Position numbers and translations under genes: made by a program
Shown: positions 1 through 51,677 of the stretch, piece after piece
Numbering within the stretch: position 1 is the first letter of the stretch
Layout: each line of letters opens with the position of its first letter
Assembly: GCA_017306025.1 (NCBI GenBank)
Contig: JAFKJJ010000541.1
Span: forward strand, 1-51,677
DNA length: 51,677 nucleotides
Source of the DNA: Planctomycetota bacterium
GTDB lineage: Bacteria > Planctomycetota > Planctomycetia > Gemmatales > Gemmataceae
Direction of reading: 5' to 3'
Notes under the pieces: model-generated
What the model saw: only the letters and a program-made list of their open reading frames with translations
Database searches by the model: none
What the model was told of the DNA's origin: nothing

Positions 1-1173
1 GTCCGCCTGGGCGCGGGCGACCATCGCCTCCGCCTGCATGATCTCGCCGCGCCGAGTGTTGAGGACGGGGATCGGGGTGAAGAGCCACACGCCCATGAAC
101 GAATCCTTCGTCTCGTTCAACTCGAAGGCCGGGCCGATCGACGGGTTGCCGTAGCGGTCGGCGACCTGGAGCCGCAGCCGGGCCTGCGCCTCCGCGACCA
201 TCAGCCTGCGGGACTGGAGGTCGGGCCGCTCTTCCAGCGCGGCCTTTGCGTACGCCTCGAAGTCGGTCGTCGGGACCGGGAGGTCGAGTTCGCCCTTCAC
301 GTCGAACGAGTCGTCGAGCGTGCCGAACTGCCTGCGGAGGTCGGACCGGGCGAACGCGAGGGCGGTCTTCCCCTGGCCCAGCGCGGCGCGGGCCGCGTCG
401 AGTTCGGTGCGGGCGACGATCAGGTCCGCCGACCGCAGCCGGCCGAGATCCGCGAGCTTTTTCACCTGCGCCACCACGTCCTCGTTGAACTTCACCGTGT
501 CCTCCAGCACGTCGAGCTTGCGGCGGCGGTACACGACGGAATTGAACGCGCGGTTGGCGGCGACGGAGACGAGCAACTCTTGGGTGGCGATGTCCCACTC
601 GGTCCGGGTGACCACGGCCTGCGCGGCGGCCCGGCGGTGCTTCCCCTGCCCGCGGATTTCGAGGTCCAGCCGCATCGTCGCTTCGGTGAAGGCGTGGTTG
701 GTGATGCCGGAACTTTGCGGCCCGCTCACGCCCATCTCGAACAACTGGAAGACGGGGTTGAACGGGTATGTGCGGGCGATCACGACCGCGCCGCGGGCGA
801 ACCCGCGCTGCTCGCGGATCGCGGCGAGGCCGGGGTTGTTCTCCAGGGCGAAGCGAACCGCATCCTCGGGGCCGAGGACTGACGGCACGGCCGGGGCGGC
901 CGGCTGGGGGGGCTTCGCGTCCTGGGCCGTCAGCTTCCATGCGCCCGCCGGGATGACGGTACCGGGGCGGGATCGTTCGGCGTCCGGGGCACGCTTCGCG
1001 ACGATCGATGGCGGGGGCGGGAGCGGCCGGCCCCCTCCGTAGGGCTCCGGCACGGAGGCGCAGCCGGCCACCACCCCCGCAAGGGCACCGCCGACGGCGC
1101 GAAGAAGCTGTATGCGATCACCGACGAAGGCCGCAAGTATCTCGACGATCACCGCGAAGCGGCCGACGCCCAT
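1..1173 (-). CDS. TolC/CzcC-type outer-membrane efflux lipoprotein (3' end outside window)
   Basis: Outer-membrane channel of a tripartite efflux pump. The reverse strand is open from the left edge to about 1173. It reads a lipobox-like VVAGC with Cys near 1058, a Pro-rich linker, and then TolC-family helices with the typical ERPDL and PVLNTRRGEI segments. The carboxy end lies outside the window. It lies just downstream of a sensor kinase and response regulator in the same direction, which suggests a metal-efflux operon of the CusRS/CzcRS kind. The start is uncertain. The first in-frame ATG is at 1173, but that leader overlaps a PadR-like fragment on the other strand, so the true start may be closer to the lipobox. 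The family call is firm; the metal substrate is inferred from context only. Confidence 0.8.
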   Translation of the reverse strand, partial: MGVGRFAVIVEILAAFVGDRIQLLRAVGGALAGVVAGCASVPEPYGGGRPLPPPPSIVAKRAPDAERSRPGTVIPAGAWKLTAQDAKPPQPAAPAVPSVLGPEDAVRFALENNPGLAAIREQRGFARGAVVIARTYPFNPVFQLFEMGVSGPQSSGITNHAFTEATMRLDLEIRGQGKHRRAAAQAVVTRTEWDIATQELLVSVAANRAFNSVVYRRRKLDVLEDTVKFNEDVVAQVKKLADLGRLRSADLIVARTELDAARAALGQGKTALAFARSDLRRQFGTLDDSFDVKGELDLPVPTTDFEAYAKAALEERPDLQSRRLMVAEAQARLRLQVADRYGNPSIGPAFELNETKDSFMGVWLFTPIPVLNTRRGEIMQAEAMVARAQAD

Positions 1174-1194
1174 GGCCGCGAGATCCCCATCTAA
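1081..1194 (+). pseudogene. C-terminal remnant of a PadR-like regulator
   Basis: The plus strand encodes about 37 residues ending at TAA 1192-1194. They contain KKLYAITDEGRKYL, which closely resembles the winged-helix wing and following helix of PadR-family regulators. No helix-turn-helix or start codon is present upstream, where the opposite strand encodes the TolC-like protein. I read this as a leftover of a displaced regulator gene. It could be chance, but the match to the K-x-Y-x-I-T-x-x-G-R pattern is good. Confidence 0.5.
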
Positions 1195-1211
1195 AATCCG
1201 CCCTTATGCCC

Positions 1212-2765
1212 TCAAGTTCCGCCGGCACACGCCTCCGCGGCGACCGGGCCGGGGCGTCCGGCCGACCACGCTTGTGCCGTCTCATTGGTGCCCCCCGTAC
1301 CCCCCGGTTGCGGCCCTTCCGCAGCCTGCGGCAATGACAGCCGGAACCGACTGCCTTGTCCGGGTTCACTCCCCACCTCCACCCGGCCTCCCAGGATCGC
1401 CGCCAGGCGCCAAACCACCGCCAGACCCAAGCCCACCCCGGGCTTGCCCAGCCACCGGGCGTTGCCCGCCCGGTAGAACGGTTCAAACACGCGCGACAAC
1501 TCGTCGGCCGCGATCCCGCACCCGCGGTCGATGACCGTCAGCGTGACGCCACCCGCCCCGGCCCCCACGGCAACGGTCACAGGCGTGCCGGGGTCGCTGT
1601 ACTTGCAGGCGTTGTCGAGCAGGTTGTCGAGGATCTGGCCGAGTAGCGCCGGGTGAGTGCACACCCGCGCAGGGGCATCCGCCCGAACGGTCAGGTCGGC
1701 GGCACGGGCGTGTTCGGACCACCCCGCGAGCCACGCCCGGCACCACTCGCCGAGGTCGATGGCCTCCGGTTCGGGCAAGGGCGTCGCCTCGGCACGGGCG
1801 AGGAACAGGAGCGAGTCGATGATCTGCCGCAGTTGCGTCCCTCGTCGCTGCACCACGCCCAGCACCCGCTGGTACTCCGCCGGACTGCGCTCCCGTTTCA
1901 GTGCCACCTCGACGGAGGTGAGCAGCGCCGTCAACGGCGTGCGCAGTTGGTGCGAAGCGTCGCCCGTGAACCGCTGCTGCCGCTCCAGGGCTTCGCGGAT
2001 GCCGACCAGAAGGTCGTTGAAGGCGCGGCCGAGGTCTTCCAACTCGTCCCGGCTCTCGGCAACGTCGAGGAACAGCCCGGGGTCGGACTCGCGGCGGAGC
2101 GTCCGGGCCGAGGCCGCCATCCGCGTGATCGGCCGCAGCGCCTGCCGGCACAGCCACCGCCCCCACACTGCGGCCGTCAGCCACACGAGGCCGGACACCG
2201 CGGCCAGCGTCCCGGCGAGCTGCGCGAGGGTCTCCCGCACGGGCGCCTCGGCCAGCGCGACCGTGAGGACGAGCGCGTCGCCGTGGAAGGTGCGGTCGGC
2301 CGGCAGTGTGACGGCCCCCGGCGGCTGACCGGCGGGGAAGGCCTCGCCGAGTCCGCCCTCGAACGGCCGCGGGCGACCGTCGAACGGTTCGGCGTCGAAC
2401 TGACCCGACCGCACGCGCCGGGCCAGCACCCGCCAGCCGCGGTCGGTCGGCAGCACACTCGCGCCCCGGTCGAGGTTGGGCGAGCAGTCGACGAGTCTCC
2501 CGGCCGGGTCGTGGATCGTCCACCTTACCTGGTCGGGCGCGGGGTCATCGCCGACGGCCACCTTCCGTTCCAACGGCTCCCACTCCACGTCGCCGGGGTG
2601 AACCTCGATGGCCGCGACGAGCGTCTGCATGGTCGCGTCGAGCCGGTGGTCGACCTGGGCGTTGAGGTGGCGGTGGGCCAGGGCGTAGAGGATCACCGAG
2701 AACCCGCACAGCACGAGCGCGAGCGCGACCAGGAAGAACAGGGACAGGCGGTTGGTGAGGCTCAT
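1212..2765 (-). CDS. Two-component sensor histidine kinase (HAMP type)
   Basis: Membrane sensor kinase of 517 residues. There are two transmembrane segments, about residues 8-32 and 183-205, around a periplasmic domain of about 150 residues. A HAMP linker follows, then a HisKA helix with phospho-acceptor His272 in ASHQLRTPLTAL, the N-box NLLDNACKYS, and the G-boxes DRGCGIA and GVGLGLAVV. All catalytic boxes are intact. The ATG at 2765 overlaps the upstream response regulator by four bases (ATGA), so the two are translationally coupled. The carboxy end has about 40 low-complexity residues after the ATPase domain. Together with the downstream TolC-like gene this resembles CusRS/CzcRS metal sensing; the ligand is not visible in the sequence. 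Confidence 0.93.
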   Translation of the reverse strand: MSLTNRLSLFFLVALALVLCGFSVILYALAHRHLNAQVDHRLDATMQTLVAAIEVHPGDVEWEPLERKVAVGDDPAPDQVRWTIHDPAGRLVDCSPNLDRGASVLPTDRGWRVLARRVRSGQFDAEPFDGRPRPFEGGLGEAFPAGQPPGAVTLPADRTFHGDALVLTVALAEAPVRETLAQLAGTLAAVSGLVWLTAAVWGRWLCRQALRPITRMAASARTLRRESDPGLFLDVAESRDELEDLGRAFNDLLVGIREALERQQRFTGDASHQLRTPLTALLTSVEVALKRERSPAEYQRVLGVVQRRGTQLRQIIDSLLFLARAEATPLPEPEAIDLGEWCRAWLAGWSEHARAADLTVRADAPARVCTHPALLGQILDNLLDNACKYSDPGTPVTVAVGAGAGGVTLTVIDRGCGIAADELSRVFEPFYRAGNARWLGKPGVGLGLAVVWRLAAILGGRVEVGSEPGQGSRFRLSLPQAAEGPQPGGTGGTNETAQAWSAGRPGPVAAEACAGGT

Positions 2766-3457
2766 GCGCCCTCGCCCTCCGGGGCCGGTTCGCCCAGCAT
2801 GTAGCCGCGCCCGCGGACCGTGTGGAGCAGCCGCGGGCCGTGGACTTCGAGCTTCTTGCGGACCTCCATGACGTGGACCTCGAGCGTGTTGGACAGGCCG
2901 TCGTACTCCTCCTCCCACACCTGCTCGTAGAGCCGGGTGCGGGACAGCACCTCGCCTGCGTGCCGGACGAAGAACAGGAGCAGGGCGAACTCGCGCGCGG
3001 TCAGAGCGAGCGGTTGGCCGGCTCGCTCGGCGCGGTTGGAGGCCGGGTCGAGCACGAGGTCGTGGTGGCGCAGTTCGGTGCCGGCCAGTGCCGGCGGGCG
3101 GCGGAGCAGCGCCTGCACCCGCGCCAGCAGTTCCTCGTAGGCGAACGGCTTGCACAGGTAGTCGTCGGCCCCGGCCCGGAGGCCCTCGACCCGCTGCGCG
3201 ATCGCATCCCGCGCGGTCAGAAACAACACCGGCGTGGTGCGGCCGGCCGCGCGAAATTGGCGCAGGAGCGTGAACCCGTCGGGGCCGGGGAGCCACCAGT
3301 CGAGGATCACGAGATCCCAGTTCGACGTTTCCAGGGCGTGCCCGCCGGTGTGCCCGTCGGCGGCGTGTTCGACGACGTACCCCTCCTCGCGCAGCCCCTG
3401 GGCCACGAACTCGGCGATTTCGGCATCGTCCTCGACGTACAAGATGCGGAACGCCAT
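2762..3457 (-). CDS. OmpR/PhoB-family response regulator
   Basis: DNA-binding response regulator of 231 residues. The receiver domain carries the acidic pocket (VEDD), the phospho-acceptor Asp in LVILDWWLP, the Thr in FLTARD and the Lys in CKPF. The carboxy half is a winged helix with the usual LTAREFALL and VRGRGYML segments. Its stop codon overlaps the sensor kinase start. It probably regulates its own operon, including the efflux gene; no operator repeat stands out in the 86 bases upstream. Confidence 0.94.
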   Translation of the reverse strand: MAFRILYVEDDAEIAEFVAQGLREEGYVVEHAADGHTGGHALETSNWDLVILDWWLPGPDGFTLLRQFRAAGRTTPVLFLTARDAIAQRVEGLRAGADDYLCKPFAYEELLARVQALLRRPPALAGTELRHHDLVLDPASNRAERAGQPLALTAREFALLLFFVRHAGEVLSRTRLYEQVWEEEYDGLSNTLEVHVMEVRKKLEVHGPRLLHTVRGRGYMLGEPAPEGEGA

Positions 3458-3543
3458 CGTCGGTCCTGCCCGAAGCCGGTGCGCGGTCGTGCAATCTGGA
3501 AGCTAACGTCCGGCTCTAAACGCGCGGTGAGCGATTGATAAAC

Positions 3544-4110
3544 TCAGGGCTTATCCTCGCCGCGAAGTCCCCCAGGCGAATGCGACTTGCCCGGGGCGGA
3601 GCGGGAATCGGGAACGCCGGGGCCGACCTTGGGGGGCTCGGCCCCACGCGAGCGAGTCGCAATCAGGCTGAATGTCCCGACCGCGAGCGCGGCGAGAATT
3701 CCGGCGGCCGCGACCCACGCCAGTCGCCTCGAACGCTGCGGCCGGCCGGCCGCTGTCGAGGCAGCGAGCGCCTCGTCCGCGTTTCCTGGAACGGCTTCTC
3801 CTCCGGATCCGGGATCGCTCCCGTGCTCGCGTGGCGTGCCGTCCCGGACACCCGGCTCGGGCGGGCGGGGCTCCTCATCCGGCTGCCCCTTCTGCCAGTA
3901 CGCCCGTCCGTCGGCCGCACGGAGCACCGAGATCGGCGAGTTGCGGAGCAGTTCGGCCGCCAGCGCGTCGCCGCGGCGGGCGCGGGACGCGAGGTCCAGA
4001 AAGATCAACAGACACGCCGCGAGCATGTCGTCCGGGTTCAGGCCGGTCGGCCACCAGAACGTGTGCCCGTCGAACTCGAACGCCCGCCGTTCGCCGCGAC
4101 CTGCCGCCAT
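3544..4110 (-). CDS. Hypothetical protein with one transmembrane segment
   Basis: 188 residues with no recognised domain. The first 70 residues are soluble-looking and include FDGHTFWWPTGLNPDD. A Pro/Gly/Glu-rich stretch follows, then one hydrophobic segment at about residues 132-150 (WVAAAGILAALAVGTFSLIA) and a Gly/Pro-rich tail. It sits between the two-component operon and the fluoride operon, in the same direction as both, with more than 80 bases on each side. No function can be given. Confidence 0.55.
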   Translation of the reverse strand: MAAGRGERRAFEFDGHTFWWPTGLNPDDMLAACLLIFLDLASRARRGDALAAELLRNSPISVLRAADGRAYWQKGQPDEEPRPPEPGVRDGTPREHGSDPGSGGEAVPGNADEALAASTAAGRPQRSRRLAWVAAAGILAALAVGTFSLIATRSRGAEPPKVGPGVPDSRSAPGKSHSPGGLRGEDKP

Positions 4111-4398
4111 CGCGCACCTCGCCTCCGTCGGCGCGTTCGCCGTCGCGGATGATTGACCGAATCGTTCGCCGCACTGATCGCTACCCCATTCCGGACCCCG
4201 CCACGCCCGCGACCGGCCCAGGACGCCCTACTCGACGCGAACCCGGCGGCCTTGAGGATGCCGAGGGGTGCGATACATCGACCGCCCCGGCCGCCTCCGC
4301 CCGTTCGGTGACCGTCTTCACTTCGCGAGGGCTCTGGCCGTCGGATGAACTGCGCACTGTCGAAAGAGTGGAGGAGCCCTGAGCGCGTCATACTCCCT
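4111..4398. other. Intergenic, no gene recognised
   Basis: About 290 bases between the hypothetical protein and the end of the fluoride operon. I see no convincing coding frame, aptamer or strong terminator. Confidence 0.5.
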
Positions 4399-5093
4399 TC
4401 AACCGAGGCCGCCGGTCGTGACGACGCGTACGAGTCCGGCGATCACGTCGGCCGGCAGCGGCGCGGCCCGGAGGTCGGCCACCGTGCGCTCCACCTCGCA
4501 GGGGACGCGGCGCAGGACGGCGCGCCCGTCCTCGATCACCGCGTAGCACGCCAGCCCCCCGTGGTCCCGCGCCAGACCGACGCTCCCCGGATTCACGACC
4601 GTCGTCCGCCCGAACGTCCGCACCCCTGGACGTGCGTGTGGCCGAGCAGGACGAAGTCCGCCGCGAGGCCCGCGACGAGATCCTCCCAGGCGTCCGGCGA
4701 GACGTACTCGAACAGCCCGCCGGCGGGCGTGGCGTGACCGACGCGGAAGTGCGCCCCGCACCACTCGAATAGGTCCACCGCGAACAGGTGCCGGAGGTAC
4801 TCGACGTCGTCGGCACCCAAGAGGGTGCGGTGCCACGCGCGGGTCGCCAGCGAGTACGGGCGGTAGGGCCCCATGCAGTGGCAGTCCTGACTGGTCGCCA
4901 GTGCGTTGTCGTGGTTGCCGCGGATCGCGTGGCGCGCGTTTGCCTGGAGCCAGCGGACGCACTCGACGGGGTGGGGGCCGTAGTCCACCGCGTCCCCGCA
5001 GAACGTCAGTTCGTCCCACGACCCCTCGGCGCGGCTCACGGCATCCAGGGCCGGCCAGTTGGCGTGAATGTCGGATAGGACCAGCATCTTCAT
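4399..5093 (-). pseudogene. Metallophosphatase (YfcE/MJ0936-like), frameshifted
   Basis: Calcineurin-like metallophosphoesterase, last gene of the large fluoride operon. The amino part carries MKMLVLSDIHANWPAL, FCGDAVDYGP, RGNHDNA and LLGHTHVQG. The reading frame is then lost near 4628 at a short G run. The other frame continues at once with VRTFGRTTVVNPGSVGLARDH down to a stop at 4399. The intact paralogue at 26888-27595 reads straight through this point, so exactly one base (probably a G) appears to be missing here. The first metal ligands and the last motif are therefore in different frames. This is either a recent pseudogene or a homopolymer sequencing error; otherwise the sequence looks well conserved. 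The start was placed at the Met directly before the first motif, 62 bases after the pyrophosphatase gene. Confidence 0.85.
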
Positions 5094-5155
5094 CGGCCAC
5101 CCTCGCGGTGTGGGGTTCGGGCGACGGGGCGGTCGCGGCATTCGGGCATCCAGGG

Positions 5156-5707
5156 TCAGGGCGATTGTCGCAGTTCCTCCCGGCGGCGCTGGTACAGGTC
5201 CGCAGCCTCGCGGAGGACGGCGAGTGCGGCTTCCCGGCCGTGGGGAGTTTCGACCGTCACCTCTTTCCCCTCCAGCGCCTTGTAGTCCTGGAAGAAGCGG
5301 CGCAACTCCAGCACCTCCGCGACCGACAGGTCGGAGAGGTCGCGCACGCCGGCGAGGAACGGGTCATCGACGTGGACGGCGATCAGCTTGTCGTCCTGCC
5401 CCTTCTCGTCGCGCATGGGCATCACGCCGACCGCCCGCGCCCGCAGCAGCACGCCCGGCACGAGGTCTTCCTTGCAGACCACCAGCACGTCGAGCGGGTC
5501 GCCGTCGGCGCAGTACGTGCGCGGGACGAACCCGTAACTGGCCGGGTAGTACACCGCCCCGTAGAGGATGCGGTCCACCCGCAGAAGACCGGTGGGCTTG
5601 TCCAGTTCGTACTTCACCCGGCAGCCGCGGTTGATCTCCACGAACACCGGGAACCAGTCGGCCAGGTCGTCGCTCAGCGGCACGTCGTGCCACGGGTGCC
5701 CCCGCAT
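5156..5707 (-). CDS. ppa: Family I inorganic pyrophosphatase
   Basis: Hydrolyses pyrophosphate to phosphate in the cytoplasm, pulling polymer synthesis forward. It is 183 residues, normal for bacterial family I. Visible motifs are the active-site VEINRG and VKYELD region, YPASYGFVP and the signature DGDPLDVLV with the metal-binding aspartates. Family I enzymes are classic fluoride targets, because fluoride traps the Mg-bound intermediate, which fits a place in a fluoride-controlled operon. The start codon overlaps the stop of the PAP2 gene (TGATG), so the two are coupled. No odd residues were seen. Confidence 0.95.
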   Translation of the reverse strand: MRGHPWHDVPLSDDLADWFPVFVEINRGCRVKYELDKPTGLLRVDRILYGAVYYPASYGFVPRTYCADGDPLDVLVVCKEDLVPGVLLRARAVGVMPMRDEKGQDDKLIAVHVDDPFLAGVRDLSDLSVAEVLELRRFFQDYKALEGKEVTVETPHGREAALAVLREAADLYQRRREELRQSP

Positions 5708-6486
5708 CAGCGTCTCTCCCCGGTGTCAGTGGAACGCACGCCCGCGTAAGTCGGCCGAGCCCGCCGGATCGTTTCACAGACCCCGACGCAGACCGCGACC
5801 CAACCCATGCCCACCGCGTATCCGGCCAGAACATCGGACGGGTAGTGGACCCCGAGGTACAAGCGGCTCCAGCCGACGGCGGCGATCAGGGCTGCCGCGC
5901 TCCCGAGAGCGACGACGCGGGCGCCTCGACCTCGCGCGCGCAGCAGGGCGAAATAGGCAAGCGCCCCGAAGCACACGACCGAGCCGAGGGCGTGCCCGCT
6001 CGGAAAGCTCGCGCTCGTCTCGACGGCCACCGGATCGGGAAACGACGGCCGGGGTCGATCGAACGCCCGCTTCAGGGCTTCGCGGAGCAGGCCACCCCCG
6101 GCCAGTGAGACCAGCCAGCAGGCCAGGAGCCCGTACCGCCGCCACCGAGCCAACAGGACGGCGGTCACGACGGCGAGCACGCCGATCGCCCAGACCGAGC
6201 CGAGCGCGGTGACCACGGCGGCGACAGCCGCCATGTCCGGGTGCGAGCGGGCGTGGGCGTGGAAGGCGGCAGCGAGTCGTTCATCAAGACCGGTGCCCGC
6301 CCACACCTGCGCGGCGAGTGCCGCACATCCTCCGATCCCCACTGCGGCGAGCAACGCGGCTACGGTGAGGTGCAACCCCCGCGGGTGGTCGGGTGCGAGC
6401 CGGCGGCCGAAGAACGACCGCCCGCGAGTTTCCGTTGGTATTCCCACACGCCCTCCGCTGGTGTGCTCACGGGTCGCCGTCGACAT
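5707..6486 (-). CDS. PAP2-family membrane phosphatase
   Basis: Integral membrane phosphatase of 259 residues with about six hydrophobic segments. The three PAP2 signatures are present in order: KRAFDRPRP, SFPSGHA and the SRLYLGVHYPSDVLAG block with the catalytic His and Asp. Family members dephosphorylate phosphatidic acid, phosphatidylglycerol phosphate or undecaprenyl pyrophosphate; the sequence does not say which. The gene lies between enolase (6-base gap) and pyrophosphatase (overlap), so it is firmly inside the operon. Confidence 0.9.
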   Translation of the reverse strand: MSTATREHTSGGRVGIPTETRGRSFFGRRLAPDHPRGLHLTVAALLAAVGIGGCAALAAQVWAGTGLDERLAAAFHAHARSHPDMAAVAAVVTALGSVWAIGVLAVVTAVLLARWRRYGLLACWLVSLAGGGLLREALKRAFDRPRPSFPDPVAVETSASFPSGHALGSVVCFGALAYFALLRARGRGARVVALGSAAALIAAVGWSRLYLGVHYPSDVLAGYAVGMGWVAVCVGVCETIRRARPTYAGVRSTDTGERR

Positions 6487-6492
6487 CCAACC

Positions 6493-10396
<3,904 letters not shown>

Positions 10397-10429
10397 GGAA
10401 TAATCCCTGTTGTGAACCGATGAGCCGGA

Positions 10430-11701
10430 CTACCTGCCCCCTGCGTCGCGCTGCCCGGCCAAGGCCAGCGTGCCGACGAGCATGACGCCGCCGGCCAGCC
10501 CGAAGGCCAGCACCGGCGAGACGGTCGTCCACAGCACCCCGACGGCGACGCTCGATACGAGATCGCCCACCCCGTTGACCGCACCCAGGACGCCGTAGCC
10601 GACGCTGCGGGTCTCGGTCGGAACGTAGTCGGCCGCCATCGCCCCTTCGATCGCCTCCTGCACCGCGACGTACAACCCCGCCAGCACGAACACCGCGCCG
10701 AGAAGGAACAGGCTGTCGGACTGGAGCGCGAAGGCGAGCGCGACGAGGCCGGCGGTGGCCGCGCCCAACGCGTAGCCGACGACGAGGACCGGCCGGTGCC
10801 CGATGCGGTCGGCCAGCGCCCCGACCGGGTACGACGCGAGCGTCTGCACGAGGTTTCGGCCGGCGTAGAGGAGGCCGGCAATCTGCGCGGCCTCAACAAG
10901 GCCGTACCGCGGAACGAGCAGCGCCGCCGCGGCGGCGATCAGAAGCGTGTGGGCGAAGTCACCCAGGCCGAAGAGACCGACCGCACGCAAGTAGCGGCGG
11001 AAACGTGCCGGCAGTGACCGCAGCGCCGCGCCGAACCGGAGTTTCGGGTTGGGCACGCTGCGGTCGTCCCGCACGAACAACGCGAAGCTCAACACCGACA
11101 GCACGCCGGGGACGAGCGTCAGCCAGAAGACCGTGCGGTACGGCCCGGACTCGTCGGCAAGCGGCAGCGTCTGCGCCCACGCCAGCAGGGCCACCCCCAG
11201 GAGCGGGCCGATGACCGCCCCCACGGTGTCGGCGGCGCGGTGGAACCCGAACGCCCGACCGCGGGTCTCCGGCGTAACGGCCTCGGCCATGATCGCGTCG
11301 CGCAACGGGCCGCGAATCCCCCGCCCGAACCACCCGACCAAGCGACCGAGCAGGACCAGCGGCCAGCCGACGGCCAGGGCCATGAACACCTGCATGAGTG
11401 CGGTCAGACCATAGCCGGTGACGACCAGCGCCTTGCGGAAGCCGAGCCGGTCGGCGATGTACCCCGCCCCGAGTTTGGTGAAACTCGCCAGCCCGTCGGC
11501 CACACCCTCGATGGTGCCGAGCACCGCGGCCGGCATCCCCAACACGGCCAGGAAGCCCGGCAGGATGACGTTCGTGGTCTCGTAGGTCAGGTCGCCCAAT
11601 GCGCTCGTCACGCCCGCGCCGAACACCGTCCGGTTCAGCCAGTGCCCGGACGGTTCGCTCGCAGGAGGCGATGTGGCTTCCGCCCGTTCGGGTTCTCCCA
11701 T
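10430..11701 (-). CDS. MFS transporter
   Basis: 423 residues with about twelve hydrophobic segments. The MFS loop 2-3 signature appears as GYIADRLGFRKAL and repeats in the second half as GALADRIGHRPVL, which shows both six-helix halves. The substrate cannot be read from the sequence. It lies 8 bases after the endonuclease-fold gene and 33 bases before the phosphatase gene, so it is co-transcribed with the fluoride channel. The start MGEPERAE was chosen because it lies just after the upstream stop; longer frames run into that gene. Confidence 0.88.
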   Translation of the reverse strand: MGEPERAEATSPPASEPSGHWLNRTVFGAGVTSALGDLTYETTNVILPGFLAVLGMPAAVLGTIEGVADGLASFTKLGAGYIADRLGFRKALVVTGYGLTALMQVFMALAVGWPLVLLGRLVGWFGRGIRGPLRDAIMAEAVTPETRGRAFGFHRAADTVGAVIGPLLGVALLAWAQTLPLADESGPYRTVFWLTLVPGVLSVLSFALFVRDDRSVPNPKLRFGAALRSLPARFRRYLRAVGLFGLGDFAHTLLIAAAAALLVPRYGLVEAAQIAGLLYAGRNLVQTLASYPVGALADRIGHRPVLVVGYALGAATAGLVALAFALQSDSLFLLGAVFVLAGLYVAVQEAIEGAMAADYVPTETRSVGYGVLGAVNGVGDLVSSVAVGVLWTTVSPVLAFGLAGGVMLVGTLALAGQRDAGGR

Positions 11702-11709
11702 CGCTTCCC

Positions 11710-12501
11710 TCACAACTTGAATTCGGCGGTGATCGGGTAATGATCGGACGCGGCGTCGGTCCGCTCGTCGCGGACGACGGAGTAGGCCACGGTCTTCTCT
11801 GCCAGCGAGGCACTGGCGAGGAAGTAGTCCGACCGGAACGGGACGAATTCGGTGTTCGCGAAGCCCGCGCCCGGCACGGTCGGCTCGCCGTGGCGACCGA
11901 GGCGGTGGGCGAGGTCGGCGTAGCCGGCGCTGTAGAGCGTCTGGAGAACCCGGCGGTCGGCTCGACCGTCGGCGGAAAGGTAGCGGGCGCGGTGGTGAGC
12001 CGAGAGCGGCGTCCAGTCCGGCTCCGGGTCGAGCGGAGAGACGGAGTTGAAGTCGCCCGCGACCAAGGCGAATCCGTCCGCGGCGGCATGCGCAACGAGG
12101 TAGGCGGCCTCGGCCAGGCGGATGTGCGATCCGTTCGGGCACAGGTGGACGCTGACGAATGTGACCGGCCGCGTGAGGCCCGGAACTCGCAGGGTGACGG
12201 TCGCCGCCGCGTGGTGGAAACGGGCCGAGTCACCCTCGAACGCGACCGGCGTGAGCTCCGGTCGGGCGAACACGGCCGTGTGCTGGCCGGTGTGAGGGGC
12301 GACGGCCAGAAACCCGCGCATCCCCAACGCGTCTTCGGTCTCGCAGAGCCGCCGGTGACCGTTGTGGTCGTAGTGCCTGCACTCCTGGAGCAGAAGTACG
12401 TCGGGCTTCTCGCTCGTGATGACCTCGCGCTGGGCACGGCACCGCCGGTCGTCGCCCCCGTCCCACCCGCCGAACAGCGTGTTGTAGCTCATCACTTTCA
12501 T
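11710..12501 (-). CDS. Endonuclease/exonuclease/phosphatase-fold protein
   Basis: 263 residues of the Mg-dependent EEP superfamily (DNase I/exonuclease III/sphingomyelinase fold). Motifs are VMSYNTLFGG, the metal Glu in LLLQECRHYD, VSVHLCPNGSH, AGDFNSVSPL and the closing SDHYPI. No signal peptide is visible, so a cytoplasmic role is likely; the substrate could be nucleic acid, phospholipid or inositol phosphate. The ATG overlaps the upstream DUF190 stop by four bases. Its presence adds one more Mg-phosphate enzyme to the operon. Confidence 0.85.
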   Translation of the reverse strand: MKVMSYNTLFGGWDGGDDRRCRAQREVITSEKPDVLLLQECRHYDHNGHRRLCETEDALGMRGFLAVAPHTGQHTAVFARPELTPVAFEGDSARFHHAAATVTLRVPGLTRPVTFVSVHLCPNGSHIRLAEAAYLVAHAAADGFALVAGDFNSVSPLDPEPDWTPLSAHHRARYLSADGRADRRVLQTLYSAGYADLAHRLGRHGEPTVPGAGFANTEFVPFRSDYFLASASLAEKTVAYSVVRDERTDAASDHYPITAEFKL

Positions 12502-13259
12502 CCCGCGGCCTCCGTGGGTCGCAGCATCTTCACGCCCTCGATGGTGATGAGGCCCTCCGGCACGGCCTCGTCCAGGAATGGCAGCAGCCGACCGATCTCG
12601 TCGGGGGTTCCGACCACCTCGATCAAGAGCGGCAACTCTGCGACGTAATCGGGAAACTGGTCGGTGTGCAGCCGCTGGTGCGTGCCGAAACCCTTCGGTG
12701 CCCGCAGCACCACGGCGTTCGACAGGCCCAGGTCGCGTGCCCTCTCCAGCACCGCCCGGTAGAGCGGCTGCCCCTGGAACTTGTCGGTGTCGTCGATGAA
12801 CACCCGGAGCAGTTGCCCCTCGACGGTGGTGCGCATGACCGGGAACTCCTCTGGGCTCGGCAGGTACGCGGCCGGGTCGGAACGGTCGGGTGCTTGCAGG
12901 TGAGGCGCGACCCACGCCGCGTCTTTCTCTCGCTTGCGGTAGGCCAGAACGTGCACCCGCTCCAGGGTGGCGAGGGTGCGGGGGGAGACAGCGATCACGT
13001 CATTGAGGAAGCCGCCGACGGCTTGGGGGCTGTCGAGGAACTCCAGGATGACCGGACGGTGTTCCACAATGGCCCAACGCCCGGACTCGACCGGTTCGCC
13101 GCCCACCAGTCCGCAGATGCCCTCCAGGGACGTCGCGCCTTCCAGCTCCCGTCCCATCGCCAGCTTGAGGAGCGCGTCCTGTGCGTTGCTCCACCAGGAC
13201 ACCTTGTCGGTGTTCTTCAGGAAGATGCGGAGGAGCGTCTGATCGCCTTCCAGTTTCAA
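12498..13259 (-). CDS. Tandem DUF190 protein
   Basis: 253 residues made of two DUF190 units. The first (about residues 8-110) has LLRIFLKNTDKV and HRPVILEFLDSP. The second (about 140-250) has LLRVFIDDTDKFQGQPLY, GFGTHQRLH and PLLIEVVGTPDEI. The second half resembles the single-domain DUF190 protein beside crcB. It overlaps the antiporter gene by four bases upstream and the EEP gene by four downstream. It may regulate the adjacent antiporter as the single DUF190 is presumed to do for CrcB; this is inference from synteny. Confidence 0.85.
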   Translation of the reverse strand: MKLEGDQTLLRIFLKNTDKVSWWSNAQDALLKLAMGRELEGATSLEGICGLVGGEPVESGRWAIVEHRPVILEFLDSPQAVGGFLNDVIAVSPRTLATLERVHVLAYRKREKDAAWVAPHLQAPDRSDPAAYLPSPEEFPVMRTTVEGQLLRVFIDDTDKFQGQPLYRAVLERARDLGLSNAVVLRAPKGFGTHQRLHTDQFPDYVAELPLLIEVVGTPDEIGRLLPFLDEAVPEGLITIEGVKMLRPTEAAG

Positions 13260-14563
13260 GGGTCACCTCCAGACGTCCTCCCCCGCACCGGGCGGGGCGG
13301 GCGGCCGTTCAATTCGGGCGACAAGTCCAGGACCGGTTCGCCGTCGAGGTCGGGCTTGCCGTCAAGGTGGGCCGGACGGATCACGAGGCCGCCGGTTGCC
13401 GGCGTGACGCGCGGCTCGAAGAACGCCTGGGCCACCACCGTCGGCACGATCGCGCTGGCGATGACGACCGCGACCAGGATCGAATACTGTTCCTGGTCGA
13501 TCTTCCCGTTGTTCAGGCCGAACAGCGCGGAGATCGTGCCGAACGTCAGCCCGGTGGACATGAGGAGCGTGGTGTACTTCCCCTCGCGCTTCCCCATGCC
13601 GTAGAACCGCGTCAGCGGCCACACGCCGACCACCTTCGCCCCGACCTTCACGAGCAGGAGGACGACCACCAGTCCGAGGCCGGTCCAGGTGAAGAGGACC
13701 GGCAGCGATACTTTCGTGCCGGCCAGGAGGAAGTAGAACGGTGTGGTCAGCGCGAACACGGTGGTCCGCATGCGGCGGACCGCGTCCCGCTGGCGGGCCA
13801 TCACCCCGGCCAGCGCGATCCCGATCAGGTACGCCGGCAGCACGGCCTCACTGTTGGCCGCCGCGGCCAACGCCCCGAGCCCGAACAAGAGGCCGAAGAT
13901 CAGCTTGATCCCCGGCTCGCTGACTTGGTTGCCGTACTTGGCGAAGAACCCGCCCACGACGCGCGGGGTGAGCGGAACCACGACGGCGAGGACCGCGATG
14001 AGGATGAGGAGAGTGGCGTCGTAGTGGGCGAAGCACGCGCCGAGGGCCACCACCGTCCCGAGATCGGTGACGAAGCAGGCGGCCAGGATCACCTTGCCCA
14101 GTTCCGTTTCGTTCAGCCCGGTCTCGACCATGACCGCGTACACCACCGCGACCGAAGTGGTCGAGAGGGCGATCCCGCAGATGAGCGCCGCCTCCCACTC
14201 CCACCCGACCACGAAGCGGGCGAACGCCACCGCGGCGACGAACGGGACGACGAAGCTCACGAGGCCGATCGCGAGGCTCTCCTTGTAGTGCCGGCGCAGC
14301 ACGTCCGGCTCGATCTCGGCCCCGGCCAGGAAGGTGAGCAGCATGCTCCCGAAGCCCGCTAGGAATAGGAGCCACGGGCGGACCTCGAGTTTCCAGCCGA
14401 ACCCGAGGAACTGCTGTTGGGAGAGGTAGACGGCGAGGTTCCCGGCCGCGACCCCGACGAGGATCTCGACGAGCGCGACACTCTGCTTCAAGCGGACGGC
14501 GGCGAGACTGGCCACGAGGGCAAGGGCGATCCACGTCGCGGCGATGCGGTAGTCGGCCTGCAT
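13256..14563 (-). CDS. Cation/proton antiporter (CPA2, KefB/NhaS3-like)
   Basis: 435 residues with about twelve transmembrane segments, monovalent cation:proton antiporter-2 type. Visible family features are FLAGAEIEPDVL, the GIALSTTSVAVVYAV stretch, ACFVTDLGTVVALG with the conserved acidic pair region, and LLMSTGLTFGTISALFG. There is no TrkA-N domain at the carboxy end, only a short Pro-rich tail. The ATG at 14563 follows GAGGGG. This is the first gene after the fluoride aptamer and its terminator. Na/H antiporters are known members of fluoride regulons, probably because HF entry acidifies the cell. Confidence 0.9.
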   Translation of the reverse strand: MQADYRIAATWIALALVASLAAVRLKQSVALVEILVGVAAGNLAVYLSQQQFLGFGWKLEVRPWLLFLAGFGSMLLTFLAGAEIEPDVLRRHYKESLAIGLVSFVVPFVAAVAFARFVVGWEWEAALICGIALSTTSVAVVYAVMVETGLNETELGKVILAACFVTDLGTVVALGACFAHYDATLLILIAVLAVVVPLTPRVVGGFFAKYGNQVSEPGIKLIFGLLFGLGALAAAANSEAVLPAYLIGIALAGVMARQRDAVRRMRTTVFALTTPFYFLLAGTKVSLPVLFTWTGLGLVVVLLLVKVGAKVVGVWPLTRFYGMGKREGKYTTLLMSTGLTFGTISALFGLNNGKIDQEQYSILVAVVIASAIVPTVVAQAFFEPRVTPATGGLVIRPAHLDGKPDLDGEPVLDLSPELNGRPPRPVRGRTSGGDP

Positions 14564-14624
14564 GTGCCCCTCGTGGTGGGTCGGGACACGAGGTGGGCGG
14601 CGCGAACAACCGCGCAAACGCCAC

Positions 14625-14653
14625 GACCCCGCGGGAAGGGCTCCCGCGGGGTC
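14625..14653 (-). terminator. Expression-platform hairpin of riboswitch at 14694-14744
   Basis: On the minus strand GACCCCGCGGGA pairs perfectly with TCCCGCGGGGTC across a short loop. It lies between the aptamer and the antiporter start, as expected for a transcription-terminating platform. The following bases (GTGGCGTTT) form only a weak U tract, so termination strength is uncertain. Confidence 0.7.
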
Positions 14654-14693
14654 GAGTGAGGTCAATACCTACTCGAAGGGCGGTTGCCCCTGA

Positions 14694-14744
14694 GTAGGAG
14701 TTATTAGCCACGTAAGTGGCGGTTCCGTGGCGAACTCCATCGCC
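14694..14744 (-). promoter_or_regulatory. Fluoride riboswitch (crcB motif) controlling the eleven-gene operon
   Basis: Reading the minus strand: GGCGATGGAGTTCGCC, then AACCGCCACTTACGTGGC, then TAATAACTCCTAC. This is the crcB aptamer layout: a GGCGA/TCGCC hairpin whose loop GGAGT pairs with the 3' ACTCC, and a second helix GCCAC/GTGGC. Compared with the other three aptamers here, the usual TGATGA before CTCC is TAATAA, so two conserved-looking positions are changed. Downstream CCTACTC can pair with GAGTAGG at 14671-14677, which gives a competing fold. It leads the operon that includes crcB, eno and ppa. Confidence 0.93.
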
Positions 14745-14756
14745 TTCGCTTTTGTC

Positions 14757-14784
14757 ATGTTACGGGCCGCAATGGTCGAGTCAA
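14757..14784 (-). promoter_or_regulatory. Sigma-70-like promoter of the fluoride operon
   Basis: On the minus strand TTGACT (14784-14779) and TAACAT (14762-14757) are separated by 16 bases and lie just upstream of the aptamer. Transcription would start a few bases before the aptamer. The prediction rests on hexamer match, spacing and position only. Confidence 0.6.
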
Positions 14785-14880
14785 GAAACAATCCCAGACG
14801 TCGAGGCACTTCCTGACGCGACTCCGGCACAAAGACCCGGCGGAAGTCGAGTTACGAAACAGTCCCGGACATCGAGGGCA
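14775..14880. repeat. Imperfect direct repeat in the fluoride-operon promoter
   Basis: Two copies of about 34 bases, 14775-14808 and 14846-14880, share GTCGAGT-A-GAAACA-TCCC-GAC-TCGAGG-CA with a period of about 71 bases. The first copy overlaps the predicted -35 hexamer. They could be binding sites for a transcription factor or a duplicated promoter segment. Confidence 0.6.
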
Positions 14881-14936
14881 CCGCCCGCCGACGGGTTCCG
14901 TCCAGAGGTTGGGTGAAGGGGCATCGAAGCGAGCAC

Positions 14937-16598
14937 TTACCATTTGAAAGAGTACTGTATGTAGAACAGTGAGGGGCTGGCTTGTGGGCCTGGAGTATTG
15001 TGGATAAATGAACCGGCAAACAGAATCGAATACCCGACGAAAAGATCCTGGTGCAGGCTCAGGTGGAAGTTGGTCGTGAAGTCGATCTCCTGGCCCACGA
15101 ACGTCCCCGCCCGCCCCGTCGGATCGCTCCGGATGACCGTCCCGCTCGCGTTGTAAAGGCCATCTCGGGGGCTGTCCAAGTTGAATACGTGGTACTGGAG
15201 CGTTGAGAGGATCCACTTCGTCGGATAGCAAGCGAATTGCACGCTCAGGTCGTCAATGTTCGACCGACCGACCAGATCGAGATACCCCAAATAGGTGTGC
15301 CCCCAGGGGAAGAGTTGGTTGAACGTCCCGTGGGTGTTCCCCCGCCCCGGATTCTGGTTCCCCGAGGCCCAGTCGTTGTAAATCCAGAACTGCGGATTGA
15401 ACGGCAGGCCGGCGAACGCGTACCCGACCCCGGACGTGACGGCACCGGCCGAGATGACCTGGTTCGACCACGAGCCGAACTGGTACATCGCCTCGAAGTC
15501 CCACAGGTAATGGTTGGACTCGCCAGCGTACCGCGTCCCGATCGTGCTGACGTTGTAGCCGCCGACGGCGCCGTTGCGTCCGACGGCGACCCCGGGGTTC
15601 CGGTTGTCCAAGTTCAGGTAATAGAAGTCGGCGGCCTGTCCGTCGCGCGGCCGGTACGTCGCCCACGCGCCCGAGAAGTTCTGGTTGTGATCGGGCGGGT
15701 CGGCCGTCGTCGCGCGCATCAGCACCGGCTGCACCCAAAAGGCGTCCACGGTCCAGTCCTCACCCAGCCAGAAGGTCCGAACGCCCTGGAACGTCCGCCG
15801 GACGTTGGGGAAGTCCGACGGGCCGATCAGGCGCTGCGAGCCGAAGTACAGTTCCTGTCGGCCGACCCGCGCATAGACCGGTCGGTCCCCCGCGGAAAAC
15901 AGTCTGGCATCGACGAACAGGTTCAGCAGGTCCGCGTGATCCACGTCGTTGCCGAGCGGCGGCAAGGAATTGCCGGCGATGCGCGAGTCCTGCACCTCCG
16001 CATACAGGCGGAAGCGGTCGCGGTACCACAGGTCGCCGTAGACGCGCGAGCGGGTCAGCTCGTAGACGTTGGTCGTCCCGGTGAACCGGGCGTACCCGCC
16101 GTTATCGTCCATGAACCGGACCCGTTCTTCGCCGCCGACCGACAACGTCCAGTCGTCGCCGACGCGCATGCGCTTGAGGCCCGTCAGGAAATCGGTCTGC
16201 CCGGAGTCGGGTGAGTCCAGGTACCGGTAGTCGGCGTCGTAGAACGAATAGCCGTCGCTGAGGACGGGCGGGTACGGCGTCTTCGGCGGCCCCGAACGGG
16301 ACTCGCCGAGAACCCGGTCCCGCAGCGAGTAATAGCCCGGCCCGGTGGGACCGATGACGAAGTAGCCGATGCGGGCCATGGGGCGGAACGGCGTCGGCAC
16401 CCCCAACGCGGTCAGCCGGTTGAGTGGGGGTTCGACCGGCTTGTCCGGCGCGGGCGCTTCGGGCTGCGCTCCCGCACTCGGTGCCGGATCCGTCTGCGGG
16501 TCGGCCTGCGCTCGCGCGGGTGTGGGCGGGAGGAAGCCCAGAGCGGCCACCAGAGCGATCGACGCCCGCTTGGCGACAACCACGAATGACGAAGACAT
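14937..16598 (-). CDS. Alginate-export-type outer-membrane porin
   Basis: 553 residues with a signal peptide (SIALVAALGFLPPTPARAQA) and then beta-strand-rich sequence with repeated aromatic-polar alternation, ending in the terminal strand FYIQYSFKW with an aromatic last residue, as expected for a barrel. Segments such as YARVGRQELYFGSQRLIGP and the RTFQGVR region resemble the alginate_export porin family. Such porins often carry sugars, acids or anions; the substrate is unknown here. It has its own fluoride aptamer upstream, so it is expected to be induced by fluoride. The start at 16598 follows GAGG. Confidence 0.8.
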   Translation of the reverse strand: MSSSFVVVAKRASIALVAALGFLPPTPARAQADPQTDPAPSAGAQPEAPAPDKPVEPPLNRLTALGVPTPFRPMARIGYFVIGPTGPGYYSLRDRVLGESRSGPPKTPYPPVLSDGYSFYDADYRYLDSPDSGQTDFLTGLKRMRVGDDWTLSVGGEERVRFMDDNGGYARFTGTTNVYELTRSRVYGDLWYRDRFRLYAEVQDSRIAGNSLPPLGNDVDHADLLNLFVDARLFSAGDRPVYARVGRQELYFGSQRLIGPSDFPNVRRTFQGVRTFWLGEDWTVDAFWVQPVLMRATTADPPDHNQNFSGAWATYRPRDGQAADFYYLNLDNRNPGVAVGRNGAVGGYNVSTIGTRYAGESNHYLWDFEAMYQFGSWSNQVISAGAVTSGVGYAFAGLPFNPQFWIYNDWASGNQNPGRGNTHGTFNQLFPWGHTYLGYLDLVGRSNIDDLSVQFACYPTKWILSTLQYHVFNLDSPRDGLYNASGTVIRSDPTGRAGTFVGQEIDFTTNFHLSLHQDLFVGYSILFAGSFIHNTPGPQASPSLFYIQYSFKW

Positions 16599-16665
16599 CG
16601 CGACCTCGGTTCATTCCCGGGAAGGGGGGAATAACACCGAGCCGGGACGGTTCGAAGTGCGTGCC

Positions 16666-16695
16666 ACTCCTACCGCCGGCCGGCGCGGTAGGAGT
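16666..16695 (-). promoter_or_regulatory. Competing hairpin of the porin riboswitch
   Basis: ACTCCTACCGC, the 3' strand of the aptamer on the minus strand, pairs perfectly over 11 bases with GCGGTAGGAGT just downstream. The hairpin therefore competes directly with aptamer folding. No U tract follows, so it may act without simple intrinsic termination, or the terminator lies elsewhere. Confidence 0.65.
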
Positions 16696-16736
16696 CATCA
16701 GCCCGAACAAGGGCGGTTGCGGGGGACTCCATCCCC
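16688..16736 (-). promoter_or_regulatory. Fluoride riboswitch (crcB motif) upstream of the porin gene
   Basis: Minus strand: GGGGATGGAGTCCCCC, AACCGCCCTTGTTCGGGC, TGATGACTCCTACC. It has the same architecture as the other three. The first helix is GGGGA/TCCCC instead of GGCGA/TCGCC, a compensatory change that supports a real RNA structure. It is placed about 90 bases before the porin start. Confidence 0.93.
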
Positions 16737-17071
16737 AGTCATGTCAGGTGCAAAGCACTCGGGTGCGTTCCGTTCGCGTCCAAGATGCCCTCCCTGGATC
16801 GGCAGAACCACTGTGCCGGCTTGAGAGCAGGTATGCGGTTCGTTTACGGCAAGAGATAGTTCGCAGCGCACGACGAAGCGGCTGGTCGCCTGCGCCCGCA
16901 ACCGAAAGGCTTCTTTCAGGAAAGCCGGTTTGGCAGGTTGAGGTGCGGGCTGCTGCTTTAGTCTCCCGGTTCTGAATGCGGGCGTGCCGTCAACGGAGGG
17001 GGATACCGTGCCGATCAAAACCACCGACCGCAGGCGCGGCGGTTGCACCGTGTCGCCCGGAGGAACTACTC
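16737..17071. other. Divergent intergenic region, no gene recognised
   Basis: Lies between the porin leader (minus) and mgtC (plus). It should hold both promoters. A TGACAT close to the porin aptamer could be its -10 element, but no good -35 is seen. I found no aptamer in front of mgtC. Confidence 0.45.
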
Positions 17072-17776
17072 ATGCCGCTCACCCTCGACTGGCCGGACAT
17101 CTTGCTGCGCCTGGGCCTCGCCGTCTTCGCCGGCACCGCCCTCGGGCTCAACCGGACCGAGCGGGGCATGACCGCCGGGCTACGGACGACGCTCCTCGTT
17201 ACACTGGCCGCGGCCGTGTCCATGATCCAGGTGAACCTGCTCCTGACGACGGTCGGGAAGACGCCGGAGTCCTTCTCCGTCCTCGACCTGATGCGGTTGC
17301 CGCTCGGCGTCCTGACCGGGATGGGGTTCATCGGGGCCGGGGCGATCCTCCGGCAGAAGGGGCGGGTGAACGGGGTGACGACCGCCGCAACGCTCTGGCT
17401 CGCCACCAACCTCGGGCTGTGCTTCGGCGGCGGCCAGCACGGACTCGGACTGGCGTGGCTGGCGATCGGTCTCGTCATCCTCTGGGCTCTGAAGCACCTG
17501 GAGGCCCGCATCCCGCAGGAGCGGCGTGGCACCCTCTCGCTGACCGTGACGGAGAGCGGCCCGACGGACGAGGAGATCCGTGCGATGCTCGGACAGACCG
17601 GGGCGCGGGCCCGAACCTGGAGCGTGGCGTACTCGGGCAAGGGGAACGCGACCCGGCGGAAGGTCGCGTGCGAGGTCCGCTGGCTTGGCCGCGCGAACGA
17701 CCCGCCGACCCCGGAGTTCATCCGGAAGCTCGTCGAGCGCCCCGGCGTTCGGGCGGTGCGGTGGCGCGGGCAATGA
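17072..17776 (+). CDS. MgtC/SapB-family membrane protein
   Basis: 234 residues. The amino two thirds form the MgtC membrane domain: LRLGLAVFAGTALGLNRTERG, AGLRTTLLVTLAAA, and GMGFIGAGAILRQKGRVNGVTTAATLW, all highly typical. A soluble carboxy domain of about 80 residues follows (LSLTVTESGPTDEEI...), ACT-like in length. MgtC proteins are linked to survival in low Mg and modulate membrane ATPase and phosphate uptake. Fluoride binds Mg, so proximity to the fluoride island is suggestive, yet the leader shows no aptamer. The ATG at 17072 was chosen because of CGGAGGAAC just upstream. Confidence 0.92.
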   Translation: MPLTLDWPDILLRLGLAVFAGTALGLNRTERGMTAGLRTTLLVTLAAAVSMIQVNLLLTTVGKTPESFSVLDLMRLPLGVLTGMGFIGAGAILRQKGRVNGVTTAATLWLATNLGLCFGGGQHGLGLAWLAIGLVILWALKHLEARIPQERRGTLSLTVTESGPTDEEIRAMLGQTGARARTWSVAYSGKGNATRRKVACEVRWLGRANDPPTPEFIRKLVERPGVRAVRWRGQ

Positions 17777-17868
17777 TCGGAGCTGTGCGAACTGGCGGTC
17801 ACATCGGCACCCAAGGCCGAGACCGTTATGGTGCCGGCAAAGAACACATCCGTTTGTTATCCGCCCGT

Positions 17869-17897
17869 CGAGAATGGAGCCAGGCTACTCATTCTCG
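17869..17897. terminator. Inverted repeat after mgtC
   Basis: CGAGAATG (17869-17876) and CATTCTCG (17890-17897) form a perfect 8-base stem with a 13-base loop, about 90 bases after mgtC. It is either a weak terminator without U tract or an operator for the following promoter. Confidence 0.4.
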
Positions 17898-17938
17898 GCG
17901 GCCCATCTCACCGCGGGTCAGAAAAGGGCTAATTCCGC

Positions 17939-17970
17939 TTGAAATCGAATCCCCTCGGCTGGAATAATAT
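17939..17970 (+). promoter_or_regulatory. Possible promoter of the SulP-treS operon
   Basis: TTGAAA near 17939 and an AT-rich GAATAATAT at about 17962-17970 lie directly before the fluoride aptamer. With GAATAA as -10 the spacer is 17 bases. The call rests on position and sequence only. Confidence 0.4.
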
Positions 17971-17982
17971 TTCCAACTTGAT

Positions 17983-18060
17983 GGCGATGGAGTTCGCCGA
18001 AACCGCCTCGACAATTTCGGGGCTGATGACTCCTACCCGGATGCAAATCCCGGTAGGAGG
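17983..18060 (+). promoter_or_regulatory. Fluoride riboswitch (crcB motif) upstream of the SulP operon
   Basis: GGCGATGGAGTTCGCC at 17983-17998, AACCGCC at 18001-18007, a 7-pair helix GCCTCGA/TCGGGGC, then TGATGACTCCTACC. The loop GGAGT can pair with ACTCC as in known fluoride aptamers. The 3' strand CTCCTACC also pairs with GGTAGGAG at 18052-18059. When the aptamer holds its strand, the freed GGAGG at 18056-18060 can pair with CCTCC at 18073-18077, inside the terminator 5' arm, which explains how fluoride would turn the operon on. Confidence 0.95.
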
Positions 18061-18068
18061 ACGTTGAC

Positions 18069-18115
18069 CACGCCTCCGTGCGGGACCCGCATCCCCCACG
18101 GGGGCGTGTTCTTTT
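18069..18115 (+). terminator. Riboswitch-controlled intrinsic terminator
   Basis: CACGCCTCCGTG (18069-18080) pairs over 12 bases, one G-T wobble, with CACGGGGGCGTG (18097-18108), followed by TTCTTTT. It lies between aptamer and SulP gene and is a textbook termination platform. Confidence 0.88.
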
Positions 18116-18184
18116 CCGGGCCTCTCGGGCCTCGATGGACACCGCCCTCACCGGGTGCCACTGTCCCTCCGAGGCCCGACCGTC

Positions 18185-19993
18185 ATGGCCGAACCCAGTG
18201 TGCCGAACGGCACCGAACGGACCGCACCGCCCGGGCCCCGCGCCAGTCGATGTGCGGACCTGTTGTCCGGGCTCCTGGTGTTCCTGATCGCCATGCCGCT
18301 GTGCCTGGCCATCGCCCGGGGGAGCAACTACCCGCCGGTCGCCGGCATCTGGACCGCCGTCATCGGCGGGATCGTGACCACCTTCGTCAGCAACTCCCCC
18401 CTGACCATCAAGGGACCCGCCGCCGGGCTCATCGTAATCGCCGCCGGAGCCGTGGCCGATCTGGGCAAAGAGTTCTGTCCCGCTCTTCCTACAGACGAGG
18501 TGGCCGCGCTGCGGGCCGAGAACCGCACCGACGACGAGATCGCCCGTCGAGCGGAGGCCCGCCAACTCGAAGCCGGGTACCGGCTGGCCCTCGGGGTCGG
18601 GGTCGCGGCGGCCGCGATCCAAGTCCTCCTCGGCCTGCTCCGGGCGGGCTCCCTCGGGGACCTCTTCCCGCTGGCCGCCATCCGCGGGATGCTCGCGTCG
18701 ATCGGCGTCATCATCATCTCCAAGCAGGCCTACGAGGTGCTCGGCGGCGTCCCGGAGAAGGGAGCCGGTCCGCTGCGCCTGCTCGCCGACCTGCCCGAAG
18801 CGGTGCGGGACTACAACCCGGCGGTCGCCTGCGTCGGCCTCGTCGGTCTGGCGATCCTGTTCGGGCTCCCGTTCGCCCCCGGCCGGACCAAAAGAATTCC
18901 TGCCCCGCTGCTCGTGCTGCTCGCGGCCGTCCCCCTGGGCCTCGTCTTCTCCTTCGCGACCGAGCACGCGTACGTGTTTCACGACGGAGTCTTGTGCACG
19001 GAGAACCGCGCCTATCAGGCCGGGCCTCGATTCCTGGTGAACGTGCCCGACGTGAAGGCGGATCCGGGGGCCGCGTTCGCCCTCCCCGACCTCCGCGGGG
19101 TGCCCACGCCGACCGGTCTGAAGTACGTCGCCCTCTTCGCCGTGATCGGGAGTCTGGAGTCGCTCCTCGCGGCCAAGGCGCTCGACCTGCTCGACCCGTG
19201 GCGTCGGAAGACCGATCTGAGTCGCGACCTGTTGGCCACGGGCGTGGCCAACGCCGTGTGCTCGGCGGTCGGCGCGCTGCCGATGATCTCCGAGATCGTC
19301 CGCAGCAAGGCGAACGTCGATAACGGGGGGCGCACGAAGTACGCGAACTTCTTCCACGGCGTGTTTCTGCTCGTGTTCGTTGTGCTGGTACCGGGGCTGA
19401 TCTGCCACATCCCGCTCGCCGCCCTGGGGGCGATGCTCGTCTACACCGGGTTCCGGCTCGCCCACCCGCGCGAGTTCGTCCGCTACTGGAGGATCGGCCG
19501 GGGGCAGTTCGTCGTGTTCGTCGGCACGATCCTCGCGACCCTGGCTACCGACCCGCTCGTCGGGATCGCGGCGGGGGTCCTGCTGGAGGCCGCCCTCCAC
19601 CTATGCAACGGCGTGCCGCTGCGGTCCCTCTTCGTGTTCGACGCGGAGGTGGTGAAGCGGGGCGGGTGCGAGTTCCAGATCGTCGTCCATCGGGCCGCGG
19701 TGTTCGGCAACTGGCCGGCCCTGAAGCGGAAGATCGCGCGCCTCGGTCCGGACGCGGACGTGACGGTCGACCTGTCGGGGGCGCGGTTCGTCGATCACAC
19801 CGTCATGGAGAAGTTGCACGAGACGGAGCGGGAGTTTGAAGCACGCGGCCGATCCTTCGTAGTCACGGGACTGGACGGGCACCGCCCCCTCTCGTCCCAC
19901 CCGCTCGCCGCCCGGAAGAAACTGATCCCGCGGTGCTCGTGCCGGAAGCGGGAGGAACCGGATTGGCCGGAATACCCGCGCGGGTGCCCGTGA
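18185..19993 (+). CDS. SulP/SLC26-family anion transporter with STAS domain
   Basis: 602 residues. The membrane part begins at about residue 22 (ADLLSGLLVFLIAMPLCLAIA, with the conserved anion-site region) and runs through GPAAGLIVIAA and GSLESLLAAKALD to about residue 475. A carboxy-terminal STAS domain follows at about 490-585 (DVTVDLSGARFVDHTVMEKL). SulP proteins carry sulfate, bicarbonate, chloride or dicarboxylates. A fluoride-controlled copy might handle bicarbonate for pH repair or an anion exchange; no fluoride selectivity can be read. The ATG at 18185 follows GAGG; an earlier in-frame start would lie next to the terminator. It is first in a five-gene operon. Confidence 0.9.
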   Translation: MAEPSVPNGTERTAPPGPRASRCADLLSGLLVFLIAMPLCLAIARGSNYPPVAGIWTAVIGGIVTTFVSNSPLTIKGPAAGLIVIAAGAVADLGKEFCPALPTDEVAALRAENRTDDEIARRAEARQLEAGYRLALGVGVAAAAIQVLLGLLRAGSLGDLFPLAAIRGMLASIGVIIISKQAYEVLGGVPEKGAGPLRLLADLPEAVRDYNPAVACVGLVGLAILFGLPFAPGRTKRIPAPLLVLLAAVPLGLVFSFATEHAYVFHDGVLCTENRAYQAGPRFLVNVPDVKADPGAAFALPDLRGVPTPTGLKYVALFAVIGSLESLLAAKALDLLDPWRRKTDLSRDLLATGVANAVCSAVGALPMISEIVRSKANVDNGGRTKYANFFHGVFLLVFVVLVPGLICHIPLAALGAMLVYTGFRLAHPREFVRYWRIGRGQFVVFVGTILATLATDPLVGIAAGVLLEAALHLCNGVPLRSLFVFDAEVVKRGGCEFQIVVHRAAVFGNWPALKRKIARLGPDADVTVDLSGARFVDHTVMEKLHETEREFEARGRSFVVTGLDGHRPLSSHPLAARKKLIPRCSCRKREEPDWPEYPRGCP

Positions 19994-20071
19994 GGAGAAG
20001 TGCGACGCACGAGCGCCCGGCGTTCGCCGCCCGTCACGCATTCCGAACACACGTTTCCGGCTGGGAGGTTG

Positions 20072-21490
20072 ATGATGAGACGGATCGGGATTCTAACGGC
20101 CGGGGGCGACACGCCGGCCCTGAACGCGACCATCCACGGGGCGGTCACCCGCGCCAGCCAGCGGAAGGTCGAGGTCCTCGGGTTCATCAAGGGGTTCAGC
20201 GGGCTGTTCAACCCCCGCGTCCCCCACGTCCACCTGAACCCGCTCTACAGCCCGGTCCCGGAACTCGACCCCACCCTCGGCGGCACCCTGATCGGGGCGT
20301 CGCGCGACTACGTCAACGCCGAGGACACGGCCGGCGTGGACCTGATCGCCGGTCGGCTCGAAAAGCTCGGAGTGGAAGGGCTCATCTGCGTCGGCGGCGA
20401 CGGCACGCTCAATGGAATGCAGGCGCTCTGCCACCGCCTGCCGACCGTGCTTGCTCCGAAGACGATCGACAACGACCTCGGGCTGAACTACCGCCACGAG
20501 CCGGACGAGTGGGTCCGGTTGCCGGAGGCCGCCGACCACGAGATCCCGTCCGGCGAGGTACGCGCCAAGGGCGCGCACCGATACGCGTGGACGCCGTCCC
20601 GCACCCGGTTCGACATCGACCAGATGGTGAACTACGTCACCCCCGGCTACGCGACCGCGGTGTTCGTGTCGGCGATGGGGGTGCAACGGGTTCGGACGAC
20701 GGCCGAGAGCCACCGGCGCATTGCCATCATCGAGGTCATGGGTCGGCACTCCGGGTACATCGCCTTGGGGGCCGCCTACGGGCAGCCGGACCTTCTGCTC
20801 GTGCCCGAGAGTCGGTTGAACGTGGACGCGCTCGTGGAGCGGGTGAAAGAGATCTACGACCTCCAGAAGCACTGCGTCATCGTGTGCGGGGAGGGGATCG
20901 TGGACGAGCACGGGCAGGAACTCGGTGCCGAACACGTCACGACCGACCCGTCCGGCAACGTGGCCCTGAGCGGGGCGTCGGAGGCCCTGCGGGCGGTCCT
21001 CGTCAAACGGCTCGGGGACGAGTACTTCACCAGCAAGCGGCGGAACGAATCGGCGCGGGCGGCGATCTTCACGCGCAAGGTCGGGCACACCCAGCGGGGC
21101 GGGCGGCCGATCCTGTTCGACCGGTTCCACGCCGCGCAACTCGGCGGGCACGCCGTGGACATGCTGCTCGAAGGTCGGATGAACGCGGTCTCGGTCCTCC
21201 AGTACTCCCGGGGTCGGGGCTTCCACTTGGGCGCGGTCGAGGCGAATGAATTCCGCGACCGGTGGGGGCTGATCCACGCCCGGCGGATGCACCCGAGCTT
21301 TTACGACCCGCTCCTGATGCGACCGAGCCAGACCGGTGTCGACTACCTGCACCCGATTTTCGACAAGGCGGTCGGGGCGGACGACGTCGAGGTGCTTCGG
21401 TCGGCCCTGTTCGATTCCAGCCACCTGCGGATGCCGTACCACTCGGTCAACACGGACGTCGGAAAGCGCATCCGGTATCTGGACGGATGA
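20072..21490 (+). CDS. 6-phosphofructokinase family (ATP or PPi type)
   Basis: 472 residues (one more Met is possible at 20075). PFK-A fold: GILTAGGDTPALNATI at the nucleotide loop, CVGGDGTLNGMQAL, the catalytic PKTIDNDL and substrate region EVMGRHSGYIALG. The nucleotide position is Gly (GGDGT), usual in ATP enzymes, while PKTIDND has the Lys usual in PPi enzymes, so the phosphoryl donor is undecided. Start chosen by GGGAGG upstream. It is longer than E. coli PfkA, with an insert around residues 125-160. In a fluoride operon it fits with extra glycolytic capacity, as enolase does in the other operon. Confidence 0.9.
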   Translation: MMRRIGILTAGGDTPALNATIHGAVTRASQRKVEVLGFIKGFSGLFNPRVPHVHLNPLYSPVPELDPTLGGTLIGASRDYVNAEDTAGVDLIAGRLEKLGVEGLICVGGDGTLNGMQALCHRLPTVLAPKTIDNDLGLNYRHEPDEWVRLPEAADHEIPSGEVRAKGAHRYAWTPSRTRFDIDQMVNYVTPGYATAVFVSAMGVQRVRTTAESHRRIAIIEVMGRHSGYIALGAAYGQPDLLLVPESRLNVDALVERVKEIYDLQKHCVIVCGEGIVDEHGQELGAEHVTTDPSGNVALSGASEALRAVLVKRLGDEYFTSKRRNESARAAIFTRKVGHTQRGGRPILFDRFHAAQLGGHAVDMLLEGRMNAVSVLQYSRGRGFHLGAVEANEFRDRWGLIHARRMHPSFYDPLLMRPSQTGVDYLHPIFDKAVGADDVEVLRSALFDSSHLRMPYHSVNTDVGKRIRYLDG

Positions 21491-21610
21491 CCGCCCTCCG
21501 CCGGCGTCCCGCCGTTCGTTCTGCCGAACCACAGCGGGTGCGAGAGTGGAATGATCGATCGCGTTCCCGGCCGCGTCACCCGCCGCGGCCGACAAAGGAG
21601 AGCCGTTCCC

Positions 21611-21895
21611 ATGAACATCCGGCGTCTGCTGCTCGACGTGGACAAGGCCATCGCCCGCCCCTCCATCCTGGACATCGCCAAGGCCGTCAGCGGCTGCACG
21701 GGGGTCGAGGGCTTCAACGTCCGGGTCGGGGACATCGACATCGAAACCGTCTCGATGGACGTGACGGTGGAGGGCACGAACCTCGACTACGAGGCGATCG
21801 TCCGGGCGATCGAGGGGACCGGCGCGGTCGTCCACGGCCTCTACCAACTCGCCGCCGGTGAGCGGGTCGTCGAGGCCGAGGAGCGGAAGCGATGA
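21611..21895 (+). CDS. DUF211 protein
   Basis: 94 residues matching the DUF211 family (MNIRRLLLDVDKAIARPSIL at the start, then GVEGFNVRVGDIDIETVSM). Members have a ferredoxin-like fold and bind ligands at subunit interfaces in crystal structures, but their role is unknown. The stop overlaps the next ATG by four bases, so it is coupled with the VIT-like protein and may regulate it, much as DUF190 pairs with CrcB. Start chosen after AAAGGAGAGCC. Confidence 0.85.
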   Translation: MNIRRLLLDVDKAIARPSILDIAKAVSGCTGVEGFNVRVGDIDIETVSMDVTVEGTNLDYEAIVRAIEGTGAVVHGLYQLAAGERVVEAEERKR

Positions 21896-22440
21896 GCCGC
21901 ATCCTGTCCTACGTCGTCCGGCGGGAAAACGTCCGTTCGCTCATCGCCGGGGTGTGCGACGGGATCCTGACCGCGCTCACCCTCACCGCCGCCCGCCTGC
22001 TCGATCCGGCCTCCCCGGTGGGCTACGGCCTGGCCGTCCGCGTCGCGGCGGCCGCCTTCCTCTCCGGGGCGTTCGTGTTCTTCGTCGCCCACTACGCCGA
22101 ACTCCGGGTCCAGTTGGTCCGCGCCGAGCGGGAACTGAACCTCACGAGCCACGGCCGGCTCGCGACGACGCGGCTCGGCCGGGCGGTGGCGGCGGAGGCG
22201 GCGACCGCCGCACTGGTCGCGAGCCTAGCGTGTTTCGCCGGTGCGCTGATCCCGCTCCTCGTGGCCGCCGCGATCCCGCGCCCGACGTGGCTGGGGATCG
22301 GCGTCGCGATCGCGGCCCTCGGCGTCCTCGGCGGGATCCTGGGCTGGGCGGTGTACGGCCGCCCGCTCCGCTGGGCGGTGCTGTTGACCGCCGGCGGCGG
22401 CGTCCTGACCGCGATCGGGGCGCAACTCCATGTCGTCTGA
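21892..22440 (+). CDS. VIT1/CCC1-like membrane protein
   Basis: 182 residues with about five hydrophobic segments. The first helix carries [18 protein letters not shown], similar to the N-D-G-hydrophobic start of VIT1/CCC1 iron-manganese transporters and their DUF125 relatives, and the loop [18 protein letters not shown] corresponds to the cytosolic region. It is shorter than yeast CCC1. A role in divalent metal or membrane homeostasis is possible. Coupled to the DUF211 gene by overlap. Confidence 0.65.
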
Positions 22441-22513
22441 GCGGCGGGCGCGATCCGCCGGCCGCCCTCCGGTCCACGACGAGTCGCCCGGACACCTTCG
22501 AGGAACCCAACGC

Positions 22514-25849
<3,336 letters not shown>

Positions 25850-26643
25850 TCCCCCGACGGGAGGTGCACCGGTACTTGATGAGGAACGCACGTCCCGCCT
25901 GCGGAGTCGGGAGGCGATCCGCCACGCGGCGATGCAGAGGATCACGATCCCGGCCGCGGTCCAAGCGCCCCACCCGAGCCAGCGCCGAAGGGCTTCCCAT
26001 GCGTGCCCGAATGAGTGCCCCAACACCGCCACCGTTGTGACCCAGACGAACGCCCCCGCGGCGTTGGCGGTGACGAACCGCCGCCACGGCATGCCGGCCG
26101 CCCCGGCCGCGGGCCCGGTGACCATGCGCAGGAGGGCGACGAACCGGGCGAAGAAGACCGTGGCGGCCCCGTACCGGGCGAAGTACTCTTCGGCCCGGGC
26201 CATGCGGTCGGGGGTCAGAAGGAGGAACCGGCGCCCGGCCTTCAGACGGGGACGAGCGAACCGGCGACCGAGCCAGTAACCGGCGTTGTCTCCGGTCACG
26301 GCGGCCGCGAATCCGACGCCGATGATGACCCACAGGCGCAATCACCGTCCGCCGTCCGGACTGGACAGGTAGCCGGCGGCGAGCAAGGCGGTCTCACCGG
26401 GGACCGGCACGCCGGCGTTCTCCAGCAGGACGACGAGGCCCAAGGCCCAGTACCCGTGAGTGGCACACAGCGCGAGCAGATCGGACACTCCGCGTCCTCC
26501 GGGCGTGACGACGAGGAATCCCGGTGCAATGGCGGTGCCGCTCGCGACGCGGTGATTCGCGGCCTCGCGGTCGTCGGGCGAGAGAAAATCGGTTCCCGGG
26601 CTTGTCTTTGCGCGCAGGCGCGGGAACAATACGACAATTCGAC

Positions 26644-26728
26644 GGCGATGGAGTTCGCCATAACCGCCCCGGCTAACGCCCTGCCGTGGCTGATGACTCC
26701 TACTTCTGGGGCTCTCCCGGGGTAGGGG
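26644..26728 (+). promoter_or_regulatory. Fluoride riboswitch (crcB motif) upstream of metallophosphatase-dynamin operon
   Basis: GGCGATGGAGTTCGCC at 26644-26659, AACCGCC at 26661-26667, a helix GCCCCGGC/GCCGTGGC with one mismatch, then TGATGACTCCTAC at 26691-26703. CCTAC can pair with GTAGG at 26722-26726 as a competing fold. Freed GGGGT (26725-26729) is complementary to ACCCC (26750-26754) in the terminator, a plausible antiterminator. Confidence 0.94.
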
Positions 26729-26749
26729 TATATTCGAGTCGATCACTCG

Positions 26750-26785
26750 ACCCCACCGGGACGCGATTGTTCCGGTGGGGTTTCT
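26750..26785 (+). terminator. Riboswitch-controlled intrinsic terminator
   Basis: ACCCCACCGGGA (26750-26761) pairs with TTCCGGTGGGGT (26770-26781) and is followed by TTTCTC. It stands between aptamer and coding start. Confidence 0.85.
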
Positions 26786-26887
26786 CATTGCGCCCCCACC
26801 CCGGTGAGCCCCTCGATACCCAGCGATCGGTCCGACCGATCGTCTGATGTTGTTCGAGGCGATTCCCTCCACCGAATCGGTGTGGTC

Positions 26888-27595
26888 ATGAAGCTCCTCA
26901 TCCTGTCCGACGTCCACGCCAACTGGCCGGCTCTGGAGGCGATCCTCGAAGCCGAAGCTGACTGCGACAACGTCGTCTTCTGCGGTGACGCGGTGACCTA
27001 CGGGCCGAATCCGGTCGAGTGCGTGCGGTGGCTGGCCGGGCACGCCCGCCACGCCGTCCGCGGCAACCACGACAACGCCATTATTCATGGCCTGGACTGT
27101 CGCTGTCTGGAGTCGAGCCGCCGGTACGCGCTCGCCACCCTCGACTGGCACTGCGAACTCCTCTCCGACTCCGACCGGGCCTCTCTTCGCAACCGGCTGG
27201 CGCTCGATTTTTTCGAGTGGAACGGGATGCACTTCCGCGTGGCCCACGCGACCCCGCACGGGGACCTGTATGAGTACCTGCCCGCGGCGCTGTGGGGGCA
27301 ACGCGTCCGGGGGCTGGACGCCGATTTCGTGCTCCTCGGCCACACGCACGTTCAGGGAATGCGGACGTTCGGAAAAATCACGGTGGTGAACCCCGGCAGC
27401 GTCGGATTCGCTCGCGACCACTGCGGTGCGGCCTGCTACGCGACCCACGAGCGGGGCCGGATTCAACTGAAGCAGGTTCCCTACGACGTCAGCCGCACGC
27501 TGGCCGCGCTACACCGCGCGCCGCTGCCCGATCCGATCATCCAGGGCCTCGCCCGAATGCTGACGAATTCGACGCTCGTGCACGGGCTGCGCTGA
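26888..27595 (+). CDS. Metallophosphatase (YfcE/MJ0936-like), intact paralogue
   Basis: 235 residues, calcineurin-like phosphoesterase. All metal motifs are in one frame: LILSDVHANW, VVFCGDAVTYGP, VRGNHDNA, HATPHG, LLGHTHVQGM and VNPGSVG. It is a close paralogue of the frameshifted gene at 4399-5093; both belong to fluoride-controlled operons, on opposite strands. Natural substrates of this family include phosphodiesters and other phosphate esters and cannot be fixed here. The gene overlaps no other and ends 53 bases before the GTPase start. Confidence 0.92.
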   Translation: MKLLILSDVHANWPALEAILEAEADCDNVVFCGDAVTYGPNPVECVRWLAGHARHAVRGNHDNAIIHGLDCRCLESSRRYALATLDWHCELLSDSDRASLRNRLALDFFEWNGMHFRVAHATPHGDLYEYLPAALWGQRVRGLDADFVLLGHTHVQGMRTFGKITVVNPGSVGFARDHCGAACYATHERGRIQLKQVPYDVSRTLAALHRAPLPDPIIQGLARMLTNSTLVHGLR

Positions 27596-27648
27596 CGGAG
27601 TTCGCCGTCGCACACAGCGTCTTGGCGCAACTGGTCCGGGGGCCAACT

Positions 27649-29682
27649 GTGAATCCGTTCAACCCGTCACAGAGCCGCAGCATCGCCATCAGCTTCCAGT
27701 GCATCCACGGCCGGCTAGCCGACATTGAGGCGATGCTCGCACGGTCGGAAGTCGCGTCCCAGTTCTCCGAATACACCCCGGACCTGTCGCCCACGGAGCA
27801 GCGGATCCTGCGGGACTATTTCGGCCAGGTTCGGGCGGCCATGCTCGCGCTGCTCCAGGACTGTGGCATTCCGCTCGGGGTCCAGCGGAGGAGCCTCCGG
27901 TGGGGGGTGCAGGTCCACCTCGGGATGATCGGGGTCGCCCTCGCCGACCTGGGGCCGCGCAGCCTGGAAGGGTACGGGGCGCTGGGCGAGTCCGCGTGGG
28001 ATCGGGCCGTCCGGATCCGCCAGGAACTCGACCGCCTGGTCGATCGCGTGTACACGTTCCTCGCCCGGCACCGGGGGCCGGAACTGGCGGCCCGGCTGGT
28101 CCGCCTCGGCGCGGCCGCGGGAGCGGACGAACTCCGGTTGATCGACCGAGTGGTCACCCGCTGGGGCCTCGTCGCGTTCCACCCCCAGGTCGCCACCCTG
28201 GCGCGCCGGCTGGAGGCCCCGGAGTTCGAGGTCGCGGTGTTCGGCCGGGTCAGCTCGGGTAAGTCGTCGCTGCTCAACCACCTCGCCTGCTCGGACGTGT
28301 TGCCCGTTGGGGTCACGCCCGTGACCGCGGTCCCGACCCGCCTGACCCGCGGTGCCGCGGCGGAATGCGTGATCACGACGGCCGAATCCGGTCCCCGCGC
28401 TGTCCCGGTCGTGGAGCTGAAGGAGTACGCATCGGAGTATGGGAACGCCGGGAACCACAAGCACGTCACCGACATCCTGGTCCGGGTGCCGTCCCCCCGC
28501 CTGTCCGACGGGATCGTGCTGGTGGACACACCGGGCGTCGGTTCCCTCGCCCAGGCCGGGGCCGCGGAGGCGATGGCGTACCTGCCGCGGTGCGACCTCG
28601 GCGTGGTGCTCGTGGACGCGGCCTCGACCCTGAACGCCGACGACCTCGGGCTGGTCCAGCAATTGACCGACGCGGGCACCCCCGTTCAGGTTCTCGTGAG
28701 CAAGGCGGACCTGCTCTCGCCGGCCGACCAGATGCGCTCACTCGCCTACGTCCGGAACCAACTCCATCGGGAAACCGGGACCGACGTCCCGGTCCACGCG
28801 GTGAGCACGGTCGGGGCCGGCGAGGAACTCTTGAGCCGGTGGTTCGCGGAGGAGATCGAGCCCCTGTTCCGGCGGCACCGGGAGTTGGTCGGGGAATCGA
28901 TCCGGCGGAAGATCACGGGCCTTCGCGCGGCGGTAGCCGTCGTATTGCAGACGATGGCCGACCGGGGGTCAGCAGTAGCCGGTCGCGGGGGTCCGAAGAC
29001 CGTGGGGGACGCCCGGACCCTTCTGGAGGCCGCCGACCGCGCGGTGCAAGCGGCGCGGGACCGTGAGCGGAGCGGGTACGGGGCCGCCGACCTCCTGACC
29101 GAGCAGGTGCTGGAGGAAGCCCGATGGGGCAGCGGCACGGGCGCGGTGGCGCAGGCGGCCGCAAAGGTGCTGTCCCGGAGGGGTCAGGAGGCGGTGTCCC
29201 TGGCCCGCGATCTCCAGACGACTCTCACCCGCGCGCTGGAGGAGTTGGCCGCGACGGGGTTTGTTGCCGGGGTCGATCCTTCCGCGGTCGTGCGCGTCCC
29301 GCTGCGCGGTTTGCCCGACGCCGACTTGAAGACCTTGGCGGACGACCGGAACGGCCGACTGTCGTGGTGGGGGGTGATCCCGGGCCTGAAGCCTCGGGCG
29401 TTGCGGAGTCGGTTCGGTGCACCGCTCCGGGGGTTGATCGACGGGTACGACAGTGCCCTCCGGCTCTGGCTCCGGGCGGCACAGGATCAACTCGTCGAGG
29501 CGTTCGAGTCGCAGGCCGAGGTCGCGCGGGAGCAAGCGCGGCGGCTCGCCGCCGCGCCGGAAAGCGGTACTCGCGACGATCAGGCCGACCTCGCCGCTGA
29601 CATCGGGGAACTGCTCGGCAATGGACTCGCACCGCGTGTCGGTCCAGAAAGCGCCGAGCCGGTCGCCGCGCGGGTGGAGTGA
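27649..29682 (+). CDS. Dynamin-like GTPase
   Basis: 677 residues from a GTG start; the frame is open further upstream into the phosphatase gene, so the start is a judgement. GTPase motifs: G1 FGRVSSGKSSLLN at about residue 197, G2 region TPVTAVPTRL with Thr, G3 DTPGVGSLA, G4 SKADLL. Long helical regions flank the G domain on both sides, as in bacterial dynamin-like proteins that remodel or protect membranes. It is second in the operon behind the third plus-strand regulatory element and so is probably induced by fluoride. Membrane repair during stress is a reasonable idea but not shown. Confidence 0.82.
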   Translation: MNPFNPSQSRSIAISFQCIHGRLADIEAMLARSEVASQFSEYTPDLSPTEQRILRDYFGQVRAAMLALLQDCGIPLGVQRRSLRWGVQVHLGMIGVALADLGPRSLEGYGALGESAWDRAVRIRQELDRLVDRVYTFLARHRGPELAARLVRLGAAAGADELRLIDRVVTRWGLVAFHPQVATLARRLEAPEFEVAVFGRVSSGKSSLLNHLACSDVLPVGVTPVTAVPTRLTRGAAAECVITTAESGPRAVPVVELKEYASEYGNAGNHKHVTDILVRVPSPRLSDGIVLVDTPGVGSLAQAGAAEAMAYLPRCDLGVVLVDAASTLNADDLGLVQQLTDAGTPVQVLVSKADLLSPADQMRSLAYVRNQLHRETGTDVPVHAVSTVGAGEELLSRWFAEEIEPLFRRHRELVGESIRRKITGLRAAVAVVLQTMADRGSAVAGRGGPKTVGDARTLLEAADRAVQAARDRERSGYGAADLLTEQVLEEARWGSGTGAVAQAAAKVLSRRGQEAVSLARDLQTTLTRALEELAATGFVAGVDPSAVVRVPLRGLPDADLKTLADDRNGRLSWWGVIPGLKPRALRSRFGAPLRGLIDGYDSALRLWLRAAQDQLVEAFESQAEVAREQARRLAAAPESGTRDDQADLAADIGELLGNGLAPRVGPESAEPVAARVE

Positions 29683-29794
29683 AAGTCACGGGGCACCGAT
29701 CAAGGCGAGCCATCCCGGCCGAGGGTTCGCGGCCATCGCCCGCGGGCGTCCCTATGGGTAGACGCTGTCCGCCGCGGAGGTAGTCTCCCGTCGC

Positions 29795-30496
29795 TTGCCC
29801 GGCATTGAACTCCCCGTCGTCGGCCCTCCCGTCCCCGAAATCCCGCGATACACGGGGGACATCGACAGGGACGCGTGGGGGCTCATGCGCGGCGGGTTGG
29901 CGGAAGAGATTACCGGTGGCCTCGCCTACCCGAGCAAGATGGACTGCCCGGCGTGGGGCATCTCCGCCACACGTTGCCGCATCGGAGCCGCTCTCGCGAA
30001 GCAGCCGGGAACCGTGTGCGCCGCGTGCTACGCGATGAAGGGCACGTTCCGGGCGAAGGCGGTGGCGGACAAGCTAGAGCGGGCGTACCGGGGGCTCTTC
30101 GATCCGCGATGGACGCCGGCCCTGTACGCCCTCATCCGGTGGCACGCGACGGACCGCTTCCGATTCTTCCACTCGGGCGACTTCCAGGGCGAGAACCACT
30201 TCCTGAACATCATGCGGATCTGCGCCGCCACCCGGGACGTCCTCTTCTGGATCCCGACGCGCGAGGTCGCGCTCGTCCGCGAACACGCCGACGCGATCCC
30301 GGAGAACGCCGTCGTGCGGATCTCGGGCAACGTCATCGACGGGCCGGCCCCGACGTGGTGGCCGACGACCAGCACGGTGGCCACCGACCCGCGGCGGGCC
30401 ACCTGTCCCAGCTCGAAGAAGGGCGGGAACTGCGGAACGCATCACTGTACGGCGTGCTGGTCGCCACAGGGAAACGTTGCCTACCTGCGGCACTGA
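29795..30496 (+). CDS. GP88-like protein (phage gene product 88 family)
   Basis: 233 residues from a TTG start preceded by GGAGG. It resembles the GP88 family found in many phages: cysteine-bearing KMDCPAWGISATRCRIG, CAACYAMKGTF, then RFFHSGDFQGENHFLNI and a Cys-rich end (CPSSKKGGNCGTHHCTACW). The cysteine spacing suggests a metal or Fe-S site, and the fold is often compared to radical-SAM-like barrels, but no function is established. It marks the switch from the fluoride island to accessory genes. Confidence 0.75.
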   Translation: MPGIELPVVGPPVPEIPRYTGDIDRDAWGLMRGGLAEEITGGLAYPSKMDCPAWGISATRCRIGAALAKQPGTVCAACYAMKGTFRAKAVADKLERAYRGLFDPRWTPALYALIRWHATDRFRFFHSGDFQGENHFLNIMRICAATRDVLFWIPTREVALVREHADAIPENAVVRISGNVIDGPAPTWWPTTSTVATDPRRATCPSSKKGGNCGTHHCTACWSPQGNVAYLRH

Positions 30497-30608
30497 CCAA
30501 CCGCGTCCAGAAGACGCGGTACGGGCGTACCGGTGTCTGGAATGTGGGACAGCGCCGCTGGCGGGCGCTCCGACGGCTCGAACTCCAGACCCCGTGCGCC
30601 ACCGAGCC

Positions 30609-31232
30609 TCATGCGAAGTGCAGGAGAGCCCCGCCACCCTCACCGCGAATCGCATCCCACAGGGCGTTCCAGGTCGTGTCGTCATACGCCTTCGGGAGCT
30701 GCCGGTTGAGCAAGGGGAGCATGCCGAACCGGATGATGTACTCCTTCATCGCCGACGCCTCCCACTCCCCCGCCACGACTTTGCTCGGAGCCGGGTGGTA
30801 ACTGTATTGCAGCCGACATCCCGGATGCGAATCGTGAAGACCGCCGAACAGGCAGAGGTACCGGAACAAGTTGCCGGCCGAATGCCCCTCAGCCCGCGTC
30901 ACCCCGCGGAGCAGGTCGCCCCGGCGCTGCTCGAAGTTCTCGGTCTCACCGATGTTTACGACGCCGGAGGGATTGCCCCCGGTGAGCGAGGGGATCGGGA
31001 TGGGTTGGCCGTCGCCGTTCACCAGACGGAGGCGGTAGCAGGCGGGGGCGTAGCAAGCCGACATGTATTGAAGTTCGAACCACTCCACGGCACGATCCTC
31101 CGGCGAGAAAGACGAAGGGCTCGCCGGTCCCTGATCGCAGGACCAGCAAGCCCCTGTGGCCGGCTGATTGGGGCGGGCGTCACGACGCCGCGCTACCGCT
31201 CTCAATTCCGATGGTAATGTCTCGCGGGACAT
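30609..31232 (-). CDS. GIY-YIG-like protein (tentative)
   Basis: 207 residues. The middle contains YRLRLVNGDGQPIPIPSL followed by GVVNIGETENFEQRRGDLL, which resembles the first strands and the Arg helix of GIY-YIG nucleases, with the second Tyr replaced by Asn. A His (AEGHSAGNLFRYL) follows, and a Glu in the region EWEASAMKEYIIRFG could complete a metal site. The carboxy end has NRQLP, seen in some relatives. The match is by eye and weak. It lies 9 bases downstream of the PfkB frame in the same direction, so it may be the last gene of that operon. Confidence 0.45.
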   Translation of the reverse strand: MSRETLPSELRAVARRRDARPNQPATGACWSCDQGPASPSSFSPEDRAVEWFELQYMSACYAPACYRLRLVNGDGQPIPIPSLTGGNPSGVVNIGETENFEQRRGDLLRGVTRAEGHSAGNLFRYLCLFGGLHDSHPGCRLQYSYHPAPSKVVAGEWEASAMKEYIIRFGMLPLLNRQLPKAYDDTTWNALWDAIRGEGGGALLHFA

Positions 31233-31241
31233 CGTGCAAGA

Positions 31242-32342
31242 CTACGCGGTGGTGCGACGTTTCGGCTTTGCGGCCGACTCTTCCGTATCACCGCACGCCG
31301 GGCACCAGGTGCGGCCCGGTGTCGGGCTGACGGTCTTGGCCGGCGTCGCCGCATCCGAAACCCGCCCGGCAAGAATCTGTGCGACCTGCTCCTGGCATAC
31401 CCCGACCGCCATGTGGTTCATGCCGCCGCGGGCGCCCACGAATCCGCAGTTCCACGCCGCGAGCGCCTGGCCGTACCGCAGAGCGGCTTCCACGTCGGGC
31501 GGCTTGACGCCCCGGAACCCCTCCGCGCCGTCGCGACCGAGCCGGTGGAGGAGGCCGGCGGTACACCAGTCGCCCGCCCCCGCCGTGTCGATCAGCGCCG
31601 GAGCCTTGAGCGCTTCGAGCGTCTTCTACGGCGACGTTGCCCGCTTCCCGAACTTGGCCCGGTAGCGCAGCCCGTCGGCCCCGAGTGTCTCGACCTGCAG
31701 GAGCTGATTCGTCCCGAACTCCACTGCGTCGGGAAGGTCGGCGAGCCGCTCGTGCGAGTACTTCACAACGTGCGACAGGGCCCACGCCTCCTTGAACAGG
31801 CCGTGGTCGCCGACGCTCGACGGCTCGAACACCACCAGCGCCCCGAGCTCGGACGCCTTCGCCGCGAGTACGAGGGAGCCGCGGTTCACCCGGTCGAAGA
31901 AGAAGACGCGTGGCGGCGGCATCGCCGCCGCGATCACTTCCGCCGTCGAGGCCAGGGCCGGTTTATACGCGGGGAACCGCTTGCCACAGGCCGGGCACCG
32001 CCAACTGAAGGTGTGCGTCGGCACGCCGCCGTGTCTCGGCCGGATCGTCTGGAAGATGACCGGCGTGCTGCCGTCGTCGCCGACCGAGACGTAGGTCGTG
32101 TCCACGTCCCACTCGCGGAACTCGTCCTGGATCAGCCCGGCGGCCTCGTCGTCCTCCAAGCGGCAGATCGGCGCGACGCGGAACCCGAGGTAGCGGAGCG
32201 CGAGCAGCACGTTGCCGCAGGTTCCGCCCGTCATGAGGAGCGGCTCGGACGGGTCGCCTTCCGTCACGACCACGTCGAGGGAGATCAGCCCGGTCCCCAT
32301 CGCGAGTGGGAGATGCTCTGCCTCGCGCGTTTTAGCCTTCAC
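31242..32342 (-). pseudogene. PfkB-family sugar/nucleoside kinase, interrupted by in-frame TAG
   Basis: The frame from GTG 32342 encodes a ribokinase-fold protein: GTGLISLDVVV, GGTCGNVLLALRYLGF (sugar-binding glycines), HTFSWRCPACGKRF (a two-Cys insert) and EPSSVG. A TAG at 31626-31628 follows. The same frame then continues with KTLEALKAPALIDTAGAG, whose GAGD is the catalytic anion hole, then GGMNHMAVG and a second two-Cys knuckle WCPACG, ending at 31242. The truncated product would lack its catalytic Asp. A single G to A change in a Trp codon would explain the stop. The start overlaps the upstream gene by 11 bases. Confidence 0.82.
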
Positions 32343-33444
32343 GTGCCACCTCACGGCTTGCCGATGCGTATGCCTCCCCGTGAAGCCAGATGTGGACCAA
32401 CTCGCCTGCCGGATTGGGTCCCACGTCAAGGACGGCGGGGGCGGCCTTGTACGCAAGGGACTCGACGAGCACAACCGCAAAATTCTTCTCCAGCGCGGCC
32501 ATCAGCATCCCGAGGGCGACGGCCTTGCTGCCGACCGGAGAGAGGATCACCTGTGATCCGCCCGTCCCCCGGAACACCCGCTCGCGTGCGTTGTCGATCC
32601 GGAGGATGGCGCGGTACAGATCGAGCGGGCTCTTCTCGTGGGCGTAGATCAGGTCGCGGGCATCGACCTTCCAGGGGCCTTCGAACAGGTCGCCATACCC
32701 CTCTATCAGCGTATCGGGCGAGCGCGGCCATGTCGCCGGGAATGGGAGGATGGGGCAGACTTCGTGCGGATTTACGAACTTGTGGACTTCCTCAAGGACG
32801 GACCGCTTCCCCTGGCCCAATTGTGGCAGCCAGAGCCGCGCGGCTTGATCGTTCTTGGCGAGCGGACGCTCGCCCTGAAACCCGTGCGGGGAACTGGGAC
32901 GGCCGCAGTGCGTCGCTTCGATGGCCCCGTCCGTATCCGGGTGATCGACGACCGTGAGGTGCAGGTTCAGGTGGCACCGTTCGGCAACGTCCAGGCAGTA
33001 CTTGGTGATCGTGAAGCACACGCCGACGGACAAGGCGCTACAGTCGATGACGAGATCCGTCAGGCCGTCCGTGTTCAACCTCTTCCCGAGGACGCCGATG
33101 ACGCGCCGGCCGCCCACCGGGGCATTGTCCCTCCTGTCGAACACGTCGAACGACTCGACGACGTTGTCCGGGATCAGGCCGTTCAGCCGCCGCACGTTTT
33201 CGACCGCCGAATCAACGAGGTTCGCGTCCGGAACCGGGCGATCCTCCCGAAGGAACAGCGCGCGCACGCGGTCTTTCGCCACCCCGGACAGCAGCTCGGC
33301 CATCCGCGACGAGCGCGGGTCGAACCCGGCGCCCGCGATCAGCCCGACCCGGCGGTCTTCTGCCTGGAAGTAGTCGCGGACGAACTGCTCGGCGGCGCCG
33401 CTGCGGTGGCTGATGCACCGCTCCCACCGGGGTGTCGTGCTCAT
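32332..33444 (-). CDS. Unknown protein of the PRTase-ATPase operon, Rossmann-like
   Basis: 370 residues with no domain I can name. The amino half has LIAGAGFDPRSSRM, VRALFLRED and a VLGKRLNTDGLTDLVIDCS stretch, suggesting alternating strands and helices. Near the carboxy end, SQVILSPVGSKAVALGML resembles the glycine-containing strand-helix turn seen in CARF/Rossmann sensor domains. No P-loop, no zinc site, no membrane segment. It is translationally coupled to the ATPase gene upstream (ATGA overlap) and overlaps pfkB downstream. A sensor or effector role in the operon is inference only. Confidence 0.7.
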   Translation of the reverse strand: MSTTPRWERCISHRSGAAEQFVRDYFQAEDRRVGLIAGAGFDPRSSRMAELLSGVAKDRVRALFLREDRPVPDANLVDSAVENVRRLNGLIPDNVVESFDVFDRRDNAPVGGRRVIGVLGKRLNTDGLTDLVIDCSALSVGVCFTITKYCLDVAERCHLNLHLTVVDHPDTDGAIEATHCGRPSSPHGFQGERPLAKNDQAARLWLPQLGQGKRSVLEEVHKFVNPHEVCPILPFPATWPRSPDTLIEGYGDLFEGPWKVDARDLIYAHEKSPLDLYRAILRIDNARERVFRGTGGSQVILSPVGSKAVALGMLMAALEKNFAVVLVESLAYKAAPAVLDVGPNPAGELVHIWLHGEAYASASREVAREG

Positions 33445-35381
33445 CCCCCGCCCCCCGCGATGAACCCCCGCAGCCTCGTCGCGTCGCCCGGAATGAACCC
33501 CCCTCGCCGTAGTGTCAGCCCGTACTTGAGGAGCGCCACCCCGCCGAGTTCCAACAGGCACCAGACCTCGCCGCCCTGGTTGTGGTGGGGGACGAGGGTG
33601 ATCGCGTTGTAGGCCACGGCGAACTGAAGCACGCGCGCGACCGTCGGATCGCTCTTCGGCAGCGCGTCGAACTCGGCCTGCGGGACGGCGAAGGCGCTCG
33701 CGATGACCGCGCCGTTCGGCTCCAGGGACTTCTTCAGGCACTCGTCGGCGATCCGCGTGACCAGCAGGCGCACGGAAGCGTCTTGCGGGAAACTCCACTT
33801 CTCCATGATCCGGTCGGCCGTCTCGCGCAGCAGCTTGTGCTGGGTCATCGGCGCCAGGCTGGGCGCCTTCGACCGGGCGAGCTGCGTCACCGCCGCCTCG
33901 ACCAGTTCGGCGGACAACCGCAAAAACTGCTCGGCGTTCTCGGACCCCGCGTCGCACACGTCGTCGATACCGAAGTAGTAGGGGCGCTCGTAGTGGCGGA
34001 AGAGCTGGAACCGAGCGGCCTCGTACGCCGTGTCGTTCGCGGCCACGGGCCGGCTCGGTTCCGCTTCGGGCTCGTCCCCCTCGTCGTCGAACAAGCTGGG
34101 GCTTGACTTGGACCGGCGCACCTCGGTCCGGTGCATCATCACCAGGAGCATGGCGAGCGCGATGTCGTCCGGCAGCGCCGTCTTGTCCCCCCAGTACGCC
34201 TTGATCTGCTTCTCGTATGCCGCCCGCAGGGTCGGCGAGATCCGCAGCTGCGTCTGGGCGGAATCGACTTTGCCCCCAAGTTCCCGAAGCCTTCCCGGGG
34301 TGATCGCGACGTCGGCCTCCGGGAGTAAGTCCGCGAGGGCCGTCAGGCCCTTGTCGTTCAGGAGCGGCATCCGCCGCAGGTAGCGGGACGCCATGTCCTT
34401 CGCGAGCGCTCGAAACCGTTTCCGCTGCTCCAACCGGCGGCCCGAGCTCTGGAGGAGGATCATGACCGTGTCGCGGCCCGCGGTGACCCCCGGATATTCC
34501 GCCACGTCCGACCGGTCCTCGGTCGCCTCGGCCAGCGCCTGTTCCGGGAGGAGTACGTCGAACCGCGCGATGATCCACCGGGCGATCCTCAATTCGCGGC
34601 GAACGAGAATGCGCTCCATCGCCTGGAACTGGTCGGGGTGCAGCTCGTGGGCGTCGTCGAAGATGGCGAGCGGGATCAGTTCCCGCGTCCCCGCCGCCGA
34701 CCCCTGCACCGCGGGGACGCGGATCTTCACGATGTGGTCGAACGGCCGGTAAGGGGTTCCGACCTCCTTCGCGAGGGCCGCCAGGTCGGGCGGGACGAGG
34801 GCCGTGATGACCTTGTAGATGCGGTTCTCGACCTCGGCGGCGCGCGCGGCGACCGACTCGCCCTTCACCCCTCCGATCGTGTCGAGCAGGGCCTGCGATT
34901 CGGGCCGGGTTACCATCTCCACCTGGTCGGCGGGGACGCCGGCTGCTTGCAGGTGCCGGAACCACCCGAGGACGGTCCGCGCCTGAAGCAGGGACATCAT
35001 CAGGTTGATCTTCGTCTCGTCGGCGTAGGGAAACTCCCAGAAGTCCCGGTAATCGCTCTCCATCGGCAGGCGGCAGCCGAGGATGAGCGGCTCCTCGTCC
35101 TTGACCGCGCGGCATTCGGAGAGCGCGGCGCGAAGCTCCTTGTAACCGGTCGAACTCCTGTTCCGCAGCAGTGTGTAGAGCGTGGGGTACTCGAACAGCC
35201 GCGCCATCGTCGTTTTTCCGCTCCCCGGCGTCCCGCGGATCAGCACCAGCCGATCGTACAGGATCCCGGCCTCGCCGGACTTCTTGAGGTGGTGCGTCAC
35301 CGGCTCCGGGCTGACGACCGCGAGGAACGCCTCGTCGTCGCGCAGCAACTCGGCGGTGCGGATGAGGAACGGATTCTCCAC
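33441..35381 (-). CDS. P-loop ATPase, ORC/CDC6-like
   Basis: 646 residues. Walker A at about residues 49-57 (RGTPGSGKTTM) and a Walker B in IPLAIFDDAHELHPDQF. The second half is helical with a short acidic linker (SLFDDEGDEPEAEPS) and a region that could be winged helix near the end. The beginning MENPFLIRTAELLRDDEAFL and the general build match ATPases called ORC/CDC6-like in bacterial accessory loci, often next to phosphoribosyltransferase-like genes. It probably is the NTP-dependent switch of the operon. Gap of 17 bases to the PRTase gene upstream; ATGA overlap downstream. Confidence 0.75.
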   Translation of the reverse strand: MENPFLIRTAELLRDDEAFLAVVSPEPVTHHLKKSGEAGILYDRLVLIRGTPGSGKTTMARLFEYPTLYTLLRNRSSTGYKELRAALSECRAVKDEEPLILGCRLPMESDYRDFWEFPYADETKINLMMSLLQARTVLGWFRHLQAAGVPADQVEMVTRPESQALLDTIGGVKGESVAARAAEVENRIYKVITALVPPDLAALAKEVGTPYRPFDHIVKIRVPAVQGSAAGTRELIPLAIFDDAHELHPDQFQAMERILVRRELRIARWIIARFDVLLPEQALAEATEDRSDVAEYPGVTAGRDTVMILLQSSGRRLEQRKRFRALAKDMASRYLRRMPLLNDKGLTALADLLPEADVAITPGRLRELGGKVDSAQTQLRISPTLRAAYEKQIKAYWGDKTALPDDIALAMLLVMMHRTEVRRSKSSPSLFDDEGDEPEAEPSRPVAANDTAYEAARFQLFRHYERPYYFGIDDVCDAGSENAEQFLRLSAELVEAAVTQLARSKAPSLAPMTQHKLLRETADRIMEKWSFPQDASVRLLVTRIADECLKKSLEPNGAVIASAFAVPQAEFDALPKSDPTVARVLQFAVAYNAITLVPHHNQGGEVWCLLELGGVALLKYGLTLRRGGFIPGDATRLRGFIAGGGG

Positions 35382-35398
35382 CGGATTGCCCCCCCCGA

Positions 35399-36508
35399 CT
35401 AACTGTGGCGCTGGCGCCGCCGGAACAGCGGTCGCATCGCGCGCGCCGCGCCCTCACCGTTGGTCTCTGCCCAGAGCAAGGCGAGCGAGTTGTTCGGCGT
35501 GTTGTGCTCCAGCACCAGCGGGAGACCGCACTTGCCGAAGCCGTACCGGGCGTCCTCGCCGCCCTTCTTCATGTGCTCGTCTTCGATCGAGGCGTCGTAG
35601 TACGCCTCGATCAGTTTCCCGAATTCCGGGTGCCCCGCCGAGGTGACGCTGAATTCCCCCGGCAGCCGCATGCCCGAGCTGAGTTCGATCTTCCGGAACC
35701 AGTCGTCCGCGCCGAGCGCCGTCCGTACCTCCCCATCGCGTTTCTCGATCGCCGCCTCGGACTGCGCGGTGGAGATGTAGTGGTGGACGCACAATTTCCA
35801 GTCGTCTTCGAAGACCTGCTTCGCCACCCCGGCCTTGCTCACGTCTTCCCAGAACCGATAGAGCTTGCCCTTCCACTTCCCGTCTTCCTGCCGCAGGAGC
35901 GTCGTTCCGCTCGCCGTGAAGTCGTCCACCAGGTAGACGAACGAGAACCGGGCCGCGTCGTCCTTGGTATCTTTGCGCAGGTCCTTGAGCAGGTCTTTCC
36001 ACTTCTCGTCGTTGATCCGCGGCGCGGTCACGATTTGCTCGTTCCCGATCACTCCGGCGTTCGCCCGGCGGAAAATGTCGATCCGGCCGCCGTCGCTCAA
36101 CTCGATGAACAGCGTCTTCCGCAGCAGCTTCTCGTAGGCGTCGGTGGCCTTGGGGTCCGCCCACACGCGGTACGCCGGGACGCCGCAGTGCCCGGCGACC
36201 TCGCGGATGAGCCTGGGCTGGACGGTCTCCGGGTAGAAGAGCTCGACCAGGTGCCGCATCTCCGCGAGGCTGATGAACACCAGGTTCTGCCGGACGAACG
36301 TGTACGCGGTCTGCCGCTGCTCCGGTTCGTCGAATTGCTGGAGCCAATCGGTCAGGCTCTCGATGAACCGCATCCCCGCGAGGAACTCCTGATACCCGTC
36401 ATACTTCATCCGCGACATCAGGCGCAGCCACGCGAACTCACGGCGGGACGTTTCGTCGTCCCATCTCATGAGTTCGCTCAGCTTGCCGAGGACGAACTCC
36501 TGGTTCAC
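35399..36508 (-). CDS. Phosphoribosyltransferase-like protein (PRTase-CE type)
   Basis: 369 residues from a GTG start that overlaps the SIS-HAD stop (GTGA). The key feature is FVYLVDDFTASGTTLLR, the PRPP-binding loop of type I phosphoribosyltransferases (hydrophobic strand, DD, then ASGTT). A helical amino domain of about 150 residues precedes it and another domain follows. This is much longer than housekeeping PRTases and resembles the conflict-system group described as PRTase-CE. Substrate unknown. It sits in the middle of a five-gene operon with a sugar kinase, a SIS-HAD protein and an ATPase. Confidence 0.75.
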   Translation of the reverse strand: MNQEFVLGKLSELMRWDDETSRREFAWLRLMSRMKYDGYQEFLAGMRFIESLTDWLQQFDEPEQRQTAYTFVRQNLVFISLAEMRHLVELFYPETVQPRLIREVAGHCGVPAYRVWADPKATDAYEKLLRKTLFIELSDGGRIDIFRRANAGVIGNEQIVTAPRINDEKWKDLLKDLRKDTKDDAARFSFVYLVDDFTASGTTLLRQEDGKWKGKLYRFWEDVSKAGVAKQVFEDDWKLCVHHYISTAQSEAAIEKRDGEVRTALGADDWFRKIELSSGMRLPGEFSVTSAGHPEFGKLIEAYYDASIEDEHMKKGGEDARYGFGKCGLPLVLEHNTPNNSLALLWAETNGEGAARAMRPLFRRRQRHS

Positions 36509-38415
36509 GTTCGTTTCCTGGGGGGTGGAGAAAACCCGAAGCGAACCGCGCCTTGCGACCGCTTGAGAAGCCGGAGGTAGCCGAGCGTCGCCCGGGACTC
36601 CCGGACGCCAGCCGCCGCGAGGTTCCAGCACCGCTCCGGGTCGGCCGAAACGATGTTCGAGCTGAGCGACAGCGGCGTGCCCAGAAGCGCGTGGTCGTTC
36701 CCGGGCCAACCCCCCTGGTCCCCGATGCAGAGAACCTCGGTTTCTTCGCAACCAGCAATATCGCCGATCCGCTTGACCACTGCCAGCTTTGAAACGCCCG
36801 GTGCGAGAACATCCACCGAATGACCGGACCGCAGGACGGTGACTCCCGGAAAGAGGTGCGGGGCCACCAACCCCTGTACTCGTTGCCAGAGTTGCTCGAC
36901 CGGCAACGCGCCGGACTTCAGCGTGATCTGATTGCGGCGAAGTTCCGGAGCATCGATGCCGAGAAACGGCTGAAGCCGCAGCAGTAACTCCGCGACCGGC
37001 TTGAGCGGTTCGAGAACCGCCTCCGTACCGTCGGGGCGGTCGTCCTCGGAAAGCAATCCGATGTCGCTCCCGTTGTAATAGCCGACGATCACCCGACCCC
37101 AAAACTCTTTCGGTATCGCCTCCTGAAGTTGCTTGCGGACTGACTGCCCGCGTCCTGTTGCCACGCCAAGGTGAAGCCCGAGCCGGAGCAACCGGGTCAG
37201 TTCCTCTGCGACTTCACCCGGCAACGGCTCGGCCCGCCTCACCTCGTCGCACAGGGTGCCGTCGTAGTCCGCCACGATCGCCGCGACACATGCCTTCGCC
37301 AAACGGTCCAGAAACGTGGCATGCGCTCCCAGCCATATCTCGGATGGGGTCGAGGCGGTGGTCCGTGTTTTGCGCGCGATGGCGACTTCTGGATCCGCGA
37401 GGCTGCCCGACCGAGCCGGTCGCTCCCGGGTAAACACGTTCAGGTTATAGAGTTCCCGGCCGAAGCTCGGCACACCCGGATCGCCGGGGTCGATGTCGCG
37501 CGTCTCGCCCGCCTGGCGGACCAGGTCGAACGCGTGGACGATCCCCGCCAGACACGCCATCGGCCCGTCGTGCGGCAGGTTCAGCACGACCGACGGAACG
37601 GACTTCGGGAGCAGTTCCAACGTGTCGTCCACCGGATCGGAACCGATGCTCAACGCCAGCACCGCGGATTCTTCACCGCGCTTGGCGAGCCAGTGGTGTC
37701 GGCCGTGCGCGAATTGGCGGAAGTCGGCGATCTGGACGTTACCGAGGGCGGCTTCGATGAATTTCGATTCGATCTCGACGGCCACCGTCTTGAGCGCCGG
37801 AGGATGAAGCACGAGAAGCGTCGGGCGAGCGAGCAGCCGCGAGTAATCGATCTCCCCGAACGTCGAGTCGCACAGCGCCCCGAACTTGGCCGGCAGGGTG
37901 AGATCCTGTCGCCCAACTGTCGCGTAGGCGCGCGCGAGGATGACCCCGGAGGCCAAGAGTGAGTTCGTGGCGAGGAACCCGTCCCGCCCCGCCGGGAGAT
38001 CGAACTCGCACAGCTCGACCGTCGGATAGCGATGTGCGGCGTCGGCCAACTTGGAGCCGGTCGTCGCGCAGACCACGCTCAGACGTCGCGGCTCTCGCCG
38101 AACGAGCTGGTCGAATGCCCCAAGGATGTCCGGGTTCTTCCCTCCGGCCGTGAGCAGCAGGACGGCGATCTCACGCAGGTCGAGGTCGCCACGGGCCGCT
38201 TCGAGCGGCGTCGAGGGAAGCGCAGGGAGGCCGAACTGGCGGGCGTGGAAGGCGGCTGCGAGGTGTGCCGTCGTGAAGGATCCGCCCGAGCCAATGGCAA
38301 GCAAGGGCAGCCGTGACCTCCGAATGGAGGCGGTGAGAGGATCAACGGGGAAACGCAGCGCCCAGTCGTAGGTGGACGGGAGCATTTCCAATTCCGACCG
38401 AAACGGCTTTCCCAC
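36505..38415 (-). CDS. SIS-domain and HAD-phosphatase fusion
   Basis: 636 residues from GTG 38415, with GGAGG five bases upstream. Residues about 30-320 are a SIS sugar-phosphate isomerase/binding domain (LLAIGSGGSFTTAHLAAAFH, AVLLLTAGGKNPD). Residues about 375-620 are a HAD hydrolase: motif I VADYDGTLCD, motif II region VATGRG, the cap YYNGSDIGLL and motif III-IV GDQGGWPGNDHALL, Cof/trehalose-phosphatase-like. The fusion suggests it binds a phosphosugar and removes its phosphate. It is the first gene of the operon with PRTase, ATPase, unknown protein and PfkB kinase. Confidence 0.85.
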   Translation of the reverse strand: MGKPFRSELEMLPSTYDWALRFPVDPLTASIRRSRLPLLAIGSGGSFTTAHLAAAFHARQFGLPALPSTPLEAARGDLDLREIAVLLLTAGGKNPDILGAFDQLVRREPRRLSVVCATTGSKLADAAHRYPTVELCEFDLPAGRDGFLATNSLLASGVILARAYATVGRQDLTLPAKFGALCDSTFGEIDYSRLLARPTLLVLHPPALKTVAVEIESKFIEAALGNVQIADFRQFAHGRHHWLAKRGEESAVLALSIGSDPVDDTLELLPKSVPSVVLNLPHDGPMACLAGIVHAFDLVRQAGETRDIDPGDPGVPSFGRELYNLNVFTRERPARSGSLADPEVAIARKTRTTASTPSEIWLGAHATFLDRLAKACVAAIVADYDGTLCDEVRRAEPLPGEVAEELTRLLRLGLHLGVATGRGQSVRKQLQEAIPKEFWGRVIVGYYNGSDIGLLSEDDRPDGTEAVLEPLKPVAELLLRLQPFLGIDAPELRRNQITLKSGALPVEQLWQRVQGLVAPHLFPGVTVLRSGHSVDVLAPGVSKLAVVKRIGDIAGCEETEVLCIGDQGGWPGNDHALLGTPLSLSSNIVSADPERCWNLAAAGVRESRATLGYLRLLKRSQGAVRFGFSPPPRKRT

Positions 38416-38737
38416 CGTAACCTCCGTGACACCCCGTGATCCCGTACGAATCTGCCTTCTGCATCATCGTTTCCGCCCGAAAGGAGGAACGCAATCTCCG
38501 TTATGTTGTGGGAGGAATCCGCCCCGCTTTCCGGACCCGACAGCCAAAAGAATCGGCACCGCCACCAAGCCCGCCGGCGCACGGGAACAGCCCCCCGAAC
38601 TCCATTCGCCTTTGTCTCCCGTTCAGTCTATCAGATATCCGTTTCAGGTATCGGGCGGCATGCGTATGTAAGGCCGGGGGCAACAACGAGCTGGTCGTCC
38701 GAATGCACCTACCCGTGTCAGGAGCGTTGCCATCGCG
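38416..38737. other. Intergenic, no gene recognised
   Basis: About 320 bases between the DpdA-like gene and the SIS-HAD gene. It probably holds the promoter of the five-gene operon on the minus strand. I saw no terminator, repeat or coding frame with family support. Confidence 0.45.
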
Positions 38738-39538
38738 TCAGAACAACCGCCCCTGGACGGCGGGCTCTTTCGGCCGCAGAACTTCCTTCCCAAGCACCTC
38801 CGTCATCACGCGATGCCACCACCGCAGCCCCGCCCGGATGCAGTTCCCGCAGTGCGCGTGGTCCCCGACGCACTCCGCCAGCGGCGGCTTCCTGCGTGCG
38901 GCGTAACTCCACGCGAGCGAGTCCGCCGACGTGAGATACTCCTCCGACAGCGCGAGCCCGCGCGTCTTGTAGCCGAAGCCGTGGAGCTTGGCCTTGGTGT
39001 CCTGGAGGCACGCAAGGATCGTACCCGCGCTGGTGGTGGACTGGCGGCGGCAGATCGAACCCACGCCCACCGCCGGGAACATCGAGAGGTCGATCCCGGC
39101 CTTCTGGTAGGCGGCGGCGTGACGCATGTAGTCGCCCCAACTCCACCCCTGGATGACCGGTGCCCACGGCAACTCGGGCGCGGCGTCGAGCAGCGCCTTG
39201 ACGTTGTCAACGGTGCGCCTCTGATGCTCCTCAACGGTGAGTCCGGTCTTGGCGAGTACGAACGGCTCACACATCCAATCCTGCGTCGCCGCCCAGCGCA
39301 ACTTCCCGATCTCAACGACGAACCGCCGGACCTCCGCAACGTACTCTCGCACGGTCACGGTCCAGATGCCGTGCAGATGGAGTTCCTGGAATCCGCCACT
39401 GTCGAGCGCCCACGGGCCGCGGGCGCGGGGAAGCGTCTTTCGCTTCGCGAGCCGCCTGCGCGAGAGGAACAGCGGGATATCGGTCTTTCGCAGCCAGTTC
39501 GGGTGATGCGCGCCGAGGAAGAAGGTGTCGAGCGGAAT
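38738..39538 (-). CDS. DpdA/TGT-like ribosyltransferase, start unclear
   Basis: About 266 residues. It resembles the tRNA-guanine transglycosylase-like proteins related to DpdA: TFFLGAHHPNWL, the catalytic-type WALDSGGFQEL, WAATQDWMCEP, LTVEEHQRRTVDN, PVIQGWSWGDYMRHA, GVGSICRRQ, GFGYKTRGL, SADSLAWSYAARR, and a final Cys-His group (ECVGDHAHCGNC). Such enzymes exchange guanine for a 7-deazaguanine in tRNA or DNA. The DSGGF motif lies upstream of every ATG, GTG or TTG in this frame, and an in-frame TGA is at 39671-39673. So the 5' end is frameshifted or a rare start such as ATT 39538 is used. Confidence 0.75.
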   Translation of the reverse strand: MPLDTFFLGAHHPNWLRKTDIPLFLSRRRLAKRKTLPRARGPWALDSGGFQELHLHGIWTVTVREYVAEVRRFVVEIGKLRWAATQDWMCEPFVLAKTGLTVEEHQRRTVDNVKALLDAAPELPWAPVIQGWSWGDYMRHAAAYQKAGIDLSMFPAVGVGSICRRQSTTSAGTILACLQDTKAKLHGFGYKTRGLALSEEYLTSADSLAWSYAARRKPPLAECVGDHAHCGNCIRAGLRWWHRVMTEVLGKEVLRPKEPAVQGRLF

Positions 39539-39714
39539 GAGGCCACGGTACGCCCGTGAGGGGCACCGGGGATGGCGTCCGGCCGCCTGCGGGCGGATCC
39601 GTGCGCGGCACCGTCTGCTCGGACTTCGCCCGCGGGCCTCCTGTTGGTTGACTGCTGTTCTCGGACGAGCTCATCCTCCCGCCGGTCCGAGCTTTCCCAT
39701 CACCGGAGGACATT

Positions 39715-40281
39715 ATGCCCGTTCAGAAACTCAACAAGACGATCCGCGACGAGATCTTCCAGCGCGCCCTCGCGGCCGTCCGTGCGGAGCAGACGCGATT
39801 GGCCGGCAACTGCCTCGAATTCGCATGGCACGGCTACCAGATCATCAAGAGCTACCCTGGCGCGCCCCGCACGATCATCCAAGCGGGCACCGCGCAGTGG
39901 CCGAGACTCGCGGTCGACGACGGGATCAGCCCCACACACTTCTCCTACGAGTGGAGCCCCGATGCCGAGCCGACCCGACTTTTCCTCTCGGGCACGATCC
40001 CGCTCGTGCCCCGCACCGACGGCCACCTGCAAGCCAGCCTCCCCGAGATGCACGTCTGGCTCGCGTGCCCTGAGAGTACGGAAGTGATCGACTTCACCAC
40101 GGGGCTGTGGCCAGAAGCATGCCGCGAGACTATCGGCGAAGAGTGGCTCGCCGCGCGTCCGCCCGACTACGTGTGGACGTTCGGCTCGCGGTTGCCCGCT
40201 GGCGTGCGATACATCCCCGATCGAACCGCGATCGACCTTGTGATCGCCGTCCTCCATCTCCAGGACAGGGAGTACCCCTGA
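39715..40281 (+). CDS. Hypothetical protein with Cys-His-Asp pattern
   Basis: 188 residues after a strong CCGGAGGACATT leader. A helix beginning GNCLEFAWHGYQIIK has a Cys at its start, followed about 80 residues later by EMHVWLAC and EVIDFTTG. The order Cys at a helix start, His on a strand, Asp on the next strand is that of papain/transglutaminase-like folds. No family could be named. It is the only plus-strand gene between the conflict operon and the CHAT gene and is followed by a terminator. Confidence 0.65.
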   Translation: MPVQKLNKTIRDEIFQRALAAVRAEQTRLAGNCLEFAWHGYQIIKSYPGAPRTIIQAGTAQWPRLAVDDGISPTHFSYEWSPDAEPTRLFLSGTIPLVPRTDGHLQASLPEMHVWLACPESTEVIDFTTGLWPEACRETIGEEWLAARPPDYVWTFGSRLPAGVRYIPDRTAIDLVIAVLHLQDREYP

Positions 40282-40291
40282 CGGCTCGGAC

Positions 40292-40318
40292 GCCCCCTGC
40301 ACAAAGCAGGGGGCTTTC
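40292..40318 (+). terminator. Intrinsic terminator after the Cys-His-Asp protein
   Basis: GCCCCCTGC (40292-40300) pairs with GCAGGGGGC (40306-40314), followed by TTTCCC. It lies 10 bases after the stop codon. The rest of the gap to 40607 shows nothing recognisable. Confidence 0.8.
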
Positions 40319-40607
40319 CCATAGGAGCGTGGTCGTGGGGCGATTCCCTGCCTCGCCTGACGGGCACGATTGACGGCGGACTCGGCGACGGCAACTCCGC
40401 GTTGGGCGGGCCGCAGAATTGCTGGTGACACCATTGTCGGTCCGAGGGAACGACATCGTCCCGGTCACCAGCGCTGACACTACCGGCGGGCAATCACTTC
40501 CCAACATCCGATCCTCGATCGTGCCGAGGCTCCGAAGTTCACGACTCTCGTGGCGGAGGCAGCCAGGATCACCAAGCTGGCAAGAGAGGCCGACGCAATT
40601 GCGCCCC

Positions 40608-42848
40608 TTACGCCCCGCCCAGGAGTTCAACGCAGGCCAAGTCGCGCCACAGGTTTTGCCCACTGGTCTCCGCTGTGGCGAGAGCACTGGCGAAGGCACC
40701 TTCAACGCTTCGACCGGACGCGAGTTCCTTCGCCAAGAGGGGAAAAAATATCTGCGCGAATACCACCCGCAGGAGGAAGCGTGACCCCATACAGCGCTGC
40801 GCCCCACCGTGGAGGAGGAGCGGGGCGGCGCCCGTCGGAAATTCGCCCCACTGCATCTCGTAAACACCGGACTCGCAGGCGGAGAGGATGACCAGCGGGC
40901 TGTTGACCGTGTCCGGCATCACCTCGTGCATCTCGACCGGAACCGTATCCCCGCCGTCGCCAGCGACCTCGAAGGTGGCGAGTTGCCCGGTCTCCGTCGC
41001 GACTACCTTGCCGTGGCAAGAGAGGTGGACGATGCGCGCCGATGCCAGCGCCGCCCGGATGTCCGCCACCCTGCAGGAGGGAACGAATTCTCCCCGGCCC
41101 CCGAACTCCGCGACGAAGCGTCGCGATTCGTCCTTGAGATCGATCGCCTCTGCCGTCCCGTGGCCGAGCGCGACCGCCGACACGTCGGCGGTCGTCACCG
41201 TTGTCTGGCACGCCGTCCTGAGCAGAAAGCCGAACCCGGTCGAGAACGCAAGCTGAGTCCACGGGGCTCCCTGAGCGTGCAGGACGGCTCGCCAAGGCAC
41301 CAGATGCAGAATTGAGTACGGAGTCATGCCGCAGATGCGCGCAGTGCCGACTGCGTGCAGAAGTCTCCCGGCGAATGCGTGGTACAGATCGGGAATCGAA
41401 CGCTCCCCCACCCACTGCACAAGCCTGTGGGGGATCATCTTCGTCGCGTCGATGAGGTCGTTACCCTCGGCGAGGGTCGTCGGCCAGGGGGCAGTCACGA
41501 CCTCTATCCGGTCATTCCAGACCACGAAGGCGAGAAGTTCCGGCGGGAGCACTGCCAGCACCACGGCGCACTCGCCGGCGCGGAGCGTGTTCTGCGCCTC
41601 CCGGACGGCAGTGGTATCCACGGCGTGCTCGGAATGCGCGAACGGATTGCGCCGGATCGCTTCGGTGAGAAAGGCCGGGTGCAGTTCGCGGTAGTGCAGA
41701 AGGGAGCGACCGGCTTCGAATGTGGCGAGGGCCTCAAGCGGTCGGTGGTCATTGAGGAGATGACGCGCGAGCATTCGGAAGTGGTTGTGCATTGACCGGG
41801 TGACCGCAGCGAAGTCGGCGGCGACGATGTCCCGGCCAAGCCGCTCGTACCAGCGCCGCGCACCGTCAATAAGGACGGGCAAGATCGTCGCGTCCGGTGC
41901 CCCTTTCAGGCGCAGCAGTTCACCCTCGGTCCCCCGGAGCATCGCGATGTGCGGGTCGTCATACGGGATCGCGCCTTCGAGGGAGCGCGCGTGTGCGATA
42001 AACCGCATCCCCTCGTCGGGGGCGGACACGTCCTCAGCCGCCCGAGCTCCGATGCAGTACCGCAGATACCCCGTACGCAGCTGTCCGTGGGAAAGGGAAT
42101 AGGCGGCAGCATCCAACAGCATCCCCTCCCTGTCTTCGGCGGGCACGAGCGCAGACCCCATCTGGATGGCCGCGATCTTGATCCGGAAGACCTGATCGTC
42201 GTCTCCAGAGCCGCTCGCGATGGCCTGGGCCTCCTTCAGCGCAAGTTCGGCGGGCATCAACTCGTCCAGATGGGTCAGCGCGAGGGCCAAGTTCGTCAGC
42301 GTTTCGGCGTACCCCTCGCGCACGCCGGCCCCCAGTTCTCGGAAGATCACCCTGGCATTCTCGTACTGTTCGACGGCCCCTTTCCAGCGTCGCAGGTACA
42401 GGTAGCTGCTCCCGTAGGAATTGAAGACGTGCGCCTGCTGGAGCCTGATAGGTTCCCGCTCTCGCTCGCACCGCTTCAGGAGTTCCTCTGCCCGCCCGGC
42501 CGCCGCGTCGAAGAGGGGCAGAGACTCCGCCCACCGCCCCTGGCGGCCCACTGCTTCCGCTAAATTGCGGTGGAACTGCACCTCGGACGGCGCGTGCAGA
42601 CAGCCCTTATCGCCGATGACCTTGAGTGATCGGCGCAGGCACTCTTCGGCCTCCGGATACCGGTCGAGTTTCTGCAAGGCCTGCCCCTTGTTCCCCAGCG
42701 CCAAACCGTAAGCTGGGGAGCCCTCCGGTTCGTTGTCGAAGAGCGCGATCGCGTCCTGCCACCGCAATTCGGCGCAGGCGCGCATGGCGTTGATGTAGTT
42801 CTCGGTCACGGAATCGAGAGGCGTGTGGCTTTGCTCAAACGGAACCAT
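40608..42848 (-). CDS. TPR-CHAT protein (caspase-fold protease)
   Basis: 746 residues. The first 400 residues hold tetratricopeptide-like helix pairs (GLALGNKGQALQKLDRYPEA, LRRWKGAVEQYENARVIF, ALTHLDELMPAELALKEA). The carboxy half is a CHAT caspase-like domain with the catalytic His in VHLSCHGKV and Cys in VILSACESG. Both residues are present, so an active protease is likely. CHAT proteins often act as effectors in conflict systems, cutting a partner when a sensor is triggered. No obvious partner such as a gasdermin or RAMP complex lies beside it. The ATG 42848 follows GGAGGAA; an earlier in-frame start adds a low-complexity leader. Confidence 0.88.
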   Translation of the reverse strand: MVPFEQSHTPLDSVTENYINAMRACAELRWQDAIALFDNEPEGSPAYGLALGNKGQALQKLDRYPEAEECLRRSLKVIGDKGCLHAPSEVQFHRNLAEAVGRQGRWAESLPLFDAAAGRAEELLKRCEREREPIRLQQAHVFNSYGSSYLYLRRWKGAVEQYENARVIFRELGAGVREGYAETLTNLALALTHLDELMPAELALKEAQAIASGSGDDDQVFRIKIAAIQMGSALVPAEDREGMLLDAAAYSLSHGQLRTGYLRYCIGARAAEDVSAPDEGMRFIAHARSLEGAIPYDDPHIAMLRGTEGELLRLKGAPDATILPVLIDGARRWYERLGRDIVAADFAAVTRSMHNHFRMLARHLLNDHRPLEALATFEAGRSLLHYRELHPAFLTEAIRRNPFAHSEHAVDTTAVREAQNTLRAGECAVVLAVLPPELLAFVVWNDRIEVVTAPWPTTLAEGNDLIDATKMIPHRLVQWVGERSIPDLYHAFAGRLLHAVGTARICGMTPYSILHLVPWRAVLHAQGAPWTQLAFSTGFGFLLRTACQTTVTTADVSAVALGHGTAEAIDLKDESRRFVAEFGGRGEFVPSCRVADIRAALASARIVHLSCHGKVVATETGQLATFEVAGDGGDTVPVEMHEVMPDTVNSPLVILSACESGVYEMQWGEFPTGAAPLLLHGGAQRCMGSRFLLRVVFAQIFFPLLAKELASGRSVEGAFASALATAETSGQNLWRDLACVELLGGA

Positions 42849-43403
42849 CGCGGTTATTCCTCCACGCGGTCGTGCGGGTGATCTTCTCCAGTTTGTGGAC
42901 AGTTCCGCGCGTCCGCGGGTTCGATCGGCACTTCCGCAACATCGGTCATTCGGCACTCGCGGGCGTGCAGCGCCGGGACTTCCTCATTTTACCTGATGCG
43001 GCACGGCGTTTCGGGCGGGCGTTCACCGTCCGTGGGGAGAAGCGGATAGCTTCACGATGGGCGGGAGAAGATCATGAATTGCGGCTGCTGACCCGCGTAC
43101 GTCGCCCGCGGCCGAAGGGCGGTGATCATTGCAACACACGAGTTGTCGATCAGGTTACAGATCCGTGTCGCACGCTCCGCCATCGACCCACAAAGCAATC
43201 GCCCGTTGTCAGTCGACACCGCGCTGGAGGGAGACGCGAGAAGGTGTCCGCGATGGCTCTGTCCGAGAATGTCCGAGAATGGCATGGAAACGGTCGTAAA
43301 ACGCGCTACACTGTGTAATGTCGGGAAGCCCGGAGGCGGGCGGACGAAAGCCAAAAGTCACTGGAAAACAAGGCGTTTTCGCTGCGAAGGGCGTGATCCA
43401 CGT
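42849..43403. other. Intergenic, no gene recognised
   Basis: About 555 bases upstream of the CHAT gene and before the tRNA fragment. Open frames exist on both strands but have no family support. One minus-strand frame contains the string DSNPQPPDRQSG, a well-known spurious translation across tRNA genes. The left attachment junction of the element may lie at its right end. Confidence 0.5.
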
Positions 43404-43451
<48 letters not shown>

Positions 43452-43629
43452 CTCATATTCTGTAAGCACTTGCGGCGGGTCTTGACCGCCGGGCACCGGC
43501 GATAATAGGTCGCCGGTGCCTCATAAGTGCCTCCTGTGTCAATCGTGTCGCACCGTGTGGCAAACCGGGGTCGGACGACCCGCCCCGGTCTCACCCACCA
43601 CGTGTCCCGTCAAGGGGAGCGACACCTAC

Positions 43630-44874
43630 ATGGCCAACCTGGGGAAAAAAGGCGACGTCTTCTGCGTCCGGTTCCGGCTCCGCGGCAAGGAGTACAAGAA
43701 GTCCCTGAAAACGAGGGACGAGTCCGCCGCCCGCGCCGCCCTGCACCTGATCGAACTCACCCTCCACCGCCTGCACACCGGCCAGCTCCACGTCCCGGAT
43801 CGGGTCGATCCCGGCGACTTCGTCGTCAGCGGCGGCACCATGACCGAGCCCGCCGAGCCGAACCCGCCGGTGGAGCCCGCGCCGCTACCTTCGACGCGCG
43901 AGCTGGTCGACCTCTACACCGCCGCGATCAAAACCCTGGTCGCCCCGTCGTACCACGCCAGTCAGGCGATGCACCTGAGGCACCTGCTGAGGCACCTCGG
44001 CGGCCGCGCCGACCGCCCGTGCGACGCGGTCACCGTCCGCGACCTCGACGGGTTCGTCCAGGCGCGGCTGGCGGCGCGGCACCCGAACACCGCCGAGCGA
44101 GAGCGGATCACCCTGCTCCAGTTCTACAAGTGGGTCGTCCGCCAACAGTACCTGCCCGCTTCGCCCGCCACCGGGCTGTCCCCGATCAAGGGGGGCGAGG
44201 ACCGGCCACCGTTCCGCACGGCCACCGAGATCGAGCGGATCATCGCCCGGGGCGGGCTGAACGACGAAGAGCGGCTCGACCTGTGGGACACCCTCTACCT
44301 GAGTCCGCCTGAGATCGCTGGACTACTAGCGACGGTTCGGGCGAACATCGCCCTCGACTACGGCTTTCTGCTGCACGCCATCCCGGCCTACACCGGGATG
44401 CGACGGGGCGAGGTGCTCCGGCTGCGGTGGATCGACGTTGACCTGGACGAAGGGTTCGTGTCGGCCCGCAGCCGCAAGCAGTCTCGGCGGAAGCGGGAGA
44501 CGGTGCGGCGGATCCCCCTTCACCCCGAATTGAAGGCCGAACTCGTCGCCTGGCGGGAGATGCGGGTCCGGGGCCAGCACGTCATCTGCGAGCCGGACGG
44601 GGCCGGACCGATCAACAACGACCGGGCGAACCGGGTCTTCTGGCAGCCGATGCGCGGCACGACTTGGTGCCTGGACAACGGCCGGGATCTGTTCAAGGTC
44701 GGGTTCCACACCTACCGGCACTCGTTCGCCTCGAACCTGGCGGCGGCCGCGGTCGACCAGCGGGTGATCGACGAGATGATGGGGCACACCACCGAGGCGA
44801 TGCGGAAGCGGTACCGGCACCTCTTTCCCGCGGCGAAGACGTCCGCGATCGAAAGTTTCTCACTGGTCAAGTAA
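43630..44874 (+). CDS. Tyrosine recombinase (integrase)
   Basis: 414 residues from an ATG preceded by AGGGGAG; the frame is open further upstream but crosses the spacer. An amino core-binding domain carries the YHASQAMHLRHLLRHLGG region. The catalytic domain has Arg in YTGMRRGEVLRLRWID, then FHTYRHSFASNLAA with the HxxR, MGHTTEAM with the second His, and the Tyr nucleophile in KRYRHLF. All active-site residues are present. It should recombine the tRNA-Asp half site next to it. Confidence 0.93.
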   Translation: MANLGKKGDVFCVRFRLRGKEYKKSLKTRDESAARAALHLIELTLHRLHTGQLHVPDRVDPGDFVVSGGTMTEPAEPNPPVEPAPLPSTRELVDLYTAAIKTLVAPSYHASQAMHLRHLLRHLGGRADRPCDAVTVRDLDGFVQARLAARHPNTAERERITLLQFYKWVVRQQYLPASPATGLSPIKGGEDRPPFRTATEIERIIARGGLNDEERLDLWDTLYLSPPEIAGLLATVRANIALDYGFLLHAIPAYTGMRRGEVLRLRWIDVDLDEGFVSARSRKQSRRKRETVRRIPLHPELKAELVAWREMRVRGQHVICEPDGAGPINNDRANRVFWQPMRGTTWCLDNGRDLFKVGFHTYRHSFASNLAAAAVDQRVIDEMMGHTTEAMRKRYRHLFPAAKTSAIESFSLVK

Positions 44875-44883
44875 ACCGGACTG

Positions 44884-44921
44884 GGCGTCGGAGTCTCGCG
44901 TCTTGACTCCGACGCCTTGTT
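44884..44921 (+). terminator. Intrinsic terminator after the integrase
   Basis: GGCGTCGGAGTC (44884-44895) pairs perfectly over 12 bases with GACTCCGACGCC (44905-44916), followed by TTGTTG. It lies 10 bases past the integrase stop. Confidence 0.8.
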
Positions 44922-45226
44922 GCACGATCGAACAGTGCCAGTCCACGAAATGGGTTTGCCACTTGACGGGTGAGCGGCCGCGTCGATAACATTTCCACTC
45001 ACGGGCGAGGCTTCCGCGTCTCACCCGCCTTGTTGTCCGGCCGCCCATGCCGGCAACTTCCGACATAGCCCTGGCACCCACCAGTCACGACGCCAGTTCG
45101 GCTCGGTCGGAGATCGTCTACCCACACCATCCCAAACTTGTTTCGTGACTCCGCGGTGCCGGAGCTACCCGCGCTCGGTCGCGTCGCGACCCTCGCGGGA
45201 AACCGTGCCCACCGAGGAGCCACGCT
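44922..45226. other. Intergenic, no gene recognised
   Basis: About 300 bases between the integrase terminator and the helix-turn-helix gene. It probably holds the promoter for the replication genes. Nothing more specific is visible. Confidence 0.4.
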
Positions 45227-45625
45227 ATGCGCGAGTTCACCGGCCCGCCGCAACCGGGCCACCGACCGCCCGACCCGCGGCCGACATCCCTGGACGAGGT
45301 TCTCCGCGAACTTCGGGTGATCAAGGGTGAGGTCGCAGACGTCAAGCAGGCCGTCATGTGTCTGCCGACGGTCGAGTCCGGGGTGAGGGATCTGAAAGAC
45401 CGGTTCAACCGGCGGACCAAGACGCACCTCACCGTTGAGGAGGTGGCCGAGATCACCGGCCGCGCCCCCTACACGGTGCGGCGCTGGATCAAGGAGAAGC
45501 GGATCCGGGCGCAGCGGATCAAGGACGGCGGGCCGAAGGGCCGCCTGCTCATTCTGCGGGAGGAGATCGAGCGGTTGATCGCCGACGGCCTCGGGGCCGA
45601 GGTGCCGGACGCGGTGCTCGCCTGA
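45227..45625 (+). CDS. Helix-turn-helix protein (excisionase-like)
   Basis: 132 residues. A coiled region (DEVLRELRVIKGEVADVKQA) precedes a HTH_17-type domain: LTVEEVAEITGRAPYTVRRW, IKEKRIRAQRI and LLILREEIERLI. Such proteins act as excisionases or small regulators in integrated elements. It follows the integrase and precedes the replication genes in the same direction. Confidence 0.82.
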   Translation: MREFTGPPQPGHRPPDPRPTSLDEVLRELRVIKGEVADVKQAVMCLPTVESGVRDLKDRFNRRTKTHLTVEEVAEITGRAPYTVRRWIKEKRIRAQRIKDGGPKGRLLILREEIERLIADGLGAEVPDAVLA

Positions 45626-45688
45626 AACGGTGCGGGCACCGCCCCGGCGAAGGGGGTGCCCGCGGTGGACATCACTGAGGGAGAACTC

Positions 45689-46453
45689 ATGAAAAGCGTA
45701 AGGAAGTCAAAGTCCAAAGGCAAACCCCAACGCCCCGATCCGCACGAGCTCGAGGGGGATCGCGTCGATCACCGCGAGCAACTCGTCAACGAGGGCCGGT
45801 CGGGCCCGGTCGAGCTGGTCTCGATCCCGGCCGACATGGTCACCGCGCTGCTCGCGATCATGCTCGACGTCGATCCGAAGTTCATTGCCCCCGAACTGAT
45901 CGGCGACGGCAAGGGAACCGTGGGGTTCCGGCTCTACAAGCAACTCGTGGCGAATTGGCTCGACCACGACCCGCTGTTCAAGAAGGCCGAGGTCCGACAC
46001 TCCGGGACCGGGGTGCACGTCCTGTTCCGGTTCGACCGCCCCGTCGAGTTCCAGTCGGTCGGAGACCGGCAGCGCTGGCAGGGGGTCGTGAAGGCCATCC
46101 AGTCAGCGATACCCACCGACCCGACCGCGCCCGGCATCACGGCCCTGACGCGGCCGGTCGGCAGCACGAACAGCAAGAACGGAAAGGTGGTCAAGGTTCT
46201 GCGGCCGGGCACGCCGGTGACAGCCGACGAGGTGCTCGACTTCTACGGCCGCCTCCGGTCCAAGCCGTTCCTGACCGTCGCCCGCCTGCTGTTCGGGACG
46301 GACCGGGTCTCCCCTTGCCCGGTGTGCAAGGGTAAGGGGCGGAACCTCGCGGCCGGGGATCGGGTCGGGCACTGCTACGGCGGCTGCGGCAAGGTCGGGC
46401 TCGCCGACCTGCTCGGGACGTTCATGACCCAGCAACCGGGCGGGGAGGACTGA
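45689..46453 (+). CDS. Primase-like replication protein
   Basis: 254 residues from the ATG that follows GAGGGAGAACTC; an in-frame start exists 33 bases upstream. The middle contains AEVRHSGTGVHVLFRFDRPV and ITALTRPVGSTNSKNGKVVK, the pattern seen in archaeo-eukaryotic-type primase domains of phages and mobile elements. A zinc-knuckle-like CPVCKGKGRN...HCYGGCG sits near the end. It lies 2 bases before the helicase-like gene, so both are probably made together. Confidence 0.6.
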   Translation: MKSVRKSKSKGKPQRPDPHELEGDRVDHREQLVNEGRSGPVELVSIPADMVTALLAIMLDVDPKFIAPELIGDGKGTVGFRLYKQLVANWLDHDPLFKKAEVRHSGTGVHVLFRFDRPVEFQSVGDRQRWQGVVKAIQSAIPTDPTAPGITALTRPVGSTNSKNGKVVKVLRPGTPVTADEVLDFYGRLRSKPFLTVARLLFGTDRVSPCPVCKGKGRNLAAGDRVGHCYGGCGKVGLADLLGTFMTQQPGGED

Positions 46454-46455
46454 CC

Positions 46456-47907
46456 ATGGCCACCGGCAAGAAGCCGAAAAGTAAACAGAAGGGACCCTCG
46501 CCGGCGGAGCAACTGGCCGGGAACCTGTTCGCCGGCGTCCGCGCCGCGGAGTCGGCCCCGCCGCCCGGCGCCCGGGACCTGCCCGTCATCCGCGGCGTCA
46601 ACCCCGGGGGGCTATTCCTCGGGTCGCAGGAAGCGGTCACCCACGGCGTTGCCCGGGTGATGGTCGAGAGCGGCCGCGTATTCTCGTACGGCAACGGTCT
46701 GGTCGTGGCGTCGGCAGACACCGGGCCGGACGCGGTCATCCGCACGATTCAGACCGGAACTCAGACGGAGTCGTGCGCCGGCGGCGTGCTGGCCAACCTG
46801 TTGGTCTGCGAGTACGAGGGCCGGGACCAGACGTTCCAGTTCTCCCTTCCGCCGAAGGCGCTGAACGTCATCCTCAATGCGGAGCCGTTGGCAAATGCCC
46901 TCCCTCGGATCGACCTGTATTCGCGCCGGCCGCTGTTTGGTCCGGACTTCACGCTCCTCGGTCCCGGCTACCACCCGGGTCCGGGGTACCTGATTCACGG
47001 ACCGGCCGTCGAGCCCGACCTAGACCCCCTTTCCGTCAGTGATTACCCAATCGACCGTCTGCCGACACGGCTGCGAGAACTCCTCAACGGGTTCTGCTTC
47101 CGGGCAGAGGCCGACCTGGTAAACACCCTCGGTTTGTTCCTCACCGGGGTGCTGATCAATCACTTCGTCGTCGCCCTCAAGGCGGTGGCGCTGGTGGACG
47201 GCAACCAGCCCGGGGTAGGGAAGACCCTGCTACTGCGGGTGCTCGGGATCGTGCTCGACGGGGTTGATCCGAACCTGATCCACTACACCGCCGACGACGA
47301 GGAACTCCAGAAGCGGATGTGCGCGACCCTCCGCCGCGGGGTGCAGTCGGTCCTCGTGGTCGACAACGCCAAGCAGCCGAGCGGGACGCCGGTCAGCAGC
47401 CCGGCGTTCGAGAGCAACTCCATGGCACCGGAGATCTCGCTCCGCATCCTCGGGGTCTCCACCAACTACGTCCGTCCGAACGACGTGGTCTGGGCGCTGA
47501 CCATGAACCAGACCCGCGTCAGCCCCGACATCATGTCCCGCGGGCTGCCGATCCGTCTGAGCTACGAGGGCCCGCCGGAGAAGCGGACGTTCGCCGGCCC
47601 GGACCCGATCGAGTACGCCCGCGAGCACCGGGTCGAGCTGCTCGGGGAACTGGCCGGGATGGTGGTCCGCTGGTCCCAGGCCGGCCGGCCAGAAGGAACC
47701 CGATCGCACCGCCTTCACCGCTGGGCCAAACTGATCGGCGGCATCCTGGAGGCGAACGGGTTCGACGGCTTCCTGACGAACTACGAGGAGGCCGCCCAGT
47801 CCTTCAACGCGGAACTCGAAGAGCTGACCGCACTGGCCGAGGCGGCACTGGCCGCCGCGGGCGGGCCGGTCGTGACCTTGCCCATGGAGGAGGAAGACGA
47901 TGAGTGA
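46456..47907 (+). CDS. AAA/helicase-like replication ATPase
   Basis: 483 residues. Walker A DGNQPGVGKTLLLRVLG at about residue 256, Walker B SVLVVDNAK, and a sensor region VVWALTMNQTRVSPDIMSRG with an Arg finger candidate. The build fits the ATPases that follow primase domains in mobile elements and unwind DNA. The amino 200 residues have no recognised domain. It overlaps the next gene by 8 bases. Confidence 0.75.
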   Translation: MATGKKPKSKQKGPSPAEQLAGNLFAGVRAAESAPPPGARDLPVIRGVNPGGLFLGSQEAVTHGVARVMVESGRVFSYGNGLVVASADTGPDAVIRTIQTGTQTESCAGGVLANLLVCEYEGRDQTFQFSLPPKALNVILNAEPLANALPRIDLYSRRPLFGPDFTLLGPGYHPGPGYLIHGPAVEPDLDPLSVSDYPIDRLPTRLRELLNGFCFRAEADLVNTLGLFLTGVLINHFVVALKAVALVDGNQPGVGKTLLLRVLGIVLDGVDPNLIHYTADDEELQKRMCATLRRGVQSVLVVDNAKQPSGTPVSSPAFESNSMAPEISLRILGVSTNYVRPNDVVWALTMNQTRVSPDIMSRGLPIRLSYEGPPEKRTFAGPDPIEYAREHRVELLGELAGMVVRWSQAGRPEGTRSHRLHRWAKLIGGILEANGFDGFLTNYEEAAQSFNAELEELTALAEAALAAAGGPVVTLPMEEEDDE

Positions 47908-48316
47908 GAACGCGGCGACGAAGTCCTGGACGGCGGCGAAGTGGCTCCCGGTCGTTCAGTCGGCCGGGGTGCTGACCGAGATGCTCGGTCAGGCCAAGAA
48001 CGACCAGGCCCGGGCGATTGCGGTCGGCAAGTTCCTCAGCGCAAAGGTCGGCCAGGAGATACCCGTGACGCAGGGCGGCCGCACCGGCAAGGCCGTCCTC
48101 AGGTCCGCCGGCGGGAGGGCCCGCCAGAAGACTTACTACTTCGAGGTCATCTGGGATGCGCCGGCCACCGCGCCAGCACCCGCCGTGCCCGGTGCCGCCC
48201 GGCACAAGGGTGAGCCCTGCCGCCGCAAGAAGTCGAAGAAGCAAAAGCCGCGGCCGGAGAAATCGGCGGCGAAATCCAAACGCGCCCGGACCGGCGGCAA
48301 CGACGAGCAGTGGTGA
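47900..48316 (+). CDS. Small basic protein, probably DNA-binding
   Basis: 138 residues, with a folded-looking amino part (WTAAKWLPVVQSAGVLTEML) and a very Lys/Arg-rich carboxy tail beginning CRRKKSKKQKPRPEKSAAKS. No family recognised. Coupled to the helicase-like gene by overlap. A role as accessory DNA-binding protein in replication is likely from charge and context. Confidence 0.6.
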   Translation: MSENAATKSWTAAKWLPVVQSAGVLTEMLGQAKNDQARAIAVGKFLSAKVGQEIPVTQGGRTGKAVLRSAGGRARQKTYYFEVIWDAPATAPAPAVPGAARHKGEPCRRKKSKKQKPRPEKSAAKSKRARTGGNDEQW

Positions 48317-48556
48317 GTCGTGTCGGGAGACCGCCGCGGCGGCAGGGGTCGCCCGGCGGCTCCCGGTGTGGTGAATGTGGTGAATTGGTTCCGCCCTGCA
48401 CGCCCTCCGGCTCGCACACCGGAAGGACCGGCGCGGCGACGGATCCGAGGTCACTTCAACTCACCCCGGCCTCGCCCAAGGTGGCTAAGGTACAGCCACG
48501 TAATCAGTTAGCGGTGGTGAATTGAAGGCCATTAGCCTTTCACCGGGGTGATAGTA

Positions 48557-50869
48557 ATGCGGGTCGCGTTCGGAGACGGTGAACACGACTTTCGTCCATG
48601 GCGGCCGCCTGACGGTCGGGTGCTGGCGCGGCTCGCCGGCTTCGATTGTGAGACCACCCGGATCGACGACGAGCGGCCCTGGCTGACCCCGACGTTCGTG
48701 CTCGGGGCGGCCTTCGACGGCGAACGGGGTTACTTCGTCTCCCGCGAGCACTTGGCAGCGTTCCTCCGCGCCCACTGGGATCTTCCGCTCGTTCTGCACA
48801 ACGCGGCGTTCGACCTCGACGTGCTCGCCAAGCAGTGTCTCAGCGTGGACGTCTACGCGGCGGTGGAGGAAGACCGCATCTGGGACACCTTCCTGCTGCA
48901 CAAGCTGTACACGCTCGCCACCCGTGGCGACCCCGCGGTCGGTAAAGACGAGGCCACGCTGGAGCGGTGCGCCGAGGAGTACCTTGGCGTCGCCCTCCCC
49001 AAAGACATCTGCGACAGCAAGGGTCGGGAGGTGCGAACCTCTTATGGGTCCTGGCTCGGTCGGGCACCGGCGGAAATCGAACCCGTCTACCTGGAGTACC
49101 TCGCGAAGGACGTCATCGCCACCCGCCAGGTATACTGGAAACTCCGCAAACTGATCCGCGAGTTGCTGCGGCAGAGCCAGACGGTGTGGGGGTTCGTGTC
49201 GCCGGAGTGGCTGGCTGAGTGCGGGCGGAAGTGGGGCCCGCTCACGCACGGCATCCAGTTACGCGCGGCGGTGGCCTTGCGGGCGATCACCGCGAACGGC
49301 ATGCGGATCGACGTCGAACACCGCGACCGCCTGATCCCGGTCCTGGAAGACGAGCGTGACCGCCTCCGCACGCGACTCCGCAAGCAGGGTTATCTGGCCG
49401 CTGGCGAGGGATCGGGAAAGTCCCTCCAGACGGTCTTCAAGCGTCTCGAAAGCCGCCATCCCGGTGCTTCCTTCCCCCGGACGGAAGGCGGGCTGTACGG
49501 GACCAGTGCCGAGGCGCTGCACGACCTCGTCGGCATCGACCCGTTCGTGGGCGACCTCCTGGCGTACCGGGCCGTGGATAAGCTCCTGGGCTCGTTTCTG
49601 GACAAACTCGGCCGGCGTACGGTCCACGCGTCGTTCAACGTGCTGGCGCGGACCGGTCGGACCAGTTCCTTCGGTGCGCTAAACGCCCAAAACCTGCCCA
49701 AGGATGAGCGGATCCGGGCGTGCTTCGTCCCCAGCCCCGGTCACAAGTTCATCGACGCGGATTACAAGACGATCGAACTGGCTGCACTTGCGCAGGCGTG
49801 CGCCACCCAGTTCGGGCTGGACTCGGAGATGGCCCGGCAGATCAACGCCGGGAGCGACCTCCACCGGGTATTTGCCGCATTCGTCACTGAGAAGCCCGAG
49901 TCGGAGGTCTCGGACGACGAGCGGGCTAAGGTGAAGCCGATCAACTTCGGGAAGCCCGGCGGCATGGGGGCGGCGTCACTCCGGACGTACGCCAAGGTCA
50001 CTTACGAGATCGACTACTCGGACGCGGAGGTGAGCGAACTCTCGGAGCGGTGGCTCGAACTGTTTCCCGAGATGCGCTCCTTCCTGTCTGATACGGTGAA
50101 CACGCCCCATAGGGTGGCATGCCGGTTGGGGCTGACACCCGCCGCCCGCGCCGAACACACAGACGACGGCCGCATGCTCAGGCACCCCGACAACGCGGGC
50201 CGGGCGAACGAGCCGAGCGAGATCCTCGGCCGGATGTGCCTCAAGGTGTTGAGCCACGAGCAGCCCTGCACGGCGCAGGGCAAGGCGTACTCGCCGGCCG
50301 ACTTGGACTTCTTCTGGACGCGGGTCGGGCAACTGGCGGACGAACTCCCCGAGAAGTTCCGCCGGGCGATCCACGACCGCACGCCCTCGGTCGGGCTCCA
50401 GCGGTCGGTAGCCTCGCTGGTCGGTCGCGCCGCCGTGTTCACGCTCACCGGGCGTCTGCGGGCGAACGCCACGTACACCGCCCGGCACAACACGATCTTC
50501 CAGGGGTTGACCAGCGACGGTGCGAAGTTGGGGCTGTGGCGGGTATGGCGGGCGGGCTACCGGGTCGTGAACTTCATTCACGACCAACTCCTGGTCGAGG
50601 TCCCCGACTCGCCGATCTTGGCGTACGACGCCGAGCGGATCAGGGCCGAGATGATCGCAGGGATGAAGGAGGTGATCCCGGACGTAACGGTGGACGTGGA
50701 CTATGCCGCCACGTCTCGGTGGCGTAAGGGGGCGAAGGCGGTGTTCGACGCGGAGGGTAAGCTCCTGGTCTGGGAGCCGCCGGCGAAGAAAATCGGGTCG
50801 ATACCATCAGGCGGAGCTCCAAGCCGCAGGCCCAAGCGCCAGCGGCGGACGGAAAAAGTTGCCCGCTAA
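48557..50869 (+). CDS. Family A DNA polymerase with 3'-5' exonuclease
   Basis: 770 residues (a GTG three codons earlier is possible). It lacks the 5' nuclease domain of bacterial Pol I. Exonuclease motifs: FDCETT, NAAFDLDVL and YLAKDVIATRQVY, all intact. Polymerase motif A is FIDADYKTIELAALA, motif B KPINFGKPGGMG, and motif C FIHDQLLVEVP. Motif C has Gln where most family A enzymes have Glu (HDE); the catalytic Asp is kept. It is the replicative or repair polymerase of the element, together with the primase-like and helicase-like genes upstream. Confidence 0.93.
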   Translation: MRVAFGDGEHDFRPWRPPDGRVLARLAGFDCETTRIDDERPWLTPTFVLGAAFDGERGYFVSREHLAAFLRAHWDLPLVLHNAAFDLDVLAKQCLSVDVYAAVEEDRIWDTFLLHKLYTLATRGDPAVGKDEATLERCAEEYLGVALPKDICDSKGREVRTSYGSWLGRAPAEIEPVYLEYLAKDVIATRQVYWKLRKLIRELLRQSQTVWGFVSPEWLAECGRKWGPLTHGIQLRAAVALRAITANGMRIDVEHRDRLIPVLEDERDRLRTRLRKQGYLAAGEGSGKSLQTVFKRLESRHPGASFPRTEGGLYGTSAEALHDLVGIDPFVGDLLAYRAVDKLLGSFLDKLGRRTVHASFNVLARTGRTSSFGALNAQNLPKDERIRACFVPSPGHKFIDADYKTIELAALAQACATQFGLDSEMARQINAGSDLHRVFAAFVTEKPESEVSDDERAKVKPINFGKPGGMGAASLRTYAKVTYEIDYSDAEVSELSERWLELFPEMRSFLSDTVNTPHRVACRLGLTPAARAEHTDDGRMLRHPDNAGRANEPSEILGRMCLKVLSHEQPCTAQGKAYSPADLDFFWTRVGQLADELPEKFRRAIHDRTPSVGLQRSVASLVGRAAVFTLTGRLRANATYTARHNTIFQGLTSDGAKLGLWRVWRAGYRVVNFIHDQLLVEVPDSPILAYDAERIRAEMIAGMKEVIPDVTVDVDYAATSRWRKGAKAVFDAEGKLLVWEPPAKKIGSIPSGGAPSRRPKRQRRTEKVAR

Positions 50870-50922
50870 GACCTAACTCGCAGCCGCCCCGGCCGCGGTC
50901 GGGGCTGGAGTAGGAGGAGTCC

Positions 50923-51570
50923 ATGGAGATCGAGCAGTGGGACGGCAGAAGCCTCGGGGCCGGGCCGATCGTCATCTCGGCCGACTGGGACGCGGGGCAG
51001 CCATCGGACTGGGGGCAGTTCCTCTACGCGAGTTCGGGACCGGCACATCACCCGGTCCGGGTGCCGTGTTCGGGATTCGGTCGTTTCCTCATGGTCCACC
51101 GGGGCATGATGTTCCTGAGCCGGGACGTGCCAGCCGTGGTGACCCCGTTGATCGACCTCCTTCGCGGACACGGGGAACGGGGCACGGACCAGTTGGTGTC
51201 GGCGTGGACATCGGCGGGTTCCTGGGTGGACGTCTTCCAACTGCTCTGCCAAGTTGTGACGCAGCAGGCCCGCTGGCCCGAGAAACTGGACGAGGCGGCA
51301 CTCCACGGGGTGCATGAACTGGTGGGCGACGACAAGACTGGGGGACTGGAGAAGCTCGTCGTCATCGCGAAGGGGACTCTGGCACTGTGCGCCCAGTTCA
51401 AGCGCCTTACTGCCCTCCGGCACCGTGGTCATCAGTTGCTCGCTGAACTCTTCGGCGAACTCCGGCAGTGGGCGGCACCGCTGCTCGACGAAGCCAGTGC
51501 GGCAGCGGTCGAGTGCTCGCCCCGCTGGCTTAGGACTACCGGACAAAACCGATTGTATCGGCTATCCTGA
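50923..51570 (+). CDS. Hypothetical protein
   Basis: 215 residues after TAGGAGGAGTCC. Mostly helical with no recognised motif (SWVDVFQLLCQVVTQQARWP, KLVVIAKGTLALCAQF). The last 15 residues (TTGQNRLYRLS) may be encoded by the adjacent insertion sequence, so the natural protein could be longer. Confidence 0.55.
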   Translation: MEIEQWDGRSLGAGPIVISADWDAGQPSDWGQFLYASSGPAHHPVRVPCSGFGRFLMVHRGMMFLSRDVPAVVTPLIDLLRGHGERGTDQLVSAWTSAGSWVDVFQLLCQVVTQQARWPEKLDEAALHGVHELVGDDKTGGLEKLVVIAKGTLALCAQFKRLTALRHRGHQLLAELFGELRQWAAPLLDEASAAAVECSPRWLRTTGQNRLYRLS

Positions 51571-51593
51571 CGGTGCCCCGCCAGGAGCCTGCG

Positions 51594-51677
51594 ATGGAAC
51601 TGAAGGATCTCGCGCGACGCCTCCCGGATGACATCTGGGTGATCTTCGAGCCGCTCCTGCCGGCGAAGGTGTGGGTG
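51594..51677 (+). mobile_element. IS5-family transposase, start only
   Basis: The last 84 bases encode KDLARRLPDDIWVIFEPLLP, the typical beginning of IS5-type transposases. The gene is cut by the window edge. The left inverted repeat should lie between about 51530 and 51593 but cannot be defined without the right end. Confidence 0.7.

Follow-up and report, generated by a model that had tools for sequence, protein, structure and literature searches.

Fluoride riboswitch aptamers in front of outer-membrane porin genes of two families in planctomycetes

The window analyzed here, one whole contig of 51,677 bases (C492) from a planctomycete draft genome (707 contigs, 82% complete), contains an outer-membrane porin gene directly behind a fluoride riboswitch aptamer. 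We propose that this porin serves fluoride resistance under riboswitch control, being produced in response to fluoride and providing a passive exit from the periplasm, and we assign the whole statement, control and exit together, a probability of about 0.5. The two parts carry different weight. Judged from sequence comparisons, the porin is very likely under genuine fluoride control, because the aptamer-porin pair is conserved in other genomes and a second, independent porin family has the same arrangement. That the pore then serves as a fluoride exit is an evenly balanced proposition. The pairing of aptamer and porin apparently arose twice, in unrelated porin families. A fluoride-controlled porin had been proposed in a sequence-only reading of the window, and conservation together with the independent second case now gives that interpretation strong support.

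The fluoride island and its porin gene

All four fluoride aptamers detected in this genome are located on the window contig, where they are spread over about 12 kb. The aptamer that precedes the porin gene (16682..16745, minus strand) matched the full RF01734 model (positions 1 to 64) with a cmscan score of 56.9 bits (E 3.3e-13), exceeding the curated gathering score of 34; the span first assigned to it, 16688-16736, is the core of this match (16745-16682, minus strand). The porin gene (14937..16598, minus strand, ATG at 16598) encodes a protein of 553 aa with an N terminus that, by eye, resembles a signal peptide. Residues 152-538 matched PF13372 (Alginate_exp) with an E value of 2.2e-86 and 290.6 bits, against a curated score of 25.2. 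The predicted model, computed from 15 sequences, is an outer-membrane barrel (mean pLDDT 76, pTM 0.76) for which two programs returned AlgE as the best structural match (Foldseek, 4xnk, E 8.8e-17; VIA-align, AlgE 5d5d, Z 27.5, 353 residues, rmsd 2.8). No sequence-level PDB relatives of the porin or its profile were found. The Pfam match and the AlgE-like predicted fold bear out the original assignment of the gene as an outer-membrane porin. We considered and rejected a function in alginate export: no alginate synthesis genes were present among the scanned window genes, and the porin belongs to PF13372 as a member of the fold family only.

The porin gene stands alone behind its aptamer, as had been claimed; the first feature that follows on its strand, 183 nt downstream, is a second minus-strand fluoride aptamer (14688..14753, 53.0 bits). 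Leftward of this aptamer, all on the minus strand, are genes for a cation:proton antiporter (PF00999 by Pfam, 13256..14563), a DUF190 protein (12498..13259), an endonuclease/phosphatase-fold protein, an MFS transporter, a type I phosphodiesterase, the CrcB fluoride channel (PF02537, 8157..8573, 105.2 bits), a second DUF190 protein (7800..8138), enolase (6493..7779), a PAP2 phosphatase, and inorganic pyrophosphatase (5156..5707). Enolase and pyrophosphatase are fluoride-sensitive enzymes. Gene spacing suggests that the run from antiporter to pyrophosphatase is a single transcript. We describe the porin as part of a fluoride island because it shares the contig with CrcB, the DUF190 proteins, enolase, pyrophosphatase, the antiporter, and the other aptamers. 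Exporters, antiporters, enolase, and pyrophosphatase are named as typical fluoride-riboswitch genes in PMC11139923.

The two remaining aptamers are on the plus strand, one before a SulP transporter gene (17974..18042, 59.1 bits) and one before genes for a YfcE-type phosphoesterase and a dynamin-like GTPase (26635..26709, 52.8 bits). Behind the former, window positions 18155-22440 encode the SulP transporter, a phosphofructokinase-like protein, a DUF211 protein, and a small membrane protein. Dynamin-like GTPase genes are a recurrent companion of fluoride aptamers, located behind them in several genomes (window 27649-29682; L036:5762-7786; L043:5252-7321; L049:3608-5719). Fluoride aptamers also preceded cytidylate-kinase-like genes at two loci (L045:588-1953, tested against PF13189, and L054:3978-5349, which clusters with it).

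Aptamer-linked porins in two unrelated families

We searched 102 genomes of the window's order for fluoride aptamers, which matched in 21 of them, and for porin relatives at E values up to 1e-20, which were present in 80. An aptamer lies directly before a porin gene in three: the window's own genome, G036 (L038, contig C338), and G037 (L034, contig C342). The latter two belong to another genus, encode porins 61 to 63% identical to the window porin, and carry the aptamer 44 to 69 nt upstream of the called porin start. Ordinary members of the family are mostly 42 to 51% identical to the window porin (two are at 31 to 33%, and some short fragments are higher). In a tree of 43 rows, the three aptamer-linked porins form one clade (support 100/100, stem 0.53). 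Two further genomes of the same genus as G036 and G037 (G038 and G039) encode porins from a different part of the tree, and the aptamer-porin pair was therefore probably transferred or replaced.

No fluoride aptamer was detected in 20 ordinary PF13372 porin loci searched with their flanks, and a profile search of 27 order-level, 28 class-level, and 40 phylum-level loci returned no further PF13372-aptamer pair. No broadly conserved neighbors of the ordinary members were seen in the listed gene neighborhoods, which were partially scanned with Pfam. A search of genome contigs for the porin returned three loci, two of them the G036 and G037 contigs, and a search of viral contigs returned no porin relatives. 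In G037, the fluoride-porin leader has a c-di-AMP riboswitch aptamer (L034:7504-7659) immediately upstream of it, encoded on the other strand, and elsewhere in this genome a fluoride aptamer precedes a gene for an HlyD-type membrane-fusion protein (L050:5569-7393).

A screen at class and phylum level yielded 112 aptamer places, some further places, mostly the weakest, having been left out. A same-strand gene was called within 600 nt of the aptamer at 84 of the 112 places, and none was called for the other 28. The first gene behind the aptamer encoded a porin in 9 of the 84 cases, three of them PF13372 and six PF07396 (Porin_O_P), the latter assigned by partial Pfam matches. The crude barrel screen relies on a simple gene caller, so more porin-aptamer pairs may exist. 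A weak Porin_O_P-like match was observed about 3 kb behind the aptamer at L157. At another locus (G075, L041:5009-11299), the aptamer is followed by genes for an outer-membrane efflux protein, an HlyD-type fusion protein, and an AcrB-type RND pump, which could possibly form a fluoride-induced tripartite exporter.

The six aptamer-linked Porin_O_P genes (L104, L106, L107, L108, L110, and L111) come from six genomes (G153, G165, G185, G194, G236, and G230) of family f3, another planctomycete family than the window's. Porin_O_P relatives are common in f3, occurring in 42 of the 45 genomes searched and often in several copies. The six, together with one neighbor in an island, are 64 to 100% identical to the query, and all other f3 relatives are at most 50% identical except for a 94-residue fragment at 55%. 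The aptamer-linked genes were monophyletic (SH-aLRT 100, stem 0.54) in a rapid, bootstrap-free tree of 28 rows, two of 30 rows having been dropped for lack of columns. Twenty further Porin_O_P loci, 19 with ordinary members or paralogs and one with the island neighbor, contained no fluoride aptamer; for this neighbor, the seventh member of the clade (L111:9223-10944, minus strand), 701 upstream bases were searched to an E value of 1. G153, G165, G185, G194, and G236 each yielded no fluoride aptamer other than that of the porin, and each encodes CrcB on a different contig. A single porin gene as the only detected target of the riboswitch is hard to explain by chance.

Fluoride exit or nutrient uptake

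CrcB is a fluoride channel, and planctomycetes have unusually large periplasmic spaces, in which an exit step would matter more. We postulate that the porin would insert in the outer membrane, forming an AlgE-like barrel, and open an additional passive route connecting the periplasm with the exterior. Fluoride exported to the periplasm by CrcB would then leave the cell rather than accumulate and re-enter as HF, and the greater pore conductance would shorten its stay in the periplasm. At acid pH, periplasmic fluoride re-forms HF and returns; such re-entry is described in PMC11139923. Anion exit from the periplasm through the porin is a plausible prediction, and we infer that fluoride is among the ions that would pass through the pore. 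A counterpoint is that the rate at which fluoride passes ordinary porins may already be sufficient.

Neither net charge nor clade-specific residues revealed a signature of fluoride or anion selectivity in either porin family. Barrel net charges of the three fluoride-linked PF13372 porins are -6, -9, and -2, and the mean of 39 ordinary members is -3.1 (standard deviation, 5.5; the long-branch row G071 is excluded from this comparison). Only four columns are specific to the fluoride-linked clade. Twenty charged residues, ten of them arginines, are invariant in 15 PF13372 members, but they are common to ordinary members too and so give no evidence for a fluoride role. In Porin_O_P, with three short rows left out of the residue and charge comparison, the fluoride-linked clade is more negative on average (-7.2 versus -4.1; standard deviation, 4.9), and W and A stand at two positions where most ordinary members keep basic residues, a difference that speaks against a simple gain of anion selectivity.

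An alternative hypothesis is that the fluoride-induced porin imports solutes that run short under fluoride: phosphate, Mg2+, carboxylates, or sugars in the case of an enolase block. The fluoride genes of the window include the pyrophosphatase, the PAP2 phosphatase, and the type I phosphodiesterase, and PMC11139923 links fluoride stress to phosphate handling and ion transport. Phosphate-selective porins gave the second porin family its name; the members found here were recognized by partial matches, which make no statement on selectivity, and the lack of the two otherwise common basic residues in the fluoride-linked clade counts against this hypothesis. The window porin resembles by fold AlgE- and OprD/Occ-type porins, whose substrates are acidic organic solutes, but the ordinary PF13372 members offer no conserved neighbors that would name a substrate. 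We favor fluoride exit and regard nutrient uptake, possible although rather less probable, as its main and serious rival.

Leader hairpin, sign of the switch, and known systems

The expression-platform hairpin of the porin leader, H1 (16666..16695, minus strand), has 11 perfect pairs and a loop of 8 nt, exactly as first read. Its 5' arm, ACUCCUACCGC, overlaps the 3' pseudoknot strand of the aptamer and covers ACUCC (16691-16695), which agrees with the proposed competition between hairpin and ligand fold, and H1 lacks a U tract, there being 0 T in the 8 bases behind it. The 51.7-kb window has five separate sites with a perfect hairpin of at least 11 bp and a loop of 3 to 10 nt, H1 included, and one of the four others (14624-14654) is likewise in a fluoride leader. 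Folding of the 181-nt porin leader gave a z score of -2.24, with 2 of 200 shuffles equally stable. Hairpins of at least 8 pairs that use the 3' strand of the aptamer are widespread, occurring in 94 of 108 scorable leaders (112 in total), and many leaders of the window's order have H1 followed by a separate terminator-like hairpin.

The three PF13372 leaders (window, L034, and L038) all keep the H1 pairing, some of the pairs being G-U in the two relatives, and none of the three has a U tract behind H1 or a strong second terminator. A loose scan found weak terminators in all of them, with stems of 6 to 8; that of the window leader has an 8-bp stem and the tail TGTTATTC, and a stricter terminator scan of the window leader listed none. 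The sequence-only reading had contrasted the porin leader with the other three aptamers of the window and suggested that its control mechanism may differ. The contrast in U tracts requires correction, since the other three also lack one directly behind the first hairpin. The aptamers at 17974 and 26635 have a second, 14-bp terminator-like hairpin downstream of the first, and the aptamer at 14753 has a strong second hairpin (14624-14654) that lacks a U tract. A differing mechanism finds support in the shared anatomy of the three PF13372 leaders, and the simple translational version of it fails in both relatives, as follows.

Folding alone predicts a hairpin (16605..16641, minus strand) that pairs with the porin ribosome-binding site (GAGG, 16604-16607). 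Constrained folds of the window leader computed without the P3 stem enforced have the ribosome-binding site and the start codon base-paired in the free state, and forcing the aptamer reduces this pairing. With P3 enforced, the modeled cost of opening the start site fell from 15.2 kcal/mol to 12.3 kcal/mol in the ligand-bound state, a drop of about 3.0 that was reached by 5 of 200 shuffles. The corresponding drops in the relatives are -0.3 and 1.7 kcal/mol, inside the shuffle range. Translation control as a general model was not adopted on this comparison of ligand-free and ligand-bound opening energies, which fit the window leader only; for that leader, modeling leaves translational control as a candidate.

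No terminator lies right behind H1 in the window leader, and the sign of the switch is therefore unreadable from leader anatomy. In each of the six Porin_O_P leaders, H1 is directly followed by a U-rich run (5 to 7 T of 8), the ordinary ON-switch layout, and PMC11139923 describes fluoride riboswitches as increasing expression. By analogy with the class and with this layout, we infer that fluoride turns the window porin on. Cytosolic fluoride and Mg2+ would fold the aptamer, the pseudoknot would take up ACUCC, H1 would be unable to close fully, and porin expression would rise; H1 would presumably act in this way even though it has no U tract.

The opposite sign is unlikely: fluoride would then lower porin output, or exchange the pore for a tighter one, and so bar fluoride or acid. 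The missing terminator behind H1 would accommodate such a switch, and the aptamer-linked gene is the only PF13372 porin found in the window genome; in G036 and G037 it is the only relative of the window porin found. The described behavior of the riboswitch class, the ON layout of the Porin_O_P leaders, and the modeled start site of the window leader, which opens more easily when bound, all point the other way. HF also crosses lipid, and closing a pore would be of little help against it. That the aptamer is a leftover or hitchhiker that exerts no control over the porin beside it is very improbable: four fluoride aptamers within about 12 kb and a porin lineage that seems to move between genera would suit a rearranged island, but two genomes with porins about 61% identical to the window's preserve the order of aptamer, hairpin, and porin, and an aptamer-linked clade exists in a second porin family too, where the porin aptamer is often the only one of the genome.

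To our knowledge, the known fluoride defenses act in the cytosol and at the inner membrane. How fluoride leaves the periplasm of two-membrane bacteria, where HF that re-forms can return at once, is a gap that becomes testable with a porin whose only visible regulator is a fluoride riboswitch. Our results suggest that fluoride defense in this soil-type planctomycete and its relatives also involves the outer membrane, a contribution that has been overlooked. If fluoride passage is the function, fluoride export would be a two-membrane process, in which CrcB serves the inner membrane and an induced porin the outer one, and in some species the porin would be the only gene under a fluoride riboswitch. 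We advance more tentatively the broader idea that outer-membrane passage is a regulated step of fluoride detoxification in planctomycetes, for which porins of unrelated families were recruited at least twice as dedicated clades. Outer-membrane channels would thereby join the genes under fluoride riboswitches, a point relevant to engineered degraders of fluorinated pollutants, whose growth is limited by released fluoride.

What appears to be new is the tie, found twice, between a known aptamer class and an outer-membrane function. At the level of abstracts, with the gene tables of the 2012 discovery paper outside this scope, we found no paper linking a fluoride riboswitch with a porin, and porins are not among the regulated genes named in the consulted parts of PMC11139923, PMC2864571, and PMC7266159. 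The window aptamer is a full match to the fluoride riboswitch (crcB motif, RF01734), and the competition of H1 with the 3' pseudoknot strand is as described for terminator-controlled fluoride riboswitches in PMC2864571. It differs from the class in its target, an outer-membrane porin, and in a platform hairpin that lacks a U tract. The porin shares its Pfam family and fold with the alginate exporter AlgE (PF13372; PDB 3RBH/4AFK) but is only 12 to 14% identical to it, is a single gene under a fluoride aptamer, and was not seen in an alginate gene neighborhood. The substrate-specific OprD/Occ porins have a similar barrel (Z about 21 to 25, 8 to 13% identity), a weaker match than AlgE. Porin_O_P (PF07396; OprP/OprO) is a different family from that of the window porin, and it is this family that stands behind fluoride aptamers in related genomes.

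Follow-up and report, generated by a model that had tools for sequence, protein, structure and literature searches.

Here, we show by comparative sequence analysis that a family of predicted dynamin-like GTPases, about 680-700 amino acids long and with an N-terminal helical domain of their own, lies behind fluoride riboswitches in Planctomycetota, Verrucomicrobiota and Acidobacteriota. The window that we analysed, a stretch of 51,677 nucleotides, is a single contig from a MAG of planctomycete type, 82% complete, and carries one member of this family behind a riboswitch and a phosphoesterase gene (Table 1). Predicted fluoride control of the GTPase is strongly supported, because the riboswitch linkage recurs among its relatives, the switch is coupled directly to the dynamin gene in 21 Acidobacteriota, an Opitutia contig repeats the order of the window, the neighbours are fluoride genes and background dynamins of the order are mostly unlinked. 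The established defences against fluoride are export, pH homeostasis and the replacement of inhibited enzymes, and a review names neither a dynamin nor a GTPase among the members of riboswitch regulons (PMC11139923). The sequence-only reading had called a membrane-remodelling GTPase in a fluoride regulon new. Indeed, a search that covered little of the subscription literature returned no relevant paper joining the fluoride riboswitch or crcB with a dynamin, although the supplement of Baker et al. 2012 could still mention one.

Table 1. Features of the window, numbered from its first nucleotide; protein domains are given in residues.
Feature	Position	Strand	Detail
Fluoride riboswitch aptamer, RF01734	26635-26709	+	cmscan 52.8 bits, E 7e-12; canonical long-range A-U
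Aptamer 3' strand ACUCCUAC	26696-26703	+	partner of GUAGGGGU
Expression platform	26722-26754	+	constrained folding of growing transcripts
Anti-aptamer strand GUAGGGGU	26722-26729	+	alternative partners: aptamer strand or terminator side
Antiterminator, GGGG + UCGAGU with ACUCGA-CCCC	26745-26754 (ACUCGA-CCCC)	+	constrained folding
Terminator-like hairpin	26749-26782	+	14 pairs, weak U tract UUUCUCAUU; folding
Perfect palindrome CGATCGGTCCGACCGATCG	26824-26842		between terminator and phosphatase start; one copy in window
Calcineurin-like metallophosphoesterase, 235 aa	26888-27595	+	ATG start, intact; PF12850 1.4e-22
Dynamin-like GTPase, 677 aa	27649-29682	+	GTG start; PF00350 1.8e-21
GTPase domains	N-terminal helical ~1-152, neck, G domain ~190-400, helical trunk, tip ~536-580		AlphaFold
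N-terminal helical domain, residues 1-154	27649-28110		confident model, pLDDT 90.6
DedA/VTT membrane protein gene	25805-26509	-	divergent from riboswitch operon; in-frame TGA 26342-26344
Dense fluoride island	4399-29682		four riboswitches
Second phosphoesterase copy	4399-5093		60% identical; adjoins pyrophosphatase gene; frameshift near 3' end splits ORF
Pyrophosphatase-like gene	5156-5707		in fluoride island
Enolase-like gene	6493-7779		in fluoride island
CrcB-like gene	8157-8573		in fluoride island
tRNA-like match	43387-43451
ORF resembling tyrosine integrase	43516-44874		by eye

The two genes of the predicted operon are intact, and its elements stand in the order that had been read from the sequence, i.e. 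aptamer, terminator, metallophosphatase and 677-residue GTPase; the U tract of the terminator-like hairpin is weak. The aptamer scores well above the gathering cut-off of 34 bits of the RF01734 covariance model. The catalytic motifs of the phosphoesterase (DxH, GD, GNHD, H, GHTH) are complete and, together with its Metallophos_2 domain and a score of 58.2 bits against TIGR00040 (cut-off 56.25), place it in the YfcE-type family; homologues at other fluoride loci are 33-39% identical. After a gap of 53 nt follows the GTPase gene, whose GTG start is backed by the alignment of orthologues. The GTPase reaches 77 bits against PF00350 (cut-off 27) and retains the motifs G1-G4 (GRVSSGKSS, T226, DTPG, SKAD), the residues of which are invariant in 46 sequences.

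The predicted folds of the leader exclude each other, as expected of an ON switch. Without fluoride, ACUCCUAC is predicted to pair with GUAGGGGU and to leave the terminator free to form, and this is the fold obtained for the apo leader. Transcripts of 122-140 nt folded instead into the antiterminator, which takes up the 5' arm of the terminator, when the aptamer strand was made unavailable, as it would be in the fluoride-bound pseudoknot. Mg-fluoride would lock the aptamer strand into the pseudoknot and release GGGG/UCGAGU, which would capture this arm and permit the predicted readthrough into phosphoesterase and GTPase. The full-length leader returned the terminator every time; thus, the switch would have to act kinetically. 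A strict terminator scan did not list the hairpin because of its weak U tract. In the aptamer itself, the canonical A and U of the long-range pair and the conserved pseudoknot strand are present. Among 81 related riboswitches, 58% show an anti-aptamer pairing of at least 7 nt within 60 nt downstream, and the longest pairing averages 6.0 versus 3.4 in shuffled sequence. The palindrome downstream, for which 0.03 copies would be expected in the window with up to 2 mismatches, is possibly an operator.

Is the combination of fluoride riboswitch and dynamin a recurrent arrangement? A search by protein through 102 genomes of the order yielded four full-length members of the family (the window, G037, G072 and G093; 47-48% identity), all of them behind a fluoride riboswitch; in the three other genomes the dynamin gene comes first after the switch, at a distance of about 100-120 nt. 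Fluoride riboswitches of any kind occur in 21 of the 102 genomes, and the full-length dynamin is present in 4 of these 21 versus 0 of the 81 without (hypergeometric p about 0.0014, calculated by hand). That dynamins in general are tied to fluoride was ruled out, since only 6 of 25 PF00350 matches in the order are riboswitch-linked and nearly all others have no riboswitch nearby; one dynamin (G072:C338), with a riboswitch several kb upstream, is a doubtful case. Distant short dynamins of the wider phylum have a riboswitch upstream in 18 of 21 cases.

Orthologues were sought by protein alone, with a profile scan of the contigs of the named genomes. A scan of genome contigs with the single protein returned no orthologue, while the alignment-based scan found 80 (31-48% identity), mostly in Acidobacteriota, but also in Verrucomicrobiota, Planctomycetota and a few other groups. 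Riboswitches were detected with a covariance model, R1, built from 24 local aptamers; a regex had missed known riboswitches. The Rfam model confirmed many of the R1 aptamers at gathering score, and several Acidobacteriaceae leaders fell below it. In 71 of the 80 loci a riboswitch lies upstream on the same strand, 53 times within 300 nt and 18 more times at 0.3-3.5 kb. Several of the nine orthologues without a match sit at contig ends; by eye, one of the nine has an aptamer-like leader (L190) and one a decayed leader (L179), and decayed or absent leaders in the family are those of L181 and L179. Recurrence in dozens of other genomes rules out a chance co-location of riboswitch and GTPase. A tree of G domains unites the long family in one well-supported group (100/100) and shows fluoride linkage in several groups of short dynamins also. 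The proposal that a GTPase of membrane-remodelling type belongs to a fluoride regulon has thereby gained strong comparative support. Since its relatives are nearly always found behind a fluoride switch of their own, such a protein appears to be a regular and overlooked part of fluoride defence.

A direct coupling occurs in 21 Acidobacteriota leaders (...GATGACTCCT...GGAGGAGTCATG...), where the 3' strand of the aptamer is complementary to the Shine-Dalgarno sequence and AUG of the dynamin, and this AUG is in frame in 21 of 21. In these leaders the switch therefore seems to act on translation, with the dynamin gene as its target. Over 150 aptamers, the long-range pair, which we take to be A6-U38 in T. 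petrophila numbering, is A-U in 88, U-A in 49 and G-C in 8. It corresponds to the reverse Watson-Crick pair A5-U35 of the B. cereus aptamer (PMC8004769). In loci outside Planctomycetota, 41 of 45 dynamin leaders carry this pair as U-A instead, and other aptamers of the same loci have A-U in 68 of 86. This A-U/U-A covariation speaks for a genuine tertiary pair. The U-A variant is strongly concentrated in the Acidobacteriota dynamin leaders (L125-L200) and could represent a tuned or re-targeted fluoride aptamer.

The AlphaFold model of the GTPase (mean pLDDT 83.9) was placed by Foldseek and VIA-align with IniA, BDLP, Cj-DLP1/2 and mitofusin/Fzo1, in agreement with the profile search. Alignments to IniA, BDLP and mitofusin span residues 152-661, i.e. 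a helical neck and trunk packed on the GTPase domain. The best Foldseek matches are mycobacterial IniA structures (6j72, 6j73; E 4e-14, ~16% identity), whose alignment leaves out the N-terminal helical domain; IniA is a stress-inducible bacterial dynamin as well, but it responds to isoniazid and not through a fluoride riboswitch. Campylobacter Cj-DLP1/Cj-DLP2 (5owv, 5oxf) are the best sequence-profile matches (E 4e-25). In most cases, bacterial dynamins act as pairs (PMC6104087), although no strong second dynamin was found in the 82% complete MAG of the window. The Cj-DLP genes form such a pair side by side, as do dynamins in 42 of the 80 fluoride loci, often a long one with a shorter one; the Campylobacter pair has no known link to fluoride, however, and the window has its long dynamin alone nearby. 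BDLP of Nostoc and mitofusin/Fzo1 share the neck-trunk architecture (Z 17.7 to 25) at 15-17% identity, whereas the window GTPase has no clear transmembrane paddle by hydropathy. The N-terminal domain of ~150 residues had no match in the PDB at E <= 0.001, which does not by itself prove a new fold. Hydropathy revealed no clear transmembrane segment in proteins of the long family; membrane binding would therefore be peripheral or by the tip, which is aromatic/hydrophobic in Planctomycetota.

Within 5 kb of the dynamin gene, counted over the window and the 80 orthologous loci, enolase occurs in 38 loci, and UspA or DUF190 genes occur in about 41, followed by CPA2 antiporters (14), MFS transporters (12), CrcB (10) and metallophosphoesterases (8), with pyrophosphatase and MutS also among the neighbours. 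CPA2 antiporter, CrcB, enolase, pyrophosphatase and phosphatases are thus common to these loci and the reviewed fluoride riboswitch regulons of the crcB motif (PMC11139923), which differ in that the present loci hold a dynamin-like GTPase and, in Acidobacteriota, leaders with a U-A pair and, in 21 of them, start-codon occlusion. The order riboswitch-phosphoesterase-dynamin of the window recurs on the Opitutia contig (L188), and two Verrucomicrobia loci (L129, L130) read dynamin-riboswitch-phosphoesterase-short dynamin.

We consider it probable that the locus is a fluoride-inducible operon in which the GTPase keeps intact or remodels a stressed membrane, while the phosphoesterase backs phosphoryl transfer inhibited by fluoride. 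Like IniA, DynA, BDLP and Cj-DLP1/2, the GTPase would bind the cytoplasmic membrane, and GTP-driven oligomerisation or tethering would maintain or remodel it under HF influx, acidification and loss of proton-motive force. The phosphoesterase would replace or boost a metal-dependent activity that fluoride inhibits, as would the pyrophosphatase and enolase of the same island. From the likeness to characterised dynamins we infer that the GTPase protects or repairs the membrane; membrane damage or the need to seal HF leakage, as suggested by the sequence-only reading, may lie behind this. A dynamin that is conserved and driven by a riboswitch would point to membranes as a further target of fluoride, would provide a defined chemical inducer for bacterial dynamins, so far rare, and would offer a testable system in cultured Acidobacteriota.

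The main rival reading is that fluoride poisons the GTPase and that the cell makes more copies of a protein with a housekeeping job. GDP-AlFx traps dynamin-type GTPases, aluminium or beryllium fluoride with GDP would be the poison, and the neighbouring enolase and pyrophosphatase, both known fluoride targets, offer a precedent for over-production. However, most related genomes lack such a dynamin (any match in 9 of 102, full-length in 4 of 102), so that it is not housekeeping, and the one strong dynamin of the MAG is the induced one. We thus regard over-production of a poisoned GTPase as unlikely. Much less credence still goes to the idea that only the phosphatase is fluoride-regulated and that the GTPase has its own promoter. 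The phosphoesterase gene does stand between riboswitch and GTPase, and the palindrome could mark another control site, yet between the two genes, which are 53 nt apart, neither a promoter-like site nor a terminator was seen on the + strand. The sequence-only reading had named a constitutive promoter of the GTPase within the phosphatase gene as what would overturn its proposal; a consensus scan of the + strand from 26300 to 29800, a weak test, found no sigma-70-like site. Moreover, the 53 orthologues with a riboswitch within 300 nt of the dynamin start and the 21 with the start codon inside the switch argue against this reading.

Could the dynamin be a passenger, carried along in a fluoride-resistance island but playing no part under fluoride stress? 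The density of fluoride genes in such islands and a patchy distribution, with no family member found in genomes of the same genus, would fit. A mere passenger is very improbable, however: most of the dynamin genes are not part of a shared operon but have a riboswitch of their own, several phyla and more than one dynamin subfamily show the association, and there is covariation at the long-range aptamer pair. An anti-phage dynamin of LeoA/LeoBC or DynA type under stress control is suggested by a PADLOC match to LeoA, and DynA of B. subtilis affects phage spread (PMC8844932). This identity was ruled out as weak: the LeoA match is partial (36 bits, residues 287-532) and falls short of a strong full-length one, and the partners are fluoride genes, with no defence partners seen. 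We attach almost no probability to it.

Beyond the single operon, we tentatively speculate, with somewhat less than even confidence, that the response to fluoride stress includes a membrane arm which has gone unrecognised: a dynamin family dedicated to it, in many cases as a heterotypic long/short pair, would be fluoride-induced in several bacterial phyla and would physically maintain or repair the membrane, the Acidobacteriota version being run by a U-A aptamer subclass with a possibly different threshold or ligand.

All four fluoride riboswitches of the 6.6 Mb MAG lie inside the window. By resemblance, further genes of its fluoride island encode a CPA2 antiporter, MgtC, a SulP transporter, phosphofructokinase, DUF190/DUF211 proteins and trehalose synthase/maltokinase. 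The frameshift in the second phosphoesterase copy is either an error or decay. Elsewhere, in loci of Acidobacteriota and Gammaproteobacteria (L131, L164, L182, L190, L199), genes that by eye resemble those of NuoH/NuoM complex subunits lie next to fluoride riboswitches or run divergently, and two fluoride loci with dynamins (L158, L193) are on contigs binned as methanogens (Methanoregula, Methanofollis), possibly by error. In the window, the tRNA-like match and the integrase-like ORF that follows it form a possible mobile-element boundary.
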